Below are positions 1 through 64,000 of a stretch of DNA of 64,000 nt, piece after piece. Below the pieces are notes generated by a model that saw only the letters and a program-made list of their open reading frames with translations, was not told the origin of the DNA and did not search any database. This DNA is from Flavobacteriaceae bacterium (GTDB lineage Bacteria > Bacteroidota > Bacteroidia > Flavobacteriales > Flavobacteriaceae). The first letter of the stretch is position 1. The number at the start of each line of letters is the position of its first letter. The DNA is taken from contig JAQWSK010000016.1 in assembly GCA_029243245.1 (NCBI GenBank), positions 124,001 through 188,000 of the forward strand, given 5' to 3'. The position numbers and the translations under genes were made by a program.

Positions 1-2
1 CC

Positions 3-1397
3 CAACATAAGACAATTATTAAAGGTCAGGCAATTAACTATGAAGCTCAAACTGGGAGAATTCCCGTCTGGAATGGTGACGGAGAACCAATTGCTAGTTT
101 ATTTTTTACATACTATAAAAGAACTAACATAGCTAATAACCTAGCTCGCCCATTAATTTTTTCTTTTAATGGAGGTCCAGGTGCGGGTTCATTATGGATG
201 CACATGGGATATACTGGACCAAAGATTTTAAAGGTTGATGATGAAGGATATCCTATACAACCTTATGGATACAAAACAAACCCATACTCTATTATTGATG
301 TAGCTGACATTGTTTTTGTTAATCCAGTAAATGTTGGTTATTCAAGAATTATTGAATACCAGGGGAAAAAAGAAAGTGGTAAAACATTCTTTGGTGTAAA
401 TCAAGATATAGAATATCTGGCTGAATGGATAAGCACTTTTATTTCAAGAAAAAACAGATGGGACTCTCCAAAATATTTAATTGGAGAAAGTTATGGGGGT
501 GTTAGAGTTATGGGATTATCTCACGAGCTCCAAGATAAACAATGGATTTACTTAAATGGTATTATTATGGTCTCTCCTGCTGATTATCAGGTATATCCAG
601 GACCTGTTTCATCTGCTATTGACTTTCCGTATTATACAGCTGCATCATGGTATCATAAAAAATTACCTAATGAGTTACAAAAATTGGACTTAGAGGAAAT
701 TCTTCCTAAATCTGAGAATTTTGCCTTAAACGAATTAATACCAGCTTTATCTAAAGGGGGCTTTATTAGCGATAGTGAAAAGAATTCTATTGCTGAAAAA
801 ATTTCATATTTCACTGGGCTTGATAAAAATGATATTCTTCAGAATAACATAAACCTATCAACATCTTTTTTTTGGAAGGAACTTCTTAGAGATGAAGGCA
901 AAACAATTGGAAGATTAGATTCTAGGTATAAAGGAGTAGATAGACAAGACTCGGGAAATAGAGTTGATTACAATGCTGAAATGAGTGCTTGGGATCACGC
1001 ATTTACTCCTGCTATAAATCACTATTTACAAAATGAGTTAAAATTTAAATCTGATGTGAAATATAATACTTGGGGAAGAAATCATCATTCTGTTAGACCT
1101 TGGAATAGAGATAATGTCAGAGTTAGGGATAATTTAAGACAGGCAATGGCTGAAAACCCATTTTTAAAAGTATTTATTCAGTCTGGTTTTTATGATGGTG
1201 CAACAACCTATTTTAGTGCAAAATATACAATGTGGCAGGTTGATCCAAGTGGAAAATTTAAGGATCGCTTTTTCTTTAAAGGTTACAGAAGTGGGCACAT
1301 GATGTACCTTAGAAAAGAAGATTTAGTGGAAGCTAATGATGATTTACGTGAATTTATTATAAACACAACCACTAACGGAGAGCCAGCTAAATACTAA
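3..1397 (+). CDS. Serine carboxypeptidase, peptidase family S10 (5' end outside the window)
   Basis: The reading frame is already open at base 3 and the first ATG (198) lies inside the conserved domain, so the gene is cut by the window edge and 464 residues are visible. The S10 oxyanion motif NGGPGAGS is coded around 165-190. The catalytic Ser lies in GESYGG (codon at 489), Asp in FYDGAT (codon at 1194) and His in SGHMMY (codon at 1296), so the triad is complete. S10 enzymes remove C-terminal residues from peptides; the flavobacterial ones are usually exported, but the signal peptide would lie upstream of the window. The stop codon abuts that of the convergent gene at 1398 with no base between. 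Family assignment is firm; substrate is unknown. Confidence 0.93.
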   Translation, partial: QHKTIIKGQAINYEAQTGRIPVWNGDGEPIASLFFTYYKRTNIANNLARPLIFSFNGGPGAGSLWMHMGYTGPKILKVDDEGYPIQPYGYKTNPYSIIDVADIVFVNPVNVGYSRIIEYQGKKESGKTFFGVNQDIEYLAEWISTFISRKNRWDSPKYLIGESYGGVRVMGLSHELQDKQWIYLNGIIMVSPADYQVYPGPVSSAIDFPYYTAASWYHKKLPNELQKLDLEEILPKSENFALNELIPALSKGGFISDSEKNSIAEKISYFTGLDKNDILQNNINLSTSFFWKELLRDEGKTIGRLDSRYKGVDRQDSGNRVDYNAEMSAWDHAFTPAINHYLQNELKFKSDVKYNTWGRNHHSVRPWNRDNVRVRDNLRQAMAENPFLKVFIQSGFYDGATTYFSAKYTMWQVDPSGKFKDRFFFKGYRSGHMMYLRKEDLVEANDDLREFIINTTTNGEPAKY

Positions 1398-2282
1398 TTA
1401 AACATCGCAAATTTGTATTGCCTCTGATAATGCTCCATATATGTCTTTTTTAGTAGGTATAAATTCTTGGGCAACCACTCCTTTAAAACCTGTCTCTAAT
1501 ATACCTTCCATAATAGCAGGGTAATACAATTCCTGAGTCTCATCAATTTCATTTCTACCTGGTACGCCTGCGGTATGATAATGACCAATATATTTATGAT
1601 TTTGAGAAATGGTTCTAATAACATCTCCCTCCATTATTTGCATATGATATATATCATAAAGAAGCTTAAAATTATTAGAATTTAATCTTTTGCAAAGTTT
1701 AACTCCCCAATTTGTATTATCACACATATAATCCTTATGATCAACTTTAGAATTTAAAAGCTCCATGTGTAAAACAACACCATGCTTTTCTGCTAGTGGA
1801 ATAATTTTATTTAAGCCTTCAACACAGTTCGAAAGACCTTGTTCATCACTTATACCTCTCCTGCTTCCGCTAAAGCAAATTAAATTAGTCCAACCTGAAT
1901 CTTCAACTAATTTTATATGTCTTAAGTAATTAGATATGAGTTCATTATGAAACTTTTTATCACACCAACCATTAGTTAAGCTTCGCGTAGATTTTCCCTC
2001 TAAATCACCATAACACATTGTTGAAGTTAAGTTGTATTTTTTTAAGATATCCCATCCCTCAAAACCAATCAAATCAATACCAACTAAACCGATTTTTTTT
2101 GCCTCTTTTGCCAAATCTTCAAGAGGTGTTTTATAGCACCAAGCACATACTGAATGGTTTATATTGCCTTTCAATTTATTTGACTGTAATATCATGTTTT
2201 TTTTTTGTGCATTCATAAAAGGGATTACTCCAACACTAGCAATACCTGAACTAATTGTTTTTAATAAATTTCTTCTGTTCAT
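1398..2282 (-). CDS. Sugar phosphate isomerase/epimerase family protein (hydroxypyruvate isomerase-like TIM barrel), exported
   Basis: A 294-residue protein of the xylose isomerase-like TIM barrel (AP endonuclease 2) superfamily, closest by eye to hydroxypyruvate isomerase-like proteins. The N-terminus carries a twin-arginine type signal (NRRNLLKTISSG followed by a hydrophobic stretch). Acidic and His residues typical of the metal site are visible in HMELLNS, LLYDIYHMQ, YIGHYHTAG and VVAQEF. The start is an ATG. It lies in a same-strand group with galE and a Tat-exported Gfo/Idh/MocA oxidoreductase, a pairing often seen in carbohydrate degradation, although GalE itself is cytoplasmic. The substrate cannot be read from the sequence. 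Confidence 0.85.
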   Translation of the reverse strand: MNRRNLLKTISSGIASVGVIPFMNAQKKNMILQSNKLKGNINHSVCAWCYKTPLEDLAKEAKKIGLVGIDLIGFEGWDILKKYNLTSTMCYGDLEGKSTRSLTNGWCDKKFHNELISNYLRHIKLVEDSGWTNLICFSGSRRGISDEQGLSNCVEGLNKIIPLAEKHGVVLHMELLNSKVDHKDYMCDNTNWGVKLCKRLNSNNFKLLYDIYHMQIMEGDVIRTISQNHKYIGHYHTAGVPGRNEIDETQELYYPAIMEGILETGFKGVVAQEFIPTKKDIYGALSEAIQICDV

Positions 2283-2329
2283 TTTAATTTATTTAATCAA
2301 GTTAAGTTACTTATAATTTTATAAATCAT

Positions 2330-3337
2330 TTATGACTTGTTAAGCTCCCAATTCCATGCTGATTGAAGCGCTTCGGATAACGAGTGTTCTGATTTCCATC
2401 CTATCATTTTTTCAGCTTTTTTTGTGTCCGCATAAGCAATTACAACATCGCCTGGTCTTCTTTTTCCAATTTTGTATGACACTTTTTTTTCTGTGGCTTT
2501 TTCAAAATTTATTATTAATTCCAATACACTTACTCCTTTTCCTGTTCCAATATTTATAGGCTCTAAAAAATTTTTTGTTTTTATATTTTTTAAATATTCT
2601 ATTGCTTTACAATGAGCCCTAGTTAAATCCATTATATGAATGTAGTCACGAATACAGCTTCCATCTTTAGTAGGGTAATTATTTCCATAAACCGTGAGAA
2701 CTTTTCTTTGTCCATTAGCAACTTGTGTTAAATAAGGCATAATGTTTTCAGGAACATTTTTAGGGTTTTCACCAATTATTCCAGTTGGATGAGCACCTAT
2801 AGGGTTAAAATAACGAAGAGATATTCCTTTAAAATGTGATTCAATTTTATATTCAGCCTCCATTATTTGCTCACATATCTGTTTTGTGTGTCCATATGGA
2901 GATGTAGCAATACCAAATGGCGTATTCTCATCAATAGGTTGAGTTTTAGAACTCCCATACACAGTACACGATGAACTAAAAACTAAAGGAATACCTTTAG
3001 GCATGAACTCTAAAAGGTTAATCATGCCAATTACATTGTTTTCATAATATTTAATTGGTCGACTTACACTTTCACTTACTGACTTGAGGGCTGCGAAATG
3101 GATTACACCTTCAATGTTTTTATGTTTTTTAAAAAAACCTATTACATCACCTTTTTTTTTTAAATCTATTTTTTCAAAATCAGGTTTAACTTTTGTAATG
3201 GTCTCAATTTGATCTAAAACAGAAACACTGCTATTAATTAGATTATCAAGGATAATAATTTCATGGTTCTCTTTAATTAATTCTACAACAACATGTGATC
3301 CTATATAACCAAGGCCTCCTGTTACGAGTATCTTCAA
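2330..3337 (-). CDS. galE: UDP-glucose 4-epimerase
   Basis: GalE interconverts UDP-glucose and UDP-galactose with a bound NAD, in the cytoplasm. The 335-residue length is normal. The Rossmann glycine motif TGGLGYIGSH is at residues 6-15, the catalytic Ser/Tyr/Lys set is seen in SSSCTVYG and in SPYGHTK (YxxxK), and the C-terminal GTGKGVSVLEL and RRPGD motifs of extended SDR epimerases are present. The start is a TTG directly before KILVTGG; no in-frame ATG or GTG lies just upstream. It is 15 bases from the next minus-strand gene upstream (3353), so the two are probably co-transcribed. It supplies sugar nucleotides for surface polysaccharide or allows galactose use. Confidence 0.95.
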   Translation of the reverse strand: MKILVTGGLGYIGSHVVVELIKENHEIIILDNLINSSVSVLDQIETITKVKPDFEKIDLKKKGDVIGFFKKHKNIEGVIHFAALKSVSESVSRPIKYYENNVIGMINLLEFMPKGIPLVFSSSCTVYGSSKTQPIDENTPFGIATSPYGHTKQICEQIMEAEYKIESHFKGISLRYFNPIGAHPTGIIGENPKNVPENIMPYLTQVANGQRKVLTVYGNNYPTKDGSCIRDYIHIMDLTRAHCKAIEYLKNIKTKNFLEPINIGTGKGVSVLELIINFEKATEKKVSYKIGKRRPGDVVIAYADTKKAEKMIGWKSEHSLSEALQSAWNWELNKS

Positions 3338-3352
3338 AATGTTAACTTAAAA

Positions 3353-4813
3353 TTATATTTTCCAACCTTCACGATAATCCCTCCCTACAAATTGATTAGC
3401 CTCTTCTAGATTAGTTATCCTCATATTGTCTCCGTCCCACAAAAGTTTTTTACGAGCATAGTAATCCATTCTGTTATTAGTCTCCCTACGAAGCAAATAA
3501 CTTTTAATAGCAATATTACCCATTAAAACTGTTTCAGTAAGAGGTCCTGAATAATCAAATGAAGAAGTTAAAGATTTGTGCTCTTTACTGTTAAATCCAG
3601 CTTTACAGGCATCAATCCATTTACGTGAATGACCCCATTCGGCCTCATCAGAAGTGCTCATTGACACGTCTGCCTTTTGTGTTGGGGTATCCCTTTTATA
3701 CAACTTAGGGTTCATGCCATAAACATCGGTAGTTATGATTCCTTTTTCTCCTATCATCATAACGCCGTTATTTCCTCCTGAACCAGCCAAATCTTCATTA
3801 GCAGGGATTAGATCTGGATGAGAAGGTCTTATTCCACCATCTGTCCAGATCATTTCAACTCTACTATTATTTTTTGTTGTTGGATCAAAATGCAAGTTTA
3901 CATATGATGAAGGAGGACAACCTTCAGGAAGATATTCTGGAGTCCACATTTTTGTATATACACTCCCAACACTGCACTCAACATCAGTTGGATATTTTAA
4001 ACCTAGGGCTCTAAATGGAATATCAATTATATGGCATCCCATATCTCCTAAAGCTCCTGTGCCATAAGCCCACCAACCTCTCCAGTCAAAAGGATGCATC
4101 CCTGGAATATAATCTGTTTTAGGGGCTGGTCCCAACCACAAGTCCCAGTTTAAACCCTCAGGCAGTTTACTATTATCTGGCTTTGGCATGTGAATTCCTT
4201 GAGGCCAAACTGGACGATTAGTCCAAACATAAACTTTTGAAACTTTACCTATTTCTCCATCATTAATCCATTTTTGTACTGAAAGCTGAGAGGGGTTAGA
4301 AGCGCCCTGATTTCCCATTTGAGATACAATTTTTTGATTTCTGGCCATTTCAGTTAATATTCTTGCTTCTCTTACATTATGAGTTAAAGGTTTTTGAACA
4401 TAAACATGTTTATTTCGTTGCATTGAATATACTGCCGCAGGTGCATGAGAATGATCTGGTCCTGAAATTGTTACAGCATCAATCTCAGGATGCTTATCTA
4501 GCATCTCTCTATAATCTTCATAGAATTTAGCATTTGGAAAATTTTTACGACTTTCTAAAACTCCATGAAGACCATTAGGATCTACATCACACAAAGCAAC
4601 AATTTTTTCTCTTCCATTTACTGAAGCATTAAATATATCAGATCTTCCTTTACCTCCTACTCCAATTCCAGCAACGGCTAATTGATCACTAGGAGCTATA
4701 TAATTAACTCCTCCCAGAACGTGACGAGGGAAAATAAAAAAAGTTGAAGCTAAAGCAGATTTTTTTATAAAATCTCGACGACTGTTGTTTGTTTTTTGTG
4801 ATTTTTTATTCAT
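3353..4813 (-). CDS. Gfo/Idh/MocA family oxidoreductase, Tat-exported
   Basis: A 486-residue NAD(P)-dependent sugar or polyol dehydrogenase-like protein. The N-terminus has a clear twin-arginine signal (NSRRDFIKKSALAST), then the Rossmann fold with AVAGIGVGGKGRSD and the family motif VQKPLTHN (EKP-like), followed by the C-terminal domain with WRGWWAYGTGALGDMGCH. I place the start at the ATG at 4813; the longer frame to 4834 begins with TTG and adds only seven Lys/Ile-rich residues before the Tat signal. Exported members of this family are common in Bacteroidota and are often beside TIM-barrel sugar isomerases, as here. Substrate unknown. Confidence 0.9.
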   Translation of the reverse strand: MNKKSQKTNNSRRDFIKKSALASTFFIFPRHVLGGVNYIAPSDQLAVAGIGVGGKGRSDIFNASVNGREKIVALCDVDPNGLHGVLESRKNFPNAKFYEDYREMLDKHPEIDAVTISGPDHSHAPAAVYSMQRNKHVYVQKPLTHNVREARILTEMARNQKIVSQMGNQGASNPSQLSVQKWINDGEIGKVSKVYVWTNRPVWPQGIHMPKPDNSKLPEGLNWDLWLGPAPKTDYIPGMHPFDWRGWWAYGTGALGDMGCHIIDIPFRALGLKYPTDVECSVGSVYTKMWTPEYLPEGCPPSSYVNLHFDPTTKNNSRVEMIWTDGGIRPSHPDLIPANEDLAGSGGNNGVMMIGEKGIITTDVYGMNPKLYKRDTPTQKADVSMSTSDEAEWGHSRKWIDACKAGFNSKEHKSLTSSFDYSGPLTETVLMGNIAIKSYLLRRETNNRMDYYARKKLLWDGDNMRITNLEEANQFVGRDYREGWKI

Positions 4814-4860
4814 TATAATTTTATTTTTTTTCAAATTACAAATTTTATAATAATTCTATT

Positions 4861-5397
4861 TTAAGGTATCATGAAAAATCCTTTCCAATCATTCTTTAAT
4901 TTAAAACAACATCTAATATTTGCCTCTCGTTTTAGTAATAGAACTTCAATTGATAGAGCTTTAAAAGTTAATTGACAGAAATTAATTGCTTTACCAATAG
5001 CTACATTATAGGGATCATCAATTGTTTTTCCAGGAGGATCTAAAGAAGTATAACTTTTTTTAGAATGTTCAGGTAATTGATTAAAAATATTTAAGTCAGT
5101 ATTTATATCTGATAACTCTGATTGAACTATGATTTGATTTGAGTATTCATAATTGTAAAACAATAATTGAACTGCTGCAGATTTTTTTAAATCATTTATT
5201 TTTTTTGACCTAAGATCAGCATAAATAGTAAAATTTAAATTTTTTATATCAAAACCTCTTAGAATTACATTTCTACTATTAGGTCTGTTTTCAAAATCAA
5301 CGGTTGACAAAACAAAAAATCTAAAGGGGTGATTTTTGTCTTTAATAGCTTGAGACCATTGATTTTTACATTCTGAAAATATATCTGAAAGAATCAA
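4861..5397 (-). CDS. Pyridoxamine 5'-phosphate oxidase family (FMN-binding split barrel) protein
   Basis: A 178-residue split-barrel flavin-binding protein. RFFVLSTVDFENRPNSRNVI followed by YADLRSKKINDL matches the FMN-binding part of the Alr4036-type pyridoxamine phosphate oxidase relatives rather than true PdxH, whose C-terminal RxQ-type substrate region I do not see. The start is a TTG overlapping the TGA stop of the upstream lipoprotein gene in the form TTGA, which implies translational coupling. The reaction is unknown; these proteins are usually annotated only by fold. Confidence 0.78.
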   Translation of the reverse strand: MILSDIFSECKNQWSQAIKDKNHPFRFFVLSTVDFENRPNSRNVILRGFDIKNLNFTIYADLRSKKINDLKKSAAVQLLFYNYEYSNQIIVQSELSDINTDLNIFNQLPEHSKKSYTSLDPPGKTIDDPYNVAIGKAINFCQLTFKALSIEVLLLKREANIRCCFKLKNDWKGFFMIP

Positions 5398-6443
5398 AGA
5401 TTATTCTTTCTTTCAACCCACGCATTTAATCTGTCTATGGAATTTTTTTGTATATCTGCCCAAAACAAATTAATATCAGCATAATGATAACTTTTTATTA
5501 AACTTAAAAATATACGATTAGGAACTTTTGGTAAAGAGGTCCATAAAATTCCATTTTTTTTAACAACTTTTACGCTTTTAGGATATATTTTGTCATCAAT
5601 ATATAATAAACCAAGATGCTCCGATAAGTTAGACGCTTTTTTTGAATCCCAGTTTATAGGGTTTGTGGTAACTCCTCCTTCAAACCATTTATCATATTTT
5701 TTAGGGTATTTATTCTTTTTAAAAGTATTCCAACTTACATAACCTCCAGTTTCATTAAATGAATTTAATGGTCTTAAAAATTTAAAATCATCAATTTTAA
5801 TTTGCGCTCCAACTAAGTACGCTGCAACTAATTCATTTTGCAAATCAGTTCCATCAAAATATTCTTGTAATAATCTTTTAGCGTGAATAGTTCCTTGGCT
5901 ATGTGATGCAATGATTATTGGACGATTTTTTCTGTGATGCTTAAGAAAATATTCAAAGGATTGTTTTAAATCTAAATATGCAAGTTCCCATGCTTTTTCT
6001 CCCTCTTTATCATATGGGCTAGTAAAAATTCTGATATGAGCTTGCCGATAGAAAGGCACATATAACTCTCCAGCACTTGCCCATGCCGAAGCTTGGTATT
6101 TAACAGCTTTATTTATAACATCTTCACGTATTTGTTTTTTATAAATATCTGAATTCCAACTTACATCTTTTGGGTCCAAAAGCAAAGTAGGATATATATA
6201 AAAAACAGCAGCATTACTGGCCTTTATATTGCCTATAAAATCCGTTAACTGTTTTGGATATTTAGAAGGTAATACGGCCCAAGATTTATCTGAAGAATAA
6301 TCAGGCGAAGCTGGAATGTTATCTTCTGAAAAAGCAATTGATTTATACTTTGGAGAAATAAAAGATTTTAATGCATAATTTTTTAGTACAGAGCATCCAT
6401 TCAATAGACTAGCTGTAATTAATAATAATAAGATTTTTTTCAT
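5394..6443 (-). CDS. DUF3089 lipoprotein with alpha/beta hydrolase-like fold
   Basis: A 349-residue lipoprotein. I start it at the ATG at 6443, which directly begins a lipoprotein signal (MKKILLLLITASLLNGC, Cys17 acylated); the longer frame starts with TTG at 6461. The nucleophile elbow ASHSQGT and the preceding strand RPIIIASH place it in the DUF3089 branch of alpha/beta hydrolases, with candidate partners Asp and His later (SKASNLSEHLGL and KSYHYADINLFW). It probably sits in the outer or inner membrane facing the periplasm. It overlaps the FMN-binding protein gene by 4 bases. Substrate unknown. Confidence 0.85.
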   Translation of the reverse strand: MKKILLLLITASLLNGCSVLKNYALKSFISPKYKSIAFSEDNIPASPDYSSDKSWAVLPSKYPKQLTDFIGNIKASNAAVFYIYPTLLLDPKDVSWNSDIYKKQIREDVINKAVKYQASAWASAGELYVPFYRQAHIRIFTSPYDKEGEKAWELAYLDLKQSFEYFLKHHRKNRPIIIASHSQGTIHAKRLLQEYFDGTDLQNELVAAYLVGAQIKIDDFKFLRPLNSFNETGGYVSWNTFKKNKYPKKYDKWFEGGVTTNPINWDSKKASNLSEHLGLLYIDDKIYPKSVKVVKKNGILWTSLPKVPNRIFLSLIKSYHYADINLFWADIQKNSIDRLNAWVERKNNL

Positions 6444-6532
6444 TGAAAAATTAAAATACAAATATCATATATATATTCAATTAATAAAAAAATTAAATCT
6501 GTTTAGTATATTTATTTTTTATTTCAAAAATC

Positions 6533-9500
6533 ATGAAACTATTTTTATTATTTTTTTCATTAGTATTTATTAACGTTATTAATGCTCAAGATTTTGACCC
6601 TAAATGGTTAAACACTACTCCAGCAAGAAATATAGGCCCTGGAGGTATGAGTGGAAGAACTACTGCTATTGATGTAGTTCATGACAATCCAAAAGTTATT
6701 TTCATTGGAACAGCTTCTGGAGGAATATGGCGCTCCAGGAGTGGAGGTGTTTCATGGAAGCCTATTTTTAATGATCAAATTACTGCATCTATTGGTTCAA
6801 TAGCGATTCAACAATCTAGCCCAGATGTAATTTGGGCAGGAACTGGAGAAGGGAATCCAAGAAATAGTTTAAATGGTGGTTTTGGTATTTTTAAGTCACT
6901 AGATGGCGGTGAAAGTTGGAAAAATATGGGGCTCGAATATACCCGCCATATTCATAGAATAATTATTCACCCTGATAATCCTAATATTGTTTATGTTGCA
7001 GCTATTGGTTCTCCATGGGGAAATCATAAAGAAAGAGGGGTTTATAAAACCATCAACGGGGGTAAAAGTTGGAGAAAAATTTTAAGTGGAAATCTAAATA
7101 CTGGTGCTGCTGATCTTATAATGGACCCAAAAAACCCAAACAAACTTGTTGCAGCACTTTGGGAACACAAAAGAGAACCGTGGTTTTTTAAATCAGGTGG
7201 TGAAAAAAGTGGATTATTTATAACAATAGATGGAGGCGAAAACTGGAATAAAAAAACTGAAGAAAATGGTCTCCCAAAAGGAAATTTAGGTAGAATTGGC
7301 TTGGCTTTTGCCACAAACAAAAATAATATTATATATGCTTTAATTGAAGCAAAAAAAAATGGACTCTATAAATCAGTTGATGGGGGTAAAAAATGGAAAT
7401 TAATAAACAATAAACCTGGAATTGGAAATCGTCCATTTTACTATTCAGATATTTTTGTAGATCCAGAAAATGAAAACAGAGTTTATTCAGTATTTACCTA
7501 TGTTAATGTTTCAGAAGATGGGGGAAAATCTTTTTCAGAATTAATGCCTGCATATGGAGTTTCAAATGGAGTTCATCCTGACCACCATGCATGGTGGATT
7601 CATCCAAAAGATGGAGATTTTATAATTGATGGTAATGATGGGGGAATGAATATATCAAGAGATGGTGGAAAAACATGGCGGTTTATTGGAAATATTCCTG
7701 TTGCTCAATTCTACCATATAAGTACAGATAATGAATTTCCTTATAACGTCTATGGAGGAATGCAGGATAATGGGTCCTGGAGAGGTCCTGCTTATGTATG
7801 GAAAACTCAAGGAATTAGAAATTCTTATTGGCAAGAAATTGCGTTTGGTGATGGTTTTGATGTTGTTCCAGATAGGGATAATTCTCGATATGGTTATGCA
7901 ATGAGTCAACAAGGTAATGTTTCAAGATATGACTGGAAAACTGGAAACAATTATACTGTCCGTCCCACACATCCAAATCCTGATATAAAACTTCGGTTTA
8001 ATTGGAATGCAGCCATAGGTCAAGATCCATTTGATAATAGCATTGTCTATTTTGGGAGTCAATTTGTGCACAAAAGCTTGGATAAAGGTCTTACTTGGGA
8101 GATCATATCTCCTGACCTCACCACCAATGATCCTAACAAACAAAAACAGTCTGAAAGTGGTGGGCTCACTCTTGATGCAACAGGCGCTGAAAATCATTGT
8201 ACATTAATTGTAATTGAACCTAGTCCAATTGAAAAAAACATGTTGTGGGTTGCTTCTGACGACGGAAAAGTTCATATAACAATAGATGGTGGCAAACAAT
8301 GGACAGATGTGACTAAAGGACTTAAGGACCTTCCAGAGGGTAGTTGGATCCCTCAAATTAAAGCTTCAAGTAAAAATAAAGGTGAAGCATTATTAATTGC
8401 TAATGATTATCGTAGGTTTAATTATGAAGCTTATGCATATAGGACAAAAAATTATGGAAAAACCTGGAAAAGGATAGTTGATTCAGATGATGTTTCAACA
8501 TATACTTTAAGTATTGTCGAAGATATAATTAATCCTAAATTAATATTTTTAGGAAGTGATGATGGATTATATTTTTCTTTAAATAGTGGTGATACTTGGC
8601 AGAAATTTGATTCAAAAACATTTCCAACTGTTCCAACTAAAGACCTCGCTATTCATCCCAGAGAACATGACCTAGTCATTGGGACTTTTGGAAGAGCTGC
8701 TTGGATTCTAGATGATATAAGGCCTTTAAGAGAAATAGCAAATAATACATCTATTACAAATAAGCTATTTAAACTATTTGAGCCTCCAGTTGCTTATACA
8801 GCATCAATTCAGCAGCCAACTGGAAGTAGATTTGGTGGTGATGCACTATTCAATGGAACAAATAGAGATTTTGGAGCTCAAATAAAATATTTTTTTAATC
8901 CAACATATTCAAAAATAAAAGATCTGAAAAAAGATTCTATATACTTAAAAGTTTATGACAATAATAAGCTTATTAGAACTTTAAAAGTAAAATCTCCTGA
9001 TAAAAAAGGTTTTTATAAGATAAACTGGAATATGGATGAAAAAGGTCCAAAATTTCCAAGAAGAAAGATAAGAAAAAATGATACTGAAGGTTCTGGAGTT
9101 AAAGTAAAGCCAGGAAAGTATAAGTTAATAATGGAGGTTGGAGAAATTAAAGACGAGACTTCGATTATTGTTAAATCTGATCCAAGACTATCTGTTTCTA
9201 AAACAGCCATTGAAGACTCTTATAATTTTGGAAAGAAATTAGAGGATTATATTGAAATTATAAATCAAGCATCAGATCAATTAGCTAAAAGCATTATCAT
9301 TGCTAAAGATTTTGAAAAAGTAATGATAAAAGATTCTTCGACGTATAAAACACAAATTAATTTATCAAAAAAGATGATAAAAAAAATGACTCAAATTCAA
9401 GATTTGTTTTTCGGGAAAGATGATAAAAGACAAGGAATTATAAGAAGCCCTAAAGAAACTGTTTTATCTAGGATAAGAAAAGCTTATTATTATTCAATTT

Positions 9501-9685
9501 CTAGACCTAACGGAATTACAAAGACTGAAAATATTTTAATAAATCAAGCAAAAAATCAATTAGAATTTGCATTAGATTCTGTCAACTTGTTCTTTAATAA
9601 AGACTGGGAAAATTATCAATTGAAAATGGAAGAATTAAATCTTTCTCCATTTAAATCAATTAAAAAATTTAATCTCTATAATTAA
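6533..9685 (+). CDS. Large secreted BNR/VPS10-type beta-propeller protein
   Basis: A 1050-residue protein with an N-terminal signal peptide (cleavage near VINAQ). At least ten Asp-box/BNR repeats of the form SxDGGxxW are spread over the first 700 residues (for example SLDGGESWKNM, TINGGKSWRKI, SRDGGKTWRFI, TIDGGKQWTDV), giving one or two beta-propellers of the sortilin/VPS10 or YVTN type. The last 300 residues carry an Ig-like strand region and a Lys-rich helical tail. Homologues in Bacteroidota are often called glycosyl hydrolase because of the Asp boxes, but I see no evidence for a catalytic site. The SOD gene follows 11 bases later, so the two may share a transcript. Confidence 0.85.
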   Translation: MKLFLLFFSLVFINVINAQDFDPKWLNTTPARNIGPGGMSGRTTAIDVVHDNPKVIFIGTASGGIWRSRSGGVSWKPIFNDQITASIGSIAIQQSSPDVIWAGTGEGNPRNSLNGGFGIFKSLDGGESWKNMGLEYTRHIHRIIIHPDNPNIVYVAAIGSPWGNHKERGVYKTINGGKSWRKILSGNLNTGAADLIMDPKNPNKLVAALWEHKREPWFFKSGGEKSGLFITIDGGENWNKKTEENGLPKGNLGRIGLAFATNKNNIIYALIEAKKNGLYKSVDGGKKWKLINNKPGIGNRPFYYSDIFVDPENENRVYSVFTYVNVSEDGGKSFSELMPAYGVSNGVHPDHHAWWIHPKDGDFIIDGNDGGMNISRDGGKTWRFIGNIPVAQFYHISTDNEFPYNVYGGMQDNGSWRGPAYVWKTQGIRNSYWQEIAFGDGFDVVPDRDNSRYGYAMSQQGNVSRYDWKTGNNYTVRPTHPNPDIKLRFNWNAAIGQDPFDNSIVYFGSQFVHKSLDKGLTWEIISPDLTTNDPNKQKQSESGGLTLDATGAENHCTLIVIEPSPIEKNMLWVASDDGKVHITIDGGKQWTDVTKGLKDLPEGSWIPQIKASSKNKGEALLIANDYRRFNYEAYAYRTKNYGKTWKRIVDSDDVSTYTLSIVEDIINPKLIFLGSDDGLYFSLNSGDTWQKFDSKTFPTVPTKDLAIHPREHDLVIGTFGRAAWILDDIRPLREIANNTSITNKLFKLFEPPVAYTASIQQPTGSRFGGDALFNGTNRDFGAQIKYFFNPTYSKIKDLKKDSIYLKVYDNNKLIRTLKVKSPDKKGFYKINWNMDEKGPKFPRRKIRKNDTEGSGVKVKPGKYKLIMEVGEIKDETSIIVKSDPRLSVSKTAIEDSYNFGKKLEDYIEIINQASDQLAKSIIIAKDFEKVMIKDSSTYKTQINLSKKMIKKMTQIQDLFFGKDDKRQGIIRSPKETVLSRIRKAYYYSISRPNGITKTENILINQAKNQLEFALDSVNLFFNKDWENYQLKMEELNLSPFKSIKKFNLYN

Positions 9686-9696
9686 CAATATTTAAA

Positions 9697-10236
9697 ATGA
9701 AAAAATATTTAATCCTTATAATCTCTTTAATCACAATTTTAAGCTGCAATAACTTAAAAGAGAAAAAAGAATCTATTGTAAAACTTAAAGTTTCTTTAAA
9801 TCCTAAAAATGACAGTGGGACATCTGGTTTTGTAACCCTAACACAAGAAAATAATAGTAAAGTAAAACTTGAAGCTCATGTAATGGGCTTAAATCCTGGT
9901 AGTCATGCAATTCATATTCATGAAAAAGCTGATTGTTCATCTATTGATGGAAAATCAGCTGGAGGACATTGGAATCCAACTTTTGAAAATCATGGTTCAT
10001 GGGGAAGTGATAAAGGATTTCACAGAGGAGATATTGGAAATTTTATTGCAGATGAAAATGGACATGGAATGGTTAAATTTAGTACAAATCTATGGTGCCT
10101 GAACTGCGATGATTCTGTTAAAAATATAGTTGGCAGATCTATTATTATTCACGATGGAGAAGATGATTTTATTTCTCAACCATCTGGAGCAGCAGGAGCA
10201 AGAGTTTCATGTGTAGGAATTATTAGTGAATTATAA
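9697..10236 (+). CDS. sodC: Cu/Zn superoxide dismutase, lipoprotein
   Basis: Converts superoxide to hydrogen peroxide and oxygen in the cell envelope. The 179-residue protein begins with a lipoprotein signal ending in TILSC. All metal ligands are visible: two Cu-ligand His in HAIHIHE, the bridging His in GGHWNP, Zn-ligand His in ENHGSW and FHRGDIGNF (with the Asp), and the last Cu-ligand His in IIIHDGEDD. The structural disulfide Cys pair is in KADCSS and RVSCVG. The stop is 3 bases from that of the convergent acyltransferase gene. OxyR is coded about 2 kb downstream, but nothing shows that OxyR controls this gene. Confidence 0.96.
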   Translation: MKKYLILIISLITILSCNNLKEKKESIVKLKVSLNPKNDSGTSGFVTLTQENNSKVKLEAHVMGLNPGSHAIHIHEKADCSSIDGKSAGGHWNPTFENHGSWGSDKGFHRGDIGNFIADENGHGMVKFSTNLWCLNCDDSVKNIVGRSIIIHDGEDDFISQPSGAAGARVSCVGIISEL

Positions 10237-10239
10237 ATC

Positions 10240-11037
10240 CTAAAACATTCTGTTTTTATTTAATTTTTCTTGAGCTTCAATCTCTTCTATTGACATCACT
10301 TTTAAAAAAGAGGGGTGTTGTTCAATCGCATATTCAATTTTTTCAATGATTTCTTTAACAGAATCATTATCATAATCTATATCTAATGCTTCTTTAATAT
10401 GCATTGTTTGCAAGATATCTCGTTTTTTTATCATTATCCCTTTTTTGTCAAAAGAGCGCCTAAAGCCATCAATAACAATCGGAATTACTATAGGTTTATA
10501 AGTTTTAACAATATGTGCTGTGCCTTTTCTAATAGGCTTAAATGGCTTAGTCGTACCCTGGGGAAAAGTTATTACCCAACCATCATCTAAAGCTTTTCCA
10601 ATATTTGAAATATCAGAAAATTTAACCCGCCTGTTAATTTCTTTTCCTTTTTCACGCCAAGTCCTTTCAATAGAAATTGAACCTGCATAAGCTAATATTC
10701 TAGGTAAGATTCCTGCTTTCATAGTATCTTTTGCTGCAACATAATAGATGTTTAGTTTTGGATGCCATATATATCCTACATTTTTTATAGAATCTATTCT
10801 ACCTCGTAAACAAGAATTGAATACATGAAGCATTGCTACTACATCAGCAAAATAAGTTTGATGATTGGAAACAAATAAAACATTTTTATCAGGTAAGTTT
10901 TTAATAATTTCAGATCCTTGAATTTTTAAATTATTAAACCCTCTATACCTCCTATGAGTCATTATTCCCATGTACCGAATCAACCATTTCTTTAAAATCA
11001 AATAATGTCCAAAAGAATTTTTTTTAAGAAATAACAT
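10240..11037 (-). CDS. 1-acyl-sn-glycerol-3-phosphate acyltransferase family protein
   Basis: A PlsC-type acyltransferase of 265 residues that probably transfers an acyl chain to lysophosphatidic acid or a related lipid at the cytoplasmic membrane. The acyltransferase block SNHQTYFADVVAML has the catalytic His and Asp separated by five residues rather than the classical four, a form I associate with this Bacteroidota subgroup. FPQGTTKPFKPIRKGTA stands in place of the usual EGTR motif. The start is an ATG. The Nudix gene lies 31 bases upstream on the same strand. Confidence 0.85.
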   Translation of the reverse strand: MLFLKKNSFGHYLILKKWLIRYMGIMTHRRYRGFNNLKIQGSEIIKNLPDKNVLFVSNHQTYFADVVAMLHVFNSCLRGRIDSIKNVGYIWHPKLNIYYVAAKDTMKAGILPRILAYAGSISIERTWREKGKEINRRVKFSDISNIGKALDDGWVITFPQGTTKPFKPIRKGTAHIVKTYKPIVIPIVIDGFRRSFDKKGIMIKKRDILQTMHIKEALDIDYDNDSVKEIIEKIEYAIEQHPSFLKVMSIEEIEAQEKLNKNRMF

Positions 11038-11068
11038 TGATCTTTATAAATAGAATTATGATGTAAAT

Positions 11069-11713
11069 TTAATAATGTATTGCTTTTAATAAAAATTTAA
11101 ACTCTGATAATATCATTGCCGTTGCACCCCAGACAATATTATTATTAAAATTGTATGCAGGGACTTCTATCTCATTCATGTAATTGTTAGAAATATCAGT
11201 TTTTATTTGTGACGAATCATTTAATAAAGATTCAAAAGTTACATCAAAAACTTTTTTCACTTCATTTTTATCAATTTTAAAATTTGGAGATTTATTGTAA
11301 ATAGCTATAAAAGGATATACAATAAAATTGCTTGGAGGTATGTAAATCGACGATAAACTCCTTATAAAATGCATCGTTGTTCTATCTAATCCTAACTCCT
11401 CCTCTGTCTCTCTTATTGATGTTTTCCAATTTGATTCATCAAATGATTCATTTTTACCTCCCGGTAAACACATTTGACCAGAATGAATCCCTTTATTTAC
11501 AGGTCTTTCCATTAATGCAAAACATGCATCATCTTGGATATTTTTATAAACACAAATTAAAACACTGGCTTTTAGAGCATTTAATTCATAGCTTTTATGG
11601 ATATTTAAAAATTTTAATCTTTCAAATGAAGACATCTCTATATGAGCTTGTGTTCCAGGTAACGAGATTTCTTTTAATTTTGAAATTGAATTTTGAAATA
11701 CCAAAAACTTCAT
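11069..11713 (-). CDS. Nudix hydrolase, CoA pyrophosphatase-like
   Basis: A 214-residue Nudix protein. The Nudix box is read in LPGGKNESFDESNW and SIRETEEELGL, with the slightly lengthened spacing found in the CoA pyrophosphatase (NUDT7/NudL) branch, and the upstream SGQMCLPGG agrees. The expected activity is cleavage of CoA or acyl-CoA to 4'-phosphopantetheine and ADP. I start it at the ATG at 11713, because KFLVFQNSISKLKEISLPG aligns with the usual beginning of these proteins; the longer frame to 11773 begins with TTG. This start codon overlaps the start codon of the divergent gene at 11712. Confidence 0.87.
   Translation of the reverse strand: MKFLVFQNSISKLKEISLPGTQAHIEMSSFERLKFLNIHKSYELNALKASVLICVYKNIQDDACFALMERPVNKGIHSGQMCLPGGKNESFDESNWKTSIRETEEELGLDRTTMHFIRSLSSIYIPPSNFIVYPFIAIYNKSPNFKIDKNEVKKVFDVTFESLLNDSSQIKTDISNNYMNEIEVPAYNFNNNIVWGATAMILSEFKFLLKAIHY
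11675..11682 (+). promoter_or_regulatory. Candidate -7 promoter octamer for the cyclophilin lipoprotein gene, inside the Nudix coding sequence
   Basis: TAATTTTG matches the Bacteroidota -7 consensus TAnnTTTG. A TTG at 11648-11650 lies 24 bases upstream, slightly longer than the usual spacing. Transcription would begin near 11689, about 23 bases before the ATG at 11712. Because that start overlaps the divergent start codon, any promoter has to lie inside the neighbouring gene. Confidence 0.4.
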
Positions 11714-12389
11714 GAAAAGACTTTTATTAATTTTAATATTTTTCAATAGTTGTGAAACTCTTAAAAAAGACAAATATGTTATCCGAAAAGTAAAAAATAA
11801 AACTACAGCCAGTCTAAAGGTAAAACAGAATAGTGATTTTATAAAATTAAATGGAAATAATGCGATTCCTTTTTTATTTGATTACGGAAAGAAAAACAAA
11901 GAAAATAAAGTAAGGTTACATACTGAATATGGAGATATTGATATACTATTATTTACAAACACAAATATTCATCGTTCAAATTTTATTTTTCTAACCAAGA
12001 AAAAATATTTTGATGGTACAATTTTTCATAGAGTCGTTCCAAATTTTATTATTCAAGGAGGTAACTCAGATAACTCTAAGATTTTACTGAAAAGAAGTCA
12101 GATTGGTCGTTATCTCATTCCCCCAGACACAAGAAAAGGAAATAAACATCATAGAGGAGTAATTTCAATGCCAAGTAGTGAAAGGGATAACCCTCATAAA
12201 TTAGCATCACCATTTGAGTTTTTTATTGTTCAACAAAAGCCTGGTGCTTATCATCTAGATAAAAATTATACAGCTTTTGGAAAAGTAATTAAAGGAATGG
12301 ACGTTGTTGATAAAATTAATAGAGAACCTACAGATAGTAGAGAAACTCCTCATAAAAATATTTATATCACTGCTTTAGTAATCGAATGA
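11712..12389 (+). CDS. Peptidyl-prolyl cis-trans isomerase, cyclophilin type, lipoprotein
   Basis: A 225-residue lipoprotein (MKRLLLILIFFNSCE, Cys acylated) followed by a basic linker and a bacterial cyclophilin domain. The active site is seen in FDGTIFHRVVPNFIIQGG, followed by the GVISMPSS and FEFFIVQQ strands. It should fold or chaperone envelope proteins. The usual SGSQFFI segment is altered to SPFEFFIVQQ and there is an insertion before it, so this is a divergent cyclophilin. The ATG at 11712 is fixed by the signal peptide and overlaps the start codon of the divergent Nudix gene. Confidence 0.88.
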   Translation: MKRLLLILIFFNSCETLKKDKYVIRKVKNKTTASLKVKQNSDFIKLNGNNAIPFLFDYGKKNKENKVRLHTEYGDIDILLFTNTNIHRSNFIFLTKKKYFDGTIFHRVVPNFIIQGGNSDNSKILLKRSQIGRYLIPPDTRKGNKHHRGVISMPSSERDNPHKLASPFEFFIVQQKPGAYHLDKNYTAFGKVIKGMDVVDKINREPTDSRETPHKNIYITALVIE

Positions 12390-12434
12390 TATAAATTTTT
12401 CTTATTATATTTACTTGAATAATAGTATATACTA

Positions 12435-13361
12435 ATGACACTCTCTCAACTTCAATATACATTAGCTGTAGCTAAATATGGAAATTTCACCCTAGCTGCT
12501 GAAAAGTCTAATGTTACTCAACCTACTTTAAGTATGCAGGTTCAAAAACTTGAAGAAGAGCTTGGGGCTTTAATATTTGATCGTAGTACTAAACCTATTA
12601 AGTTAACTAATATTGGTGAAATAATAATTTTACAATCAAAAAATATAGTCGAAGAATCTCAAAAAATGAAATATTTAATTGATCAAGAAAAGGGAGTGGT
12701 AGAAGGAGAGTTTAGATTAGGAATTATTCCAACTGTTATGCCAACTTTACTTCCACTCTTTTTAAATACTTTTCTAAAAAAATTTACTAAAGTGTCTTTA
12801 AAAATTGAAGAATTAAATACACAAAATTTTATAGAACAAATATTAGACGGGAGATTAGATGCTGGGATTGGCGCAACACCTTTAGATAATTCTAAATTGA
12901 TTGAAAACCCATTATATTATGAACCATTTGTGGGATATATTCCTGAAAGTCATCCATTACATAAAAACAAAAAAATTGAAATAAATGACCTAAAAAATGG
13001 AAAAGTTTTAATTCTAGAAGACGGTCATTGTTTTAGAAATCAAATAATTAATTTATGTAATATAAATACAAACAATAAAAACTTAAGTATTAAAAGCGGA
13101 AGCTTTGAAACCATGATAAATTTAGCTAATGAGGGATTAGGAATGACTATACTTCCCTACATGCAGACTCTTGTCTTGTCTGACAAGAACCAAACAAACT
13201 TGAGGTTCTTTGATGACCCTGCTCCAGCAAGGGAAATCAGTCTGATCTATTCAAAATCACAATTTAAACTTCCAATTATCTTTGCCTTAAATAAAGTTAT
13301 TGATTCAGTAATTAGAGGAACTATTAAGTTTGAAAATGTAAAAATAATTACGCCAAAATAA
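12435..13361 (+). CDS. oxyR: Hydrogen peroxide-sensing LysR-type regulator OxyR
   Basis: A 308-residue LysR-family regulator. The N-terminal winged helix includes AAEKSNVTQPTLSMQVQKLE. In the regulatory domain the block EDGHCFRNQIINLC places two cysteines at residues 199 and 208, the same numbers as the peroxide-sensing disulfide pair of Escherichia coli OxyR, and the surrounding residues also agree. It is therefore very probably a thiol-disulfide peroxide switch. No catalase or peroxidase gene is adjacent; the Cu/Zn SOD gene is about 2.2 kb upstream. The ATG at 12435 is 45 bases after the preceding gene. Confidence 0.93.
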   Translation: MTLSQLQYTLAVAKYGNFTLAAEKSNVTQPTLSMQVQKLEEELGALIFDRSTKPIKLTNIGEIIILQSKNIVEESQKMKYLIDQEKGVVEGEFRLGIIPTVMPTLLPLFLNTFLKKFTKVSLKIEELNTQNFIEQILDGRLDAGIGATPLDNSKLIENPLYYEPFVGYIPESHPLHKNKKIEINDLKNGKVLILEDGHCFRNQIINLCNINTNNKNLSIKSGSFETMINLANEGLGMTILPYMQTLVLSDKNQTNLRFFDDPAPAREISLIYSKSQFKLPIIFALNKVIDSVIRGTIKFENVKIITPK

Positions 13362-13449
13362 TTAAAATCTCTTTTGGTAAGTTAAAACAAACAAATTGTC
13401 AAACAGCTTGCGAGAAATGTAATTAACCTTATATTTGCTCAATATTTTT

Positions 13450-13524
13450 CGGGGTGTAGCGTAGCCCGGTCATCGCGCCTGCTTTGGGAGCAGGAGGTCG
13501 CAGGTTCGAATCCTGCCACCCCGA
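13450..13524 (+). tRNA. tRNA-Pro (anticodon TGG)
   Basis: A 75-base cloverleaf. The acceptor stem is CGGGGTG paired with CACCCCG, with discriminator A at 13524. The anticodon stem is CCTGC/GCAGG with loop TTTGGGA, so the anticodon is TGG. The T arm is GCAGG TTCGAAT CCTGC. CCA is not encoded. The C1-G72 pair is usual for bacterial tRNA-Pro. A rho-independent terminator follows at 13553. Confidence 0.97.
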
Positions 13525-13552
13525 CAAATTATATACATAACTTACTATAAAT

Positions 13553-13577
13553 GAGGGACTTAACAGTTCCTCTTTTT
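13553..13577 (+). terminator. Rho-independent terminator after tRNA-Pro
   Basis: The stem GAGGGACT pairs with AGTTCCTC (one G-T pair) around the four-base loop TAAC, and is followed by TTTTTATTT. It lies 28 bases after the tRNA-Pro gene and points the same way, so it should end that transcript. It is one of the few canonical terminators in the window. Confidence 0.85.
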
Positions 13578-13686
13578 ATTTACCCCCATATATAGTTCTT
13601 TTTTTTACTATTTAAGGAATTGTAATCAATTCTTTTAAGTTTCATAATGAGTTTTATTTTAGCTTTTAATTCTTTATTACTTTCAC

Positions 13687-13722
13687 CAGCTTATTTTTAT
13701 TTATTAAAACTAAAATAAGCTG
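13687..13722. repeat. Perfect 11-bp inverted repeat in the 298-base gap before the kinase-permease operon
   Basis: CAGCTTATTTT and AAAATAAGCTG form a perfect dyad around a 14-base spacer. There is no T-run after it on either strand, so it is not a canonical terminator. It lies 101 bases upstream of the ATG at 13823 and could be an operator or a leader structure of that operon. Apart from this dyad and the terminator at 13553, I see nothing in the gap between 13525 and 13822. Confidence 0.6.
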
Positions 13723-13822
13723 AAAAAACTGTTTAAGATTTATAGTCTGTTTTTTAATAATTTTTCTTGTTGAAACTTAACTTATATTGATTACATTAAC
13801 TTTATTAACTAAATATCCTATA

Positions 13823-14968
13823 ATGATAAATAAAGTGTTTGTTTCAGGGTGTTTTGATCTTCTACACACTGGGCATTTAGAATTCTTAGAAAATGCTAGT
13901 AATTATGGTGATTTATATGTTGGAATTGGATCAGATGAAACTGTAAAACAACTCAAAGGCGACTACCCTGTGATGAATGAAAATGAAAGAAAATATATGG
14001 TCGAATCACTTAAATTTGTTAGCAAATGTAAAATCAATTCTGGAAATGGAATTATTGATTTTTTGAATGAAATTTCAACTATAAAACCAGAAATTTTTAT
14101 CGTTAATAAAGATGGAGACCATAAAGAAAAGTTCAATCTGTGTAAAAAACTCAATATTGAATACAAAGTTTTTGAACGTAAATCAAAAGCTTTTTTTAAA
14201 AAAAGATCAACTACTAAAATAAATAAAATCTCTAGAATTCCATTTAGAATCGATATTGCGGGTGGATGGTTAGACCAATTGAGTGTAAATAATTTATGTT
14301 CAGGATCAGTTATAACTATATCAATTGAACCTAATAAAAAATTTAATCAGAAAAGCGGAATGGCAACTAGCACAAGGAAAGCAGCTAAAGAATTGTGGGG
14401 AAACCAGCTTCCGATTGGAAATAAAGAAAAATTAGCCAAAATTTTATTTAGCTATGATAATTTCCCAGTAAAAAAAGAAATTTCTGGGTCTCAAGATGCT
14501 ATTGGTATTGTATATCCAGGTGTTAACAAATTGTTTTATGAAAATGGATACTGGCCGAAAAAAATTGATACTGTTTTGAAAGAAAAAACATTAAATTTTA
14601 TTGAAAAAAATATTTATCTGGTTCCGCTTGGACCGAGAAAAGACGATTATGATGTTTATAAAAATTCAAACATTAATAACGCAAATTGCTCAAAACTTTC
14701 TAAAGCATCTGAAAAAACGTGGAGAGGAATTATTAATAATAATTTAAAAGATTTCGGTGAAGGTATGCTAGAAGCTTTTCAAGCTCAATTAGAACTATTC
14801 CCAAATATGATTGATAATGAAATTATTAAAAACATTGAAAAATATAAAAAAAATAGTTTGGGATATAAATTATCAGGAGCTGGCGGAGGTGGTTATATAA
14901 TAATTGTAAGTAAAACTCAAGTAAAAGATTCATTTAAGATAAAAATTAGAAGAAAAAATAATTTCTAA
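13823..14968 (+). CDS. Cytidylyltransferase-GHMP kinase fusion (predicted sugar-1-kinase / nucleotidylyltransferase)
   Basis: A 381-residue two-domain protein. Residues 1-135 are a HIGH-type cytidylyltransferase domain: GCFDLLHTGH at 9-18 with the HxGH motif, and RSTTKI at 128-133 as the second signature. Residues 138-381 are a GHMP-family sugar kinase domain: RIPFRIDIAGGWLD at 138-151, a degenerate ATP loop SGMATST at 178-184, SGSQDAIG at 221-228 as in HddA- and Fkp-type kinases, and SGAGGGGY at 351-358. I start it at the ATG at 13823; the longer frame begins with TTG at 13787. The stop overlaps the start of the permease gene (TAATG). From the neighbours I infer activation of L-fucose or a similar sugar to a 1-phosphate and then a nucleotide sugar. 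The substrate and the nucleotide are not proven. Confidence 0.85.
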   Translation: MINKVFVSGCFDLLHTGHLEFLENASNYGDLYVGIGSDETVKQLKGDYPVMNENERKYMVESLKFVSKCKINSGNGIIDFLNEISTIKPEIFIVNKDGDHKEKFNLCKKLNIEYKVFERKSKAFFKKRSTTKINKISRIPFRIDIAGGWLDQLSVNNLCSGSVITISIEPNKKFNQKSGMATSTRKAAKELWGNQLPIGNKEKLAKILFSYDNFPVKKEISGSQDAIGIVYPGVNKLFYENGYWPKKIDTVLKEKTLNFIEKNIYLVPLGPRKDDYDVYKNSNINNANCSKLSKASEKTWRGIINNNLKDFGEGMLEAFQAQLELFPNMIDNEIIKNIEKYKKNSLGYKLSGAGGGGYIIIVSKTQVKDSFKIKIRRKNNF

Positions 14969-16272
14969 TGAAAAATAATTCTAAAATTGTGTCAAATGAA
15001 TATTTGATACCCTTCATTTTGGTTACATCGCTTTTTGCCCTTTGGGGATTTGCAAACTCAGTAACTGATCCAATGGTTAATGCTTTTAAAAAAGTTTTAG
15101 AACTATCAAATTCAGAAGCCGCATGGATTCAAATGTCATTTTATGGAGGTTATTTTTGCATGGCATTACCAGCATCATTATTTATGAGGAGATACTCATA
15201 TAAGACAGGTATATTAATTGGATTAACTTTATATGCATTTGGAGCATTATTATTTTATCCAGCAGCAATTACAGAACAATTTTGGTTTTTTTGCTTTGGA
15301 CTTTACATACTTACTTTTGGATTGGCTTTTTTAGAAACTGCAGCTAATCCTTATGCTCTTTCGATGGGGGCTAGAGAGACAGCCACTCAGCGATTAAATC
15401 TGGCTCAAGCTTTTAATTCAATTGGCTTAATTGCTGGTCTTTTTGTAGCTCAACAGTTTGTTTTAAAAAAATTGCAGTCAGATAATATTACTAATTTTAA
15501 TGCTTTAGATGAAGCTTCTAAAATGCAAATTAAAATTGTAGATTTAGTAGTTATCAGAGACCCATATGTAATTTTAGGACTAGTTGTTTTAGCAATTATT
15601 GTTTTATTTATAACAATTAAAATGCCTGAATCTAAAGACAAGACATCAAATGCTCTTATTGGAAATACTTTTAAAAAACTTGCAAAAAATGTTAGATATA
15701 GAAATGGTGTGTTTTCTCAAATATTATATGTTGGTGCACAAATAATGTGCTGGACCTACATATATCAATATGCTGAAGGAAAAGGAATAGATATGGCTAC
15801 AGCAGGCTACTATCAAATGATTGCTTTTATTTTTTTTGCAGTTGGACGTGTTTTTGGAATTTATTTACTAAGATTTATAAATTCTGGGACCTTACTAATG
15901 TTTTTTTCCTTTTTTTCTATTTTCTGTTGTTTAGGAATCATTTTATTTAAAGGAATTTTAGGGCTTTATTGTTTAGTTTGTGTTTCATTTTTTATGTCTT
16001 TAATGTTTCCAACAATATATGGGATAGCTTTAGGTGATTTAAATGATGAAGAAAGTAAAATTGGATCAGCTGGTTTGGTGATGGCAATTGTAGGTGGAGC
16101 TCTAATGCCTAAATTACAAGCAATTATTATAGATGTTGGAGGTAATGATGTTAATGATATTACAATTTTTGGAGTTTCTGAAATAAATTTGTCATTCACT
16201 CTACCATTAATTTGTTTTTTATTTATTGCGCATTTTGGATATAAAATTGGAAATTTAAGCCTAAAAGAATGA
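14968..16272 (+). CDS. fucP: L-fucose:H+ symporter family permease
   Basis: A 434-residue, 12-helix major facilitator protein of the FucP group. Matching segments include FALWGFANSVTDPMVNAFKK in the first helix and loop, WIQMSFYGGYF in helix 2, FLETAANPYAL in helix 4, and MFPTIYGIALG late in the protein. FucP imports L-fucose, and relatives import other sugars, with protons across the inner membrane. The gene overlaps the preceding fusion kinase by 1 base and the following mutarotase by 4 bases (ATGA), so the three form one translationally coupled operon. Exact sugar specificity is inferred from family only. Confidence 0.9.
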   Translation: MKNNSKIVSNEYLIPFILVTSLFALWGFANSVTDPMVNAFKKVLELSNSEAAWIQMSFYGGYFCMALPASLFMRRYSYKTGILIGLTLYAFGALLFYPAAITEQFWFFCFGLYILTFGLAFLETAANPYALSMGARETATQRLNLAQAFNSIGLIAGLFVAQQFVLKKLQSDNITNFNALDEASKMQIKIVDLVVIRDPYVILGLVVLAIIVLFITIKMPESKDKTSNALIGNTFKKLAKNVRYRNGVFSQILYVGAQIMCWTYIYQYAEGKGIDMATAGYYQMIAFIFFAVGRVFGIYLLRFINSGTLLMFFSFFSIFCCLGIILFKGILGLYCLVCVSFFMSLMFPTIYGIALGDLNDEESKIGSAGLVMAIVGGALMPKLQAIIIDVGGNDVNDITIFGVSEINLSFTLPLICFLFIAHFGYKIGNLSLKE

Positions 16273-16571
16273 AAAGATATTGCTATACCCTAAATTTAAA
16301 AAATGATAAAAAATTAATTAAAAAATATATTGAACACCATCAAAATGTATGGCCTGAGGTTTTAGAAAGTTTTAAAAGAAATGGTGTGATAAATGCTGAA
16401 ATTTATAATGTTTCAAACAGGCTGTTTTTCTTAATTGATACATTCGATTCTTTCTCCGATGAAAAAATAAAAAAATACAATTTAGAAGATCCAATTATTC
16501 AAAAATGGGAAAAACTGATGTGGACGTTTCAAGAACCATTACCTTTTAGAAAAAAAATGAAAAATGGATAA
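16269..16571 (+). CDS. L-rhamnose/L-fucose mutarotase family protein (RhaM-like)
   Basis: A 100-residue dimeric alpha-beta barrel type protein of the L-rhamnose mutarotase family (formerly DUF718). The catalytic region EHHQNVWPEVLESFKRNGV and the end MWTFQEPLPF are typical. It speeds conversion between alpha and beta anomers of a free sugar. Coupled by ATGA overlap to the permease gene, it probably supplies the anomer that the fused GHMP kinase phosphorylates at C1. A true FucU fold is longer and different in sequence, so RhaM-like is the better label. Confidence 0.88.
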   Translation: MKRYCYTLNLKNDKKLIKKYIEHHQNVWPEVLESFKRNGVINAEIYNVSNRLFFLIDTFDSFSDEKIKKYNLEDPIIQKWEKLMWTFQEPLPFRKKMKNG

Positions 16572-16628
16572 AGATGAATCAAATTTTCAAATTATAATTG
16601 AATATGATTTCAAATTTGATTTATGCTT

Positions 16629-16702
16629 CGGGATGTGGCGCAGTCTGGTAGCGCACACGCATGGGGTGCGTGGGGTCGCAGGTTCAAATCCTGTCATCCC
16701 GA
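16629..16702 (+). tRNA. tRNA-Pro (anticodon GGG)
   Basis: A 74-base cloverleaf. The acceptor stem is CGGGATG paired with CATCCCG, discriminator A at 16702. The anticodon stem is CACGC/GCGTG with loop ATGGGGT, giving anticodon GGG. The T arm is GCAGG TTCAAAT CCTGT. CCA is not encoded. Its 3' half is very similar to that of the tRNA-Pro(TGG) gene at 13450. Confidence 0.96.
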
Positions 16703-16746
16703 CTACAATTAATTTATTAAGATATTTGTTCTTATAAATAAAAATA

Positions 16747-17373
16747 ATGCTAAAACATTTATGCTTTGAAGAACGCTGGAATGTCTACAGTCATAGCCTA
16801 GGAGCTATTTTTAGTTTGATTGGCATTATATATATTTTTCAGCTTTATCCCCCTAAGTCATTTTCAGCCTCAATTGGATTAATAGTTTACGGAAGTTCAA
16901 TATTGTTTTTATTCTTGGCCTCAACCATATACCATTCAGCAAAAAATGAAAAAAAAGCCTTTTGGCAAAAAATTGACCACATAGGAATTTATTTTTTAAT
17001 TGCAGGAACATACACCCCAGTAACTTTAACAATTTTGAAAGATAGCTCTGGAAATATTATTTTATTCTCAGTCTGGACTATTGCATTTATTGGAATTATA
17101 TACAAATTATTGTATATAAATAAATTTCAAAATTTTTCATTAATTCTTTATTTATCTATGGGCTGGTTAATTTTAATTGATTTTAAAAATATCATAGTAT
17201 TATTTTCAAAAGATGAATTCTTTTTTTTGACCTTCGGTGGATTCTTTTATACCTTTGGCACAATATTTTATCGATGGCAAAAACTATATTTAAACCACCT
17301 TATCTGGCACCTATTTGTTATTTTAGGGGCTGGATCTCATTTGGTTATGATTGCCAAAATATACAGTGATTAA
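16747..17373 (+). CDS. Haemolysin III/PAQR family membrane protein
   Basis: A 208-residue protein with about seven predicted membrane helices. The N-terminal ERWNVYSHSLGAIFSLIG, the SxxYH-like STIYHSAKN, the DHIGIYFLIAGTYTP block and the C-terminal HLIWHLFVILGAGSH are the family's conserved metal-binding segments. PAQR proteins in bacteria have been linked to membrane lipid homeostasis; haemolysis is probably not the native role. The ATG at 16747 is 44 bases after tRNA-Pro(GGG). Confidence 0.9.
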   Translation: MLKHLCFEERWNVYSHSLGAIFSLIGIIYIFQLYPPKSFSASIGLIVYGSSILFLFLASTIYHSAKNEKKAFWQKIDHIGIYFLIAGTYTPVTLTILKDSSGNIILFSVWTIAFIGIIYKLLYINKFQNFSLILYLSMGWLILIDFKNIIVLFSKDEFFFLTFGGFFYTFGTIFYRWQKLYLNHLIWHLFVILGAGSHLVMIAKIYSD

Positions 17374-17465
17374 TTATAATGCAGCAATCTTAAAGCCTAT
17401 CTTTAGATTTTTAATTGATTTGCCATTTTAATCAATTCTTGTTCTTAAATCATAAAAAACTGAAT

Positions 17466-18590
17466 ATGAATAAATATCTCTATTTAAGTTTATTTTTAAT
17501 TGTGTTTTCTAATACTATTTCTTGTCAAGTAGAAAACCCTCCAAAAATTAAATCTGAAAACAAAATTAGTTATACAACAGAAGTTATTGTAGATGAGATA
17601 CCAATTCCATGGGGTATGGATTTTATTAATAGTGAAGAGATGCTTGTTACTGAAAAATCTGGGGTTTTATATCGAGTTATTAATGGGGAAAAAATAATTA
17701 TAACTGGAATTCCTCAAGCATACGCTAGAGGTCAAGGTGGATTATTAGATGTGGCTCTACATCCGGATTATAAAAACAATAATCTTATTTATTTTACAAT
17801 AAGCATTCAAGATGGAGAAGCTTCTGGTGGAAATACGGCACTGTACATAGCAAAACTACTTGATACAAAAATCATTAATTTACGTTTACTTTATAAGGCT
17901 GTTCCAAACACAAAAAAAGGACAGCATTGGGGCTCAAGAATTGTTTTTGATAATAATGGACATTTATTTTTCTCAGTTGGAGATAGAGGAAATAGAGATG
18001 TTAATCCACAAAATATTAAATTAGATGGAGGAAAAATCTATCGTTTAAACTTAGACGGAAGTATTCCAAATGACAACCCCTTCACATTTTCAAAAGATGC
18101 TAAATCTGCAATTTATTCTTATGGTCATAGGAATCCACAAGGTTTAGTGTTTCATCCTGAAACAGGAGTTCTTTGGGAACATGAACACGGGCCAAGAGGA
18201 GGTGATGAAATTAATCTTCCAGAAAAAGGAAAAAATTATGGATGGCCAATAATTACTTATGGAATAAATTATATTGGCACAACAATTACAGATAAAACAG
18301 AAGCCGAAGGAATGGAACAACCAATTTATTATTGGAAACCATCAATTGCTCCAAGTGGTATGAGTTTTTCAACATCAGATATTTATCCAGAATGGAAAGG
18401 GAATTTATTTGTGGGATCTCTAGTATTTGAATATCTTGAAAGACTAGTTTTAGAAGATAATAAAGTAGTTTATCGAGAAAAGATTTTAGATGGTATTGGA
18501 AGAGTAAGGAATGTAAAACAAGGTCCTGATGGTTATCTATATCTTGGAGTTGAAGGCAAAGGAATTATTAAAATTTTACCTATACAATGA
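17466..18590 (+). CDS. PQQ-dependent sugar dehydrogenase, lipoprotein
   Basis: A soluble quinoprotein glucose/sorbosone dehydrogenase-type beta-propeller of 374 residues. I start it at the ATG at 17466, which begins a lipoprotein signal ending in NTISCQ; the longer frame begins with TTG at 17415. Key family residues are visible: the catalytic His in GQHWGSRI, the Arg in GHRNPQGLVFHP, and the Ca/PQQ-loop segment EHEHGPRGGDEIN. It should oxidise an aldose at C1 in the periplasm. The next gene, a small c-type cytochrome, overlaps by 4 bases and is the likely electron acceptor. PQQ must come from elsewhere, since no pqq genes are in the window. Confidence 0.92.
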   Translation: MNKYLYLSLFLIVFSNTISCQVENPPKIKSENKISYTTEVIVDEIPIPWGMDFINSEEMLVTEKSGVLYRVINGEKIIITGIPQAYARGQGGLLDVALHPDYKNNNLIYFTISIQDGEASGGNTALYIAKLLDTKIINLRLLYKAVPNTKKGQHWGSRIVFDNNGHLFFSVGDRGNRDVNPQNIKLDGGKIYRLNLDGSIPNDNPFTFSKDAKSAIYSYGHRNPQGLVFHPETGVLWEHEHGPRGGDEINLPEKGKNYGWPIITYGINYIGTTITDKTEAEGMEQPIYYWKPSIAPSGMSFSTSDIYPEWKGNLFVGSLVFEYLERLVLEDNKVVYREKILDGIGRVRNVKQGPDGYLYLGVEGKGIIKILPIQ

Positions 18591-18991
18591 GAACATTTTT
18601 ATTGATATACACTTTTTCTTTATTTGGTATTTTATTTTCAATACAAAATAAATCTATTGAACAAAGCATTGAAGACGGGTATATGATTTACGATGATTTT
18701 TGCATTCAATGCCATGGTCCAAATGGTATAGGATTTATAAAGACAATCCCTCCCCTAGCCAATTCTGATTTTCTACTGAATATTAATAAAAGTATTTCAA
18801 TTATAAAGTATGGAGCTAAAGGACCTATTATTGTTAATGGTAAGGAATATGAAGGAAATTCTATGATATCCCAAGGATTAGATTCAGAAGAAATATCAGA
18901 TGTTTTGAATTATATAAAAAATAATTGGGGTAATTCAAATGAAATACAAATTACCGCTGAAGATGTAAATAATATTATAAACCCTATTTGA
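18587..18991 (+). CDS. Small c-type cytochrome
   Basis: A 134-residue protein with an N-terminal signal/anchor helix and one haem-binding motif, CIQCH, in YDDFCIQCHGPNGIG. PPLANSDFL follows, and a candidate distal Met is in GNSMISQGL. The C-terminal DVLNYIKNNWGN helix is typical of class I cytochromes paired with dehydrogenases. The ATGA overlap with the sugar dehydrogenase gene argues that it takes electrons from that enzyme's PQQ. Confidence 0.92.
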   Translation: MRTFLLIYTFSLFGILFSIQNKSIEQSIEDGYMIYDDFCIQCHGPNGIGFIKTIPPLANSDFLLNINKSISIIKYGAKGPIIVNGKEYEGNSMISQGLDSEEISDVLNYIKNNWGNSNEIQITAEDVNNIINPI

Positions 18992-18994
18992 TTA

Positions 18995-19312
18995 ATGAAG
19001 TTTCTTGAGCTTTATCTTTCTTTCTTTAATAAAATTATTAAGCTGAAGTATTCAATCATAATTTTAATTTTTTTAATCTGGATGGTGTTCTTAGATACTC
19101 ACTCATGGCAAATTCATAATGAATTAAATAATGAAATAAATCAACTAGAAGCTCAAAAAATCGAATTAGAAAAAAATATTAATCAAGATAAAAACACTAT
19201 TGAAGTTTTGAAGGACCCTGACAGTTTAGAGGTTTTTGGTAGAAGAAACTATAATCTTAAAAAAGATAATGAAACTATATTTTATGTTGAGTTTAAAGAC
19301 ACTCTTGATTAA
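18995..19312 (+). CDS. Septum formation initiator family protein (DivIC/FtsB-like)
   Basis: A 105-residue bitopic membrane protein: a single helix around residues 17-32 (SIIILIFLIWMVFLD), a coiled coil rich in Asn/Glu/Lys (residues 38-66), and the ending DPDSLEVFGRRNYNLKKDNE, which is the family hallmark. DivIC/FtsB links FtsL and FtsQ in the divisome. It begins 3 bases after the cytochrome gene and is followed by parAB. Confidence 0.88.
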   Translation: MKFLELYLSFFNKIIKLKYSIIILIFLIWMVFLDTHSWQIHNELNNEINQLEAQKIELEKNINQDKNTIEVLKDPDSLEVFGRRNYNLKKDNETIFYVEFKDTLD

Positions 19313-19392
19313 CAAATGTTAACAAATCATTGTCATATATAAGTTTCATAAGCACTCAAATAATTGTATTTTTATGCCTCAATAAAATCTAA

Positions 19393-20160
19393 ATGGGTAA
19401 AATCTTAGCTATTGCCAATCAAAAAGGTGGGGTAGGGAAAACAACAACAACCGTTAATTTGGCTGCAGGACTAGGGATTTTAGAAAAAAAAATTCTTTTA
19501 GTAGACGCTGATCCTCAAGCGAATGCAAGTTCAGGTTTAGGTTTTGAAATCAATACAGAAAGCAAAGGTACATATAGACTTTTAGAGCATTCTGTATCAG
19601 CTGAGAAAGCAATAATAAAAACATCTATCCCCAACCTAGATATAATTACTTCTAACATAGATTTAGTTGCCTCAGAAATAGAGTTGGTTGATAAGTCAAA
19701 AAGAGAGTATATGCTTCAAAAGGCTTTATTAGATGTTAAAAACAATTATGATTTTATTTTAATTGATTGTGCCCCATCTCTAGGACTAATAACTTTAAAC
19801 GCATTAGTCTGTGCAGACTCTGTAATTATTCCCATCCAATGTGAATACTTTGCGCTGGAAGGATTAGGAAAACTATTAAATACTATCAAAAGTGTTCAAA
19901 AAATTCATAACAGAAATCTAAGTATTGAAGGACTGCTTCTAACAATGTATGACTCTAGATTAAGATTATCAAACCAAGTTGTAGAGGAAGTTCAAAAACA
20001 TTTTGGAAAAATGGTTTTTAAAACAATAATTCAACGAAACATAACTTTAGGTGAAGCACCAAGCTATGGAAAAGATATAATATCTTATGATGCGTCAAGT
20101 AGAGGAGCAAAAAACTATCTTTCTTTAGCTAATGAAATAATTAAAAAAAATAAATTATAA
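19393..20160 (+). CDS. parA: Chromosome partitioning ATPase ParA (Soj)
   Basis: A 255-residue deviant-Walker ATPase that drives chromosome origin segregation with ParB. The P-loop QKGGVGKTTTTVNLA has the signature lysine, LLVDADPQANASSG is switch I, and FILIDCAPSLGLI is the Walker B/switch II region. The length is normal for chromosomal ParA. It overlaps parB by one base (TAATG). I did not recognise a parS palindrome nearby. Confidence 0.97.
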   Translation: MGKILAIANQKGGVGKTTTTVNLAAGLGILEKKILLVDADPQANASSGLGFEINTESKGTYRLLEHSVSAEKAIIKTSIPNLDIITSNIDLVASEIELVDKSKREYMLQKALLDVKNNYDFILIDCAPSLGLITLNALVCADSVIIPIQCEYFALEGLGKLLNTIKSVQKIHNRNLSIEGLLLTMYDSRLRLSNQVVEEVQKHFGKMVFKTIIQRNITLGEAPSYGKDIISYDASSRGAKNYLSLANEIIKKNKL

Positions 20161-21053
20161 TGGGACAATCATCAAAAAAACAGGCTCTAGGTCGAGGACT
20201 TTCTACGCTTTTGAATGACAACTCAAAAGATTTATCAGATATTAAATCCAATTTAAAAACTTCAAGTGTTGGAAATATTATAAAAATACCTGTAAATCTA
20301 ATTTCCTCTAACCCTTTTCAACCAAGGTCTTATTTTAATGAAGAACGTATAAATGAATTGGCTTCATCTATTAGCGAGCTAGGATTAATTCAACCCATTA
20401 CGGTTAGGAAGATTGATGAAAACTCATTTCAATTAGTTTCAGGAGAAAGAAGATTACGAGCTACTAAACTAATTGGGCTTGAAACAATTCCTTGCTATAT
20501 AAGATCAATCAATGATCAAGAATCACTTGAAATGGCACTTGTTGAAAACATCCAAAGGCAAGATTTAGATCCAATTGAAATTGCATTGTCGTACAAACGT
20601 TTGATAGAGGAGATCCAATTAACCCAAAATGAATTGAGTGACCGTGTTGGAAAAAAAAGAAGTACAATTACAAACTATTTAAGATTATTAAAATTGGATC
20701 CAATAGTTCAAACTGGTATCAGAGATGGTTTTATTTCAATGGGTCATGGAAGAGCTCTTATAAGTATAGATAATAGTAAAAATCAAATCAAGCTTTACGA
20801 AAAAATACTTAAAAAAGGATTGTCAGTTAGAAACACTGAAGAAATCGTAACTAGACTGAAAGTCAATACTGAAATAGAGCTGAATAAACATATACCTAAA
20901 TTTACATTGATTACTGCTAATGATCTACAATCTTTATTAGAAACTAAAGTAAAGGTTAAGGTTAACAATAATGGAAAAGGAGTTTTGACTATATCTTTCA
21001 ATTCCCAAGAAGATTTAAATCGTATTGTAAATAAAATTAATAAGGGTGCATAA
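20160..21053 (+). CDS. parB: ParB/Spo0J chromosome partition protein
   Basis: A 297-residue ParB: GRGLSTLL at the N-terminus binds ParA, NPFQPRSYF and SGERRLRATKLIG form the CTP-binding ParB/sulfiredoxin domain (the GERRLRA box is intact), and ELSDRVGKKRSTITNYLRLL is the helix-turn-helix that binds parS. The C-terminal dimerisation region is short and Lys/Asn rich. It overlaps parA by one base and the next gene by 8 bases. Confidence 0.97.
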   Translation: MGQSSKKQALGRGLSTLLNDNSKDLSDIKSNLKTSSVGNIIKIPVNLISSNPFQPRSYFNEERINELASSISELGLIQPITVRKIDENSFQLVSGERRLRATKLIGLETIPCYIRSINDQESLEMALVENIQRQDLDPIEIALSYKRLIEEIQLTQNELSDRVGKKRSTITNYLRLLKLDPIVQTGIRDGFISMGHGRALISIDNSKNQIKLYEKILKKGLSVRNTEEIVTRLKVNTEIELNKHIPKFTLITANDLQSLLETKVKVKVNNNGKGVLTISFNSQEDLNRIVNKINKGA

Positions 21054-21594
21054 AATATTTTTATTAATCATTTTAATCTTAAGCAATTGTTTTTCATATA
21101 GTCAAGAACTTAGTTCTAGAAAAAAAAGAAAAATTGAACTTATGTCTGATCCCCTTGCCCCATCTAAAGCAGCATTTTATTCGGCTGTTTTACCTGGATT
21201 AGGTCAAATCTATTCAGGAAATACATGGAAAGTCCCCCTAGTCTATGCAGCGATCGGAAGTGCAGTTTATGGATATGTATATAACAAAAATGAGTACAAC
21301 AAATATAGAGGAATTTATAAAAGAAGAATTGCAGGATTTAAAGATGATGAATATATTGATCTTATACCTCAGAATGATAAAATTTTGAAAGGAATGGATT
21401 TCCATAAAAAATATAGAGATATGTCATTTATTTTTATCATCGGAACTTATATGTTAAATATTCTTGAAGCAAATGTTAGCGCACACTTAATGCAATTTAA
21501 CGTTAATGATGATTTAAGCTTTAAACCAAATATAGATTTTGAACCAATTAGCGAATCTGAAACAATAGGTTTTACAGTCATATTAAAATTTTAA
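21046..21594 (+). CDS. DUF5683 family protein
   Basis: A 182-residue envelope protein of the DUF5683 family, known from its constant position between parB and dapB in Bacteroidota. It has a signal peptide (ILILSNCFSYSQE), the conserved block DPLAPSKAAFYSAVLPGLGQ, and further hydrophobic helices (YAAIGSAVYGYVY; IFIIGTYMLNILEANVSAH). The start is a GTG at 21046 that overlaps the end of parB. The function is unknown. Confidence 0.85.
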   Translation: MHKIFLLIILILSNCFSYSQELSSRKKRKIELMSDPLAPSKAAFYSAVLPGLGQIYSGNTWKVPLVYAAIGSAVYGYVYNKNEYNKYRGIYKRRIAGFKDDEYIDLIPQNDKILKGMDFHKKYRDMSFIFIIGTYMLNILEANVSAHLMQFNVNDDLSFKPNIDFEPISESETIGFTVILKF

Positions 21595-21598
21595 TCAT

Positions 21599-22294
21599 AT
21601 GAAAATAGCTATATTGGGTTACGGAAGAATGGGTAAATCTATTGAAACTGTTGCTATGCAAAGGAATCATACTATCGTTTGTAGAATTGATTCAAAAAAT
21701 GAAGGAGATCTTAAAAACGCAGACATGGTAATAAACTTTAGCGTTCCTTCTTCTGCTTTTAATAATATTAAAGAAGCAATTAACAATAAAATTCCTGTCG
21801 TAAGTGGAACAACTGGCTGGCTTAAAGATTTTAAGAATATTGAACAATTAGCAATTCAAAATAAAGTAGGATTTTTATATTCATCCAACTTTAGTATTGG
21901 AGTAAATTTATTTTTTCAATTAAACAAATCTCTAGCTAAACTTATGAAATCACACAATTATTCTATCAAATTAAATGAAATACACCATGCTCGAAAAATT
22001 GATTCTCCCAGTGGCACAGCAATATCATTAGCAAATGATATAATTTCAAATTCTAATTACAAAAATTGGAGCCTTAATCAGGGTGATAAAGAAACCTTAA
22101 AAATAAAATCTTCTCGCAAGGGAACTTTTCATGGCATGCACACTGTTGCATACAATTCAGAATATGATAAAATAATTATAAGTCATGAAAGTTATTCAAG
22201 AACCAGTTATGCTATAGGGGCTGTAATTGCTGCAGAATGGTTGCATGGAAAAATTGGAGTTTACTCAATGTCAGATGTCCTAAAATCAATATAA
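21599..22294 (+). CDS. dapB: 4-hydroxy-tetrahydrodipicolinate reductase
   Basis: Reduces hydroxytetrahydrodipicolinate in the lysine/diaminopimelate pathway using NAD(P)H. The 231-residue form is shorter than the E. coli enzyme but normal for flavobacteria. ILGYGRMGKSIE is the nucleotide-binding loop, SGTTGW is conserved, and NEIHHARKIDSPSGTA contains the catalytic His and Lys. Other steps of the same pathway in this window are DapD (52006) and LysA (63644), each in a separate place. Confidence 0.95.
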   Translation: MKIAILGYGRMGKSIETVAMQRNHTIVCRIDSKNEGDLKNADMVINFSVPSSAFNNIKEAINNKIPVVSGTTGWLKDFKNIEQLAIQNKVGFLYSSNFSIGVNLFFQLNKSLAKLMKSHNYSIKLNEIHHARKIDSPSGTAISLANDIISNSNYKNWSLNQGDKETLKIKSSRKGTFHGMHTVAYNSEYDKIIISHESYSRTSYAIGAVIAAEWLHGKIGVYSMSDVLKSI

Positions 22295-22315
22295 TTTAAT
22301 AACCATAGAATATTT

Positions 22316-24022
22316 ATGAACTTCAATGAGTGGCTAATTTTTATTTTAAGTATACAATTAATTCATTTTATAGGAACTTGGAGATTGTACTCAATAGCTG
22401 GAAGAAAATCTTGGGAGTCAGCAATTCCAATATATAACGCCTTTGTATTAATGAGTATAATAAAACGACCTAAATGGTGGGTGATTTTATTATTTATCCC
22501 AGTCATCAATTTAATGATGTTTGGAATTATATGGGTCGAAACCATTAGAAGTTTTGGTAAAAACTCAACTAAAGAGACTTTGTTGGCTATCTTTTCTCTA
22601 GGGTTTTATATTTTATTTATTAACTACTCTAAAAAGGTCAACTACCTTAATGACAGAAATTTAAATTCGAATTCTGCTTTTGGCGATTGGCTTAGTTCTT
22701 TAATGTTTGCAATAATTGCAGCTACATTAGTTCATACATATTTTATTCAGCCTTTTATTATTCCTACTGGATCATTAGAAAAATCTTTGCTTATTGGAGA
22801 CTTTTTATTTGTAAGTAAATTTCACTATGGAGCTAGAATTCCAACTACTCCTTTTGCGATGCCAATGGTTCATGACACATTACCACTCATAAAAACAAGG
22901 TCATACTTTAAAAAACCTCAATTACCTTTTTTACGTCTTCCCGGGTTCCAGAAAATTAAAAGAAATGATATTGTTGTTTTTAATTGGCCAGCAGATACAG
23001 TTAGACAATTTTTTGTTAGAGAAAAAGGTGTTAGAAAGCCAATTGATAAAAAATCTAACTATGTTAAACGTTGTGTTGGAATTTCAGGAGACACTTTAGA
23101 AATAAGAGATGGAATTACATATATAAATAATTCGGAAAATATTTTACCTGAATGGGCAAAAATTCAACATACATATACCGTTTATAATAATGAGGGAATT
23201 TCTTCAAGAAAGCTTTTAAAAAATGGAATTACTGATTTTGAAAGAATATATCGAATAGAAAATATAACTCAAAGTTCTTATAAAGCTCTAATACCATACA
23301 TTATAGGGCGACAGGGAAATACAGTTGAAAACTTTTCTGTAATTACACCAGCAAAGGGATTACCAGTAAAACTAGTTCGAAGCCTAGGCCTAAAAGTATC
23401 GGAATTGATGACTAAGAAAAAAGTTATAAATACAACTTTCGGTAATGTATTAAAATTTCAAGAACTTGAAAAACATGATAGTATCATAAGAAATATATCA
23501 AAAATTAAAACCCCTAATGAAAGTTTTTTTCCTAATAGAATTACATTTGATTGGAACGAAGATAATTTTGGCCCGCTTATAATTCCTAAAAAGGGAGCTA
23601 GAATAGCTCTTAATAATAAAACCTATCCATTATACAAAAAAATAATTGAAGAATATGAGGGAAATAATGTGATTAGACAGGATAATACTTTTATTGTTAA
23701 TAATCAAAAACTAACTTCATATACTTTCAAACAAAATTATTATTGGATGATGGGTGACAATAGACACAGATCTGAAGACAGTAGGTTTTGGGGTTTTGTT
23801 CCCGAAGATCATGTAATGGGAAAACCTGTTTTTATCTGGATGAGTATTGATGGTTTTAATGATGGGTTTAAAAACTGGAAAATTCGTTGGAAAAGAGTTT
23901 TTTCAGTGGTAAATGGGGAAGGAAAAAGAAAATCTTATCTTCCACACTTCCTCCTCATTATTGGATTATGGCAAAGTTTTGTTTTTATTCGAAGAAGAAG
24001 AAATAAAAAGATTTCTAAATGA
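22316..24022 (+). CDS. lepB: Signal peptidase I (large Bacteroidota form)
   Basis: A 568-residue leader peptidase, much longer than the E. coli or Gram-positive enzyme. Three or more N-terminal membrane segments (residues 1-105, DUF5684-like) precede the usual anchor. The catalytic Ser is in PTGSLEKSLLIGDFLFVSK and the catalytic Lys in SNYVKRCVGISGDTLE. A long insertion (about residues 275-455) separates it from the last box, YYWMMGDNRHRSEDSRFWG. It removes signal peptides from secreted and outer-membrane proteins. The ATGA overlap couples it to the WbqC-like gene. Confidence 0.95.
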   Translation: MNFNEWLIFILSIQLIHFIGTWRLYSIAGRKSWESAIPIYNAFVLMSIIKRPKWWVILLFIPVINLMMFGIIWVETIRSFGKNSTKETLLAIFSLGFYILFINYSKKVNYLNDRNLNSNSAFGDWLSSLMFAIIAATLVHTYFIQPFIIPTGSLEKSLLIGDFLFVSKFHYGARIPTTPFAMPMVHDTLPLIKTRSYFKKPQLPFLRLPGFQKIKRNDIVVFNWPADTVRQFFVREKGVRKPIDKKSNYVKRCVGISGDTLEIRDGITYINNSENILPEWAKIQHTYTVYNNEGISSRKLLKNGITDFERIYRIENITQSSYKALIPYIIGRQGNTVENFSVITPAKGLPVKLVRSLGLKVSELMTKKKVINTTFGNVLKFQELEKHDSIIRNISKIKTPNESFFPNRITFDWNEDNFGPLIIPKKGARIALNNKTYPLYKKIIEEYEGNNVIRQDNTFIVNNQKLTSYTFKQNYYWMMGDNRHRSEDSRFWGFVPEDHVMGKPVFIWMSIDGFNDGFKNWKIRWKRVFSVVNGEGKRKSYLPHFLLIIGLWQSFVFIRRRRNKKISK

Positions 24023-24603
24023 TCTTAATACCAGCTTATTTACCTCCAATAAGTTATTTTAAAAGTGTAATTAATCAAAATAAATTATCGATTTGTATTA
24101 ACACAAATTATCAAAAACAAACTTTTAGAAACAGGTGTATTATATATGGTGCTAATGGTCTTCATAAACTTACAATACCAATAACTAATAACTCAAGAGT
24201 TAAGAAAGATAAAGACGTAACCATTCACAATGAAATGCAATGGCAAAAAAACCATTGGAGGGCAATAGAATCAGCTTATAAATCATCTCCTTTTTTTGAA
24301 TACTACCAAGATGAATTGGCTCCCTTCTTTTTTAAGAAACAAAAGTTTCTTTTTGACTTTAATTTTAAAATTTTAATTCAAATTTTTAATTTTTTAAATA
24401 CTTCTATTGAAATTAATGAAACAAATCAGATAGATGATATTTCTAAACTTAATCAAATATTAAACCCTAAAAAAGCATCAACTGATTACAAACCTTACAA
24501 TCAAGTTTTTATAGAGAAAAATGGCTTTCAAAGCAATCTAAGCATAATAGACGTTTTATTCAATCTAGGACCTGAGACACTAGATTATATTAGATCGCTT
24601 TGA
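24019..24603 (+). CDS. WbqC-like family protein
   Basis: A 194-residue member of the WbqC-like family. The start LIPAYLPPISYFKSVI, the central FRNRCIIYGANGLHKLTIPI and the QKNHWRAIESAYKSSPFF block are characteristic. In Bacteroidota it regularly follows lepB, as here, with a 4-base overlap. Family members occur in O-antigen gene clusters, but the activity is not established. The stop is 6 bases from that of the convergent rhomboid gene. Confidence 0.88.
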   Translation: MILIPAYLPPISYFKSVINQNKLSICINTNYQKQTFRNRCIIYGANGLHKLTIPITNNSRVKKDKDVTIHNEMQWQKNHWRAIESAYKSSPFFEYYQDELAPFFFKKQKFLFDFNFKILIQIFNFLNTSIEINETNQIDDISKLNQILNPKKASTDYKPYNQVFIEKNGFQSNLSIIDVLFNLGPETLDYIRSL

Positions 24604-24609
24604 AAACAT

Positions 24610-25479
24610 TTATTTCTTACCAGCATTAAATAAAGTTTCCTTTTCTTTTTTAGTGAGACTTTCGTATCCAGAATTAGAAATTTTATCTAATATGGAATCA
24701 ATCTTCGCTTGATTGTTCTGAGAACTTTTTTTATTTGATGAGCTTTTCTTAGATCTATAAACTGTCTCTAAAGTGGGTTTAGAAAAAACTTTTGTTAAGC
24801 TTTTCCATATTTTCTCAAAAGACGCTCCAATATCATTTCCACGAGATAAATTTTGAGCATAAATAAAACCCAAAATAGCTCCTCCTAAATGAGAAATTCT
24901 TCCTCCAGCATTTCCATATGGAATCATCACTAAATCAATTGCAACAAGAGCAATTCCAATGTATTTAAGTTTTAAATTAAAAAATAAAAGTCTAATTTCA
25001 GTCTCAGGAGTATAAGTACACACAAAAATCAAAACAGCCATAACACCCGCTGAGGCACCAATCATTGAAGGAAAGCTTCCTTGAAACACAGGAAAAATTA
25101 AATAACTTAAAACAAATAAAATCCCTCCAAACAAAACACCCAAAAAATAGGTGTTTATGAATGTTTCTTTTTTAAAAAGATTAAGAAATATTGAGCCAGC
25201 ATAATAAAGTATTAACATGTTCCAAAACAAGTGAGAAATTCTAGTATGAAAAAATGAATATGTAAATAATGTCCAAGGTTTGAATAATAAAACAGAAAGT
25301 TTAGGTGATAATTCAACCCATGAAATAAAGTTTCCATAAGAAAAATTAAAAAGAAATAGTATGGTGTTTATAACAAAGGGAATAACAAAAAATAAAATGT
25401 TTATTACAATCAATTTTTCAGAAATAGAAAAATAGTTATATCTATTTTTTATATTTTGCCAATCAATCATTAATCCCAT
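24610..25479 (-). CDS. Rhomboid family intramembrane serine protease
   Basis: A 289-residue rhomboid with six or more membrane helices. The catalytic Ser lies in IGASAGVMAVL and the catalytic His in RISHLGGAILGF. The conserved loop before them is HTRISHLFWNMLILYYAGS. The cytoplasmic C-terminal 75 residues are Lys/Ser rich and unrelated to the protease core. It overlaps the second rhomboid gene by 10 bases. The substrate is unknown. Confidence 0.93.
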   Translation of the reverse strand: MGLMIDWQNIKNRYNYFSISEKLIVINILFFVIPFVINTILFLFNFSYGNFISWVELSPKLSVLLFKPWTLFTYSFFHTRISHLFWNMLILYYAGSIFLNLFKKETFINTYFLGVLFGGILFVLSYLIFPVFQGSFPSMIGASAGVMAVLIFVCTYTPETEIRLLFFNLKLKYIGIALVAIDLVMIPYGNAGGRISHLGGAILGFIYAQNLSRGNDIGASFEKIWKSLTKVFSKPTLETVYRSKKSSSNKKSSQNNQAKIDSILDKISNSGYESLTKKEKETLFNAGKK

Positions 25480-26207
25480 CTTTTATTATTAAATTGATTT
25501 TTTTTCCAATACTGCATCATAATAAAGCCTGTAAAAGCACCACCTACATGAGCAAAATGGGCTATTGGCCCAATAGAATAGGATGAAAATCCGAAAAACA
25601 CATCTGCTGCAATAAGTAAAGGAACCAAATATTTAGCTCTTATCGGAATTGGCGGAAACAACAACATCAACTGAGTATTAGGGAATAACATTGCAAAAGC
25701 AACTAAAATACCATATAATGCACCTGAAGCTCCAACCAAAACTGAATTATATGCCGAAAATGCACTTTGAAGGGTTTCAACTTCAATTAGATTAATAATA
25801 TTAGTTGGTAGTCTAGAAGAAGAGTAGAACTCTGAAATGATTGAAGAATCTATATTTAGATTTAAAAAAAATTCATTAGCCTGATTAACCTGAAAGCTGT
25901 ACAGTAATAATTGTAATGCTGCAGCTCCAAACCCAGTTGATAAATAAAAGAAAATAAATTTATTTTTTCCCCACATTTGCTCAATTGGAGTTCCAAACAT
26001 CCAAAGACCAATCATATTAAATAAAATATGAGAGAAATCACCATGCATAAAAATATGTGATAATACTTGCCAATATTGAAATTTTGGTGATTTATAAAAA
26101 TGTAATGCAAATAAATCATACATATATTCATCTAGAACCAAAGTGGCTAAAAAAAATATACCATTTATTATCAGGAGGTGTTTAACTGTATCGGAAGCTT
26201 TCCGCAT
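25470..26207 (-). CDS. Second rhomboid family intramembrane serine protease
   Basis: A 245-residue rhomboid. The catalytic Ser is in VGASGALYGILVAF and His in AHFAHVGGAFTGF; HGDFSHILFNMIGLWMFG is the conserved first-loop segment. Compared with its neighbour it has a longer loop after helix 3 (about residues 105-150) and no long cytoplasmic tail. The stop of this gene overlaps the start of the other rhomboid, and mutL lies directly upstream with a one-base overlap. Tandem rhomboids next to mutL are a normal flavobacterial arrangement. Confidence 0.92.
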   Translation of the reverse strand: MRKASDTVKHLLIINGIFFLATLVLDEYMYDLFALHFYKSPKFQYWQVLSHIFMHGDFSHILFNMIGLWMFGTPIEQMWGKNKFIFFYLSTGFGAAALQLLLYSFQVNQANEFFLNLNIDSSIISEFYSSSRLPTNIINLIEVETLQSAFSAYNSVLVGASGALYGILVAFAMLFPNTQLMLLFPPIPIRAKYLVPLLIAADVFFGFSSYSIGPIAHFAHVGGAFTGFIMMQYWKKNQFNNKRWD

Positions 26208-27982
26208 TAATTAATTTTTTTATCAATTTCAATTGCGTCTAAATTAACTAAAATTGGACGATTAAATGGAGAAAGGGTTTTTTCTTTACATGTAAATAAA
26301 GAAGCTAAAAGCTCCTGTTGCTCTTCAATATTTAATATTTTTCCATTTGGTATAGCCATCGCTTTACATAACTGTTTTGAAATAGCATCACCTTTACTAA
26401 ATCCATTAAATTCAATTTCACTAGAAAATAATTTGTCAAATAATTGATCTAATTGCTTTTCTTTAAACAAGACGGGGATAGCTGTGAAGTTTATAACTTC
26501 GGAGCCATCTAAATGAAATTCAAACCCCAATGCTTCAAGCTCAGTTTTATTATCTTTCAAATAAATTAATTCGGTTGGACTTATGCTTGTTTTAAAAGGA
26601 AATAAAAGGTTTTGACTTGGGGTTTTTTGTAAAGACAAAGTAGACAATAGCTGTTCATAAAGCACCCTTTGATGTGCTCTGTTTTGATTAATTATCATTA
26701 ACCCTGAAGATAATGCTGTAATTAAATATTTATTAAACAACTGAAAAACTTTAATTTGTTTAGGACTTAAATCTGCGTTTAAATCATGAATAACATTTTG
26801 AATACTTTCAGATTCAAACTCAATTTGATTAATTTTTTGATTTGATTCTAGAGAATATATACCTGAACTTTCTTTAAATGGATTAAATGATGAATCTATT
26901 GAAACCAAGGGGGGGCTGGAAGGTTTTTTTTCCTTATATGAATATGGAGTATCCATTGAAGAATCTCTATCAAAATCTAATGTCGGTAACACTTGAAAAA
27001 TTCCTAAACTATGTTTAATCGTAGACCTAAGAATAGCATAAATACTTTGTTCATCTTCAAACTTAATTTCAGTTTTAGTTGGGTGAATATTAACATCTAT
27101 CTTATCGGGATCTACATCAAGAAAAATAAAATACCCAGGATGATACCCAAAAGATATCAAACCTTCAAAAGCAGAATTAACAGAATGATTTAAAAATGGA
27201 CTTTTAATAAATCTATTATTAACAAAAAAAAATTGTTGTCCTCGAGATTTTCTTGAACCTGAGGGATTAATTACAAACCCACTAATTTTAGCAACAGGGG
27301 TGTCTTCTTGAACTGGAACCAAAGAGTTTGATACTTTAATTCCGAAAGTTGTGGAAATTCTTTTTCTTAAATTCGTTTTTTTTAAATCAAATATTTCTTT
27401 CGCATTACTAACAAAAGAAAAATTTAAGTCTGGATGAGCTATTGCTAACCGATTAAACTCTTCAATTATATGACGAAGTTCAACAGAATCAGATTTAAGA
27501 AAATTTCGTCGAGCAGGAATATTATAGAATAAATTTTTTACGGAAAATGAAGTTCCTAATGGTGCTACTTTAAACTCTTCACTCTCTACTTTATTACCCG
27601 CAATTTTTATAGATTTTGCAGTAGAATCTTTAACTGTTCTAGATACAGTTTGAACATGAGAAATAGCTGAAATAGATGCAAGAGCCTCTCCTCTAAAACC
27701 TTTTGTTTTTAACCTAAACAGATCTTCTGCACTTTTAATTTTTGATGTAGCATGTCTTTGAAAAGCTAAAGACAATTCATCATGAGAAATTCCATTTCCA
27801 TTATCTATTACTTGAACAAGTGTTTTGCCAGCATCCTTAATTATTAAATCAATACTTGTAGCACCAGCATCAATAGCATTTTCCATCAACTCCTTTACTA
27901 TCGATGAAGGTCGCTGAATCACTTCTCCTGCAGCAATTTGATTGGCAACGTGGTCAGGTAATAAAGTAATTATTTCTGGCAT
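26207..27982 (-). CDS. mutL: DNA mismatch repair protein MutL
   Basis: A 591-residue MutL. The N-terminal GHKL ATPase is complete: ELMENAIDAGATSID, VIDNGNGI, TKGFRGEALASI and the later FVNNRFI. The C-terminal dimerisation domain has INQNRAHQRVLYEQ in place of the DQHA(x)2E endonuclease box and LSPFNRPILV in place of CPHGRP, so metal-dependent nicking looks doubtful here. It overlaps by one base with the gene on each side (TAATG form upstream). Confidence 0.95.
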   Translation of the reverse strand: MPEIITLLPDHVANQIAAGEVIQRPSSIVKELMENAIDAGATSIDLIIKDAGKTLVQVIDNGNGISHDELSLAFQRHATSKIKSAEDLFRLKTKGFRGEALASISAISHVQTVSRTVKDSTAKSIKIAGNKVESEEFKVAPLGTSFSVKNLFYNIPARRNFLKSDSVELRHIIEEFNRLAIAHPDLNFSFVSNAKEIFDLKKTNLRKRISTTFGIKVSNSLVPVQEDTPVAKISGFVINPSGSRKSRGQQFFFVNNRFIKSPFLNHSVNSAFEGLISFGYHPGYFIFLDVDPDKIDVNIHPTKTEIKFEDEQSIYAILRSTIKHSLGIFQVLPTLDFDRDSSMDTPYSYKEKKPSSPPLVSIDSSFNPFKESSGIYSLESNQKINQIEFESESIQNVIHDLNADLSPKQIKVFQLFNKYLITALSSGLMIINQNRAHQRVLYEQLLSTLSLQKTPSQNLLFPFKTSISPTELIYLKDNKTELEALGFEFHLDGSEVINFTAIPVLFKEKQLDQLFDKLFSSEIEFNGFSKGDAISKQLCKAMAIPNGKILNIEEQQELLASLFTCKEKTLSPFNRPILVNLDAIEIDKKIN

Positions 27983-28272
27983 TAACCTCTACTAAATATT
28001 GTTAAATCAAAATCAATTATATATAAAAAACAAAAAAACAAAAAAAGAATAATGATTAATAATGTTGGTGTAATCGATCTGTTACTTACTGATCGCGTTT
28101 TTTCTCTGATACTATTCCAAGAACTTCCAAAATCATTTTTATTATAAATTTCTTTATATTTTGAGAATTTAGAGTCGAAATTATAAATATTACCAGAATC
28201 TTTCCCTTTATAATATCTCGGGGTATAATTATAACGTTTATTTTTTCTTAATCTAAAAAGGCTTATTTTCAA
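27982..28272 (-). CDS. Small Flavobacteriia-specific membrane protein
   Basis: A 96-residue protein with a basic N-terminus (LFRLRKNKRYNYTPRYYKGK), a charged middle and one C-terminal membrane helix (LLIIILFLFFCFLYIID) ending FDLTIF. Homologues between ribH and mutL are often called riboflavin synthase subunit beta, apparently by transfer from neighbouring ribH; nothing in the sequence supports an enzyme. The start is a TTG at 28272, fixed by the family's typical beginning. Function unknown. Confidence 0.8.
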   Translation of the reverse strand: MKISLFRLRKNKRYNYTPRYYKGKDSGNIYNFDSKFSKYKEIYNKNDFGSSWNSIREKTRSVSNRSITPTLLIIILFLFFCFLYIIDFDLTIFSRG

Positions 28273-28323
28273 CTTTTAAAAATAATTAATGAGTTTAAAT
28301 ATAATTCAAAATATGAGTAATCC

Positions 28324-28800
28324 CTAAGCTAATTTTGCCATTTTTAAAGCACTAATAGCAGCTTCAACCCCTTTATTACCATGCTTACCTCCACTCCTAT
28401 CTCTAGCTTGATGTATATCGTTATCAGTTAAGACACAAAAAATTACAGGACATCTTCCTTTTGAATTTAACTCAGCTATACCATTTACAACTCCCTGACA
28501 AATAAAATCAAAGTGTTTTGTCTCTCCCTTAATAACACTTCCGATAGCAATCACAATATTAAAATTTTTATCTTGAGCAAATTTAGAACCATAAACTAAT
28601 TCAAAACTACCTGGAACATTATATCTAATAATATCTGATTTATAAACATCATGGTCAATAAGGGTAGTTAAAGCACCTTCACATAATTGCTCTGTTATTT
28701 CAGAATTCCATTGAGACACAACTAATGCTACTCTAAGGCCTTTACCATTTGGAACTAGGGAGGAATCATATTCTGAAAGATTACTTTGTAAAGAAGACAT
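28324..28800 (-). CDS. ribH: 6,7-dimethyl-8-ribityllumazine synthase
   Basis: Joins 5-amino-6-ribitylamino-uracil with dihydroxybutanone phosphate, the step before riboflavin. The 158-residue length is normal. VSQWNSEIT is the start of the substrate site, VPGSFELVYGSKFAQ and AIGSVIKGETKHFDFI carry the phosphate-binding and catalytic His residues, and the end SGGKHGNKGVEAA is conserved. It overlaps the TPR gene by one base. Confidence 0.96.
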   Translation of the reverse strand: MSSLQSNLSEYDSSLVPNGKGLRVALVVSQWNSEITEQLCEGALTTLIDHDVYKSDIIRYNVPGSFELVYGSKFAQDKNFNIVIAIGSVIKGETKHFDFICQGVVNGIAELNSKGRCPVIFCVLTDNDIHQARDRSGGKHGNKGVEAAISALKMAKLA

Positions 28801-29564
28801 TATTTAATATTTTCTAAACGTCCAATTTGTACATCTACCAATTGCGCTTCAGATACTTGTGGAAATTCTTCTTTTATCCTTTTAAAAAAATTAATTGCAG
28901 TAGAGTACTTTCCTAGTTCAGCACCAATCATTCCTGCTTTGTATAGGTATTTAGGAGTGCTATAGCTATTAGTACTTGCGTTAAAAGCTTGCACATAATA
29001 ATCATAAGCTTCTTGGGGCTGCCCAAGCTGAGAAAAAGCATCTCCAATAGCACCTTTAGCTAAAGCACTTAACATGATGTCCTCTGAATCAAACTGATCT
29101 AAATATTTTATAGCATTTTCGTAATCTTTGATATTTAAATATGACATGCCAGCACTATAAGTAGCTAATTTTGAAGCTGCAGTACCTTTATAATTTTCAA
29201 TTATATCTAAAAAACCATATCTTCCTTCACCTCCATTTAGAGCTCTCTTATAGAGAGAATCAGAATTTGAGCTATTCAAAGCTATTTCAAAATAATATTG
29301 AGCTTGATTTAATTCACTTACTGCATCAATAGATTTAGGCTCAATCACGAATTTTTCATACCCTAAATAACCAAGAGTAATAAACACAATAGCTCCCACT
29401 ATAACCAAAATATGATTTTGGTATTTAGCAACTATAGATTCTGTTTTACTAGCAGTGGAATCTAAAGTTTCAAATACTTCAGCAGTTGCGCTTTCAACTT
29501 TAGGATTTTGTTTAGAATAAGCTTTATTAGATCTTTTTTGTCCCCGTTTTTGATAAGTGGCCAT
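28800..29564 (-). CDS. Membrane-anchored tetratricopeptide repeat protein (YfgM-like)
   Basis: A 254-residue protein: a basic, Lys/Gln-rich cytoplasmic start (MATYQKRGQKRSNKAYSK), one membrane helix around residues 57-77 (ILVIVGAIVFITLGYLGYE), then TPR-type helices containing repeats such as YENAIKYLDQFDS, EAYDYYVQAFNAS and YSTAINFFKRIKE. I start it at the ATG at 29564; the longer frame begins upstream with a non-ATG codon at 29585. The layout resembles YfgM, which works with the SecYEG/PpiD translocon, but that role is inference. Confidence 0.85.
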   Translation of the reverse strand: MATYQKRGQKRSNKAYSKQNPKVESATAEVFETLDSTASKTESIVAKYQNHILVIVGAIVFITLGYLGYEKFVIEPKSIDAVSELNQAQYYFEIALNSSNSDSLYKRALNGGEGRYGFLDIIENYKGTAASKLATYSAGMSYLNIKDYENAIKYLDQFDSEDIMLSALAKGAIGDAFSQLGQPQEAYDYYVQAFNASTNSYSTPKYLYKAGMIGAELGKYSTAINFFKRIKEEFPQVSEAQLVDVQIGRLENIK

Positions 29565-29582
29565 TATATAAATTTTAGCTCT

Positions 29583-29590
29583 CAAAAATA
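29583..29590 (-). promoter_or_regulatory. Candidate -7 promoter octamer for the TPR-ribH-mutL operon
   Basis: Read on the minus strand, TATTTTTG fits TAnnTTTG and ends 18 bases before the ATG at 29564. I see no good TTG -33 element at the usual spacing. Confidence 0.4.
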
Positions 29591-29661
29591 GCTATTTTTT
29601 ATGAGTTTTAAAATGTATTTAACAATACTTGTAAAATTTAAGATTTTATTAAATAGACTAT

Positions 29662-29669
29662 TATATTTG
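29662..29669 (+). promoter_or_regulatory. Candidate -7 promoter octamer for recF
   Basis: TATATTTG fits TAnnTTTG exactly and ends only five bases before the recF ATG at 29675. With transcription usually beginning about seven bases after this element, the recF mRNA would be leaderless or nearly so. Confidence 0.5.
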
Positions 29670-29674
29670 CTATT

Positions 29675-30757
29675 ATGCACATTCAAAAGTTAACATTAAC
29701 AAATTATAAAAATATATCTTCTGAATCTTTTGATTTTAAATCATCCATAAACTGTTTTGTTGGCAACAACGGTGTTGGAAAATCAAATATTCTTGATTCA
29801 ATATATCATTTAGCTTTGGGAAAAAGTTATTTTAATCCTACTTCAGTTCAAAATATTGAATTTAATAAAATATTTTTTGTAATTGAAGGTAATTTTTTAA
29901 TCAAATCAAGAGTTGAAAAAATCATTTGTAGTTATAAAAAAGGACAAAAAAAAGTCTTAAAGAGAAACAGTAAAATCTACAACAAAATTTCTGAGCATAT
30001 AGGGTTAATACCCTTAGTTATGATTTCTCCAGATGATATTGATTTAATAAATGAAGGAAGTGCCTTTAGAAGAAAGTTTTTAGATGGTATTTTAGGTCAA
30101 ATTTATTCAGATTATCTCACAAACCTTCTTAGCTATAATAAAGTTTTAGCTCAAAGAAATTCATTATTAAAATATTTCGCATTAAATCATACTTATGACC
30201 AAAAGTCAATTGATATATACAATGGACAGTTAGAAAAATTTGGTTTACCGGTTTTTAAAAAAAGAAAGGAGTTTATGAAAACTTTTTCTCCACTTTTTGA
30301 GACAAGATATGAAGCAATGAATAGTGGAAAAGAGAAAGTAAAATTACATTACATGAGTGCTTTAGAGAAAAATTCTTTATCTGAATTGCTTACAAAATCT
30401 ATAAATAAAGATAGACTTTTTCAATATACTACTGAAGGAATTCACAAAGATGATTTAGATTTTTTAATTCATAAAAAATCAATTAAAAAATTTGGAAGCC
30501 AAGGACAAAAAAAGACATATCTAATAGCCTTAAAAATTGCTCAATTTGATTATCTAAGGGATAAAAAAGGGATCTCTCCAATTATTTTACTTGATGATAT
30601 TTTTGACAAACTTGATCAAAGAAGAGTCACAAACTTATTGAAGTTAATTCTTGAAGAAGGTTTTGGTCAAATATTTTTATCCGACACACATGAAGAAAGG
30701 ACTTTAAATGCATTAGAATCTATTAAATCTGATTTTGAAATTTTCAAGCTTGATTAA
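29675..30757 (+). CDS. recF: DNA replication and repair protein RecF
   Basis: A 360-residue SMC-like ATPase that binds single-strand/double-strand junctions and helps load RecA at gaps. MHIQKLTLTNYKNI is the classical start. Walker A is GNNGVGKSN, the signature region is FGSQGQKKTYLIALKIAQ, and Walker B is PIILLDDIFDKLD. The dnaA and dnaN genes that flank recF in many bacteria are absent; the ribH-TPR-recF-DUF721 order is the flavobacterial one. Confidence 0.96.
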   Translation: MHIQKLTLTNYKNISSESFDFKSSINCFVGNNGVGKSNILDSIYHLALGKSYFNPTSVQNIEFNKIFFVIEGNFLIKSRVEKIICSYKKGQKKVLKRNSKIYNKISEHIGLIPLVMISPDDIDLINEGSAFRRKFLDGILGQIYSDYLTNLLSYNKVLAQRNSLLKYFALNHTYDQKSIDIYNGQLEKFGLPVFKKRKEFMKTFSPLFETRYEAMNSGKEKVKLHYMSALEKNSLSELLTKSINKDRLFQYTTEGIHKDDLDFLIHKKSIKKFGSQGQKKTYLIALKIAQFDYLRDKKGISPIILLDDIFDKLDQRRVTNLLKLILEEGFGQIFLSDTHEERTLNALESIKSDFEIFKLD

Positions 30758-30777
30758 GCTATAATAAGCAATTTTTA

Positions 30778-31197
30778 ATGAAAAAAATTTTACATTTTCT
30801 AGTTTTGATATTTTATATACTTTCATTTTTTTTTAAATCAAGTTGCACCTCAATAAAGAAAATTAATCCCACTCTTTTAAATGGTTATTGGAAGATAGAT
30901 TTTGTATCTCAAAAAAATGATGTATTCAAACTTAAAGAAGATGCAGTTTTATTAGATTATTATTTTTTAGATAAAAACACTGGTTGGAGAAAAAAAATAA
31001 GACCATTAATTAATAACCATTTTGAAACATCAACTGACACAATCTTTTTTGAAGTTATTAATAGAGAACAAGAATCCCTTTTATTTTTTAAAACTAAATG
31101 GCATGATTGGAATGAAATGATTATTGCATTAGATAGTATTTCACTAATTTTAAAAATTCAAGACAAAATGTACCATTACAAAAGAATTAATCTATAA
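30778..31197 (+). CDS. Small lipocalin-like lipoprotein
   Basis: A 139-residue protein starting with a long hydrophobic signal that ends in a lipobox-like FFKSSC (Cys23). The mature part is beta-strand rich (LLNGYWKIDFVSQ, DTIFFEVINREQ, LILKIQDKMYHYKRINL), with a GYWKI motif near its start as in small lipocalin-like proteins of Bacteroidota. It lies between recF and the DUF721 gene, as in related genomes. The function is unknown. Confidence 0.7.
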   Translation: MKKILHFLVLIFYILSFFFKSSCTSIKKINPTLLNGYWKIDFVSQKNDVFKLKEDAVLLDYYFLDKNTGWRKKIRPLINNHFETSTDTIFFEVINREQESLLFFKTKWHDWNEMIIALDSISLILKIQDKMYHYKRINL

Positions 31198-31200
31198 TAT

Positions 31201-31497
31201 ATGAGTAACAGAAAATTTGAAGCACAAAAACTTTCTGAGGTATTAAATCAGTTCTCAAGCCTAAAACCAATAGCAAAGGGTCTAGAGGAATTAAAAATAA
31301 ACAAATTATGGAAGCAAATAATGGGTGAAAACATCTCTGTTTATACAGAAAGAGTGAAATTAGAAAAAGCTGTGTTATATGTCAAGATTAAAAGCCCTAC
31401 TCTTAAAGAAGAACTTAGATTTGGAGAGAATAGAATAATTAAGCTCTTAAATCAAAATTTAAAAAACAAACTAATTAAAAAGATTATTTTTCACTAA
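31201..31497 (+). CDS. DUF721 domain protein
   Basis: A 98-residue protein of the DUF721 (DciA-related) family. [26 protein letters not shown] and the strand [17 protein letters not shown] followed by IIKLLNQNL are typical. DUF721 domains form the core of DciA, the ancestral loader of the replicative helicase, and the position next to recF fits a replication role, though the small stand-alone form is not proven to load helicase. The end overlaps the convergent ndk gene by 14 bases. Confidence 0.88.
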
Positions 31498-31912
31498 AAA
31501 TTTCTCGATTTGAAAAATGGAAATTGCATTCAATAACAGCATTCTTATCAGAATCAGATCCATGAATGACGTTTTCACCAACTGATTTTGCAAATAACTT
31601 TCGAATTGTTCCCTCAGCAGCTTCTAGTGGATTGGTTGAGCCTATTAATGTTCTAAAATCGTCTACTGCATTCTCTTTTTCTAAAACCATTGCTAATATT
31701 GGACCTCTAGTTATAAAACTAACCAAATCTTTGTAAAATGGTCTTTCGTTGTGAACAGAATAAAATAACTCAGCATCATGTTTTGTTAAATGAGTAAGTT
31801 TTAATGCTACAATTTTAAAACCTGCTTTGTTTATTTTTTCTAATATTGAACCGATATGACCATTTTCGATACCGTCAGGTTTGATCATAGAAAAAGTTAT
31901 ACTTCTTGACAT
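31484..31912 (-). CDS. ndk: Nucleoside diphosphate kinase
   Basis: Transfers phosphate from ATP to nucleoside diphosphates through a phospho-His intermediate. The 142-residue length is normal. [13 protein letters not shown] opens the fold, [16 protein letters not shown] follows, and [16 protein letters not shown] holds the catalytic His. The C-terminus overlaps the DUF721 gene by 14 bases on the other strand. Confidence 0.97.
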
Positions 31913-31981
31913 TTTTTTTATTTGTGGCTAAGTTAAACATTTGTATTAAGCACAAAAATCCTAGCATTAAAAAAGTATAGC

Positions 31982-31989
31982 TATCTTTG
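31982..31989 (+). promoter_or_regulatory. Candidate -7 promoter octamer for the nrnA-gldI operon
   Basis: TATCTTTG matches TAnnTTTG and ends 15 bases before the ATG at 32005. The TTG inside this octamer (31987) is the beginning of the longest open frame, so a start called there would place the initiation codon inside the promoter; the ATG at 32005 is therefore the better start. Confidence 0.5.
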
Positions 31990-32004
31990 GTGTTTCTAAT
32001 TTAT

Positions 32005-33006
32005 ATGAAAAATAAAAAGTCAGAATCACAAATTAAATCACTCATTGATGAGTCTTCCAATTGCGTAATTATTCCTCACAAAAATCCAGATGGGGATGCT
32101 TTAGGTAGTTGTTTGGCATTAAATCATTTTCTGTTAAATAATGGTTTAAATTCAATTATTGTTTCTCCTAATAATTATCCTAACTTTTTAAAATGGATGC
32201 CTGGAGAAAATGAAATTTTAATTTTTGAGAACGACACTTCCATGGGAAAGCTTAAAATAGAAAATGCTGATTTAATTTTTACACTTGATTTTAATGATCT
32301 TTCCAGATCTGGAAAGATGTGTGATTATATTAAGATGTCATCGGCAAAAATAATTATGATTGATCATCACGAAAGGCCCAAAGATTATGCTTTAATTAAC
32401 TTGACTAATCCTAAAATAGGATCAACTTGTGAAATCATATATAATTTATTAAACTACATAGATTCAGATGCTATCGATTCAAATATTGCTTCGTGTTTAT
32501 ATACAGGAATAATGACTGATACTGGATCATTTAGATTTCCTTCAACAACTTCCGAAACTCATCAAATAATTTCAAAACTTATTGAGAAAGGGGCCAATAA
32601 TTCTGAGATTCATCAAAAAATATATGATACTTTTTCATACAATAGGCTAAAATTACTTGGAATTGCTTTAAAAAACATTGAAAAACTAGATTCATTTCCA
32701 TATGTCATAATTACTTTAAGTCAAAAAGAGCTAGATGAATGTTCCTTTAAAAAAGGAGATACAGAGGGTTTTGTTAATCATGGCTTAAGCATTAAAGGAA
32801 TTTCTTTATCTGTAATTTTGATAGAAAATAAAGAAGATAATATCATTAAAATTTCATTTCGCTCAAAAGGAGATTTTCCAGCTAATATTTTTGCTGAAAA
32901 ATATTTTAATGGGGGTGGGCATCAAAACGCCGCAGGAGGAGTCTCAAAAGAAACGTTGGTTGAAACAAAAAATAGACTTATAAATCTGTTAAAATCATAT
33001 AATTGA
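32005..33006 (+). CDS. nrnA: DHH family phosphoesterase (NrnA-like nanoRNase/pAp phosphatase)
   Basis: A 333-residue DHH-DHHA1 protein. IIPHKNPDGDALGSCLALN and the motif MIDHHERPKD carry the metal-binding Asp/His residues, GIMTDTGSFRF is motif IV, and the C-terminal DHHA1 signature is FNGGGHQNAAGG. NrnA degrades very short RNAs and dephosphorylates pAp. The ATG start at 32005 is supported by the promoter-like octamer just upstream. The stop overlaps the TTG start of gldI. Confidence 0.93.
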   Translation: MKNKKSESQIKSLIDESSNCVIIPHKNPDGDALGSCLALNHFLLNNGLNSIIVSPNNYPNFLKWMPGENEILIFENDTSMGKLKIENADLIFTLDFNDLSRSGKMCDYIKMSSAKIIMIDHHERPKDYALINLTNPKIGSTCEIIYNLLNYIDSDAIDSNIASCLYTGIMTDTGSFRFPSTTSETHQIISKLIEKGANNSEIHQKIYDTFSYNRLKLLGIALKNIEKLDSFPYVIITLSQKELDECSFKKGDTEGFVNHGLSIKGISLSVILIENKEDNIIKISFRSKGDFPANIFAEKYFNGGGHQNAAGGVSKETLVETKNRLINLLKSYN

Positions 33007-33539
33007 AGATTAAAATAACATTAATTTCTATTCTTTGTTTCATTGGTTTAGGTTGTCACGATATTGAACCCAGAAAACCTTTAAATAAAAATATTTCAGT
33101 TTTTTTAAAAAGTTCTGCTATAAGAAATAAATCAAGAGTTGCAGCTGAACAAATTCTCATTAATAATGCCAGAAAGATAGATGCTAAAAATATTTATAAT
33201 AGTTCACCTTTAGGCTTTTTGTATTCAGTTAAAAATCTTAAGAATAATAATTTTCTTGCAAAGAAAGGAGATCATGTAGAAATTCAATATAAAATTGAAG
33301 ACTTAAATCAAAACCTTTTATATGGTGAAGATGAATTGCAAAATGTAAAATTTATTGTAGATAAAGAAGAAATTATTCCAGCTTTAAGAGAAGGTGTTAA
33401 ATTTTTATCTGAAGGAGACATAGGCGTTTTTTTATTTCCATCCCATTTTTGTTATGGGTATCAGGGAGATTCTGATAAAATAGGCTCGAATCAGCCTTTG
33501 AGATTTACCATAAAATTAGTATCATTAACAAATAATTAA
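33003..33539 (+). CDS. gldI: Gliding motility-associated FKBP-type peptidyl-prolyl isomerase lipoprotein GldI
   Basis: A 178-residue lipoprotein (ISILCFIGLGC, Cys acylated), then RKPLNKN and a helix with RNKSRVAAEQ, and an FKBP domain with KKGDHVEIQYKI, IPALREGVKFLSEGDIGVFL and FPSHFCYGYQG. This is the layout of GldI, required for gliding motility in Flavobacterium johnsoniae, and the gene follows an nrnA-type gene there too. The start is TTG in a TTGA overlap with nrnA. Whether this organism glides cannot be told from one gene. Confidence 0.9.
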   Translation: MKIKITLISILCFIGLGCHDIEPRKPLNKNISVFLKSSAIRNKSRVAAEQILINNARKIDAKNIYNSSPLGFLYSVKNLKNNNFLAKKGDHVEIQYKIEDLNQNLLYGEDELQNVKFIVDKEEIIPALREGVKFLSEGDIGVFLFPSHFCYGYQGDSDKIGSNQPLRFTIKLVSLTNN

Positions 33540-33549
33540 ACTAGCAAAA

Positions 33550-34638
33550 ATGAATAGATATTTATCTCCAATTTTAATTTCATTACTTATTTTTTTCAAT
33601 TCATGTGATCAACATCCAAATTTAGATCCTGGTATATATGCTGATATTGAAACTAGCAAAGGCAACATTATGCTTTTTTTAGAATATGAAAAAACACCAC
33701 TTACTGTTTCAAATTTTATTGCTTTAGCTGAAGGGAATCATCCAAGTGAAGATTTACTTGAAGAATTTAAAGGGATTAAATATTACGATGGAATAGTTTT
33801 TCACCGTGTTATAGAAAATTTCATGATACAAGGAGGTGATCCAACTGCTACTGGTCAAGGTGGGCCCGGATTTAAGTTTGGAGATGAAATAACAGACTTA
33901 CTACACTCTGGAGCTGGAATCTTATCTATGGCGAATGCTGGTCCAGGCACTAATGGAAGTCAATTTTTTATAACGCATAAAGCAACCCCCTGGTTAGATG
34001 GCAAACATACGGTTTTTGGAAATGTAATTGCAGGGCAAGAAGTGGTTGATAGTATCATACAAAATGATACTATTCAAAAACTAACTATTATAAGAAAAGG
34101 TTCAAAGGCTAAGAGTTTTGACGCACCTTCTGTTTTTAAAAATTTTCTAACTAAAATGAAAAATGATGAAGAGTTGGTAGAGATTAAAAAAGCTGAACAA
34201 AGAGATAAAAATTTTGAAAAATTTACTCTCCAAAAATCTCAATCTAGCGCTACATCTTCAGGTCTTGAAGTAACTATTACTTTAAAAGGCAAAGGTCCAA
34301 AGGTAAGCACTACAAACACTGCTTTAACTCACTATGCTGTTTATTTGTCTGATGGAACTATTGTTGAAACTAGCATGATAGATCTTGCAAAAGAAAATGG
34401 AATATATGATTTTCGAAAAGAGCAAAGTGGAGGCTATGATCCAGTTCCTTTTAAGGTAGGTCAAGATGCACAATTAATTTCTGGGTTTAAAGAAGGAATT
34501 AAATTACTTAATGTTGGTGATAAAGCAACTCTTTTTCTTCCTTATAACATTGCTTATGGTGAAACTGGAAATAGAGTAATTCCTCCAAGTTCTAATATAA
34601 TTTTTGAAGTTGAAATTTTTGGCTTAACTGGTGAATAA
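33550..34638 (+). CDS. Two-domain peptidyl-prolyl isomerase lipoprotein (cyclophilin + FKBP)
   Basis: A 362-residue lipoprotein (ISLLIFFNSC) holding two unrelated prolyl isomerase domains. The cyclophilin domain covers about residues 28-190 with YYDGIVFHRVIENFMIQGGD and ANAGPGTNGSQFFITH. The FKBP domain covers about 245-360 with VTITLKGKGPK, QLISGFKEGIKLLNVGDKAT and LPYNIAYGETG. It follows gldI by 10 bases and should act on envelope proteins. This fusion is a known Bacteroidota arrangement. Confidence 0.93.
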   Translation: MNRYLSPILISLLIFFNSCDQHPNLDPGIYADIETSKGNIMLFLEYEKTPLTVSNFIALAEGNHPSEDLLEEFKGIKYYDGIVFHRVIENFMIQGGDPTATGQGGPGFKFGDEITDLLHSGAGILSMANAGPGTNGSQFFITHKATPWLDGKHTVFGNVIAGQEVVDSIIQNDTIQKLTIIRKGSKAKSFDAPSVFKNFLTKMKNDEELVEIKKAEQRDKNFEKFTLQKSQSSATSSGLEVTITLKGKGPKVSTTNTALTHYAVYLSDGTIVETSMIDLAKENGIYDFRKEQSGGYDPVPFKVGQDAQLISGFKEGIKLLNVGDKATLFLPYNIAYGETGNRVIPPSSNIIFEVEIFGLTGE

Positions 34639-35692
34639 ATTAAATAATTATAATAAAAATTATTTAATCAAATGGTTACTTGCAATTTCATTTCCATTTC
34701 AATTTATTTTAATTCAGAAAGAAGGGTTTTTAAATTCTACTTTCTTTCATTTTTATGTTGATAATTATAAATATATATCTGATTTAAGAACTAGTTTCTT
34801 TTCCTTTTTCTTAATATCTATTGGAGATATTTTTTACTCATTATTTGTTGTGTTATCAATAGTTTATTTTTTAAAAAACAAATCATATTATTTTAACTAT
34901 AAAACTCGATTTTTCATAGATATTATATCAGTATTGAGTTTTATAAATATTTTTTTTCAATTATCATGGGGGCTAAACTATCAATCTCAACCTCTTGAAA
35001 TAAAGCTTAAGATTGATAAATCTTACAGTGAAGAAGATCTAGAAAAAACAATTTCATATCTAATTTTTAAAACAAATTATCTACATAAAAAACTTTCGAA
35101 AAATGACACCTCAGCTATTAAATTTCCATTTAACAAAAAAGAAGCTAGACTACTCTTAGAAGATGAGGATACCGGTATTGTTAAAAATTCACTTTGGAAT
35201 ACTCCCTTATCCTACATGGGGTATTCCGGGTACATAAATCCCTTCACTCTTGAGGCTCAAGTAAATGCGAAAATTCCGATGATCAGCTATTTAACGACTA
35301 TTGCACATGAACAATCACATCAAAAAGGGGTTGCAGCTGAAAACGAATCAAATTACTGGGCTTTTAAAAATACATCCACCAATAAAAACCCATATGTAAA
35401 ATATGCAGGATATAGCTTTGCTTTAAGGTATTGCATGTCTAATTTATATAAAAGAAATTCAAAAAAGGCAAGAATTTTATCTGAAGAGATTTTTCCTGGG
35501 GTTAAAAAAAACTTCAATGATATTAATGAATTTTGGAAGAAGTACCAAAACCCTTTCGAGCCTATTTTTAAAAAAACATATGATAAATTTTTAAAAATTA
35601 ACAATCAAAAATCAGGAATAGCAAGTTATAATGAAATGGTATCACTTGTAATCTTTGATTTAAAAAATGACATTAATAGTCAAAAAAAATAA
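34631..35692 (+). CDS. DUF3810 family membrane protein with HExxH motif
   Basis: A 353-residue protein with about three N-terminal membrane helices (to residue 117), the conserved LSWGLNYQSQPLEIKL, and a soluble C-terminal part. TTIAHEQSHQKGVAAENESN contains an HExxH zinc-protease motif followed by a Glu/Asn-rich segment that could give a third ligand, so a gluzincin-like metallopeptidase is plausible. The start is a GTG overlapping the stop of the isomerase gene. DUF3810 proteins have no established function that I know. Confidence 0.87.
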   Translation: MNKLNNYNKNYLIKWLLAISFPFQFILIQKEGFLNSTFFHFYVDNYKYISDLRTSFFSFFLISIGDIFYSLFVVLSIVYFLKNKSYYFNYKTRFFIDIISVLSFINIFFQLSWGLNYQSQPLEIKLKIDKSYSEEDLEKTISYLIFKTNYLHKKLSKNDTSAIKFPFNKKEARLLLEDEDTGIVKNSLWNTPLSYMGYSGYINPFTLEAQVNAKIPMISYLTTIAHEQSHQKGVAAENESNYWAFKNTSTNKNPYVKYAGYSFALRYCMSNLYKRNSKKARILSEEIFPGVKKNFNDINEFWKKYQNPFEPIFKKTYDKFLKINNQKSGIASYNEMVSLVIFDLKNDINSQKK

Positions 35693-35731
35693 TTACTTTT
35701 CCTAACTATTTAAAACATAATTACTCATATA

Positions 35732-36067
35732 ATGAAAAAATATATATTTCTTTTTATTTTTCCACTCTCTTTTGTTTCAGCACAGAGCTATTTCCCTGAA
35801 AATTCTAGTGTAAAAACAACAAAAAGTATCTATCAAGCATTTACTAATGACACAATTCATGTTTCTGAAGATATAGTAATTGATAATCAATTGGGAAGTT
35901 TAAAGGTTGGTAAAGATGCAACATTATTTATTTCAAAAGGTGATGCTCTTGATATGAAAACTAATATACTATCTAATGCTTTTATTAATGGTAGAGAAAT
36001 AAGTCTTGAAACTCATCACACAGAGTTATGGAAGCGTTATTCAGAAAAATTTAGCAGTCAACAATAA
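35732..36067 (+). CDS. Internally deleted amidohydrolase remnant (N- and C-terminal ends fused in frame)
   Basis: The 111-residue product has a signal peptide (FPLSFVSAQ) and then SSVKTTKSIYQAFTNDTIHV, which looks like the first residues of the exported amidohydrolases normally coded here in flavobacteria. After about residue 50 it jumps to GSLKVGKDATLFISKGDALD followed by AFINGREISLETHHTELWKRY, which is how such enzymes end. The whole metal-binding TIM barrel (roughly 300 or more residues) is missing. The frame is open and the sequence is not decayed, so the junction may be recent or the product may be kept. Enzyme activity is not possible. Confidence 0.7.
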   Translation: MKKYIFLFIFPLSFVSAQSYFPENSSVKTTKSIYQAFTNDTIHVSEDIVIDNQLGSLKVGKDATLFISKGDALDMKTNILSNAFINGREISLETHHTELWKRYSEKFSSQQ

Positions 36068-36084
36068 ATTTATATGTATTTAAT

Positions 36085-36861
36085 GTGAAATTGATTTCTA
36101 GCGCGCAAAATCCTCTAATAAAAAACCTTTTGGCTATACAAAAAAAGTCAAAAGAAAGAAAAAAGCAAAAGCTGTTTGTAGCAGAAGGTGAAAAAGAAAT
36201 TGAAAGAGCTTTGCTCGGAAACTATTTTTTTAAAATCATTTTTATCCGTGAGGGCTCTACTAATTCTTTTATTAATTTCAATGAAAAAATATCTGATTTT
36301 ATAGTAATTGAAAATAAATTATTTGATAAAATAACAATTCGCTCCGGTAGTGAAAAATACATAGGCCTTGGTATATCTAAAACACATGAATTAGAGAATT
36401 TTAAGCTAAATAAAAAGGGAACAATTTTAGTTGCTGAATCAATTGAAAAACCTGGAAACATTGGTGCGTTATTGAGAACTAGTTCAGCTTTAGGAGCTTC
36501 AGCTTTTATGATAGCTGATCCAAAAACTGACCTCTATCATCCTAACGTAATTAGATCTAGCCTAGGAGGAGTTTTTAATATTCCAATATTAATATCTGAC
36601 TCAAAAAAAATAATAAATTTACTTATAAAGAATAATATTAATATAATTTCTGGAGCACTAACTAATAATTCAATTCCACTAAATAAAGCAACTTTTAATA
36701 AACCTTGTGCTGTTGTAGTTGGAAGCGAATCAAAAGGTTTAAAAAGTGATTGGATTAAAAATTCATCAGAAACTGTTCGAATCCCTATGAATAATAATAT
36801 AGATTCTTTAAATGTTTCTGTTGCTGCTGCGATACTATTACAGTATTCTTTAGATAATTAA
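36085..36861 (+). CDS. SpoU/TrmH family RNA 2'-O-ribose methyltransferase
   Basis: A 258-residue SPOUT methyltransferase. ISSAQNPLIKNLLAIQKKSKERKKQK at the N-terminus is the substrate-binding domain typical of this group. The three SpoU motifs are present: EKPGNIGALLRTSSALG, CAVVVGSESKGLKSDW and IPMNNNIDSLNVSVAAA. It probably methylates a ribose in rRNA or tRNA using S-adenosylmethionine. The start is a GTG at 36085; an ATG two bases earlier is directly followed by a stop in its frame. Confidence 0.92.
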   Translation: MKLISSAQNPLIKNLLAIQKKSKERKKQKLFVAEGEKEIERALLGNYFFKIIFIREGSTNSFINFNEKISDFIVIENKLFDKITIRSGSEKYIGLGISKTHELENFKLNKKGTILVAESIEKPGNIGALLRTSSALGASAFMIADPKTDLYHPNVIRSSLGGVFNIPILISDSKKIINLLIKNNINIISGALTNNSIPLNKATFNKPCAVVVGSESKGLKSDWIKNSSETVRIPMNNNIDSLNVSVAAAILLQYSLDN

Positions 36862-36904
36862 AATCTTTGGTCTTAACAAAAGAAAAAGTTAACTTCATAT
36901 AATT

Positions 36905-39100
36905 ATGATAGTAGACGAAGTATTAGAAAATAAAGAAATAGCTCAGCAATACAAAGAATTATTAAGAATTAGTTATCAAAGACTTACAAGCAATGATAAA
37001 AAATTAATACGTTTAGCTTTTGATACTTCCGTTGATGCCCACAAAAATCAAAGACGAAAATCTGGAGAAGCATATGTTTTTCATCCTATAGGGGTTGCCA
37101 AAATTGTAGCTAATGAAATAGGGCTAGATGCAACTTCAATTGCAGCAGCATTGTTACATGATGTTCTAGAAGACACAGAATATAATGTTAATGAAATTGA
37201 AAAATTATTTGGTAAAACTGTTACTAAAATTGTTGTTGGGCTTACAAAGATTTCTAACTTGAAAAAAGATAAATACGACTCTCTTCAAGCTGAAAATTTT
37301 AGAAAAATGTTATTAACTCTTAATGATGATATAAGGGTTATTATTATAAAAATTGCTGATCGTTTACATAACATGAAAACTCTTAATAGTTTAGCTAAAT
37401 ATAAAAGAGAGAAAATATCGGCAGAAACACTTTATATATATGCACCTTTAGCTCATAGAATTGGTCTGTATAATATAAAATCTGAACTTGAAGATCTTGG
37501 TCTAAAACATACTGATTCTAGAAAATACACTCAGATTAAAAATAAAATTGAAAAAAGTCAAGATAAGCAAGAGGTTTATATAGAAAAGTTTTCATCAATG
37601 ATCAAAAAAACCCTCAATAAAGAAAATTTTAAGTATATAATTAATGGAAGGAGTAAGTCTATATACTCTATATATAATAAAATGGAAAATCAATCGATTC
37701 CATTTAATGCTGTTTATGATAAATTTGCTATACGTATAGTTTATAGTGCTGAAAGAGAAGATGAGAAATTCATTGCTTGGAAAATATATTCTATTATAAC
37801 TGATCATTTTATACCAAATCCAACTAGACTAAGAGATTGGATTACAGCTCCAAAATCAACTGGTTATGAAGCACTTCATATTACAGTTAGTGGGCCTGAA
37901 AATCAATGGGTGGAAGTTCAAATTCGATCAGAAAGAATGCATGAAATAGCCGAAAAGGGATATGCAGCACATCATAAATATAAAATCAAAAATAAAAATG
38001 ATATAGGAATTGAGGACTGGTTAGATAAACTTCAAGAACTTTTAAAAGACAATAGTGTTAACGCTGTTGATTTTGTAGATGATTTTAAACTAAGTTTATA
38101 TTCAGAAGAAATATTTGTTTTTACTCCAAATGGAGATTTAAAATCAATTCCCAAAGGTTCTACTGCTTTAGATTTTGCCTTCAGTATTCATACCGAAATT
38201 GGAATAAAAACTAGAGGTGTTAGAATCAATCAAAAACTTGTTCCGCTTAGTAAAGTTTTAAAAAGTGGTGACCAAGTAGAAATAATAACCTCAGAAAATG
38301 CAAAACCAAATGCAAATTGGCTTGAATTTGTAGTTACATCAAGAGCTAGATCAAAAATAAAATCCTCACTAAATGATGAAAAAAAGAAAATTGCAGAAGA
38401 TGGAAAAGAGATTTTAAGAAGAAAATTAAAGCATTTAAAAATTAAATCTAATGATAAAGTAATTGAATTAATGCTCAAGTTTTTCAAAATAAAAGCAAGT
38501 TTAGATCTTTATTATCTTGTTGGTCTTGGCAATATTGATAGTAAAAAAATTCGAGAGTTTTCATCAGACTATAATAATAGATTTATTAGTTTTATTAAAA
38601 AAAGACTCAAATATGATACCTCGAATAAAACTAAAGGTGCTAAAGAAAACGATTATGATAAATTAGTTTTTGGCAAAGAACTAGAGTCATTAAACTATAA
38701 GATTTCAACTTGTTGTAATCCTATCCCTGGTGATTCAGTTTTTGGGTTTATAACAATCAACGATGGAATTAAAGTACATAAGAAAGACTGTTCTAATGCA
38801 ATTTCAATGCAATCAAAATTTGCTTATCGTATAATTAATGCAAAATGGATTAATTCGTCAACAGATATATTTACTGCTATTCTTGAAATTAAAGGTATTG
38901 ACAATATAGGCCTAGTTAATGATCTAACTAGAGTAATTTCTAACAACATGAATGTTAATATTTTTAAAATCAATTTTGAAGCTGAAGATGGTATATTTAA
39001 AGGAAATGTTGGTGTTCGAGTTCGAAATAAAACCATTTTAAATAAGATTGTGAAAAACTTACAAAAAATGAAAGGAATCGAAAAAGTAACTCGAGAATAA
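36905..39100 (+). CDS. RelA/SpoT family (p)ppGpp synthetase/hydrolase
   Basis: A 731-residue long-form Rel enzyme controlling the stringent response. The order is HD hydrolase domain (AAALLHDVLEDTEY and IADRLHNMKTL), synthetase domain (YDKFAIRIVY and WVEVQIRSERMHEIAEKGYA), TGS domain (FVFTPNGDLKSIPKGSTALD), a helical and zinc-finger-like region with STCCNPIPGDSVFGF, and a C-terminal ACT domain. The hydrolase motifs are intact, so it should be bifunctional. It is followed by fur. Confidence 0.96.
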   Translation: MIVDEVLENKEIAQQYKELLRISYQRLTSNDKKLIRLAFDTSVDAHKNQRRKSGEAYVFHPIGVAKIVANEIGLDATSIAAALLHDVLEDTEYNVNEIEKLFGKTVTKIVVGLTKISNLKKDKYDSLQAENFRKMLLTLNDDIRVIIIKIADRLHNMKTLNSLAKYKREKISAETLYIYAPLAHRIGLYNIKSELEDLGLKHTDSRKYTQIKNKIEKSQDKQEVYIEKFSSMIKKTLNKENFKYIINGRSKSIYSIYNKMENQSIPFNAVYDKFAIRIVYSAEREDEKFIAWKIYSIITDHFIPNPTRLRDWITAPKSTGYEALHITVSGPENQWVEVQIRSERMHEIAEKGYAAHHKYKIKNKNDIGIEDWLDKLQELLKDNSVNAVDFVDDFKLSLYSEEIFVFTPNGDLKSIPKGSTALDFAFSIHTEIGIKTRGVRINQKLVPLSKVLKSGDQVEIITSENAKPNANWLEFVVTSRARSKIKSSLNDEKKKIAEDGKEILRRKLKHLKIKSNDKVIELMLKFFKIKASLDLYYLVGLGNIDSKKIREFSSDYNNRFISFIKKRLKYDTSNKTKGAKENDYDKLVFGKELESLNYKISTCCNPIPGDSVFGFITINDGIKVHKKDCSNAISMQSKFAYRIINAKWINSSTDIFTAILEIKGIDNIGLVNDLTRVISNNMNVNIFKINFEAEDGIFKGNVGVRVRNKTILNKIVKNLQKMKGIEKVTRE

Positions 39101-39113
39101 CTGAATAAAAGTA

Positions 39114-39121
39114 TATATTTG
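39114..39121 (+). promoter_or_regulatory. Candidate -7 promoter octamer for fur
   Basis: TATATTTG matches TAnnTTTG and ends six bases before the ATG at 39128. The TTG inside it (39119) opens the longest frame, but the ATG at 39128 is the better start. A leaderless fur transcript is possible. The octamer is identical to the one before recF. Confidence 0.45.
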
Positions 39122-39127
39122 TATACA

Positions 39128-39589
39128 ATGCAAGGAATAGAGTCACAAAAAGAAGCAAAATCGCAACAAGATGTAGTTAAGGGTGTTTTTGTAAACTTCT
39201 TGAACCAAAAATCTCATAGAAAAACTCCAGAGCGATTTGCTATTTTATTTGAAATATATGCAAATAAGGAACATTTTGATATTGAATCTTTATACATCAA
39301 AATGAAAAATAAAAATTATAGGGTTAGCAGAGCTACTTTATACAATACTATAGATCTTCTTCTTGAATGCGGATTAGTTAGAAAACACCAATTTGGAAAT
39401 GCTCATGCACAGTACGAAAAATCATATTTTGACAGACAGCATGATCATGTAATTTTTATTGATTCAGGTGAGGTTAAAGAATTTTGTGATCCAAGAATAC
39501 ATCAAATTAAACAAACAATTGAAGAAGTTTTTGACATTGAAGTTCATAATCATTCTTTGTATTTTTACGGCACTAAAAAAAACGTCTAA
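39128..39589 (+). CDS. fur: Fur family transcriptional regulator
   Basis: A 153-residue ferric uptake regulator-type repressor. The winged helix includes [15 protein letters not shown] and [18 protein letters not shown]. The metal site region has [20 protein letters not shown]. Most Fur proteins carry a structural zinc CxxC in this place (as in ICxxCG); here it reads IFIDSG and the C-terminal Cys are also absent (ending FYGTKKNV), so the structural zinc site appears to be lost. It could respond to iron or another metal. purA follows 14 bases later. Confidence 0.9.
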
Positions 39590-39603
39590 GAATCTAATAT
39601 AAT

Positions 39604-40881
39604 ATGACTGTTGATTTATTACTCGGACTCCAATGGGGAGACGAAGGAAAAGGTAAAATTGTTGATGTATTAACAAAATCTTATGATATAATTGCTCGTT
39701 TTCAAGGAGGTCCAAATGCTGGACACACCCTTGAATTTGATCGCGTTAAACATGTTCTTCATACAATTCCTTCAGGAATTTTTCATCCAACTGCAACCAA
39801 TTTAATTGGTAACGGAGTTGTTATAGATCCTGTTATATTTAAAAAGGAAATAGAAGAATTAAAGCCTTATAGAATTAATTTCCGTGAAAAACTTTTGATA
39901 TCAAAAAAAGCTCACCTTATTCTACCAACTCATAGATTACTGGATGCAGCTTCAGAAGCATCCAAAGGTAAAGCTAAAATTGGATCTACTCTCAAGGGTA
40001 TAGGCCCTACATACATGGATAAAACTGGAAGAAATGGAATTAGAGTTGGTGACATTCTCCTTCCTGAGTGGAAAAATAAGTATCTAACACTTTCAAAGAA
40101 ACATTTAAAAATGTTAAACTATTTTAATAGTAAAATTGAATTTGATCTCAAATCAATGGAACTAGATTTTTTTGAATCATTAGAAGTTCTCAAATCTTGT
40201 CAAATAATTGACAGTGAAGAATATATTAATAAAGCTCTAAAGGAAAATAAAAAAATATTAGCTGAAGGTGCTCAGGGCTCCCTGTTAGATGTAGATTTTG
40301 GAACATATCCTTATGTTACATCTTCAAATACTACTGCCGCAGGAGCATGTACAGGTCTTGGAATAGCACCTAATAAAATAAAAGATGTCTATGGTGTTTT
40401 TAAAGCTTACACAACCAGAGTAGGAAGTGGTCCTTTTCCTACTGAACTATTTGATAAGAACGGGAAGGTTATGGCTAAAATTGGTAACGAATTTGGTTCT
40501 ACAACTGGAAGGGCAAGAAGATGTGGATGGATTGATTTAGTTGCACTTAAGTATTCTATTGAAATAAATGGAGTAACGCAATTAATGATGATGAAAGGAG
40601 ATGTGCTATCCGGTTTCAAAAACATTAAAGTATGTATTGCTTATGATATGGGAAATGGAGAAATAACTTCATTTTTTCCTTATAATTCTGGGTCTAAAGG
40701 TTTAAAACCAATTTATAAAGAGTTAGATGGCTGGTCAGAGGACTTAACAAAAATTACTGATGAAAAATATTTCCCTCAAACATTTAAAGATTATATAAAG
40801 TTCTTAGAAAAAGAATTAGAAATTCAAATTAAAATAGTTTCGGTAGGACCGGATAGAAAACAAACTATTTTCATAAATTGA
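39604..40881 (+). CDS. purA: Adenylosuccinate synthetase
   Basis: Forms adenylosuccinate from IMP, aspartate and GTP, the first committed step to AMP. The 425-residue length is normal. QWGDEGKGKIVDVL is the GTP-binding loop with the catalytic Asp, GGPNAGHT holds the catalytic His, LKGIGPTYMDKTGRNG is the IMP loop, and TTTGRARRCGWIDLVAL closes the aspartate site. Tightly placed after fur. Confidence 0.98.
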   Translation: MTVDLLLGLQWGDEGKGKIVDVLTKSYDIIARFQGGPNAGHTLEFDRVKHVLHTIPSGIFHPTATNLIGNGVVIDPVIFKKEIEELKPYRINFREKLLISKKAHLILPTHRLLDAASEASKGKAKIGSTLKGIGPTYMDKTGRNGIRVGDILLPEWKNKYLTLSKKHLKMLNYFNSKIEFDLKSMELDFFESLEVLKSCQIIDSEEYINKALKENKKILAEGAQGSLLDVDFGTYPYVTSSNTTAAGACTGLGIAPNKIKDVYGVFKAYTTRVGSGPFPTELFDKNGKVMAKIGNEFGSTTGRARRCGWIDLVALKYSIEINGVTQLMMMKGDVLSGFKNIKVCIAYDMGNGEITSFFPYNSGSKGLKPIYKELDGWSEDLTKITDEKYFPQTFKDYIKFLEKELEIQIKIVSVGPDRKQTIFIN

Positions 40882-40898
40882 TTTATTAAAACTAACTT

Positions 40899-42560
40899 TT
40901 GAATCGATTTCTCTTTTTTATCTATATCAACCTTATAGGATGTTTTGTGCTTTTTAGTCAAAATTCTAAGATTATAGAAATACGAAAAGCCGGAAGTTCA
41001 AATCAAAACGAATCACTGTATCCAGGTGCAAATATTTTATTAAAAGACATAGAAACACGAGTAAATATCTATCATGAAGGAGCTTTAATCATTTCTGATA
41101 AAGCATTTTTTTATAATAAATCTAATTTCTTTAAAGCTGAGGGTGATATTTTATTTACTCAAGGTGATAGTTTAACAATGACCTGTTCAAATCTAGAATA
41201 CGATGGCAATTCAAAACAAGCAAAAGCATGGGGAAATGTTTTTTTAAAAAAACCAGATATGTCATTAAAAACTGATACGCTTTATCTGGATAGAAAGAAA
41301 CAAATTGGTTACTACGACACTTATGGGAAAATAATTGATAGCTCAACTGTACTAACAAGTAATAAGGGTACTTTTTTTATGAATGAGAATAAATATAGAT
41401 TTACCTCAAACGTAAAGATTAATTCACCTAAATATTTTGTAAAATCACAAAGACTTGACTATTTCACTGATATGGATAATGCTTTTCTTTATGGCCCGAC
41501 TGATATAGTTGGTGACGACTATATTATATACTGTGAAAGAGGGTTTTATGATTTGATAAACGAAAAAGGTGATTTTCAGAAAAATGCTAAAATAAATTAT
41601 GATGGAAAAATTATTTCTGGTGATAGCTTATATTTTGAAAAAGGTAAAGAGTATGCTTCCGCCACTAATCGAGTAAAAATAAGAGATTCAATAAATAATT
41701 CCATTATTTCTGGTCATTACGGAGAAATTTTTAAAGCTAAAGATTCTGCAATTATAACTAAAAGAGCTGTAGCTCTAAATATTATTGAAAATGATTCACT
41801 CTATATTCATGCTGACACATTAATTGCCACTGGACCCAAAGAAAATAGAATTTTAAAGGGGTTTTATGATGTTAGATTTTTTAAATCAGATATAAAAGGA
41901 AAATCAGATTCACTTTTTTTAAATCAGCAAACTGGAGATATTGAACTTATTAAAAGACCTTTAACTAATAAAGAAATACAACTATTTACTGAAGAAGATA
42001 AAAATAAACGCAATCCTATACTATGGTTTGGTGATAGTCAAATGACAGGAGATCAAATATTTCTTTTATCAGAGTTAAAAACAAAAAAACTTGACTCTCT
42101 CAAAATAATTGGAGACGCCTTTATTATTGAAAAAGATAGTCTTAGTTATGATGGATTCAATCAAATTAAAGGAGGCTTATTAAATGGAGATTTTATTGAT
42201 GGCCAATTAAGTAATATAGAGGTTGTAAAAAATACTCAAGTAATTTATTATTTGTATTCAGATGAAGATAACGAGTTAATTGGAATTGATAAAACTCTTT
42301 GTAGTTCAATTGATATGATAATGCTAAATAACGAAATTTCTGATATTACATTTCATGTCAATCCAAATGGTGAAGTTTTTCCAGAGAAAGAAATTGATAA
42401 AAACGAAAGAAAACTAAAAGGTTTCATATGGAGATATAATGAAAAACCTAAAAATAAAAATGATCTTTTTAGTGAAAAAGATAAAAATTTAATTCTACCT
42501 AAGATAAGAGGTATTGAAATTCCTAATGCATTTTTTAATGAATTGGATTTTAATAAATGA
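40899..42560 (+). CDS. OstA/LptA-like envelope protein
   Basis: A 553-residue exported protein (signal ending near FVLFSQN) with repeated beta-strand blocks of the OstA family: ALIISDKAFFYNKSNFFKAE, SLTMTCSNLEYDGNSKQAKA and KGDFQKNAKINYDGKIISGD. OstA-type repeats form the jellyroll/beta-taco bridge that carries lipopolysaccharide across the periplasm (LptA and the N-terminus of LptD), so a role in LPS transport is likely. The start is a TTG at 40899 with no ATG alternative. It overlaps the next gene by 4 bases (ATGA). Confidence 0.88.
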   Translation: MNRFLFFIYINLIGCFVLFSQNSKIIEIRKAGSSNQNESLYPGANILLKDIETRVNIYHEGALIISDKAFFYNKSNFFKAEGDILFTQGDSLTMTCSNLEYDGNSKQAKAWGNVFLKKPDMSLKTDTLYLDRKKQIGYYDTYGKIIDSSTVLTSNKGTFFMNENKYRFTSNVKINSPKYFVKSQRLDYFTDMDNAFLYGPTDIVGDDYIIYCERGFYDLINEKGDFQKNAKINYDGKIISGDSLYFEKGKEYASATNRVKIRDSINNSIISGHYGEIFKAKDSAIITKRAVALNIIENDSLYIHADTLIATGPKENRILKGFYDVRFFKSDIKGKSDSLFLNQQTGDIELIKRPLTNKEIQLFTEEDKNKRNPILWFGDSQMTGDQIFLLSELKTKKLDSLKIIGDAFIIEKDSLSYDGFNQIKGGLLNGDFIDGQLSNIEVVKNTQVIYYLYSDEDNELIGIDKTLCSSIDMIMLNNEISDITFHVNPNGEVFPEKEIDKNERKLKGFIWRYNEKPKNKNDLFSEKDKNLILPKIRGIEIPNAFFNELDFNK

Positions 42561-43741
42561 AAGAAAAATTTTTAAAATATCAGGCTAAAACAACTCCTAA
42601 TCCATTGGGATTAGAAATATACAAAGCAAAAGGCTCATATATCTGGGATAAGTCAGGTAAAAAATACCTTGATTTTGTGGCAGGTGTCTCTGTAAACACA
42701 GTCGGTCATAGGCATCCAAAAGTTATAAAAAAAATAAAAAAACAGTTAAACCATTATATGCATGTAATGGTTTATGGAGAGTATATTCAAAAGCCCACGG
42801 TTGAATTGTGTGAATATATTATAAACAAACTACCAAATAAATTAGAGACGATTTATTTAACAAATTCAGGAACCGAAGCAATTGAAGGCGCATTAAAACT
42901 AGCGAAAAAGTCAACAAATAGAAGAGAATTAATTGCCGCTAAAAATTCATATCATGGAAGTACTCAAGGAGCTCTTAGCTTATTAGGTGTCGAGAAACAA
43001 AAAAAAGGATATGAGCCTCTACTTCCTGAAGTTAAATTCATACGTTTTAACAACACCAATGACCTAAATTTAATTACTGACAAAACTGCAGCAGTTGTTT
43101 TAGAAACTATTCAGGGAGGAGCAGGTTTCATTTTACCAAAAAAAAACTATCTAAAATTGGTTGAAAAAAAATGTAAAAAAGTTGGGGCTCTTCTTATTTT
43201 AGATGAGATACAGCCAGGTTTTGGAAGAACAGGTAAACTTTTTGGTTTTGAACATTTCAAAATTATACCCGATATAATTGTTATGGGTAAAGGAATGGGT
43301 GGAGGTCTGCCAATTGGTGCTTTTTGTTCATCAAAAAAAATTATGAAACTACTTGAAGACAAGCCAAAACATGGACACATAAGTACGTTTGCAGGTAATC
43401 CTATTATAACAGCATCTGCTTTAGCAACTATAAAAATTCTTTATAAAGAAAATTTAATGGATAGTATCGATAAAAAAGAAATGCTTTTTAGAGAGAAACT
43501 AAAACATCCATTGATAAAAAAAATTAATGGGAAAGGATTAATGTTAGCAATAATTTTTGATAATAAATCAACAGCTAACACTCTTGTAATAGACGCTATA
43601 GATAAAGGTTTAATTTTGTTCTGGCTTCTATGGGAAAAAAAAGCTGTTCGAATATCTCCTCCACTTAACATTACTGAAAAGGAAATAAATAAAGGTTGTG
43701 ATATTATTCTAAGTATTTTAAATAAAATTAAAACTGCTTAA
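42557..43741 (+). CDS. Class III (acetylornithine/ornithine-type) aminotransferase
   Basis: A 394-residue PLP-dependent aminotransferase. YLDFVAGVSVNTVGHRHP opens the fold, TNSGTEAIEGALKLA binds the PLP phosphate, LILDEIQPGFGRTG carries the Asp that contacts the PLP nitrogen, and VMGKGMGGGLPIGAF holds the Schiff-base Lys. Homologues in this flavobacterial position are usually called aspartate aminotransferase family protein; acetylornithine, ornithine or another omega-amino group are all possible substrates. Confidence 0.93.
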   Translation: MKEKFLKYQAKTTPNPLGLEIYKAKGSYIWDKSGKKYLDFVAGVSVNTVGHRHPKVIKKIKKQLNHYMHVMVYGEYIQKPTVELCEYIINKLPNKLETIYLTNSGTEAIEGALKLAKKSTNRRELIAAKNSYHGSTQGALSLLGVEKQKKGYEPLLPEVKFIRFNNTNDLNLITDKTAAVVLETIQGGAGFILPKKNYLKLVEKKCKKVGALLILDEIQPGFGRTGKLFGFEHFKIIPDIIVMGKGMGGGLPIGAFCSSKKIMKLLEDKPKHGHISTFAGNPIITASALATIKILYKENLMDSIDKKEMLFREKLKHPLIKKINGKGLMLAIIFDNKSTANTLVIDAIDKGLILFWLLWEKKAVRISPPLNITEKEINKGCDIILSILNKIKTA

Positions 43742-43825
43742 TGTTAACTATTTTGTTTAAAACTTAACTATAACTAACATTAAACATTCATGGAGGTTGT
43801 CTAACTTGAAATATCATATATTAAT

Positions 43826-45181
43826 ATGCTAAACTTCAATCAGGACGATTTTGCTGCTCCCATTTCAAAATTTGAGGCCATGCTCAAAACTAATGAGGTT
43901 TTGTTTTTTGATGCGCAGGAATTTGAAAGCATAGTACAATACTATATCGATTATGGTAAACTTAATCTAGCTGACAGAGCTTTGGAAATAGGAATGAACC
44001 AGCATCCAAGAAATGGCGAACTACTTTTATTAAAAAGTGAAATGTTAATTTTTGAGGGTGAATTTAAAAAATCTTTAGAAATAATAGAAATAGCTGAACA
44101 GTTGATCCCTCAACATGAGGAAATATTTTTGCAAAAGGCCACAATTGCCTCTAAATCAAAACAACATTTTGAGGCTGTAAAATATCTTAATAAAGCCCTT
44201 GAGTTTTCTGAAGACCACCAAGAAATATGGGGTTTGCTTGGTATGGAGTTTTTAATTTTAGAGAATTTTGATTCTGCAAAATACTATTTTCAATTATGTT
44301 TAGATAATGATCCTTTAGATTATCAATCATTATATAATTTATTATATGCATTTGAACAATTAAAGGATTCCAATGGAGCTATTGAAACTTTAAATTTAAT
44401 ATTAGAAAAAGATCCTTATTGCGAAGTTGCATGGCATCAGCTTGGTAAAATTTATAATACTCAAAATAAATATAAAGAAGCAATTTCTGCTTTCGAATTT
44501 GCAATTATTAGTGATGACAAATTTACTGGTGCATACATTGAAAAAGCTAAGATTTTAGAAAAAATTGGTAAGATAAATATGGCTATTGAAAATTATCACA
44601 TAGCATTGCAGATAAATGATCCAAGTGCATTTATTTATCATAGGATAGGAAATTGTTATAAAATTTTAGGTAATGATAATTTATCCATAGAGTATTATGA
44701 AAAAGCTATAAATACTGAACCAACATTTGAAAAAGGTTGGATAGCTCTTATAGATTTTTATTTTTTGAAAAAAGATTTTATCAGCGCACTTACTTTTGCT
44801 CAAAAAGCTCTAGAATCAAATGGAGATAATTCTATTATAACATATAAAATTGGTGAAATCTTATATAAGTTAAACAAGTTTTCAGATGCAGCTTTTTATT
44901 TTGAAAGTGTTATTGAATTAGGGAATTGTAATCAAAATATATGGAATAAACTTCTTGATTGTTTGATTAAACTATATAGGTTTAATCAGGCTAAAAATAC
45001 AATATATAAAGCTTTAGAAATTTATTCAGATTATCCAGATTTTGTTTTTCGATTAGCAATAATTGAAATTAATTTAGGGAATACAGAATTAGCTAAAAAT
45101 CATCTTAATACTATTAATAAATCAATATTAAATAAATTATTTGAAAATGATTTATATTCCAATTTTAGAAATATAGTTTAA
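43826..45181 (+). CDS. Tetratricopeptide repeat protein
   Basis: A 451-residue soluble protein made almost entirely of about ten TPR units, for example KSLEIIEIAEQLIPQHEEIF, EAVKYLNKALEFSEDHQEIW, KEAISAFEFAIISDDKFTGA, MAIENYHIALQIND and LSIEYYEKAINTEPTFEKGW. There is no signal peptide. It is a protein-protein interaction scaffold without an assigned job. An inverted repeat with a T-run follows 4 bases after the stop. Confidence 0.9.
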   Translation: MLNFNQDDFAAPISKFEAMLKTNEVLFFDAQEFESIVQYYIDYGKLNLADRALEIGMNQHPRNGELLLLKSEMLIFEGEFKKSLEIIEIAEQLIPQHEEIFLQKATIASKSKQHFEAVKYLNKALEFSEDHQEIWGLLGMEFLILENFDSAKYYFQLCLDNDPLDYQSLYNLLYAFEQLKDSNGAIETLNLILEKDPYCEVAWHQLGKIYNTQNKYKEAISAFEFAIISDDKFTGAYIEKAKILEKIGKINMAIENYHIALQINDPSAFIYHRIGNCYKILGNDNLSIEYYEKAINTEPTFEKGWIALIDFYFLKKDFISALTFAQKALESNGDNSIITYKIGEILYKLNKFSDAAFYFESVIELGNCNQNIWNKLLDCLIKLYRFNQAKNTIYKALEIYSDYPDFVFRLAIIEINLGNTELAKNHLNTINKSILNKLFENDLYSNFRNIV

Positions 45182-45184
45182 TAC

Positions 45185-45209
45185 AAAGTAATTATATAAT
45201 TACTTTTTT
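45185..45209 (+). terminator. A+T-rich palindromic terminator candidate
   Basis: AAAGTAATTA and TAATTACTTT form a perfect 10-bp dyad around two bases, followed by TTT and ATT. It starts 4 bases after the TPR gene and lies before the first DUF368 gene. The stem has only two G-C pairs, so it would be a weak terminator. Confidence 0.5.
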
Positions 45210-45252
45210 ATTAGCTTACGATTAATTTGGACCTTTTAAATAGATTTAATTA

Positions 45253-46182
45253 ATGAAATCAATAACTCTTATTCTTAAAGGGGTTTTTATGGGAATAGCT
45301 GATCTAGTTCCTGGAGTATCAGGAGGTACCATAGCGCTTATTCTTGGAATATACGATGAGTTTATTTTTAGTTTATCAAAACTATCATTCTCATCATTAA
45401 AGAAATTAAAAAACGAAGGAATAACAGTTTTTTGGAGTGAAATAAATGGAAATTTTCTTTTAAAATTATTTTCTGGAATCCTAATAGGAGTTTCTTTTTT
45501 TACTTATTTAATTGATTGGCTAATAAACAATTATCCTATTCCTTTATGGGCTTTTTTCATTGGAATTTTATTATCAAGTACTGGGTTTATATATAAAAAA
45601 ATTAAACTTCCAAATGTTAAATTATTATTATACTTGTTTTTAGGAATTCTAATTTCTTTTGTCATAACTCAAATTAATCCAAGCTCTGAAAATAAATCAA
45701 TTAGCGGGCTATATTTATTTTTTTCATCATTAATTGCGATAAGCGCTATGATTCTACCAGGTATATCGGGTGCATATATTTTAATTCTATTTGGTACTTA
45801 TTCAGAAGTTATTTCAACAATAAAGGGAGGAATAAATATTATTCTTCAACAAGATTATACAAACGTATATAGTGTTCTCTTCAAAACTAGCATTATTGGT
45901 TTTGGAATAATCTGTGGAATATTAATATTTTCTAAATTTTTTAAGTGGCTACTTATTAAGTTTTATGATAAGACTTTAGTATTTCTAATTGGATTAATGC
46001 TTGGTGGTTTAAATAAAATATGGCCATGGCAAGAAAATGGTGAGAATTTACTACCATTTAATTATTCTGGAGAAAAATATCTTCTAGCATCTTTGATCTT
46101 TTTTATTTTAGGAACACTATTTGTCTTCGGTGTGCAGTTTATTGAAAAACGAAAATATAATGATAAAAAAGAGAACAAGTAG
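45253..46182 (+). CDS. popT: DUF368 membrane protein, PopT-type polyprenyl-phosphate transporter (copy 1)
   Basis: A 309-residue protein with about eight membrane helices and two inverted signature loops: LKGVFMGIADLVPGVSGGTI at the N-terminus and AISAMILPGISGAYILILFG in the middle. DUF368 proteins were recently shown in other bacteria to return undecaprenyl phosphate across the membrane (PopT). The 3' end overlaps the second copy by 23 bases in another frame. Confidence 0.88.
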   Translation: MKSITLILKGVFMGIADLVPGVSGGTIALILGIYDEFIFSLSKLSFSSLKKLKNEGITVFWSEINGNFLLKLFSGILIGVSFFTYLIDWLINNYPIPLWAFFIGILLSSTGFIYKKIKLPNVKLLLYLFLGILISFVITQINPSSENKSISGLYLFFSSLIAISAMILPGISGAYILILFGTYSEVISTIKGGINIILQQDYTNVYSVLFKTSIIGFGIICGILIFSKFFKWLLIKFYDKTLVFLIGLMLGGLNKIWPWQENGENLLPFNYSGEKYLLASLIFFILGTLFVFGVQFIEKRKYNDKKENK

Positions 46183-47122
46183 TGATAAGTTATTATTATT
46201 AATTAAAGGTTTTGCAATGGGTGCAGTAAATAAAATTCCTGGTGTTTCTGGAGGAATAATTGCTTTACTCTGTGATTTTTATGTTGAGCTAATATATTCG
46301 ATCCAAAAAATAAATTTAATATCATTTAAATTACTCTTTTCTGGACGTTGGAAAAGTTTCTACAACTATATTAATGCTGAGTTTTTAATTTATCTTTTTG
46401 GCGGTAGTATTATCAGCTTTTTTAGCATGTCTTTACTTTTAGATTATTTAATAATAAATTATTCCAATTATCTATGGTCAAGTTTTTTTGGAATGGTGTT
46501 AGCCTCAATATATTTTATTTTTCCATTAGTAAGAAAATGGAGATTAAACACATACATGTTTTATCTTATTGGAACATTAATTGGTCTAGGGATAAGCTTA
46601 GCTGAACCTATAAATGGTAATGATAATTTATATTTTGTATTTTTTTGTGGAATGATTAGTGTTTCTGGAATGACTCTTCCTGGAATATCTGGTTCTTTTT
46701 TATTATTATTATTAGGTAATTATGAACTTCTATTAGTTGAGTCTGTAAATGCCTTATTTTTTAGTATTAAAGAGTTCATTATTGGAGATTTTGGATTTTT
46801 AAATAATAAAGAAAGGATACGTTTAATTCAAATAATGATAGTATTTATGTTTGGGTCAATTACAGGTTTAGTCTTTTTTGTTAATGTATTAAATTTTTTG
46901 TTAAAAAAGTTTTATTCTATAACCATATCTCTTATAATAGGTTTTATTTCTGGTTCTATTATGTGTTTATGGCCGTGGAGAATTTTATCAAATGATAATA
47001 AGCTAAAGTTCTATTTTCCCTCTGAAATTAATAAAGAGACTGTTTTAATGCTTATATGTATTACATTAGGGGCTGGGCTTGTATATGTTCTAGAAAAATA
47101 TGGAAAAAAAAACAAAATTTAG
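46160..47122 (+). CDS. popT: DUF368 membrane protein, PopT-type (copy 2)
   Basis: A 320-residue paralogue of the gene before it. Signature loops are IKGFAMGAVNKIPGVSGGII and ISVSGMTLPGISGSFLLLLL. The ADLVPG of copy 1 is VNKIPG here, so the acidic residue of the first loop is replaced. I start it at the ATG at 46160; the longer frame begins with TTG at 46121. It overlaps aroE by 23 bases. The two copies are clearly diverged, which suggests an old duplication kept for a reason such as a heteromer or two lipid substrates. Confidence 0.86.
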   Translation: MIKKRTSSDKLLLLIKGFAMGAVNKIPGVSGGIIALLCDFYVELIYSIQKINLISFKLLFSGRWKSFYNYINAEFLIYLFGGSIISFFSMSLLLDYLIINYSNYLWSSFFGMVLASIYFIFPLVRKWRLNTYMFYLIGTLIGLGISLAEPINGNDNLYFVFFCGMISVSGMTLPGISGSFLLLLLGNYELLLVESVNALFFSIKEFIIGDFGFLNNKERIRLIQIMIVFMFGSITGLVFFVNVLNFLLKKFYSITISLIIGFISGSIMCLWPWRILSNDNKLKFYFPSEINKETVLMLICITLGAGLVYVLEKYGKKNKI

Positions 47123-47843
47123 ACAATTCGGGTTAATTGGAAAAGATATTGAATACTCATTTTCGAAAGAATATTTTGAAAAATTTTTTTTAAATAATAA
47201 TTATACTAATCTCAATTATACAAACTTTGACATTAAAAATATTTCAGAAGTAAAAAATATTCTTAACATAAAAAATATAGCCGGCTTAAATATTACAATC
47301 CCTTACAAAGAAAAAATAATCCCTTATTTAGATGACTTAACAGAAACTGCACAAAAAATTGGAGCAGTAAACACTATATATTTCAAGAATAATAAGATAA
47401 TAGGAGATAATACTGATGTTATTGGATTCGAATATGCATTAAAAAGCTTTATGGGTGAGTATTTAAAAAATGCTCTGGTTTTAGGTACTGGGGGGGCTTC
47501 AAAAGCCGTTGAGTTTGTTTTAAAAAAAAATAATGTAGAAATGATTTTTGTGTCAAGAAATCCATCTAAAAACGAGTTACAATACGAAGATCTTAATCAA
47601 GAATTATTAACTAATTATCCTTTGATTATTAATTGTACTCCTTTAGGAACATTTCCTAAAATAGAAAACTCACCGGATATTCCTTACAATTTAATTAATG
47701 TAAAAAATTATTTATTTGATTTAATATATAACCCAAAAGTGACGACATTTATGAAAAGGGGACTTGATAATGGAGCTAAAATTAGTAATGGACTTCATAT
47801 GTTGATAAAACAAGCTGAAGCATCATGGAAACTTTGGAATTAA
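47100..47843 (+). CDS. aroE: Shikimate dehydrogenase
   Basis: Reduces 3-dehydroshikimate with NADPH in aromatic amino acid synthesis. The 247-residue length is normal for Bacteroidota. FGLIGKDIEYSFSKEYF is the shikimate-binding start, NITIPYKEKIIPYLD holds the catalytic Lys, and VLGTGGASKAVEFVLKK is the NADP loop. The ATG at 47100 overlaps the end of the second DUF368 gene. Confidence 0.95.
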   Translation: MEKKTKFRQFGLIGKDIEYSFSKEYFEKFFLNNNYTNLNYTNFDIKNISEVKNILNIKNIAGLNITIPYKEKIIPYLDDLTETAQKIGAVNTIYFKNNKIIGDNTDVIGFEYALKSFMGEYLKNALVLGTGGASKAVEFVLKKNNVEMIFVSRNPSKNELQYEDLNQELLTNYPLIINCTPLGTFPKIENSPDIPYNLINVKNYLFDLIYNPKVTTFMKRGLDNGAKISNGLHMLIKQAEASWKLWN

Positions 47844-47888
47844 TTAAGAATATAATATTTTTTTTGTAAATTCTCACCAAACTTAGTC

Positions 47889-49877
47889 ATGGATACACAA
47901 CTAATAAAGAAGAATGAAAATAATATAAAAGGCATGGATCTTTCGAGCATGACTGTTATTGAACTTAAAAAAATTGCAAAAGAAAAAGGCCTTTCTGGTC
48001 TATCAAAATTCAAAAAAGCTGATTTATTAAACGCTATAAATAAGAATACCGAAAATAAAAAAATAGAAAACAAATTATCAAATAAAAAAACTAGTATAAA
48101 ACGAAAAATATCCAAAAAAACTGAAAATAGAATACAGCTAACTTCTAGAGAACTCATTGATCTTCTTAAAAAGAAAATTACTGAACCAAAATGGAGTATA
48201 CATAAACATAATATAGAGGATATAATTAAGGAAATAGAAAAAATATTTTTTGAAAACTTACAAAACGAAAAAGATATTTTCATCTCAAATGGTGGTAATG
48301 AAATTGATTTTTATTATAAATCCGCAGAAAAAGAAGAATTTGATAAAATAACTTATGATTATCGAAAAATGAAGCGTGATTATTTTAAAGAAATAGAAAA
48401 TCAAAAAAAAATAAATAGTGAGTTAAAAAAGGATATAATTGAGCAGATTAAGGAATTAATAGGTACAGAGGGTTCAATCAACATTATATATAAAAAATTT
48501 AAATCTCTTCAAGAGACATGGCATAAAACAGGGCCTGCATTAAGATCTGATAATAACAATTTGTGGGAAACATATAAACATCACGTTGAACGTTTTTATG
48601 ACTTTTTGCATATTAATAGAGAATTAAGAAATATTGACTACAAGCATAATTATGACGAAAAAATCAAAATTATTCAAGAAGCAGAAGAATTAGTTAAAAT
48701 TGAAGATATATTAAAAGCTGGAAGAGATTTAAACGTTCTACATCGTTTATGGAAAAAAGAATTAGGGCCAGTGGCACCAGAAAACAGGGAGCCGTTATGG
48801 AAAAGGTTTCAGGAGGCCTCCAAATTAATACATGCAAAAAGACAAGATTTTCAAAAGAATATTGAAAAAAATCAAATTATTAATCTTGAAAGAAAAAATT
48901 TAATTCTTAAAAATATTGAAAAACTAACTAATCCGAAACCAAATAATCACAAGGGATGGCAATTATCAATCAGAAAATTTAATGAACTAAGAGAAGAATT
49001 TAAAAAAGTGGGGGTTATTCCTAAATCGGAAAGTAAAAAAAATTGGGGGTTATTCAGAGAAAAAGGAAGAATTTATAATCTAAACAAAAATCAATTTTAT
49101 AAAAATCAAAAAAACAATCAAAAAAAAATTATTGAAAAATATAAAAATCTAATACATGAAGTAAAAGAAATTAATGAAAAAGAAGATTGGAAAAAATTTG
49201 TAGAAAGAATGAAATCAATACAAATAGAATTTAATAACAATAGCTATATTCCAATAAGCATACTAAAAAAGTTAAGAACAGAATTTCAAACAGAAACAAA
49301 TCTTTATTTTCAAAGATTAAAATCTGGTTACCAAAAAATAAATGCAGATGAAGAAATTCTCTATAAGAAAAAATTAGAAATAGTTAATAGTCTTAAGAAA
49401 CTAGACTTTTCTAAAAAAGAATTCACAAAAATTTTTACTGAGCAATGGGAAAATATTCAAAATATAGGTAATCTTAATAGACAATTAGAAATTAAAATAT
49501 TTAATTTATTTATTAAATCAACTTCTAAAATACTTAAAGGAATTCATGATCTCAAAGTAGATAAATCAAATATTTTGTTTGATATAGAATTGTACTGTTT
49601 AGAATCTAATTTGGAGGAGTTACAGGTCAAAATTAATTATTATAAAAAAACAATTGATGAACTGCAAAATGAAATAAATCAATTAGAAAATAATCTTGAA
49701 TTTTTTAGTCAATCCAGTACAGAAAGTCCTCTTCTTAAAGAAGTAACAGAAAAATTAAACACATTAACAACTAAATCTTTCTTATGGAAGGAAAGATTTA
49801 ATAAGCTTAAATCAGCTAAAAATAAGACTCCTAATTCTGTGAAAAAAGACCTAAAGGATGTTAGTAAAACAGAATAA
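47889..49877 (+). CDS. DUF349 repeat protein with N-terminal Rho_N/SAP-like motif
   Basis: A 662-residue cytoplasmic, highly charged helical protein. Residues about 16-52 (MTVIELKKIAKEKGLSGLSK then FKKADLLNAI) look like the Rho N-terminal/SAP-like nucleic acid-binding helix pair. A Lys-rich linker follows, then several DUF349 units that recur with the pattern of WHKTGPALRSDNNNLWETYK, LHRLWKKELGPVAPENREPL and LREEFKKVGVIPKSESKKNW. The end is a coiled coil. DUF349 function is not established. I do not recall the Rho_N motif as a usual part of these proteins. Confidence 0.85.
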   Translation: MDTQLIKKNENNIKGMDLSSMTVIELKKIAKEKGLSGLSKFKKADLLNAINKNTENKKIENKLSNKKTSIKRKISKKTENRIQLTSRELIDLLKKKITEPKWSIHKHNIEDIIKEIEKIFFENLQNEKDIFISNGGNEIDFYYKSAEKEEFDKITYDYRKMKRDYFKEIENQKKINSELKKDIIEQIKELIGTEGSINIIYKKFKSLQETWHKTGPALRSDNNNLWETYKHHVERFYDFLHINRELRNIDYKHNYDEKIKIIQEAEELVKIEDILKAGRDLNVLHRLWKKELGPVAPENREPLWKRFQEASKLIHAKRQDFQKNIEKNQIINLERKNLILKNIEKLTNPKPNNHKGWQLSIRKFNELREEFKKVGVIPKSESKKNWGLFREKGRIYNLNKNQFYKNQKNNQKKIIEKYKNLIHEVKEINEKEDWKKFVERMKSIQIEFNNNSYIPISILKKLRTEFQTETNLYFQRLKSGYQKINADEEILYKKKLEIVNSLKKLDFSKKEFTKIFTEQWENIQNIGNLNRQLEIKIFNLFIKSTSKILKGIHDLKVDKSNILFDIELYCLESNLEELQVKINYYKKTIDELQNEINQLENNLEFFSQSSTESPLLKEVTEKLNTLTTKSFLWKERFNKLKSAKNKTPNSVKKDLKDVSKTE

Positions 49878-49879
49878 TT

Positions 49880-50656
49880 TTAAATATTTTTTTTAGCTTT
49901 TTCCCATAAATTATTTAAATCATCTAAACTCAAAGACTCTATTGAAGTTTTTTCTGATTTGGCACTTTTTTCCATTTTTTTAAATCGATCAACAAATTTT
50001 TTATTTGTTTTCTTTAAAGCCATATCAGGGTCTATATTAATAAATCTTGCATAATTAATTAGAGAAAAAATTAAATCTCCGAATTCTTCTTCAATAGATG
50101 ATTTGTTATTTTCTTTTATTGCATTAAGAAACTCGTTTTCTTCCTCTTTAACTTTCCCCCAAACATCTTCTAATCTTTTCCATTCGAAGCCAACTCCCGC
50201 TGCCTTATCTTGAAGACGATGTGATTTAATCATTTCAGGAAGGCTAGATGGTATACCCGAAAAAATACTATTATTTCCCTCTTTAAGTTTTAAAGTTTCC
50301 CAATTACGCTTAACATCATCTTCGTTTTTTACTTTAACGGTCCCATAAATGTGTGGATGTCTATAAATAAGCTTATCACAAATAGCTTCTGTCACATCTC
50401 CAATATCAAACTCATTTTGTTCAGAGGCTATTCTTGAATAAAACATAATGTGCAATAACAAATCACCTAACTCTGATTTAATTCCATTTAAATCTTTTTC
50501 TAAAATTGCTTCTGACAATTCATGGGTTTCTTCAATGGTAAGTGTTCGAAGAGTTTCAAAGGTTTGTTTCTTGTCCCACGGACATTTCAATCGAAGATGA
50601 TCCATCATGGTTAACAACTTATCTATTAATTCTAACTGTCTTTTACGAGATTTCAT
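49880..50656 (-). CDS. mazG: Nucleoside triphosphate pyrophosphohydrolase MazG
   Basis: A two-domain MazG of 258 residues that removes pyrophosphate from NTPs and helps clear damaged or signalling nucleotides. CPWDKKQTFETLRTLTIEET and HELSEAI followed by ELGDLLLHIMFYSRIASE form the first metal site; the second domain has KVKEEENEFLNAI and EEEFGDLIFSLINYARF. I start it at the ATG at 50656; in-frame ATG at 50665 and GTG at 50692 would add 3 or 12 residues. Its stop is 2 bases from that of the convergent DUF349 gene. Confidence 0.94.
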   Translation of the reverse strand: MKSRKRQLELIDKLLTMMDHLRLKCPWDKKQTFETLRTLTIEETHELSEAILEKDLNGIKSELGDLLLHIMFYSRIASEQNEFDIGDVTEAICDKLIYRHPHIYGTVKVKNEDDVKRNWETLKLKEGNNSIFSGIPSSLPEMIKSHRLQDKAAGVGFEWKRLEDVWGKVKEEENEFLNAIKENNKSSIEEEFGDLIFSLINYARFINIDPDMALKKTNKKFVDRFKKMEKSAKSEKTSIESLSLDDLNNLWEKAKKNI

Positions 50657-50709
50657 TTTTATCATTTTGTATAGTAAATATGGAAAATACACCTTTATAT
50701 AAAAAGATG

Positions 50710-50868
50710 GTTATAACCATTGAATTATTATATCTTTTGAATATACTCTTTCGTAATCGTTAATATTATAAATAGCGAGAAAATAAGTCATACGCACTTC
50801 TTTTTGATCTAATAAAGGTTCTGCAATATAAGCATCTGTGATTTTTGATATTATTTTAAATAACCCTA
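50710..50868 (-). pseudogene. Probable relic of a DUF5606-type gene (C-terminal part only)
   Basis: Between mazG and def there are about 250 bases without an intact gene. On the minus strand a 52-codon frame without a clear start codon ends MTYFLAIYNINDYERVYSKD then IIIQWL. The pattern YF(x10)RVYxxDI..W agrees, from memory, with the end of DUF5606 proteins, which occupy this position (between def and mazG) in many flavobacteria. The remaining N-terminal two thirds would not fit in the 42 bases before def. I infer a truncated, dead copy. This rests on a short pattern and on synteny. Confidence 0.4.
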
Positions 50869-50910
50869 CCTAAGCGAGAAATGATAGAAATTATTTCGTC
50901 TAAATTCGTT

Positions 50911-51501
50911 CTATCTGTTTTTTATTGGTCCTGAAAACTTCATTTTATAATCAGTTTCAATCTTTCCTTTACTAATATTTAATAATTTACCTTTCAATAA
51001 TTTTCTTTTTAAGGGTGATAATTTATCAGTAAATAAAATCCCCTCAATGTGGTCGTATTCGTGTTGAATTACTCTTGCAATTATACCATTATACGAATCT
51101 TGATGTTGATTAAATTCTTGATCAAAATATTTAATTAAAATAGTGTCCGAACGCTTTATATCAGCTCTTACATCAGGAATGCTAAGGCATCCTTCATTAA
51201 AATCCCATTCGTTTCCAGTTTCATCAGTAAGAGTTGGATTGATAAATACTTTTTTAAAAGATTTTATTCTATTTAAGTCAACATCATTCATGCTTTCATC
51301 ATCAGCAAAAGGACTAGTGTCAATTATGAATAAGCGTTTTGAAAACCCAATCTGTGGTGCTGCTAATCCAACTCCATTTGCATTGTACATTGTTGCCCAC
51401 ATATTTTCAATTACATCATTTAAGCCCTCAAAATTCTTAGATACCTCCTTTGCTTTTTTTTTCAATACGGGATTTCCATAAGCTAGTATTGGTAAAATCA
51501 T
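50911..51501 (-). CDS. def: Peptide deformylase
   Basis: Removes the formyl group from the N-terminal methionine of new proteins. The 196 residues hold all three motifs: NGVGLAAPQIG, EGCLSIP and QHEYDHIEG, giving the Cys and two His metal ligands and the catalytic Glu. The start overlaps the stop of ruvX (ATGA). Confidence 0.97.
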   Translation of the reverse strand: MILPILAYGNPVLKKKAKEVSKNFEGLNDVIENMWATMYNANGVGLAAPQIGFSKRLFIIDTSPFADDESMNDVDLNRIKSFKKVFINPTLTDETGNEWDFNEGCLSIPDVRADIKRSDTILIKYFDQEFNQHQDSYNGIIARVIQHEYDHIEGILFTDKLSPLKRKLLKGKLLNISKGKIETDYKMKFSGPIKNR

Positions 51502-51920
51502 TTTTGATTTTTTTTAAATTCTAAGTAGGATTGTAATATAATCGTTGCGCTAATTTGATCAATTAGTGATTTATTTATTCTTTGATTCTTTTTTAAACCA
51601 TTTTCAAGCATTGCTTTACTAGCAATTTTTGAAGTAAATCTTTCGTCGTGTCTAATGACTGTAAGATCGGGGATTGTTTCTTGAAGTTTAGTTATAAATT
51701 TTATAATGACTTTTTCAATATTCGAAAAATTACCATCTCTTTGTTTAGGCTGACCAATAATTATAGCTTCTACATCATTTATTGAAATATATTCCTTTAA
51801 AAAAATCAATGTTTCTTTTGGGGTTAATGTTGTTAAAGCACTAGCTATTATTTGAAAAGGATCTGTATGAGCAATACCTGTTCTCTTTTCGCCAAAATCT
51901 AATGCAACCAAACAACCCAT
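51498..51920 (-). CDS. ruvX: Putative pre-16S rRNA nuclease / Holliday junction resolvase-like protein YqgF
   Basis: A 140-residue RNase H-fold protein. ALDFGEKRTGIAHTDPF carries the first catalytic Asp, IIIGQPKQRDGNFSNIEKVI the middle motif, and the region from VIRHDERFTSKIA to INKSLIDQISATIILQSYLE the last acidic residues. YqgF trims the 5' end of 16S rRNA in other bacteria. It is co-transcribed with def from the promoter at 51934-51962. Confidence 0.94.
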   Translation of the reverse strand: MGCLVALDFGEKRTGIAHTDPFQIIASALTTLTPKETLIFLKEYISINDVEAIIIGQPKQRDGNFSNIEKVIIKFITKLQETIPDLTVIRHDERFTSKIASKAMLENGLKKNQRINKSLIDQISATIILQSYLEFKKNQK

Positions 51921-51933
51921 TTTAAAATTTTAA

Positions 51934-51962
51934 CAAAGATACAATTTGACAACTTAAATCAA
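51934..51962 (-). promoter_or_regulatory. Promoter for the ruvX-def operon
   Basis: On the minus strand a TTG (51962-51960) is followed after 18 bases by TATCTTTG (51941-51934), matching the Bacteroidota TTG-N17-23-TAnnTTTG arrangement. The ATG of ruvX lies 13 bases further, so the 5' leader would be only about 7 bases. It is the best complete two-part promoter match that I found in this window. Confidence 0.6.
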
Positions 51963-51983
51963 TTAATGAGTTCTGAGTTTCAT

Positions 51984-51991
51984 TACATTTG
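51984..51991 (+). promoter_or_regulatory. Candidate -7 promoter octamer for dapD
   Basis: TACATTTG matches TAnnTTTG and ends 14 bases before the ATG at 52006. No TTG at the ideal -33 spacing. It stands back to back with the ruvX promoter. Confidence 0.45.
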
Positions 51992-52005
51992 CTAAAAATT
52001 TAATT

Positions 52006-52812
52006 ATGAAATCTATAATTGAAGCTGCCTGGGACAATAGATCTTTATTAGAAACCGAAAAGACACGGAATGCTATAAAAAGTGTTATAAGACAACTAGA
52101 CGATGGAAAAATTAGAATTGCTGAAAAAAATACTCACTTTTGGAAAATTAATGACTGGATAAAAAAAGCAATTATTTTGTATTTTCCAATACAAAAAATG
52201 AAATCTATTGAAATTGGACCATTTGAATTCCATGATAAAATTTCGTTAAAAAATGATTATGCTAAAAAAAATATTCGTGTTGTACCTCCTGCTGTTGTTA
52301 GATATGGAGCATACGTGGCGAGTGGAACAATTTTAATGCCTAGCTATACTAATATTGGCGCATATGTTGATACAGAAACTATGATAGATACATGGGCTAC
52401 GGTTGGAAGTTGTGCGCAAATTGGAAAAAATGTTCACATTAGTGGTGGTGTTGGAATAGGCGGTGTGCTAGAACCCGTTCAGGCTTCTCCAGTTATAATT
52501 GAAGATAATGCATTTATAGGTTCAAGGTGTATTATAGTTGAGGGTGTGCTAATTGAAAAAGAAGCTGTGTTAGGGGCAAATGTTGTTTTAACTGCCTCAA
52601 CAAAAATCATTGATGTTACAGGGGCTAAACCAATAGAAATGAAAGGTGTAATTCCTAGAAGATCAGTCGTTATCCCCGGAAGTTATTCAAAAAAATTTGA
52701 GGCTGGAGAATATCAAGTTCCTTGTGCTTTGATTATTGGAAAAAGAAAAGAAAGCACTAATAAAAAAACATCACTAAACGACGCTTTAAGAGATAATAAG
52801 ATTACAGTTTAA
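52006..52812 (+). CDS. dapD: 2,3,4,5-tetrahydropyridine-2,6-dicarboxylate N-succinyltransferase
   Basis: Succinylates tetrahydrodipicolinate using succinyl-CoA in diaminopimelate and lysine synthesis. The 268-residue protein has the N-terminal helical domain (ready in IIEAAWDNRSLL) and a left-handed beta-helix of hexapeptide repeats (GTILMPSYTNIGAYVDTETM, GSCAQIGKNVHISGGVGIGG, EDNAFIGSRCIIVEGVLIEK). The C-terminal part has IPGSYSKKFEAGEYQVPCAL. It stands alone; DapB and LysA are elsewhere in the window. Confidence 0.96.
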   Translation: MKSIIEAAWDNRSLLETEKTRNAIKSVIRQLDDGKIRIAEKNTHFWKINDWIKKAIILYFPIQKMKSIEIGPFEFHDKISLKNDYAKKNIRVVPPAVVRYGAYVASGTILMPSYTNIGAYVDTETMIDTWATVGSCAQIGKNVHISGGVGIGGVLEPVQASPVIIEDNAFIGSRCIIVEGVLIEKEAVLGANVVLTASTKIIDVTGAKPIEMKGVIPRRSVVIPGSYSKKFEAGEYQVPCALIIGKRKESTNKKTSLNDALRDNKITV

Positions 52813-52815
52813 ATT

Positions 52816-53637
52816 TTATGACCTTTTAATTAATCCATAATCAGACCAAATTCGATATTTTTTTTTAGTATCTGATCTGATTTTATTATTTAATTCCCAA
52901 GAAGATCTATCTACATATCCCCTAGAATGATCAAGGTGTAAGCATATTGCTAAATATCTAATTTGTTTTGGTTTAATCCCAAAATTTATAAGACGTTCAC
53001 CAAATTCACGATCTTCTCCTCCATATTTCATTCTCTCATCAAAACCATTTACAGAAAAAATATCCTTGCGCCATCCAGAGCTATTGTGACCATTCCAAGT
53101 TGGTTTAGTTGGAGTAAGTTTATTTAGAATTCTTGAAATAGTTACACAAGTAGATATTTTAATGTTTTTAAATGAAATCGCTAATCCTCTTTTTCTTAAC
53201 CATCTAATGGAAAAGCAGTTCTGTAAAAAAATATCTTCTTCTGAGATAATATTTGACAAGGTTCTATTTAACTTAAAATAACCTCCTGACAAAAATGATC
53301 CCTTAGCTTTAAATTTATTATGATTTTCTAAAAAATCTCTTCTTGGAATACAATCACCATCTGTAAAAACAATATATTTTCCTTTACTAATATTAAGTGC
53401 CTTATTCAAAATAACTGTTTTTTGAAAACCATTATCAGGATGCCAAACATGCTTGACAGAATAAAATAGAATTTGACGAATGTTTTCAATTAAATCTTTA
53501 GTTAAAGTTCGAGATCCATCATCAGCAATTATTAACTCAAAATCTTTAAAGGACTGTTGAGCAAACCCTAGCAAAACTTTTTTTAGCCATAACTCTGAAT
53601 TGTATGTACTAAGAATAACTGAAAAAAATGGTAGCAA
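52816..53637 (-). CDS. Family 2 glycosyltransferase with galactosyltransferase-type C-terminal domain
   Basis: A 273-residue GT-A glycosyltransferase. FFSVILSTYNSELWLKKVL opens the nucleotide-sugar fold, IVFTDGDCIPRRDFL contains the metal-binding DxD, and GGEDREFGERLINFGI followed by CLHLDHSRGY is the Glyco_transf_7C-type acceptor end with the catalytic acid. The start is a TTG at 53637; the upstream in-frame sequence contains a stop. It most likely decorates surface polysaccharide or LPS core together with the two glycosyltransferases beside it. Confidence 0.88.
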   Translation of the reverse strand: MLPFFSVILSTYNSELWLKKVLLGFAQQSFKDFELIIADDGSRTLTKDLIENIRQILFYSVKHVWHPDNGFQKTVILNKALNISKGKYIVFTDGDCIPRRDFLENHNKFKAKGSFLSGGYFKLNRTLSNIISEEDIFLQNCFSIRWLRKRGLAISFKNIKISTCVTISRILNKLTPTKPTWNGHNSSGWRKDIFSVNGFDERMKYGGEDREFGERLINFGIKPKQIRYLAICLHLDHSRGYVDRSSWELNNKIRSDTKKKYRIWSDYGLIKRS

Positions 53638-53660
53638 ATTTTAAATTTTAATATCCATGA

Positions 53661-53668
53661 CAAAAATA
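53661..53668 (-). promoter_or_regulatory. Candidate promoter for the GT2 gene at 52816-53637
   Basis: On the minus strand TATTTTTG (TAnnTTTG) is preceded by TTTG 23 bases upstream and ends 23 bases before the TTG start at 53637. Confidence 0.45.
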
Positions 53669-53672
53669 AAAC

Positions 53673-53680
53673 TACTTTTG
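53673..53680 (+). promoter_or_regulatory. Candidate -7 promoter octamer for the GT9 gene
   Basis: TACTTTTG matches TAnnTTTG and ends 21 bases before the ATG at 53702. It lies downstream of the alternative ATG at 53657, which therefore could not be on a transcript that starts here. It is only 4 bases from the opposing candidate at 53661-53668. Confidence 0.45.
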
Positions 53681-53701
53681 CTTTTAACAGGCAAATTTAT
53701 A

Positions 53702-54745
53702 ATGAAAATATTAGTCATACAACAGAAAATGATAGGTGATGTGTTAATATGCAGTCTGTTATGTGAGAATATAATAAAATGGAATCCCCGAGCTGAAATT
53801 GATTTTATAGCCAACACTCATACTCTTCCAGTTATTAAGAATAATCCTCATATTAATAAAATAATAGTTTTTGGAGATCATTTTAAAAATGACAAAAAGT
53901 CATTTTATCGCTTTTTGAATAATCAACGTAAAAATAAATATGATGTACTAATTGATGCATATGGGAAAATTGAAAGTATTTTAACTTCTTGGCTAACCCC
54001 TGCTCCCATTAAAATTGGTTATAAGAAATGGTATACTAATTGGGTTTATTCAATATCAGTTGAAAGACAATTACATAAATTTAAAGATGACATACCACTT
54101 TCAATAATAAATAGAATCAAATTATTAATGCCAATAATAGGAAAAGATTTCAATTATATCTATAAACCAAAAATATATTTGGATGATTATGAAAAAAAAA
54201 ATGCGAAAGCTCTATTAATCAATAGGAAAAAATCTCCCTTATTAATGATTAGTGCTTTGGGTAGTTCAAAATTAAAAACATATCCAATCGAAAAAATGAG
54301 TTTAGTTTTGGATTATATAGTTAGAAAATACGGCGCTCAATTGATTTTAAATTACATGCCAAATCAAAGGAAAGAAATTTTGTTGTTACTTAACAAAATA
54401 ACACTCAAAACAAAACAATCTTTGCTTTTTAAAAAAAGTCCTAGAAGTTTGAGCGAATATATATCAATTGTTTCATGTTGCGACGCGATTATTGGAAATG
54501 AAGGTGGGGCTATTAATATTGCAAAATCTTTAAATATTCCAAGTTTTGCAATTTTTTCACCTCAAATAGATCCTGAGGTATGGAATACGTCGTCACAAAA
54601 TCAAATTGGTGTACATATCAAAAATTACATTAAGAATTTTAAAAGTTTTAAATTAAACTCTAAACAAATATTTAGTTTATATAATTCCTTTGAGTTTGAT
54701 TATTTCAAACAAGAATTATCAATTTTCATGAACCGACTCAAATAA
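53702..54745 (+). CDS. Family 9 glycosyltransferase (ADP-heptose:LPS heptosyltransferase-like)
   Basis: A 347-residue GT-B enzyme of the heptosyltransferase family. ILVIQQKMIGDVLICSLL is the usual N-terminus, so I start at the ATG at 53702 rather than 53657, which would add 15 hydrophobic residues. Donor-binding motifs include SALGSSKLKTYP and CCDAIIGNEGGAINIAKSL followed by IPSFAIFSP. It should add a heptose or similar sugar to the LPS inner core. The 3' end overlaps the convergent GT2 gene by 27 bases. Confidence 0.9.
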   Translation: MKILVIQQKMIGDVLICSLLCENIIKWNPRAEIDFIANTHTLPVIKNNPHINKIIVFGDHFKNDKKSFYRFLNNQRKNKYDVLIDAYGKIESILTSWLTPAPIKIGYKKWYTNWVYSISVERQLHKFKDDIPLSIINRIKLLMPIIGKDFNYIYKPKIYLDDYEKKNAKALLINRKKSPLLMISALGSSKLKTYPIEKMSLVLDYIVRKYGAQLILNYMPNQRKEILLLLNKITLKTKQSLLFKKSPRSLSEYISIVSCCDAIIGNEGGAINIAKSLNIPSFAIFSPQIDPEVWNTSSQNQIGVHIKNYIKNFKSFKLNSKQIFSLYNSFEFDYFKQELSIFMNRLK

Positions 54746-55528
54746 ACCATTTATAGCTTTAATTTTCTTTTTTAAAATAGATTTTTTCTGAATTAAGTCG
54801 TTATTTAAAAAGTCTGATTCATCTTTTTGATCATGATCAAGATGATAAACTATAGCACTAAACTTAACTCTTTTTCCTTTTATTCCTAAATTATGCAACC
54901 GAATCATTAAATCTGAGTCTTCTCTCCCCCATCCTTTGAATTCATTATCATATCCATTAACAGAAATAAAATCTTTTCTCCAAAAAGATGTATTACAACC
55001 TCTAAACTTATGAGATATTTTATTTGTAGGTTTATAAAAGCATGTGAAAAAAGGAATTCTGATTTTCCTAAATCTTTTTTTAATATTTGGACTAAAAAAT
55101 GAAAAAAACACTCTTTTGTATTTATTTTGATAACACCACAAAAATTTTGAAATATATTTTTTTTTAATATGAACTCTAGTTCCATATAAATAACATGCCT
55201 TTTTTGCATTAGCAATATGATCATAAATGAAATACTCATTAGGAATACAATCACCATCAATTTGGATTATATAATCTGATTTGGAAAGTTGAATAGCTTT
55301 GTTAAGAATCAAAGCTTTTCTAAAACCAAGGTCTTCTTGATTAACATGAATAAATTTTGATGAAATTTTATTTTTCCATGAATTAAAAACTTTTAGTGTC
55401 TTAATATCATTTCCATCTTCAGCAATAATTATTTCATTTGGCAATTGAACTTGTTTAGATACCTCATTAATAATAACACTCAGTGCCTCTGAAGAATTGT
55501 ATGTTGAAATTATTAATGCAACTGTCAT
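54719..55528 (-). CDS. Family 2 glycosyltransferase with galactosyltransferase-type C-terminal domain (second copy)
   Basis: A 269-residue GT-A protein related to the product of 52816-53637. VALIISTYNSSEALSVIINE is the N-terminal strand, IIQIDGDCIPNEYFI the DxD region, and GWGREDSDLMIRLHNLGIKG followed by IVYHLDHDQ the C-terminal acceptor domain. I start at the ATG at 55528; the longer frame begins with a TTG at 55540 that is part of a promoter octamer. Confidence 0.89.
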   Translation of the reverse strand: MTVALIISTYNSSEALSVIINEVSKQVQLPNEIIIAEDGNDIKTLKVFNSWKNKISSKFIHVNQEDLGFRKALILNKAIQLSKSDYIIQIDGDCIPNEYFIYDHIANAKKACYLYGTRVHIKKKYISKFLWCYQNKYKRVFFSFFSPNIKKRFRKIRIPFFTCFYKPTNKISHKFRGCNTSFWRKDFISVNGYDNEFKGWGREDSDLMIRLHNLGIKGKRVKFSAIVYHLDHDQKDESDFLNNDLIQKKSILKKKIKAINGLFESVHEN

Positions 55529-55537
55529 AATGAAGTA

Positions 55538-55545
55538 CAAATATA
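55538..55545 (-). promoter_or_regulatory. Candidate -7 promoter octamer for the GT2 gene at 54719-55528
   Basis: TATATTTG read on the minus strand ends 9 bases before the ATG at 55528, which predicts a very short leader. Confidence 0.45.
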
Positions 55546-55586
55546 AATAGAAATCAATGTTTTATAACTTAGTATATATTAAACTG

Positions 55587-55594
55587 TATTTTTG
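55587..55594 (+). promoter_or_regulatory. Candidate -7 promoter octamer for the tsaC-cca-ctaA group
   Basis: TATTTTTG matches TAnnTTTG and ends 14 bases before the ATG at 55609. Confidence 0.4.
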
Positions 55595-55608
55595 ATAAAA
55601 TTATTTTA

Positions 55609-56166
55609 ATGATTGATGAAGTTGAAAATGCTATTAAAGTATTAAAAAATGGAGGCGTGATCTTATATCCAACAGATACTGTATGGGGAATAGGGTGTGA
55701 TGCAACTAATGTTGAAGCTGTTAAAAATATTTTTAAAATTAAAAAGCGCACATCAGAAAAAGCTCTTATATGTTTAGTTCATGATATTAAGATGCTCAAA
55801 ACATACGTTTCTAAAGTACCTGAAGAAATAAAGCCATTAATTAGTGATCCAACTCCTACTACTATAATTTATAATAATCCTGAAAATATTGCTGAAAATC
55901 TTGTTGCAAGAGACAATACATTAGCAATTAGAATACCTAAACATGAATTTAGCAATCGATTAATAGCTAAATTTGGAAGGCCAATAGTTTCAACTTCTGC
56001 AAACATTAGTGGAAGTCAAACACCTACTATTTTTTCAGAAATCACAAACTCAATTTTGGAAGGTGTTGATCATGTTGTAAATTTGGAAAAAGAAAAAAAA
56101 GGGAGTATACCATCAAGAATATTTAAAATAGATGGTGATGGAAAAATTCTAACAATTCGCAAATAG
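55609..56166 (+). CDS. tsaC: L-threonylcarbamoyladenylate synthase (Sua5/YrdC/TsaC)
   Basis: Makes threonylcarbamoyl-AMP from threonine, bicarbonate and ATP for the t6A modification of tRNAs that read ANN codons. The 185-residue protein is the short YrdC-domain form. ILYPTDTVWGIGCDATN, KRTSEKALICLVHD, TIIYNN, LAIRIP and PIVSTSANISG are the domain motifs. It abuts the CCA enzyme gene (stop TAG directly followed by ATG), a fitting tRNA-maturation pair. Confidence 0.95.
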   Translation: MIDEVENAIKVLKNGGVILYPTDTVWGIGCDATNVEAVKNIFKIKKRTSEKALICLVHDIKMLKTYVSKVPEEIKPLISDPTPTTIIYNNPENIAENLVARDNTLAIRIPKHEFSNRLIAKFGRPIVSTSANISGSQTPTIFSEITNSILEGVDHVVNLEKEKKGSIPSRIFKIDGDGKILTIRK

Positions 56167-57594
56167 ATGGAGTTGCCGACAACAAAAAATTTACTTAATT
56201 CGAAACTCTTTCAAATATTAAAAAAAGTCATTGAGGAATCGAATATTGAATCATACATAATTGGGGGATTTGTAAGAGACTTTTTATTGAATAAAAAAAA
56301 ATCTAAAGACATTGATATTGTATGTGTTGGAAGTGGTATTGATCTTGCAAAAGCTTTAAAAAAAACTGTGTCAAATTCAACTAAAATTCAAATTTTTAAA
56401 AATTATGGAACTGCAATGTTTACTTGGAATGATATAGTTCTTGAATTTGTTGGTGCTAGAAAAGAATCGTATTCAACAGAAAGCAGAAATCCAAATATTG
56501 AAATTGGTTCTTTGGAAGATGATCAAAATAGACGTGATTTTACGATCAATACCCTGGCAATAAGTCTAAATCCATCAAATTTTGGTAAAATTATCGATCC
56601 TTTTAACGGTATTAAAGATTTAAAAAATAATGTACTAAAAACACCCCTAGATCCTGATAAAACATTTAGTGATGACCCTCTAAGAATGCTAAGAGGTATA
56701 AGGTTTGCGACTCAATTAAATTTTACAATAGAAAAAAAATCATATAGATCAATAAGTAAAAATAGTGATAGGATTAAAATAATTTCTAAAGAAAGAATTG
56801 TGGAGGAATTAAATAAGATAATTTCTTCGCAAAAACCATCTATTGGATTTATGATTTTAGACCAAACAGGGTTATTAAACCATATCCTTCCCGAAATACA
56901 AAACCTTAAGGGCGTTGAAGAAATAGAAGGGTTTAAACATAAAGATAATTTCTACCATACATTAGAAGTTCTAGATAATATCTGTGAGTCAACAAATAAT
57001 CTATGGCTAAGATGGGCTGCACTTCTTCATGATATTGGAAAAGCGCAAACAAAAAAGTTATCAAAAAATATTGGTTGGACATTTCATGGTCATGAATTTG
57101 TTGGTTCAAAAATGGTTTATAAATTATTTAAAAGGCTCAAAATGCCTTTAAATGACAAAATGAAATATGTTCAAAAACTTGTTTTAATGAGTTCCCGTCC
57201 AATTGTAATTGCTCAAGATCTGGTTACAGACGCAGCAGTAAGAAGATTAGTTTTTGATGCTGGTGATCATATAGATGATTTAATTTGTTTATGTAAAGCT
57301 GATATAACCACTAAGAATGAAAAAAAATTCTTTGAATATCATAAAAATTTTGAAGTAGTAACTAACAAAATAATTGAGGTAGAAAACAGAGATAGAATTA
57401 GGAATTTTCAACCACCAGTAGATGGGGATTCCATAATGAAATATTTTAATTTGAAACCTTGTAAAGAAGTAGGTCAAATAAAAGAAGTAATTAAAGAAGC
57501 TATTCTTGAAGGAAAAATTCCAAATGAAAAAAATGCTGCTTTCGAATTAATGAAGTTGACAGGTGGAAAATTAGGACTAAAAGCCCATGAATAA
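56167..57594 (+). CDS. cca: CCA tRNA nucleotidyltransferase with HD domain
   Basis: Adds CCA to tRNA 3' ends, needed here because neither tRNA gene in the window encodes CCA. The 475 residues contain the nucleotidyltransferase head (IIGGFVRDFLLN, DIDIVCVG), EDDQNRRDFTINTLAIS, DDPLRMLRGIRFA, and an HD phosphohydrolase domain (WAALLHDIGKAQ). It overlaps the haem A synthase gene by 8 bases. Confidence 0.95.
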   Translation: MELPTTKNLLNSKLFQILKKVIEESNIESYIIGGFVRDFLLNKKKSKDIDIVCVGSGIDLAKALKKTVSNSTKIQIFKNYGTAMFTWNDIVLEFVGARKESYSTESRNPNIEIGSLEDDQNRRDFTINTLAISLNPSNFGKIIDPFNGIKDLKNNVLKTPLDPDKTFSDDPLRMLRGIRFATQLNFTIEKKSYRSISKNSDRIKIISKERIVEELNKIISSQKPSIGFMILDQTGLLNHILPEIQNLKGVEEIEGFKHKDNFYHTLEVLDNICESTNNLWLRWAALLHDIGKAQTKKLSKNIGWTFHGHEFVGSKMVYKLFKRLKMPLNDKMKYVQKLVLMSSRPIVIAQDLVTDAAVRRLVFDAGDHIDDLICLCKADITTKNEKKFFEYHKNFEVVTNKIIEVENRDRIRNFQPPVDGDSIMKYFNLKPCKEVGQIKEVIKEAILEGKIPNEKNAAFELMKLTGGKLGLKAHE

Positions 57595-58606
57595 TTTTAA
57601 TTTTTCTGTAAAAGCTTCATTAATTTTAATTTTTCTAGTTATAGTAGCTGGAGCTACCGTAAGGGTAACTGGAAGTGGAATGGGCTGTCCAGACTGGCCA
57701 AAATGTTTTGGATATCTTATTCCACCAATAGAAAGAGAACAATTAGAATGGAAATCAGAATTTTCATATAATAAAAATGAAATAATAATTTTTAATGAAT
57801 CACTCAAAATAGCTAAATCAAATTTTAAATCTGGTATAGAATATAACAAATTAAACTGGGCGCCTTATTTAAAACATGATTATTCTGTTTTTAATGTTTT
57901 TCATACTTGGATTGAATTTATAAATAGATTATTAGGGGCAATTGCAGGGATTGCAACTCTTGCAATGCTCTTTTATTCACTTTCTTACTGGAGAAAAAAT
58001 AAAATTATTGTTTTAGGATCTTTACTAATTGTTTTAGGCATGGGCTTTCAAGCATGGCTAGGCAAGGAAGTAGTTGACTCTAATCTTATGCCTTTGAAAA
58101 TAACCATTCATATGTTAATGGCTTTAATAATTCTCGCATTACTTGTTTTGATTCTTTATATCACAAATCAAAATTCAGTTAATATAAAAAAAAACAAAAC
58201 GTTAATTTACATAACCTCATTTGGATTTTTTTTGACATTAATTCAAATATTTTCAGGCACTCAAGTAAGGCAATTTATAGATATACAAATGAATGAATAT
58301 CCAAATCAGTTTGAATTATGGCTTAAATTTGCTCCAATAAAATTCTATTTTCACAGAAGTTTTTCAATTATAATATTAATTACTCATTTTTTACTTTGGT
58401 TAGAATTTAAAAAAAATAATTTTTTCCCTTTTTCGTTTAAAATATTAATATTTATTATTGGCCTTGAAATATTCACAGGTATATTAATGTATTATCTAAA
58501 TTTTCCCATTAGCACTCAACCAATTCATTTATTTTTAGCAACTTTAATATTTAGTTCACAACTTTATTTAATATTTCAATTAACAATACAAAATCAAAAT
58601 CAATGA
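57587..58606 (+). CDS. ctaA: Haem A synthase (COX15/CtaA family)
   Basis: Oxidises haem O to haem A for cytochrome oxidase. A 339-residue protein with about eight membrane helices. VVAGATVRVTGSGMGCPDWP is the conserved first loop, HTWIEFINRLLGAIAG and HRSFSIIILITHFL carry haem-ligand His residues, and GTQVRQFID belongs to the middle loop. Haem A implies an aa3-type terminal oxidase elsewhere in the genome. Confidence 0.94.
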   Translation: MNNFNFSVKASLILIFLVIVAGATVRVTGSGMGCPDWPKCFGYLIPPIEREQLEWKSEFSYNKNEIIIFNESLKIAKSNFKSGIEYNKLNWAPYLKHDYSVFNVFHTWIEFINRLLGAIAGIATLAMLFYSLSYWRKNKIIVLGSLLIVLGMGFQAWLGKEVVDSNLMPLKITIHMLMALIILALLVLILYITNQNSVNIKKNKTLIYITSFGFFLTLIQIFSGTQVRQFIDIQMNEYPNQFELWLKFAPIKFYFHRSFSIIILITHFLLWLEFKKNNFFPFSFKILIFIIGLEIFTGILMYYLNFPISTQPIHLFLATLIFSSQLYLIFQLTIQNQNQ

Positions 58607-59094
58607 TATTAAGAATACGAACAATTTTAGATGTTGAAAATGATGTACTTCGTGACATAGAAATTGAAGACAATGCTGAATTAAATGATTTACATATCGT
58701 TATTGCTAAATCATATGGTTTTACAGGTAAAGAAATGGCCTCTTTCTACAATACAAATGAAAATTGGGAACAAGGTGATGAAATGAGTTTAATTGACTTA
58801 GGCGTTGGAAAGGAATATGCCAATAAAAAATTAAATACAATTTTTAATCCTGAAAATAATCGTCTTCTATATGTATATGATTTTCTAGCATTATGGACTT
58901 TTTTTATTGAAGTAATGGAGGTTAAAAAAAATAAAAAAGATATTAAATATCCTAACCTTGTTTTTTCACATGGAGAAGTTCCTGAAAACGCACCTAGCAA
59001 AAACTTTAATGAATCCAATTTAAATGATGAAAAAATAGAAAACAACCAAAATATTAATGGGCCTAATGATTTAGATTATGATCAATTTTATTAA
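58603..59094 (+). CDS. Plasmid pRiA4b ORF-3-like family protein
   Basis: A 163-residue protein resembling the pRiA4b ORF-3 / IS1096 passenger family. ILRIRTILDVENDVLRDIEI and NDLHIVIAKSYGFTGKEMAS followed by FYNTNENWEQGDEM are characteristic. An acidic, Asn-rich tail ends in DLDYDQFY. Despite the family name there is no mobile element around it; it overlaps ctaA by 4 bases and is part of the local core gene order. The function is unknown. Confidence 0.8.
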   Translation: MILRIRTILDVENDVLRDIEIEDNAELNDLHIVIAKSYGFTGKEMASFYNTNENWEQGDEMSLIDLGVGKEYANKKLNTIFNPENNRLLYVYDFLALWTFFIEVMEVKKNKKDIKYPNLVFSHGEVPENAPSKNFNESNLNDEKIENNQNINGPNDLDYDQFY

Positions 59095-60155
59095 TTTCTT
59101 AGAAAGGCTATGGGTTTAATATTTTTATAATTCCTTTTTAAAAAAGACAATGATGCCTCCATAATTTCTCCCATTGATTTACTTTTTATAAAAGCTTTGT
59201 CTTTAGTAAAATTATAAATTTCAAGTTTTAATTTTTCTAAATTTTTACTAATAGTAATCGGGCTTTCTTTCATTGAAATTAACAGTTGATTGATTTTTTC
59301 TTCGTTACTCATTATTCTTTTAGCTACAATTGATCTTTCTTCTATTTTATATTGATCAATTGAATCATGTGTTAATTTCTTTTGAATCATTTTAATTAGA
59401 GGTTGATTTTCTTTAAAAAATTGAGGGCGATAGACTGAAAACCTTCCTTCAAAACTTTGCTGATCAAAATCAATTGCTCTTATTTTGTAAATAACTTGAT
59501 CAAAATCATGAATAGGGACTATCACATAATTATAAGCACGCATATCACCTAATAATCTAACCATACATCTTTCATTAAACTTGACATATTCCTTAGCAAT
59601 TTGAGCTTGCTCTGATTCTGAACATTTAGGAAGCATTTCTCTAATAAATATATCTCCTGGAATTCCAGCTATATGTTCTTCAATTAATGTTGATTCATTA
59701 ACTTGAAAATTTAAATTATATGGGGAAAGCATATGTTCGAGCTCTAAACCAAATACTCTTGAAGAATCTGTTTTTTTAATATAAAAGTAAGTAAAATTAT
59801 CATTCAATATATTTCTAACTTTGATTCTAAAAGGTTTTGAATTTCCAAAAGTACAATAGTCAATAGCATCAATATTTAAAAATGTTATGATTGATTCATT
59901 TCCATCAGAATGAAGAATAGTATATATTTTTTTTAGATTATAATCAATTTCTTTTAACTCACTATCAGAATAATAAACCCTTGTCCATAAAGTATCATTA
60001 TTATTATCATCATATACGATTACACTGCCCTGAAATCTTAATAAATCTCCATAATAAATTGGCATATCCACCCACCTATTAAAATCAATCAAATATTTCT
60101 TTAAAAGATTAGATATAGGATAAAAAGGTTTTTTTTTGGAAATTAGTTTTTTCAT
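59091..60155 (-). CDS. Conserved Bacteroidota protein of unknown function
   Basis: A 354-residue soluble protein without signal peptide or membrane segment. Strongly patterned blocks include YFYIKKTDSSRVFGLELEHM, STLIEEHIAGIPGDIFIREM, RCMVRLLGDMRAYNYVIVP and IRAIDFDQQSFEGR. The pair GDMRAYNY and AIDFDQQ recalls the catalytic and metal-binding segments of kinase-like phosphotransferases (xxD..xN / DFD), but I cannot confirm that fold. It lies divergent to uvrB, and its 3' end overlaps the preceding gene by 4 bases. Confidence 0.8.
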   Translation of the reverse strand: MKKLISKKKPFYPISNLLKKYLIDFNRWVDMPIYYGDLLRFQGSVIVYDDNNNDTLWTRVYYSDSELKEIDYNLKKIYTILHSDGNESIITFLNIDAIDYCTFGNSKPFRIKVRNILNDNFTYFYIKKTDSSRVFGLELEHMLSPYNLNFQVNESTLIEEHIAGIPGDIFIREMLPKCSESEQAQIAKEYVKFNERCMVRLLGDMRAYNYVIVPIHDFDQVIYKIRAIDFDQQSFEGRFSVYRPQFFKENQPLIKMIQKKLTHDSIDQYKIEERSIVAKRIMSNEEKINQLLISMKESPITISKNLEKLKLEIYNFTKDKAFIKSKSMGEIMEASLSFLKRNYKNIKPIAFLRN

Positions 60156-60214
60156 TTTAATACTTGCCTAGTCTAAATTAAGACCATTAACATCATAAAC
60201 ATATAAATTTAAAA

Positions 60215-60239
60215 TTAGTCATTTTTTAACAATGACTAA
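60215..60239. promoter_or_regulatory. Perfect 9-bp dyad upstream of uvrB, candidate operator
   Basis: TTAGTCATT and AATGACTAA form a perfect inverted repeat around the spacer TTTTAAC. It lies 17 bases upstream of the uvrB -7 octamer, overlapping where the -33 element should be, in the only intergenic space between the divergent genes. This is the placement expected for a repressor site such as a LexA operator. Confidence 0.55.
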
Positions 60240-60256
60240 AAAGAAATAAAAACATA

Positions 60257-60264
60257 TACTTTTG
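60257..60264 (+). promoter_or_regulatory. Candidate -7 promoter octamer for uvrB
   Basis: TACTTTTG matches TAnnTTTG and ends 16 bases before the ATG at 60281. No TTG -33 element is clear; the dyad at 60215-60239 occupies that region. Confidence 0.5.
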
Positions 60265-60280
60265 TAGTCAATGTTTAAAA

Positions 60281-62278
60281 ATGAAATTTAAAATTATTTC
60301 AGACTTTTTACCAACTGGTGATCAACCAGAAGCTATAAAAGAAATTTTATCGAGTTTTAAAAATAATGATAAATATTTGACACTTCAAGGGGTTACTGGT
60401 TCTGGTAAAACCTTTACTGTAGCAAATGTTATAGAAAAACTTGAAAAACCCACATTAGTTTTAGCTCACAATAAAACTTTAGCTGCACAATTATATTCTG
60501 AATTTAAGCAATTCTTCCCTAATAACGCTGTTGAATACTTTGTTTCATATTATGATTATTACCAACCTGAAGCCTATATGCCAGTAAGTGGAACTTATAT
60601 CGAAAAAGACCTTTCAATTAATGAAGAAATAGAAAAATTAAGATTAAGCACAACTTCATCTTTACTTTCTGGAAGAAGAGATGTCATAGTTGTGGCTTCA
60701 GTATCATGTTTATACGGAATTGGAAATCCTATTGAATTCCAAAAAAATGTAATCAATATAGAAAAAGATGAAAAAATTTCTAGAACTAAGGTACTTCAAA
60801 GACTGGTACAAAGTCTATATTCAAGAACTACTGCTAATTTTGATAGAGGAAACTTCAGAGTTCAAGGTGATATAATTGATATTTATCCTGGATACTCAGA
60901 TACTGCTTACAAAATTCACTTTTTTGGTGATGAAATTGATGAAATTGAATCATTTAATCCTATCAATAATAAAATAATGGATTCACAAGAAAGAGTTACA
61001 ATCTTCCCAGCTAATATGTTTGTAACATCTCCCGATATTTTACAAAATGCCATTCATCAAATTCAAATAGATTTAGTTAAACAAGTTAATTTTTTTAAAG
61101 AAATTGGTAAACATTTAGAAGCAAAACGGTTGAAAGAAAGAACAGAATTTGATCTAGAAATGATTCGTGAACTTGGTTACTGTTCTGGTATTGAGAATTA
61201 TTCAAGATACTTAGATGGAAGAAGTCCTGGAACCAGGCCTTTTTGTTTGTTAGATTATTTTCCAGATGATTACTTAATGATTATAGATGAAAGTCACGTA
61301 ACAATTTCACAAGTTCATGCTATGTATGGAGGAGATAGATCACGTAAAGAGAATCTGGTTAGTTATGGATTTCGTTTACCTGCAGCAATGGATAATAGGC
61401 CATTAAAATTTGAGGAATTTGAAAGTCTACAAAATCAAATTATATATGTAAGTGCAACCCCAGCAGATTATGAACTCGAAAAAACTGAAGGGTTTGTAAT
61501 TGAGCAAATAATTAGACCGACAGGTCTGTTAGATCCTAAAATTGAAGTTAGACCTAGCTTAAATCAAATTGATGACCTGATAAATGAAATTCAAAAAAGA
61601 ACTGAAAATGATGAAAGAACTCTTGTCACTACATTAACAAAAAGAATGGCCGAAGAACTTACAACTTATTTATCAAGAGTTAATATCAGATCTAGATATA
61701 TTCATAGTGATGTTGAAACATTAGAAAGAGTTGAGATAATGCAAGATCTTAGATTGGGTAGGTTTGATGTATTAGTAGGAGTTAATTTGTTGAGGGAGGG
61801 CTTAGATCTTCCAGAAGTGTCATTAGTTGCAATTCTTGATGCTGACAAGGAAGGGTTTCTAAGAAGTACTAGATCATTAACACAAACTGTTGGAAGGGCT
61901 GCGCGTAATATAAATGGAAAAGCAATTATGTATGCAGATAAAACAACAAAAAGTATGGATAAAACAATTAATGATACTCAATACAGAAGAAGAAAACAAA
62001 AAGAGTACAATACTAAACATAATAAAAAACCTGAACCTATAAATAAATCATTAAACAATGTTTTGGCTAAAAACTCAGTTTCTACTTACTCAAAAGAACT
62101 AGATCAACAAAGAATTTCAAACTCTATTGCTAAATTTAAAAGTAAAGAAGATTTTGAAAAGGCTATTCGTTATACCAGAAAAGATATGGAAAAGGCCGCA
62201 AAGGAATTAGATTTTATTGAAGCAGCAGCTCTTAAGGATAAAATTAAGGCTTTACAGCTTGAAAAATCCAAACTTTAA
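60281..62278 (+). CDS. uvrB: Excinuclease ABC subunit B
   Basis: The damage-verifying helicase-like subunit of nucleotide excision repair. The 665-residue length is normal. Walker A is GVTGSGKTFTVAN, FVSYYDYYQPEAYMP is the beta-hairpin region that locks the damaged strand, MIIDESHVT is the DEAD-like box, and RTVGRAARN-type motif VI reads QTVGRAARNINGKAIMYAD. A C-terminal UVR domain (residues about 625-660) binds UvrC. Confidence 0.98.
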   Translation: MKFKIISDFLPTGDQPEAIKEILSSFKNNDKYLTLQGVTGSGKTFTVANVIEKLEKPTLVLAHNKTLAAQLYSEFKQFFPNNAVEYFVSYYDYYQPEAYMPVSGTYIEKDLSINEEIEKLRLSTTSSLLSGRRDVIVVASVSCLYGIGNPIEFQKNVINIEKDEKISRTKVLQRLVQSLYSRTTANFDRGNFRVQGDIIDIYPGYSDTAYKIHFFGDEIDEIESFNPINNKIMDSQERVTIFPANMFVTSPDILQNAIHQIQIDLVKQVNFFKEIGKHLEAKRLKERTEFDLEMIRELGYCSGIENYSRYLDGRSPGTRPFCLLDYFPDDYLMIIDESHVTISQVHAMYGGDRSRKENLVSYGFRLPAAMDNRPLKFEEFESLQNQIIYVSATPADYELEKTEGFVIEQIIRPTGLLDPKIEVRPSLNQIDDLINEIQKRTENDERTLVTTLTKRMAEELTTYLSRVNIRSRYIHSDVETLERVEIMQDLRLGRFDVLVGVNLLREGLDLPEVSLVAILDADKEGFLRSTRSLTQTVGRAARNINGKAIMYADKTTKSMDKTINDTQYRRRKQKEYNTKHNKKPEPINKSLNNVLAKNSVSTYSKELDQQRISNSIAKFKSKEDFEKAIRYTRKDMEKAAKELDFIEAAALKDKIKALQLEKSKL

Positions 62279-63472
62279 TTAGGCTAGTACTTCTTGAACT
62301 TTAATTGCTGCCTCTTCAAAAGCTACAGCTGCAATCACGTCTAATTTTGAGTTTTGAATTAAAACTTTTGCTTGTTCGGCATTGGTGCCTTGTAATCTAA
62401 CTATTATAGGAACTCTAATTGCGTCTCCCATGTTTTTATATGCATCAATAATTCCTTGAGCTACCCTATCACATCTTACAATTCCTCCAAATATATTTAC
62501 AAGAATTGCTTTAACTTTAGGATCTTTAAGTATTAAACGAAATGCAATTTCTACTCTTTCGGCATCAGCTGTTCCCCCAACATCTAAAAAATTTGCAGGA
62601 GATCCGCCAGATTGTTTAATCAAGTCCATTGTGGCCATAGCTAAACCAGCTCCATTAACCATGCAACCAACATTTCCGTATAAATCAACATAATTAAGCC
62701 CAGCTTTACTAGCCTCAACTTCTATAGGGTTTTCTTCATCTAGGTCTCTAAGGGTTATAAAGTCTGGATGTCTAAATAAAGAATTGTCATCAATACTTAC
62801 TTTAGCATCTACAGCAATTATTTTATCATCTGAAGTTTTAAGCACAGGATTTATTTCAAATAATGATGCGTCAGCTCCTACGTATGCTTTATATAAATTT
62901 GATATAAATTTTGACATTGATTTGAATGCGTCACCTTCCAAACCTAAATTAAATGCAACTTTTCGAGCTTGGAAAGGAAGTAATCCAAGAGCAGAATCAA
63001 TTTCTTCATTAAAAATTAATTGAGGTGTTTTTTTAGCAACTTTTTCTATATCCATCCCACCCTCTGTTGAATACATTATCATATTTTTTCCATTTGATCT
63101 GTTTAGAAGAATGGAAACATAAAATTCTTTTGGTTCAGAATTGCCTGGATAATAAACATCTTCAGCTATTAATACTTTATTTACTTTTTTCCCCTTAGGG
63201 GGAGTCTGAGGAGTAATTAATTGCATACCTATTATACTTTCTGAAATCTCTTTAACTTCTTCAAATGATTTTGCTAGCTTAACACCCCCTCCTTTTCCGC
63301 GACCACCTGCATGTATTTGAGCTTTAACAATATACCACTCAGTACCTGTAAGCTCTGAAAGCTTCTCTGCTGCTTTAATAGCATCATTAGAGTTGTCAGC
63401 AATAATACCCTTTTGAACTCCAACTCCGTAGCTTTCTAAAATACTTTTTCCTTGATATTCGTGTAAATTCAT
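62279..63472 (-). CDS. sucC: Succinyl-CoA synthetase (ADP-forming) beta subunit
   Basis: The nucleotide- and CoA-binding partner of SucD in the citric acid cycle step from succinyl-CoA to succinate. The 397-residue protein begins MNLHEYQGKSILESYGV, the family hallmark. The ATP-grasp region includes VKAQIHAGGRGKGGGVKLA, FEINPVLKT and VDAKVSIDDNSLFR; the C-terminal CoA-ligase domain has DVGGTADAERVEIAF and ILVNIFGGIVRCD. sucD is not next to it. Its stop directly abuts that of uvrB. Confidence 0.97.
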   Translation of the reverse strand: MNLHEYQGKSILESYGVGVQKGIIADNSNDAIKAAEKLSELTGTEWYIVKAQIHAGGRGKGGGVKLAKSFEEVKEISESIIGMQLITPQTPPKGKKVNKVLIAEDVYYPGNSEPKEFYVSILLNRSNGKNMIMYSTEGGMDIEKVAKKTPQLIFNEEIDSALGLLPFQARKVAFNLGLEGDAFKSMSKFISNLYKAYVGADASLFEINPVLKTSDDKIIAVDAKVSIDDNSLFRHPDFITLRDLDEENPIEVEASKAGLNYVDLYGNVGCMVNGAGLAMATMDLIKQSGGSPANFLDVGGTADAERVEIAFRLILKDPKVKAILVNIFGGIVRCDRVAQGIIDAYKNMGDAIRVPIIVRLQGTNAEQAKVLIQNSKLDVIAAVAFEEAAIKVQEVLA

Positions 63473-63495
63473 AATTTATATTAGATAGTATGTGA

Positions 63496-63503
63496 CAAAA
63501 ATA
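63496..63503 (-). promoter_or_regulatory. Candidate -7 promoter octamer for sucC
   Basis: TATTTTTG on the minus strand matches TAnnTTTG and ends 23 bases before the ATG at 63472. Confidence 0.35.
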
Positions 63504-63615
63504 AAAATATTAATCAAGTTAAAAATTTTATATTTCTTTCTTATTAATTAATCTAACAATTCAAGACTAATCTGGTATATTATATCTTTTTAACGTATTA
63601 TTATATTCATCTTTA

Positions 63616-63623
63616 TAAATTTG
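63616..63623 (+). promoter_or_regulatory. Candidate -7 promoter octamer for lysA
   Basis: TAAATTTG matches TAnnTTTG and ends 20 bases before the TTG start of lysA at 63644. Confidence 0.4.
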
Positions 63624-63643
63624 AAAAAATAAACTAAAATCAA

Positions 63644-64000
63644 TTGAAAACAAAAGATTTACTAGCAATATCTAAAAAATTTGGAAGCCCTATATACGTA
63701 TATGATGCAAATAAAATAGAAAATCAATATAAGAGACTTGTTAAAGCATTTTCTAATGTATCAAATCTTAGAATTCATTATGCGGTTAAAGCTTTATCTA
63801 ATATTTCAATCTTAAAATTCATGAAACATCTTGGATCAGATCTCGACACTGTTTCCATTCAAGAGGTTGAACTAGGTATTCAAGCTGGATTTGAACCAAG
63901 CAAAATAATGTTCACTCCCAATGGAGTTTCAATAGATGAAATTGAAGCTGTGTCAAAGTTGGGTGTTCAAATTAATATTGATAATTTATCAATATTAGAA
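63644..64000 (+). CDS. lysA: Diaminopimelate decarboxylase (3' end outside the window)
   Basis: The last step of lysine synthesis: decarboxylation of meso-diaminopimelate. Only the first 119 codons are in the window and the frame is open to the edge. FGSPIYVYDANKIENQY is the usual start, IHYAVKALSNISILKF holds the PLP-binding Lys49, and SDLDTVSIQEVELGIQAGFE and MFTPNGVS continue the alanine racemase-type barrel. The start is a TTG; there is no in-frame ATG before the conserved region. The promoter octamer at 63616 supports it. Confidence 0.93.
   Translation, partial: MKTKDLLAISKKFGSPIYVYDANKIENQYKRLVKAFSNVSNLRIHYAVKALSNISILKFMKHLGSDLDTVSIQEVELGIQAGFEPSKIMFTPNGVSIDEIEAVSKLGVQINIDNLSILE

Follow-up and report, generated by a model that had tools for sequence, protein, structure and literature searches.

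Two-step activation of L-fucose by a single chain is known from the Fkp/FKGP proteins (Bacteroides fragilis BfFKP, TxFKP and Arabidopsis FKGP), chains of ~950 aa in which a PF07959 pyrophosphorylase with a β-helix is N-terminal and a GHMP fucokinase is C-terminal (PMC11982464). The sugar site of this kinase is a conserved Trp/Asp/Gln/Asp set: in Fkp, W599 stacks on C4-C5-C6 of fucose, D601 contacts O3/O4, Q761 contacts O4, D762 is the general base, and R592 is placed near O1 (PMC11982464). In a late-2025 survey the known Fkps go back to a single fusion event, with two characterised bacterial members, and the tree of bifunctional proteins was restricted to 745-1745 aa (PMC12732313). The GHMP heptose kinases HddA and WcbL belong to the same kinase superfamily without a fused nucleotidyltransferase, and the HIGH-fold nucleotidyltransferases HldE/HldC (RfaE domain II) and GCT/TagD carry HxGH and RSTT-type motifs. 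In HldE, a HIGH-type domain is likewise fused with a kinase, but that kinase is of the PfkB type and comes first. Finally, fucose utilisation operons contain the symporter FucP and mutarotases of the RhaM/FucU kind.

We analysed a window of 64,000 nucleotides from a Flavobacteriaceae bacterium (contig JAQWSK010000016.1), in which an earlier note had described three genes with 1- and 4-base overlaps. The three coupled open reading frames were verified and lie on one strand (Table 1), and the junctions agree with that description: the fusion gene and fucP share one base, with the fucP start within TAATG, and fucP and rhaM share the four bases ATGA, with the rhaM start inside. The length of the fusion is counted from its ATG, and an in-frame TTG at 13787 is an alternative start that would add 12 aa. 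No Bacteroidetes promoter consensus was found just upstream of the operon, and within the window the pattern did not occur above chance. FucP lies well over the cut-off of the L-fucose symporter equivalog TIGR00885, like the FucP of fucose utilisation operons. The RhaM-family protein scores 77 bits against PF05336 (cut-off 23.4), a family that it shares with the mutarotases of those operons, but its 22.9 bits against the L-rhamnose mutarotase equivalog TIGR02625 are well short of the cut-off of 99.6, and it is distinguished by its linkage to, or in some homologues fusion with, a kinase and nucleotidyltransferase.

Table 1. Genes, domains and motifs of the three-gene operon (window positions).
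Feature	Position	Strand	Basis
Bifunctional fusion, HIGH-superfamily nucleotidyltransferase + GHMP sugar kinase, 381 aa	13823..14968	+	
N-terminal nucleotidyltransferase domain, ~residues 1-133	13823..14221	+	CTP_transf_like 7.9e-13; TIGR02199 68 bits, below cut-off; Foldseek
HTGH (HxGH) nucleotidyltransferase motif, residues 15-18	13865..13876	+	H15, H18 identical in 80/80 proteins
RSTT nucleotidyltransferase motif, residues 128-131	14204..14215	+	Alignment of 80 proteins
C-terminal GHMP kinase domain, ~residues 138-381	14234..14965	+	Fkp kinase top PDB profile match, E 7.1e-13; Foldseek 4usk, 9iip
GHMP motif 1 FRIDIAGGWLDQ, sugar-binding, residues 141-152	14243..14278	+	R142, W149, D151 = Fkp R592, W599, D601
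SGMATSTR phosphate-binding loop, residues 178-185	14354..14377	+	S183 = Fkp S719 by motif position
SGSQD, residues 221-225	14483..14497	+	Q224, D225 = Fkp Q761, general base D762, by motif
GAGGGGY GHMP motif 3, residues 352-358	14876..14896	+	Alignment
FucP, L-fucose:H+ symporter, 434 aa	14968..16272	+	TIGR00885 490.6 bits, cut-off 280.4
RhaM-family mutarotase, probably for L-fucose, 100 aa	16269..16571	+	PF05336 1.5e-21; below TIGR02625 cut-off; family-wide linkage

The first gene was read in the note as one 381-residue chain with nucleotidyltransferase motifs followed by GHMP kinase motifs, and all of these (HTGH, RSTT, FRIDIAGGWLDQ, SGMATSTR, SGSQD and GAGGGGY) were located. With an HxGH motif, an (R)STT motif and a Rossmann-like domain, the N-terminal part qualifies as a HIGH-superfamily nucleotidyltransferase. 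Pfam matched the chain to CTP_transf_like (49 bits, cut-off 21) and, just under the cut-off, to GHMP_kinases_C (20.7 vs. 21); these were its only matches, with neither a PF07959 fucose pyrophosphorylase domain nor a PfkB-type kinase domain, and no model in Pfam or NCBIfam describes the whole fusion. The best NCBIfam domain match, TIGR02199 (ADP-heptose), reached 68.1 bits against a cut-off of 181.5, and TIGR01518 (CDP-glycerol) gave 37 bits on the nucleotidyltransferase domain. When an AlphaFold2 model of the fusion (pLDDT 88.4, pTM 0.65) was searched with Foldseek, this domain matched 3glv, HldC (5xf2, 1.1e-7) and GCT (1coz/2b7l); 3elb was a further PDB match. The fusion thus has a HIGH-type domain of ~133 aa where Fkp has its pyrophosphorylase, and is far shorter. 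In domain order the two are alike, since the pyrophosphorylase is N-terminal in Fkp too (PMC11982464), and the reversed order that the note had claimed for Fkp has to be dropped. The same is true of the "degenerate" ATP loop, which turns out to be a conserved family motif, SGM[AS][TS]S[TS]R, different from the loop of Fkp and with an invariant central serine, S183.

For the kinase domain, a profile search of the PDB gave Bacteroides Fkp as the best match (7.1e-13), followed by a heptose kinase (3.5e-7), while Foldseek placed the heptokinase WcbL on top (6.6e-10) and Fkp after it (6.6e-9). Because structurally the kinase is about as close to WcbL as to Fkp, the modelled fold alone leaves fucose versus heptose undecided, and it is the residues and the gene neighbours that decide. 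A profile alignment with 5yys maps Fkp R592, W599 and D601 onto R142, W149 and D151 of the window protein, and the G-x-QD motif after the loop maps G759, Q761 and D762 onto G222, Q224 and D225. All six residues are identical in 80/80 aligned fusions; Fkp T602 is replaced by Gln in the fusion family. A second Fkp (L149/L150) likewise has the Trp, within AGGWTD. In contrast, the four heptose kinases or heptose-kinase-like proteins checked (3k85, 4n3o and the genomic relatives L023 and L029) have Gly at the Trp149 position within a motif 1 of GGGSD or GGGTD, and none of the 80 fusions, with their invariant Trp, has the HddA-type motif GG[GS]xD. A kinase/nucleotidyltransferase for heptose, like HddA/HldC or HldE, which the WcbL and HldC structural matches and the rank of TIGR02199 would favor, is therefore highly improbable, and we rejected it on this Trp/Gly difference, on the cut-offs (TIGR02199 is missed by a wide margin, and the kinase is GHMP, not PfkB) and on the neighbours, where fucose genes recur and no heptose gene stands out among the recurrent clusters.

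Full-length homologues of the fusion, with 41-56% identity and the same two-domain layout, occur in several phyla, so the fusion is more than a chance joining. Single-sequence scans of genome contigs and viral contigs gave no match, but a later alignment-based scan of GTDB genomes yielded at least 521 confirmed fusion candidates, of which the best 80 loci are from Bacteroidota, Chloroflexota (Anaerolineae), Ignavibacteriota, Verrucomicrobiota, Armatimonadota and Chlorobiota. A plasmid search returned only nucleotidyltransferase-domain matches. Within the family of the window, 12/399 genomes (its own counted) from eight genera have the fusion, and a phylum-wide sample of 395 genomes added three further full-length copies. 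Closer to the window, a search of its 60 nearest relatives gave single-domain matches only, and the full-length fusion is absent from six same-genus genomes (68-86% complete). Together with the two tRNA-Pro genes that flank the operon (window 13450-13525 and 16629-16703; TGG and GGG anticodons), this absence suggests that the operon may be an inserted block. Aligned over 384 columns, 80 fusions show few gaps, and in both domains the catalytic motifs vary little or not at all. Of these fusions, the window protein has diverged furthest, with changes at 9/99 near-invariant columns and an end branch of 1.35, and such a long branch makes its placement in the tree unsure. As it keeps every mapped catalytic residue of both domains, the protein is likely functional. 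In another Flavobacteriaceae-like genome (L050:9206-10357), the fusion gene is split by a TGA into two frames, either a pseudogene or a sequence error.

What surrounds the homologues was counted at 92 loci, which include a few duplicates or near-duplicates such as L062/L097 and L095/L104, using markers within 3 kb of the fusion. The note had suggested collecting homologues to see whether fucP and mutarotase genes co-occur: FucP was found at 13/92 loci and a RhaM-family gene at 23/92, never on the opposite strand. Six of those 23 loci (L065, L070, L072, L080, L092 and L096) have RhaM within the fusion chain itself, which is then 580-610 aa long. The RhaM match in these six lies in the extra N-terminal part, giving the order mutarotase-nucleotidyltransferase-kinase, and Pfam verified it in both chains submitted (L080, L072). 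Other recurrent neighbours are GH29-like fucosidases (7/92), FucI (5/92), fuconate-pathway genes (fuconolactonase/FAH, 4-5/92), Gmd together with Fcl (4/92) and a relative of GDP-mannose 3,5-epimerase (8/92; the one tested matches plant GME at 2.4e-78). In total, 39/92 loci have one or more fucose or GDP-fucose markers within this distance. The other 53 have none, and among them are all 11 of the other Flavobacteriaceae-like copies; fucP-rhaM lies ~5 kb off in two of these 11. At a few loci the fucose markers lie solely beyond 3 kb. Homologues in heptose or polyol gene sets, which the note had named as counting against a fucose role, were not seen among the recurrent neighbour clusters, where fucose genes recur instead. 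Given these neighbours and the conserved sugar site, the fusion is very probably a kinase and nucleotidyltransferase acting on a fucose-type sugar.

The epimerase raises the question of whether the main substrate might be a fucose look-alike, L-galactose or D-arabinose, for instance to form GDP-L-galactose, with the adjacent epimerase converting this to and from GDP-D-mannose. Its gene adjoins the fusion in several Chloroflexota and at other loci, and in L084 (11130-12113) the plant GME-like gene is directly 3' of the fusion and 5' of fucI, an arrangement seen in several Anaerolineae. FucP also transports both of these sugars. D-arabinose is, moreover, accepted by Fkp (PMC12732313). We nonetheless consider a look-alike substrate improbable, as the Gmd/Fcl, FucI, GH29 and fuconate-pathway neighbours indicate a 6-deoxy sugar and the invariant Trp is the residue that in Fkp stacks on C4-C5-C6 of fucose.

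Whole genomes point the same way as the neighbours. In the family of the window, gmd is present in 12/12 fusion genomes against a base rate of 82/165 near-complete family genomes, and over-cut-off fucP in 12/12 against 66/200. The estimated chance of such a result is ~2e-4 for gmd and 2e-6 for fucP when genomes are taken as independent, and ~4e-3 and 1e-4 when genera are counted. Across all 37 fusion genomes, gmd is found in 35, fucP in 29 and fucI in 17, and the eight without fucP are all Chloroflexota. An over-cut-off PF07959 domain was found in 0/37, the genome of the window included; this is consistent with the fusion having replaced Fkp, but as weak evidence, because Fkp is rare to begin with (1/198 in the phylum sample).

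Breakdown is another conceivable fate of the sugar: many loci adjoin FucI, FucU, class II aldolase or fuconolactonase/FAH genes, and in such degradation operons the enzyme might serve L-fucose catabolism, or its regulation, rather than glycan synthesis. We regard this as a quite improbable role, considering the four loci with Gmd and Fcl as neighbours and the two active sites, which both look competent. The genome of the window (assembly ~90% complete) was checked for FucI and Amidohydro_2 proteins: FucI was not found, and the single Amidohydro_2 protein is of a membrane-anchored type and no evident fuconolactonase. The same genome has gmd and fcl adjoining in a glycosyltransferase cluster (L155), so that salvage for glycans is the simplest use of imported fucose there.

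Taking these observations together, we propose, with a probability of roughly 0.58, that the operon serves L-fucose salvage through import, anomer exchange, 1-phosphorylation and nucleotidylation, with GDP-L-fucose as the likeliest product. FucP would import L-fucose, and the RhaM-family protein would interconvert its anomers, providing the form used by the kinase (β in Fkp). The C-terminal GHMP domain would then use ATP to make L-fucose-1-phosphate, onto which the N-terminal HIGH-type domain would transfer a nucleotide. GDP-L-fucose made in this way would add to the pool for surface glycans that Gmd and Fcl also supply. Much of this agrees with the interpretation in the earlier note, whose compact Fkp analogue acting with FucP and a mutarotase is borne out by homologues that recur with fucP, rhaM and fucose genes and by the conserved fucose-site residues of Fkp. 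Its CDP-sugar product fares less well: CDP is possible but no longer leading.

For a fucose-type substrate, the nucleotide is probably GDP, because the sole nucleotide-specific neighbours (gmd, fcl and GDP-mannose 3,5-epimerase) are GDP-sugar genes. Against GDP stand the nearest characterised relatives of the nucleotidyltransferase domain (GCT, HldC/HldE), which are CTP or ATP users, and no close precedent for GTP use by a HIGH-type domain is known to us. With the same substrate and chemistry, the product could instead be CDP-L-fucose or ADP-L-fucose, neither of which has a precedent as a fucosylation donor, and the best matches of the domain (TIGR02199, TIGR01518, 3glv, 5xf2, 1coz and 3elb) are indeed to CTP or ATP enzymes. 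Given a fucose-type sugar, CDP or ADP retains a minor share of the probability; as an account of the whole operon such a product is unlikely, since the co-localised nucleotide-sugar genes are of the GDP type, nearly all fusion genomes carry gmd, and GDP-fucose is the donor for all known fucosyltransferases (PMC12732313). We likewise doubt that a widespread second class of fucokinase/HIGH-type enzymes, some with a mutarotase, makes CDP- or ADP-L-fucose, which would imply matching fucosyltransferases.

With a kinase related to that of Fkp and an unrelated nucleotidyltransferase, the fusion would mean that bifunctional enzymes for fucose activation arose a second time, independently. At 381 aa, it falls outside the size-limited tree of the survey, in the text of which "cytidyl" does not occur (PMC12732313). 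We found no paper that treats CDP-fucose or describes a cytidylyltransferase-GHMP fusion acting on fucose; most subscription journals were outside the search, and an unseen report is possible. One candidate precedent, PMC11300592, was rejected, its cytidyltransferase belonging to a lipid cluster. If GDP-L-fucose salvage is correct, bacteria have put fucose salvage on a single chain at least twice, the second time using a nucleotidyltransferase unrelated to the first, and the capacity is present in many genomes scored as lacking it. As GDP-fucose is expensive to produce, an enzyme not half as large as Fkp is possibly a useful catalyst.

Two variants of the system were also seen. One genome has, beside the main type, a divergent second fusion (L064:8858-9994, 42% identity) with GSGGGY in motif 3, accompanied by an epimerase-like protein, RhaM and a symporter-like gene; it possibly acts on another sugar. 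Chloroflexota have a second, split system (L084:7144-8837, L133:13699-14481) with a stand-alone kinase that contains AGGWIDQPF and has a GCGGGY end. In L084 the gene for this kinase overlaps one for two tandem nucleotidyltransferase domains, and an Fcl/GME-like dehydrogenase and LacI-type regulators are encoded nearby.

Follow-up and report, generated by a model that had tools for sequence, protein, structure and literature searches.

The window analysed here is a stretch of 64,000 nucleotides from a Flavobacteriaceae bacterium, and all positions refer to it. Its + strand carries an ORF of 111 codons (35732..36067), present in the ORF list, which by homology to relatives is a fused remnant made of the head of one gene, A, and the tail of another, B. 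It is flanked on the left by a DUF3810 gene (34631..35692) and on the right by a gene for a SpoU-type rRNA methyltransferase (36085..36861), both also on the + strand, recognised by Pfam and synteny and kept in the same position in relatives. The ORF opens with a signal-peptide-like start from gene A (35732..35785, + strand), consisting of KK, a hydrophobic core and SAQ; this call is a visual judgement made with no predictor, and the A heads of relatives begin alike. Alignment to relatives assigns positions 35732..35878 (+) to codons 1 to ∼49 of the 997 of gene A, and positions 35885..36067 (+) to the last ∼61 codons of gene B, from about codon 377 of 437 and including its stop. A likelihood scan places the junction within 35866..35884 (+), the best points for the final A base being 35873 and 35878–35881.

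Searched alone, the ORF hit no Pfam family at E ≤ 1 and matched no NCBIfam model, while its tail weakly matched PDB 3ooq (E 0.005). The HxH motif, through which amidohydrolases bind metal, is absent from it. A promoter and terminator scan left the + strand empty, and promoter-like sites were fewer than in shuffled sequences.

Two neighbouring genes in relatives

We searched the ORF against 60 genomes, namely its own (G000) and 59 relatives. Residues 1–53 match the beginning of a ∼1000-aa ORF (72% identity in G003), and residues 36–110 the end of another of ∼440 aa (77% identity in G003). The E-values of the two halves against single genomes are 2.9e-20 and 9.9e-34, which rules out chance for both matches. 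Full-length A (997 aa, two amidohydrolase modules) matches PF01979 in two stretches and full-length B (437 aa, amidohydrolase-like) in one, so that the amidohydrolase label derives from the full-length proteins and, weakly, from the match of the ORF's tail to 3ooq. The initial annotation had described an amidohydrolase-type head fused to an amidohydrolase-type tail and had proposed to align both halves to the amidohydrolases at this locus in relatives. Each half found its counterpart, the head in A and the tail in B, that is, in the start and the end of two different PF01979 genes. The accompanying term "internal deletion" fails if one gene was meant, since two genes are spanned.

The expectation of one or two amidohydrolase genes between DUF3810 and SpoU in relatives was also borne out, with two such genes in the congeners. 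The genus search covered seven genomes including the window's own, one per species, and intact A and B lie on one contig between DUF3810 and SpoU in four of the six congeners. The gene order in these four (G003, G005, G001 and G004) is DUF3810, A (993–997 aa), B (427–437 aa), SpoU and RelA/SpoT; in G003 and G005 a spacer of 5 bp separates A from B. In G002 (end of C12, start of C5) and G006 (C58, C63), both genes lie at contig ends and the assembly breaks inside A, which is split in two; more structural variation at the locus could be hidden there. A 136-aa frame of G002 was considered as a second mini-gene and rejected: it is the head of A, truncated where contig C12 (20,558 bp) stops.

Both A and B are present in 90 of the 95 fetched loci, on the same strand in all 90 and less than 150 bp apart in 89; the remaining five are cut by contig ends. 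These loci were picked mostly through the ORF's own tail, so the presence of B in them is expected. The pairs L039/L122, L040/L124 and L041/L120 each stem from one and the same contig; the first member of each pair was dropped from the conservation counts only. Of the 397 family genomes searched, the ORF has a match in 263 and none at E ≤ 1e-4 in 134; from these counts the gene pair appears to be often lost or absent in the family. The matches listed from the 397 genomes include no similar fusion, and those from genomes other than G000 are all in frames of at least 400 aa.

Size and junction of the deletion

The missing stretch measures exactly 3977 bp on G003 and likewise on G005, 3944 bp on G001 and 3932 bp on G004. 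The suggestion that one large deletion had caused the fusion thus agrees with the 3977 bp missing relative to G003 and G005. With G003 as the model, the likelihood scan favours a join at 35873 or 35878–35881; with G005 it favours 35873. On either side of one short interval, the head aligns to A of G003 and the tail to its B with no gap. At 35879–35884 the ORF reads ATTGAT; the G003 counterparts are ATTAAT in A and ATTGAT in B. Hence the junction carries a microhomology of ∼6 bp (ATTRAT), five of the six bases being common to A and B in G003, whose genes stand in here for the lineage's own ancestral sequence. With a spacing of 5 bp, B is in a different frame from A; 3977 bp leaves a remainder of 2 on division by 3, and therefore the frame of A runs into the tail of B.

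On these sequences the junction fits a short-homology, RecA-independent deletion. In Salmonella, 19 of 30 spontaneous deletions that were analysed ended in homologies of 6–15 bp (PMC3386194). The ∼6 bp of our junction falls within that range, although the Salmonella deletions were spontaneous and observed whereas ours is deduced from a comparison between species. The initial annotation had also put forward homologous recombination between tandem paralogues, and A and B are indeed paralogous (alignment scores 99–124) and adjacent. In the alignment, however, the counterpart of A codon 49 is near B codon 46, yet the join sits at B codon 377, at non-paralogous positions sharing only ∼6 bp, and a comparison of the whole of A with the whole of B in G003 DNA gave no exact shared word longer than 13 bp. 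A crossover at equivalent positions, which would leave a full-length hybrid, was accordingly rejected; in its simple form recombination between the paralogues is refuted, and we give it almost no credence.

The deletion is known from one assembly, and an assembler that skipped ∼4 kb of a genome with intact A and B would have yielded the same ORF. Against such an artefact, exact words shared near the breakpoints in G003 reach 8 bp at most, and 13 bp at most for A against B as a whole. Usual assembly overlaps are longer than 8–13 bp. To skip this stretch, an assembler would presumably have needed a longer exact match, which argues against an artefact, and the missing bodies are found on no other contig, though the assembly is only 90% complete; overall we consider this explanation very unlikely. 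In the 16 contigs of this 90%-complete assembly the deleted DNA gave a single 39-bp match. The A and B proteins of G003 searched against it found, beyond the ORF itself, next best matches at E 4.9e-5 and 7.3e-6, in other amidohydrolases. A relocation of A or B within the genome was rejected, the missing bodies being absent elsewhere in the assembly at that completeness.

We therefore consider it highly probable that a single deletion took away nearly the whole of both genes, joined the start of A to the end of B and left a recent remnant, most likely non-enzymatic and perhaps still made. The ancestor would have carried two adjacent, secreted, amidohydrolase-type genes between DUF3810 and SpoU, A (997 aa) and, 5 bp after it, B (437 aa). 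One deletion of ∼3.98 kb would then have linked A codon ∼49 to B codon ∼377 at the microhomology of ∼6 bp, and the frame of A would have run on into the tail of B by chance (one in three), leaving an ORF of 111 codons with the start region and signal peptide of A and the stop of B. The two-gene state in relatives, the size of the deletion and its junction are observed; that they reflect a single event, by slippage or by RecA-independent short-homology recombination, is what we infer. A series of smaller deletions in A and B, keeping head and tail in frame by luck, would be compatible with the same end product, but the gapless alignment of both parts to G003 up to one short interval makes a single event the simpler account, and we judge stepwise loss to be very improbable indeed. 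The remnant left by the single deletion may still be transcribed, translated and exported; it would do so without both barrel regions and without the HxH of A's second module, and is expected to decay.

The ORF is a further instance of ordinary gene loss, which is of a known kind. Gene remnants in Rickettsia are, in the cited passages, mostly single genes broken into several ORFs (PMC2374718). The likeness to those passages is a short ORF derived from pieces of longer genes that are intact at the same place in relatives; in contrast to the mostly single, fragmented genes described there, our ORF joins two neighbouring genes in frame and is undecayed. Searches of the literature on amidohydrolase pseudogenes in Flavobacteria and on amidohydrolase pseudoenzymes returned nothing on this locus, and for chimeric genes made by deletion there was no bacterial case among the matches listed. 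The locus captures gene loss in a small-genome flavobacterium at good resolution, showing both ancestral genes, the size of the deletion, its junction and, roughly, a limit on its age. The case is also a warning to annotators that a clean small ORF with a signal peptide can be the product of a recent deletion.

Constraint, age and fate of the product

The initial annotation had remarked on an open frame and an undecayed sequence, and both observations hold: there is no stop in the ORF, and amino-acid changes show no detectable excess. Compared with G003, identity is 90% between the tail and B (59 codons, pS 0.47, pN 0.050) and 77% between the head and A (47 codons, pS 0.44, pN 0.120), with pS of 0.34–0.56 in seven flanking genes. 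Using G005 as the outgroup and dropping codons with gaps or N, we counted for the ORF, on the G000 branch, 6 amino-acid changes against 7 synonymous ones, and for the same parts, on the G003 branch, 6 against 8; a further 5 amino-acid differences among the 105 codons are ambiguous. The corresponding amino-acid to synonymous counts in the flanks are 117:208 and 191:238, and comparison of the ORF with the intact A and B parts or with the flanks gave no significant contrast (Fisher p 0.55, 0.56 and 1.0). The ORF deviates at 4 of the 44 columns that are at least 90% conserved in relatives (positions 26, 40, 76 and 96). Most relatives deviate at 0 or 1 such columns per half, while G001, G004 and G006 do so at 4–6 in the tail; because these three deviate as much, the changes in the ORF are no more than a hint.

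We simulated the neutral case and found that 11 changes or fewer have a probability of 0.43 at 0.05 substitutions per site and of 0.02 at 0.08. Under this model a neutral ORF would be allowed at most ∼0.05–0.08 substitutions per site since the deletion. The whole G000 branch is roughly 0.3–0.4 synonymous substitutions per site long (our own estimate from pS), and a neutral ORF must date from about its last quarter or less. With few changes and no decay, either the deletion is recent or the ORF is constrained; the data do not tell these apart, and recency requires no new function. The absence of visible decay thus fits a recent deletion, yet is also compatible with selection on the product.

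We assessed the fold with AlphaFold2, using an alignment of B tails only (A2), since one that included A heads (A1) had aligned the heads with tails. The ORF with 19 B tails gave a mean pLDDT of 43.1 and a pTM of 0.21, and full-length B of G003 with 18 relatives, at similar alignment depth, gave 72.5 and 0.76. In the full-length protein, block means in the tail are 68–91 over residues 381–420, and the strands within residues 30–62 are largely confident. Most of these partner strands, and the barrel, are missing from the ORF. Both of its halves derive from the amidohydrolase superfamily (PF01979; PDB 3ooq), but it lacks the barrel and metal sites of these enzymes and goes unrecognised by Pfam or NCBIfam. 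It is almost certainly without enzyme activity and, if made, is probably degraded or inert.

Retention of the product as a secreted mini-protein under purifying selection, for instance as a piece of the former A/B pair with a binding or regulatory role, would agree with the open frame, the signal-peptide-like start, the small number of amino-acid changes, ambiguous ones included, and the identity of the tail to B at so high a pS. Such low rates are equally expected from a recent deletion, however. Moreover, changes have hit the conserved residues named above, some congeners deviating as much, a confident fold is absent and the matches listed from the 397 family genomes contain no comparable fusion; we regard retention as decidedly unlikely. 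There is likewise a very slim chance that selection maintains the ORF as a novel secreted mini-protein, one that arose when the deletion put A's signal peptide and first strand in frame with B's C-terminal strand-helix unit. A retained product would exemplify how deletion can create a new small secreted protein.

The metal motif in A and B

The HxH motif is missing from B and from the first module of A in relatives. At the equivalent site B has N-x-T, the N being invariant in 19 aligned B proteins, and the second module of A has HSH or HTH in 88 of 88 cases. In the motif column table, the columns for A module 1 and B begin one residue before the HxH-equivalent site, and N-x-T was read from other alignments. 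B is amidohydrolase-like by sequence family and, because it lacks HxH, not clearly an active amidohydrolase; from its sequence it may act alongside A as a conserved pseudoenzyme partner. Gene B of G003 lies at L122:6572-7885, and B of the relatives is likewise found beside A in nearly all fetched loci.
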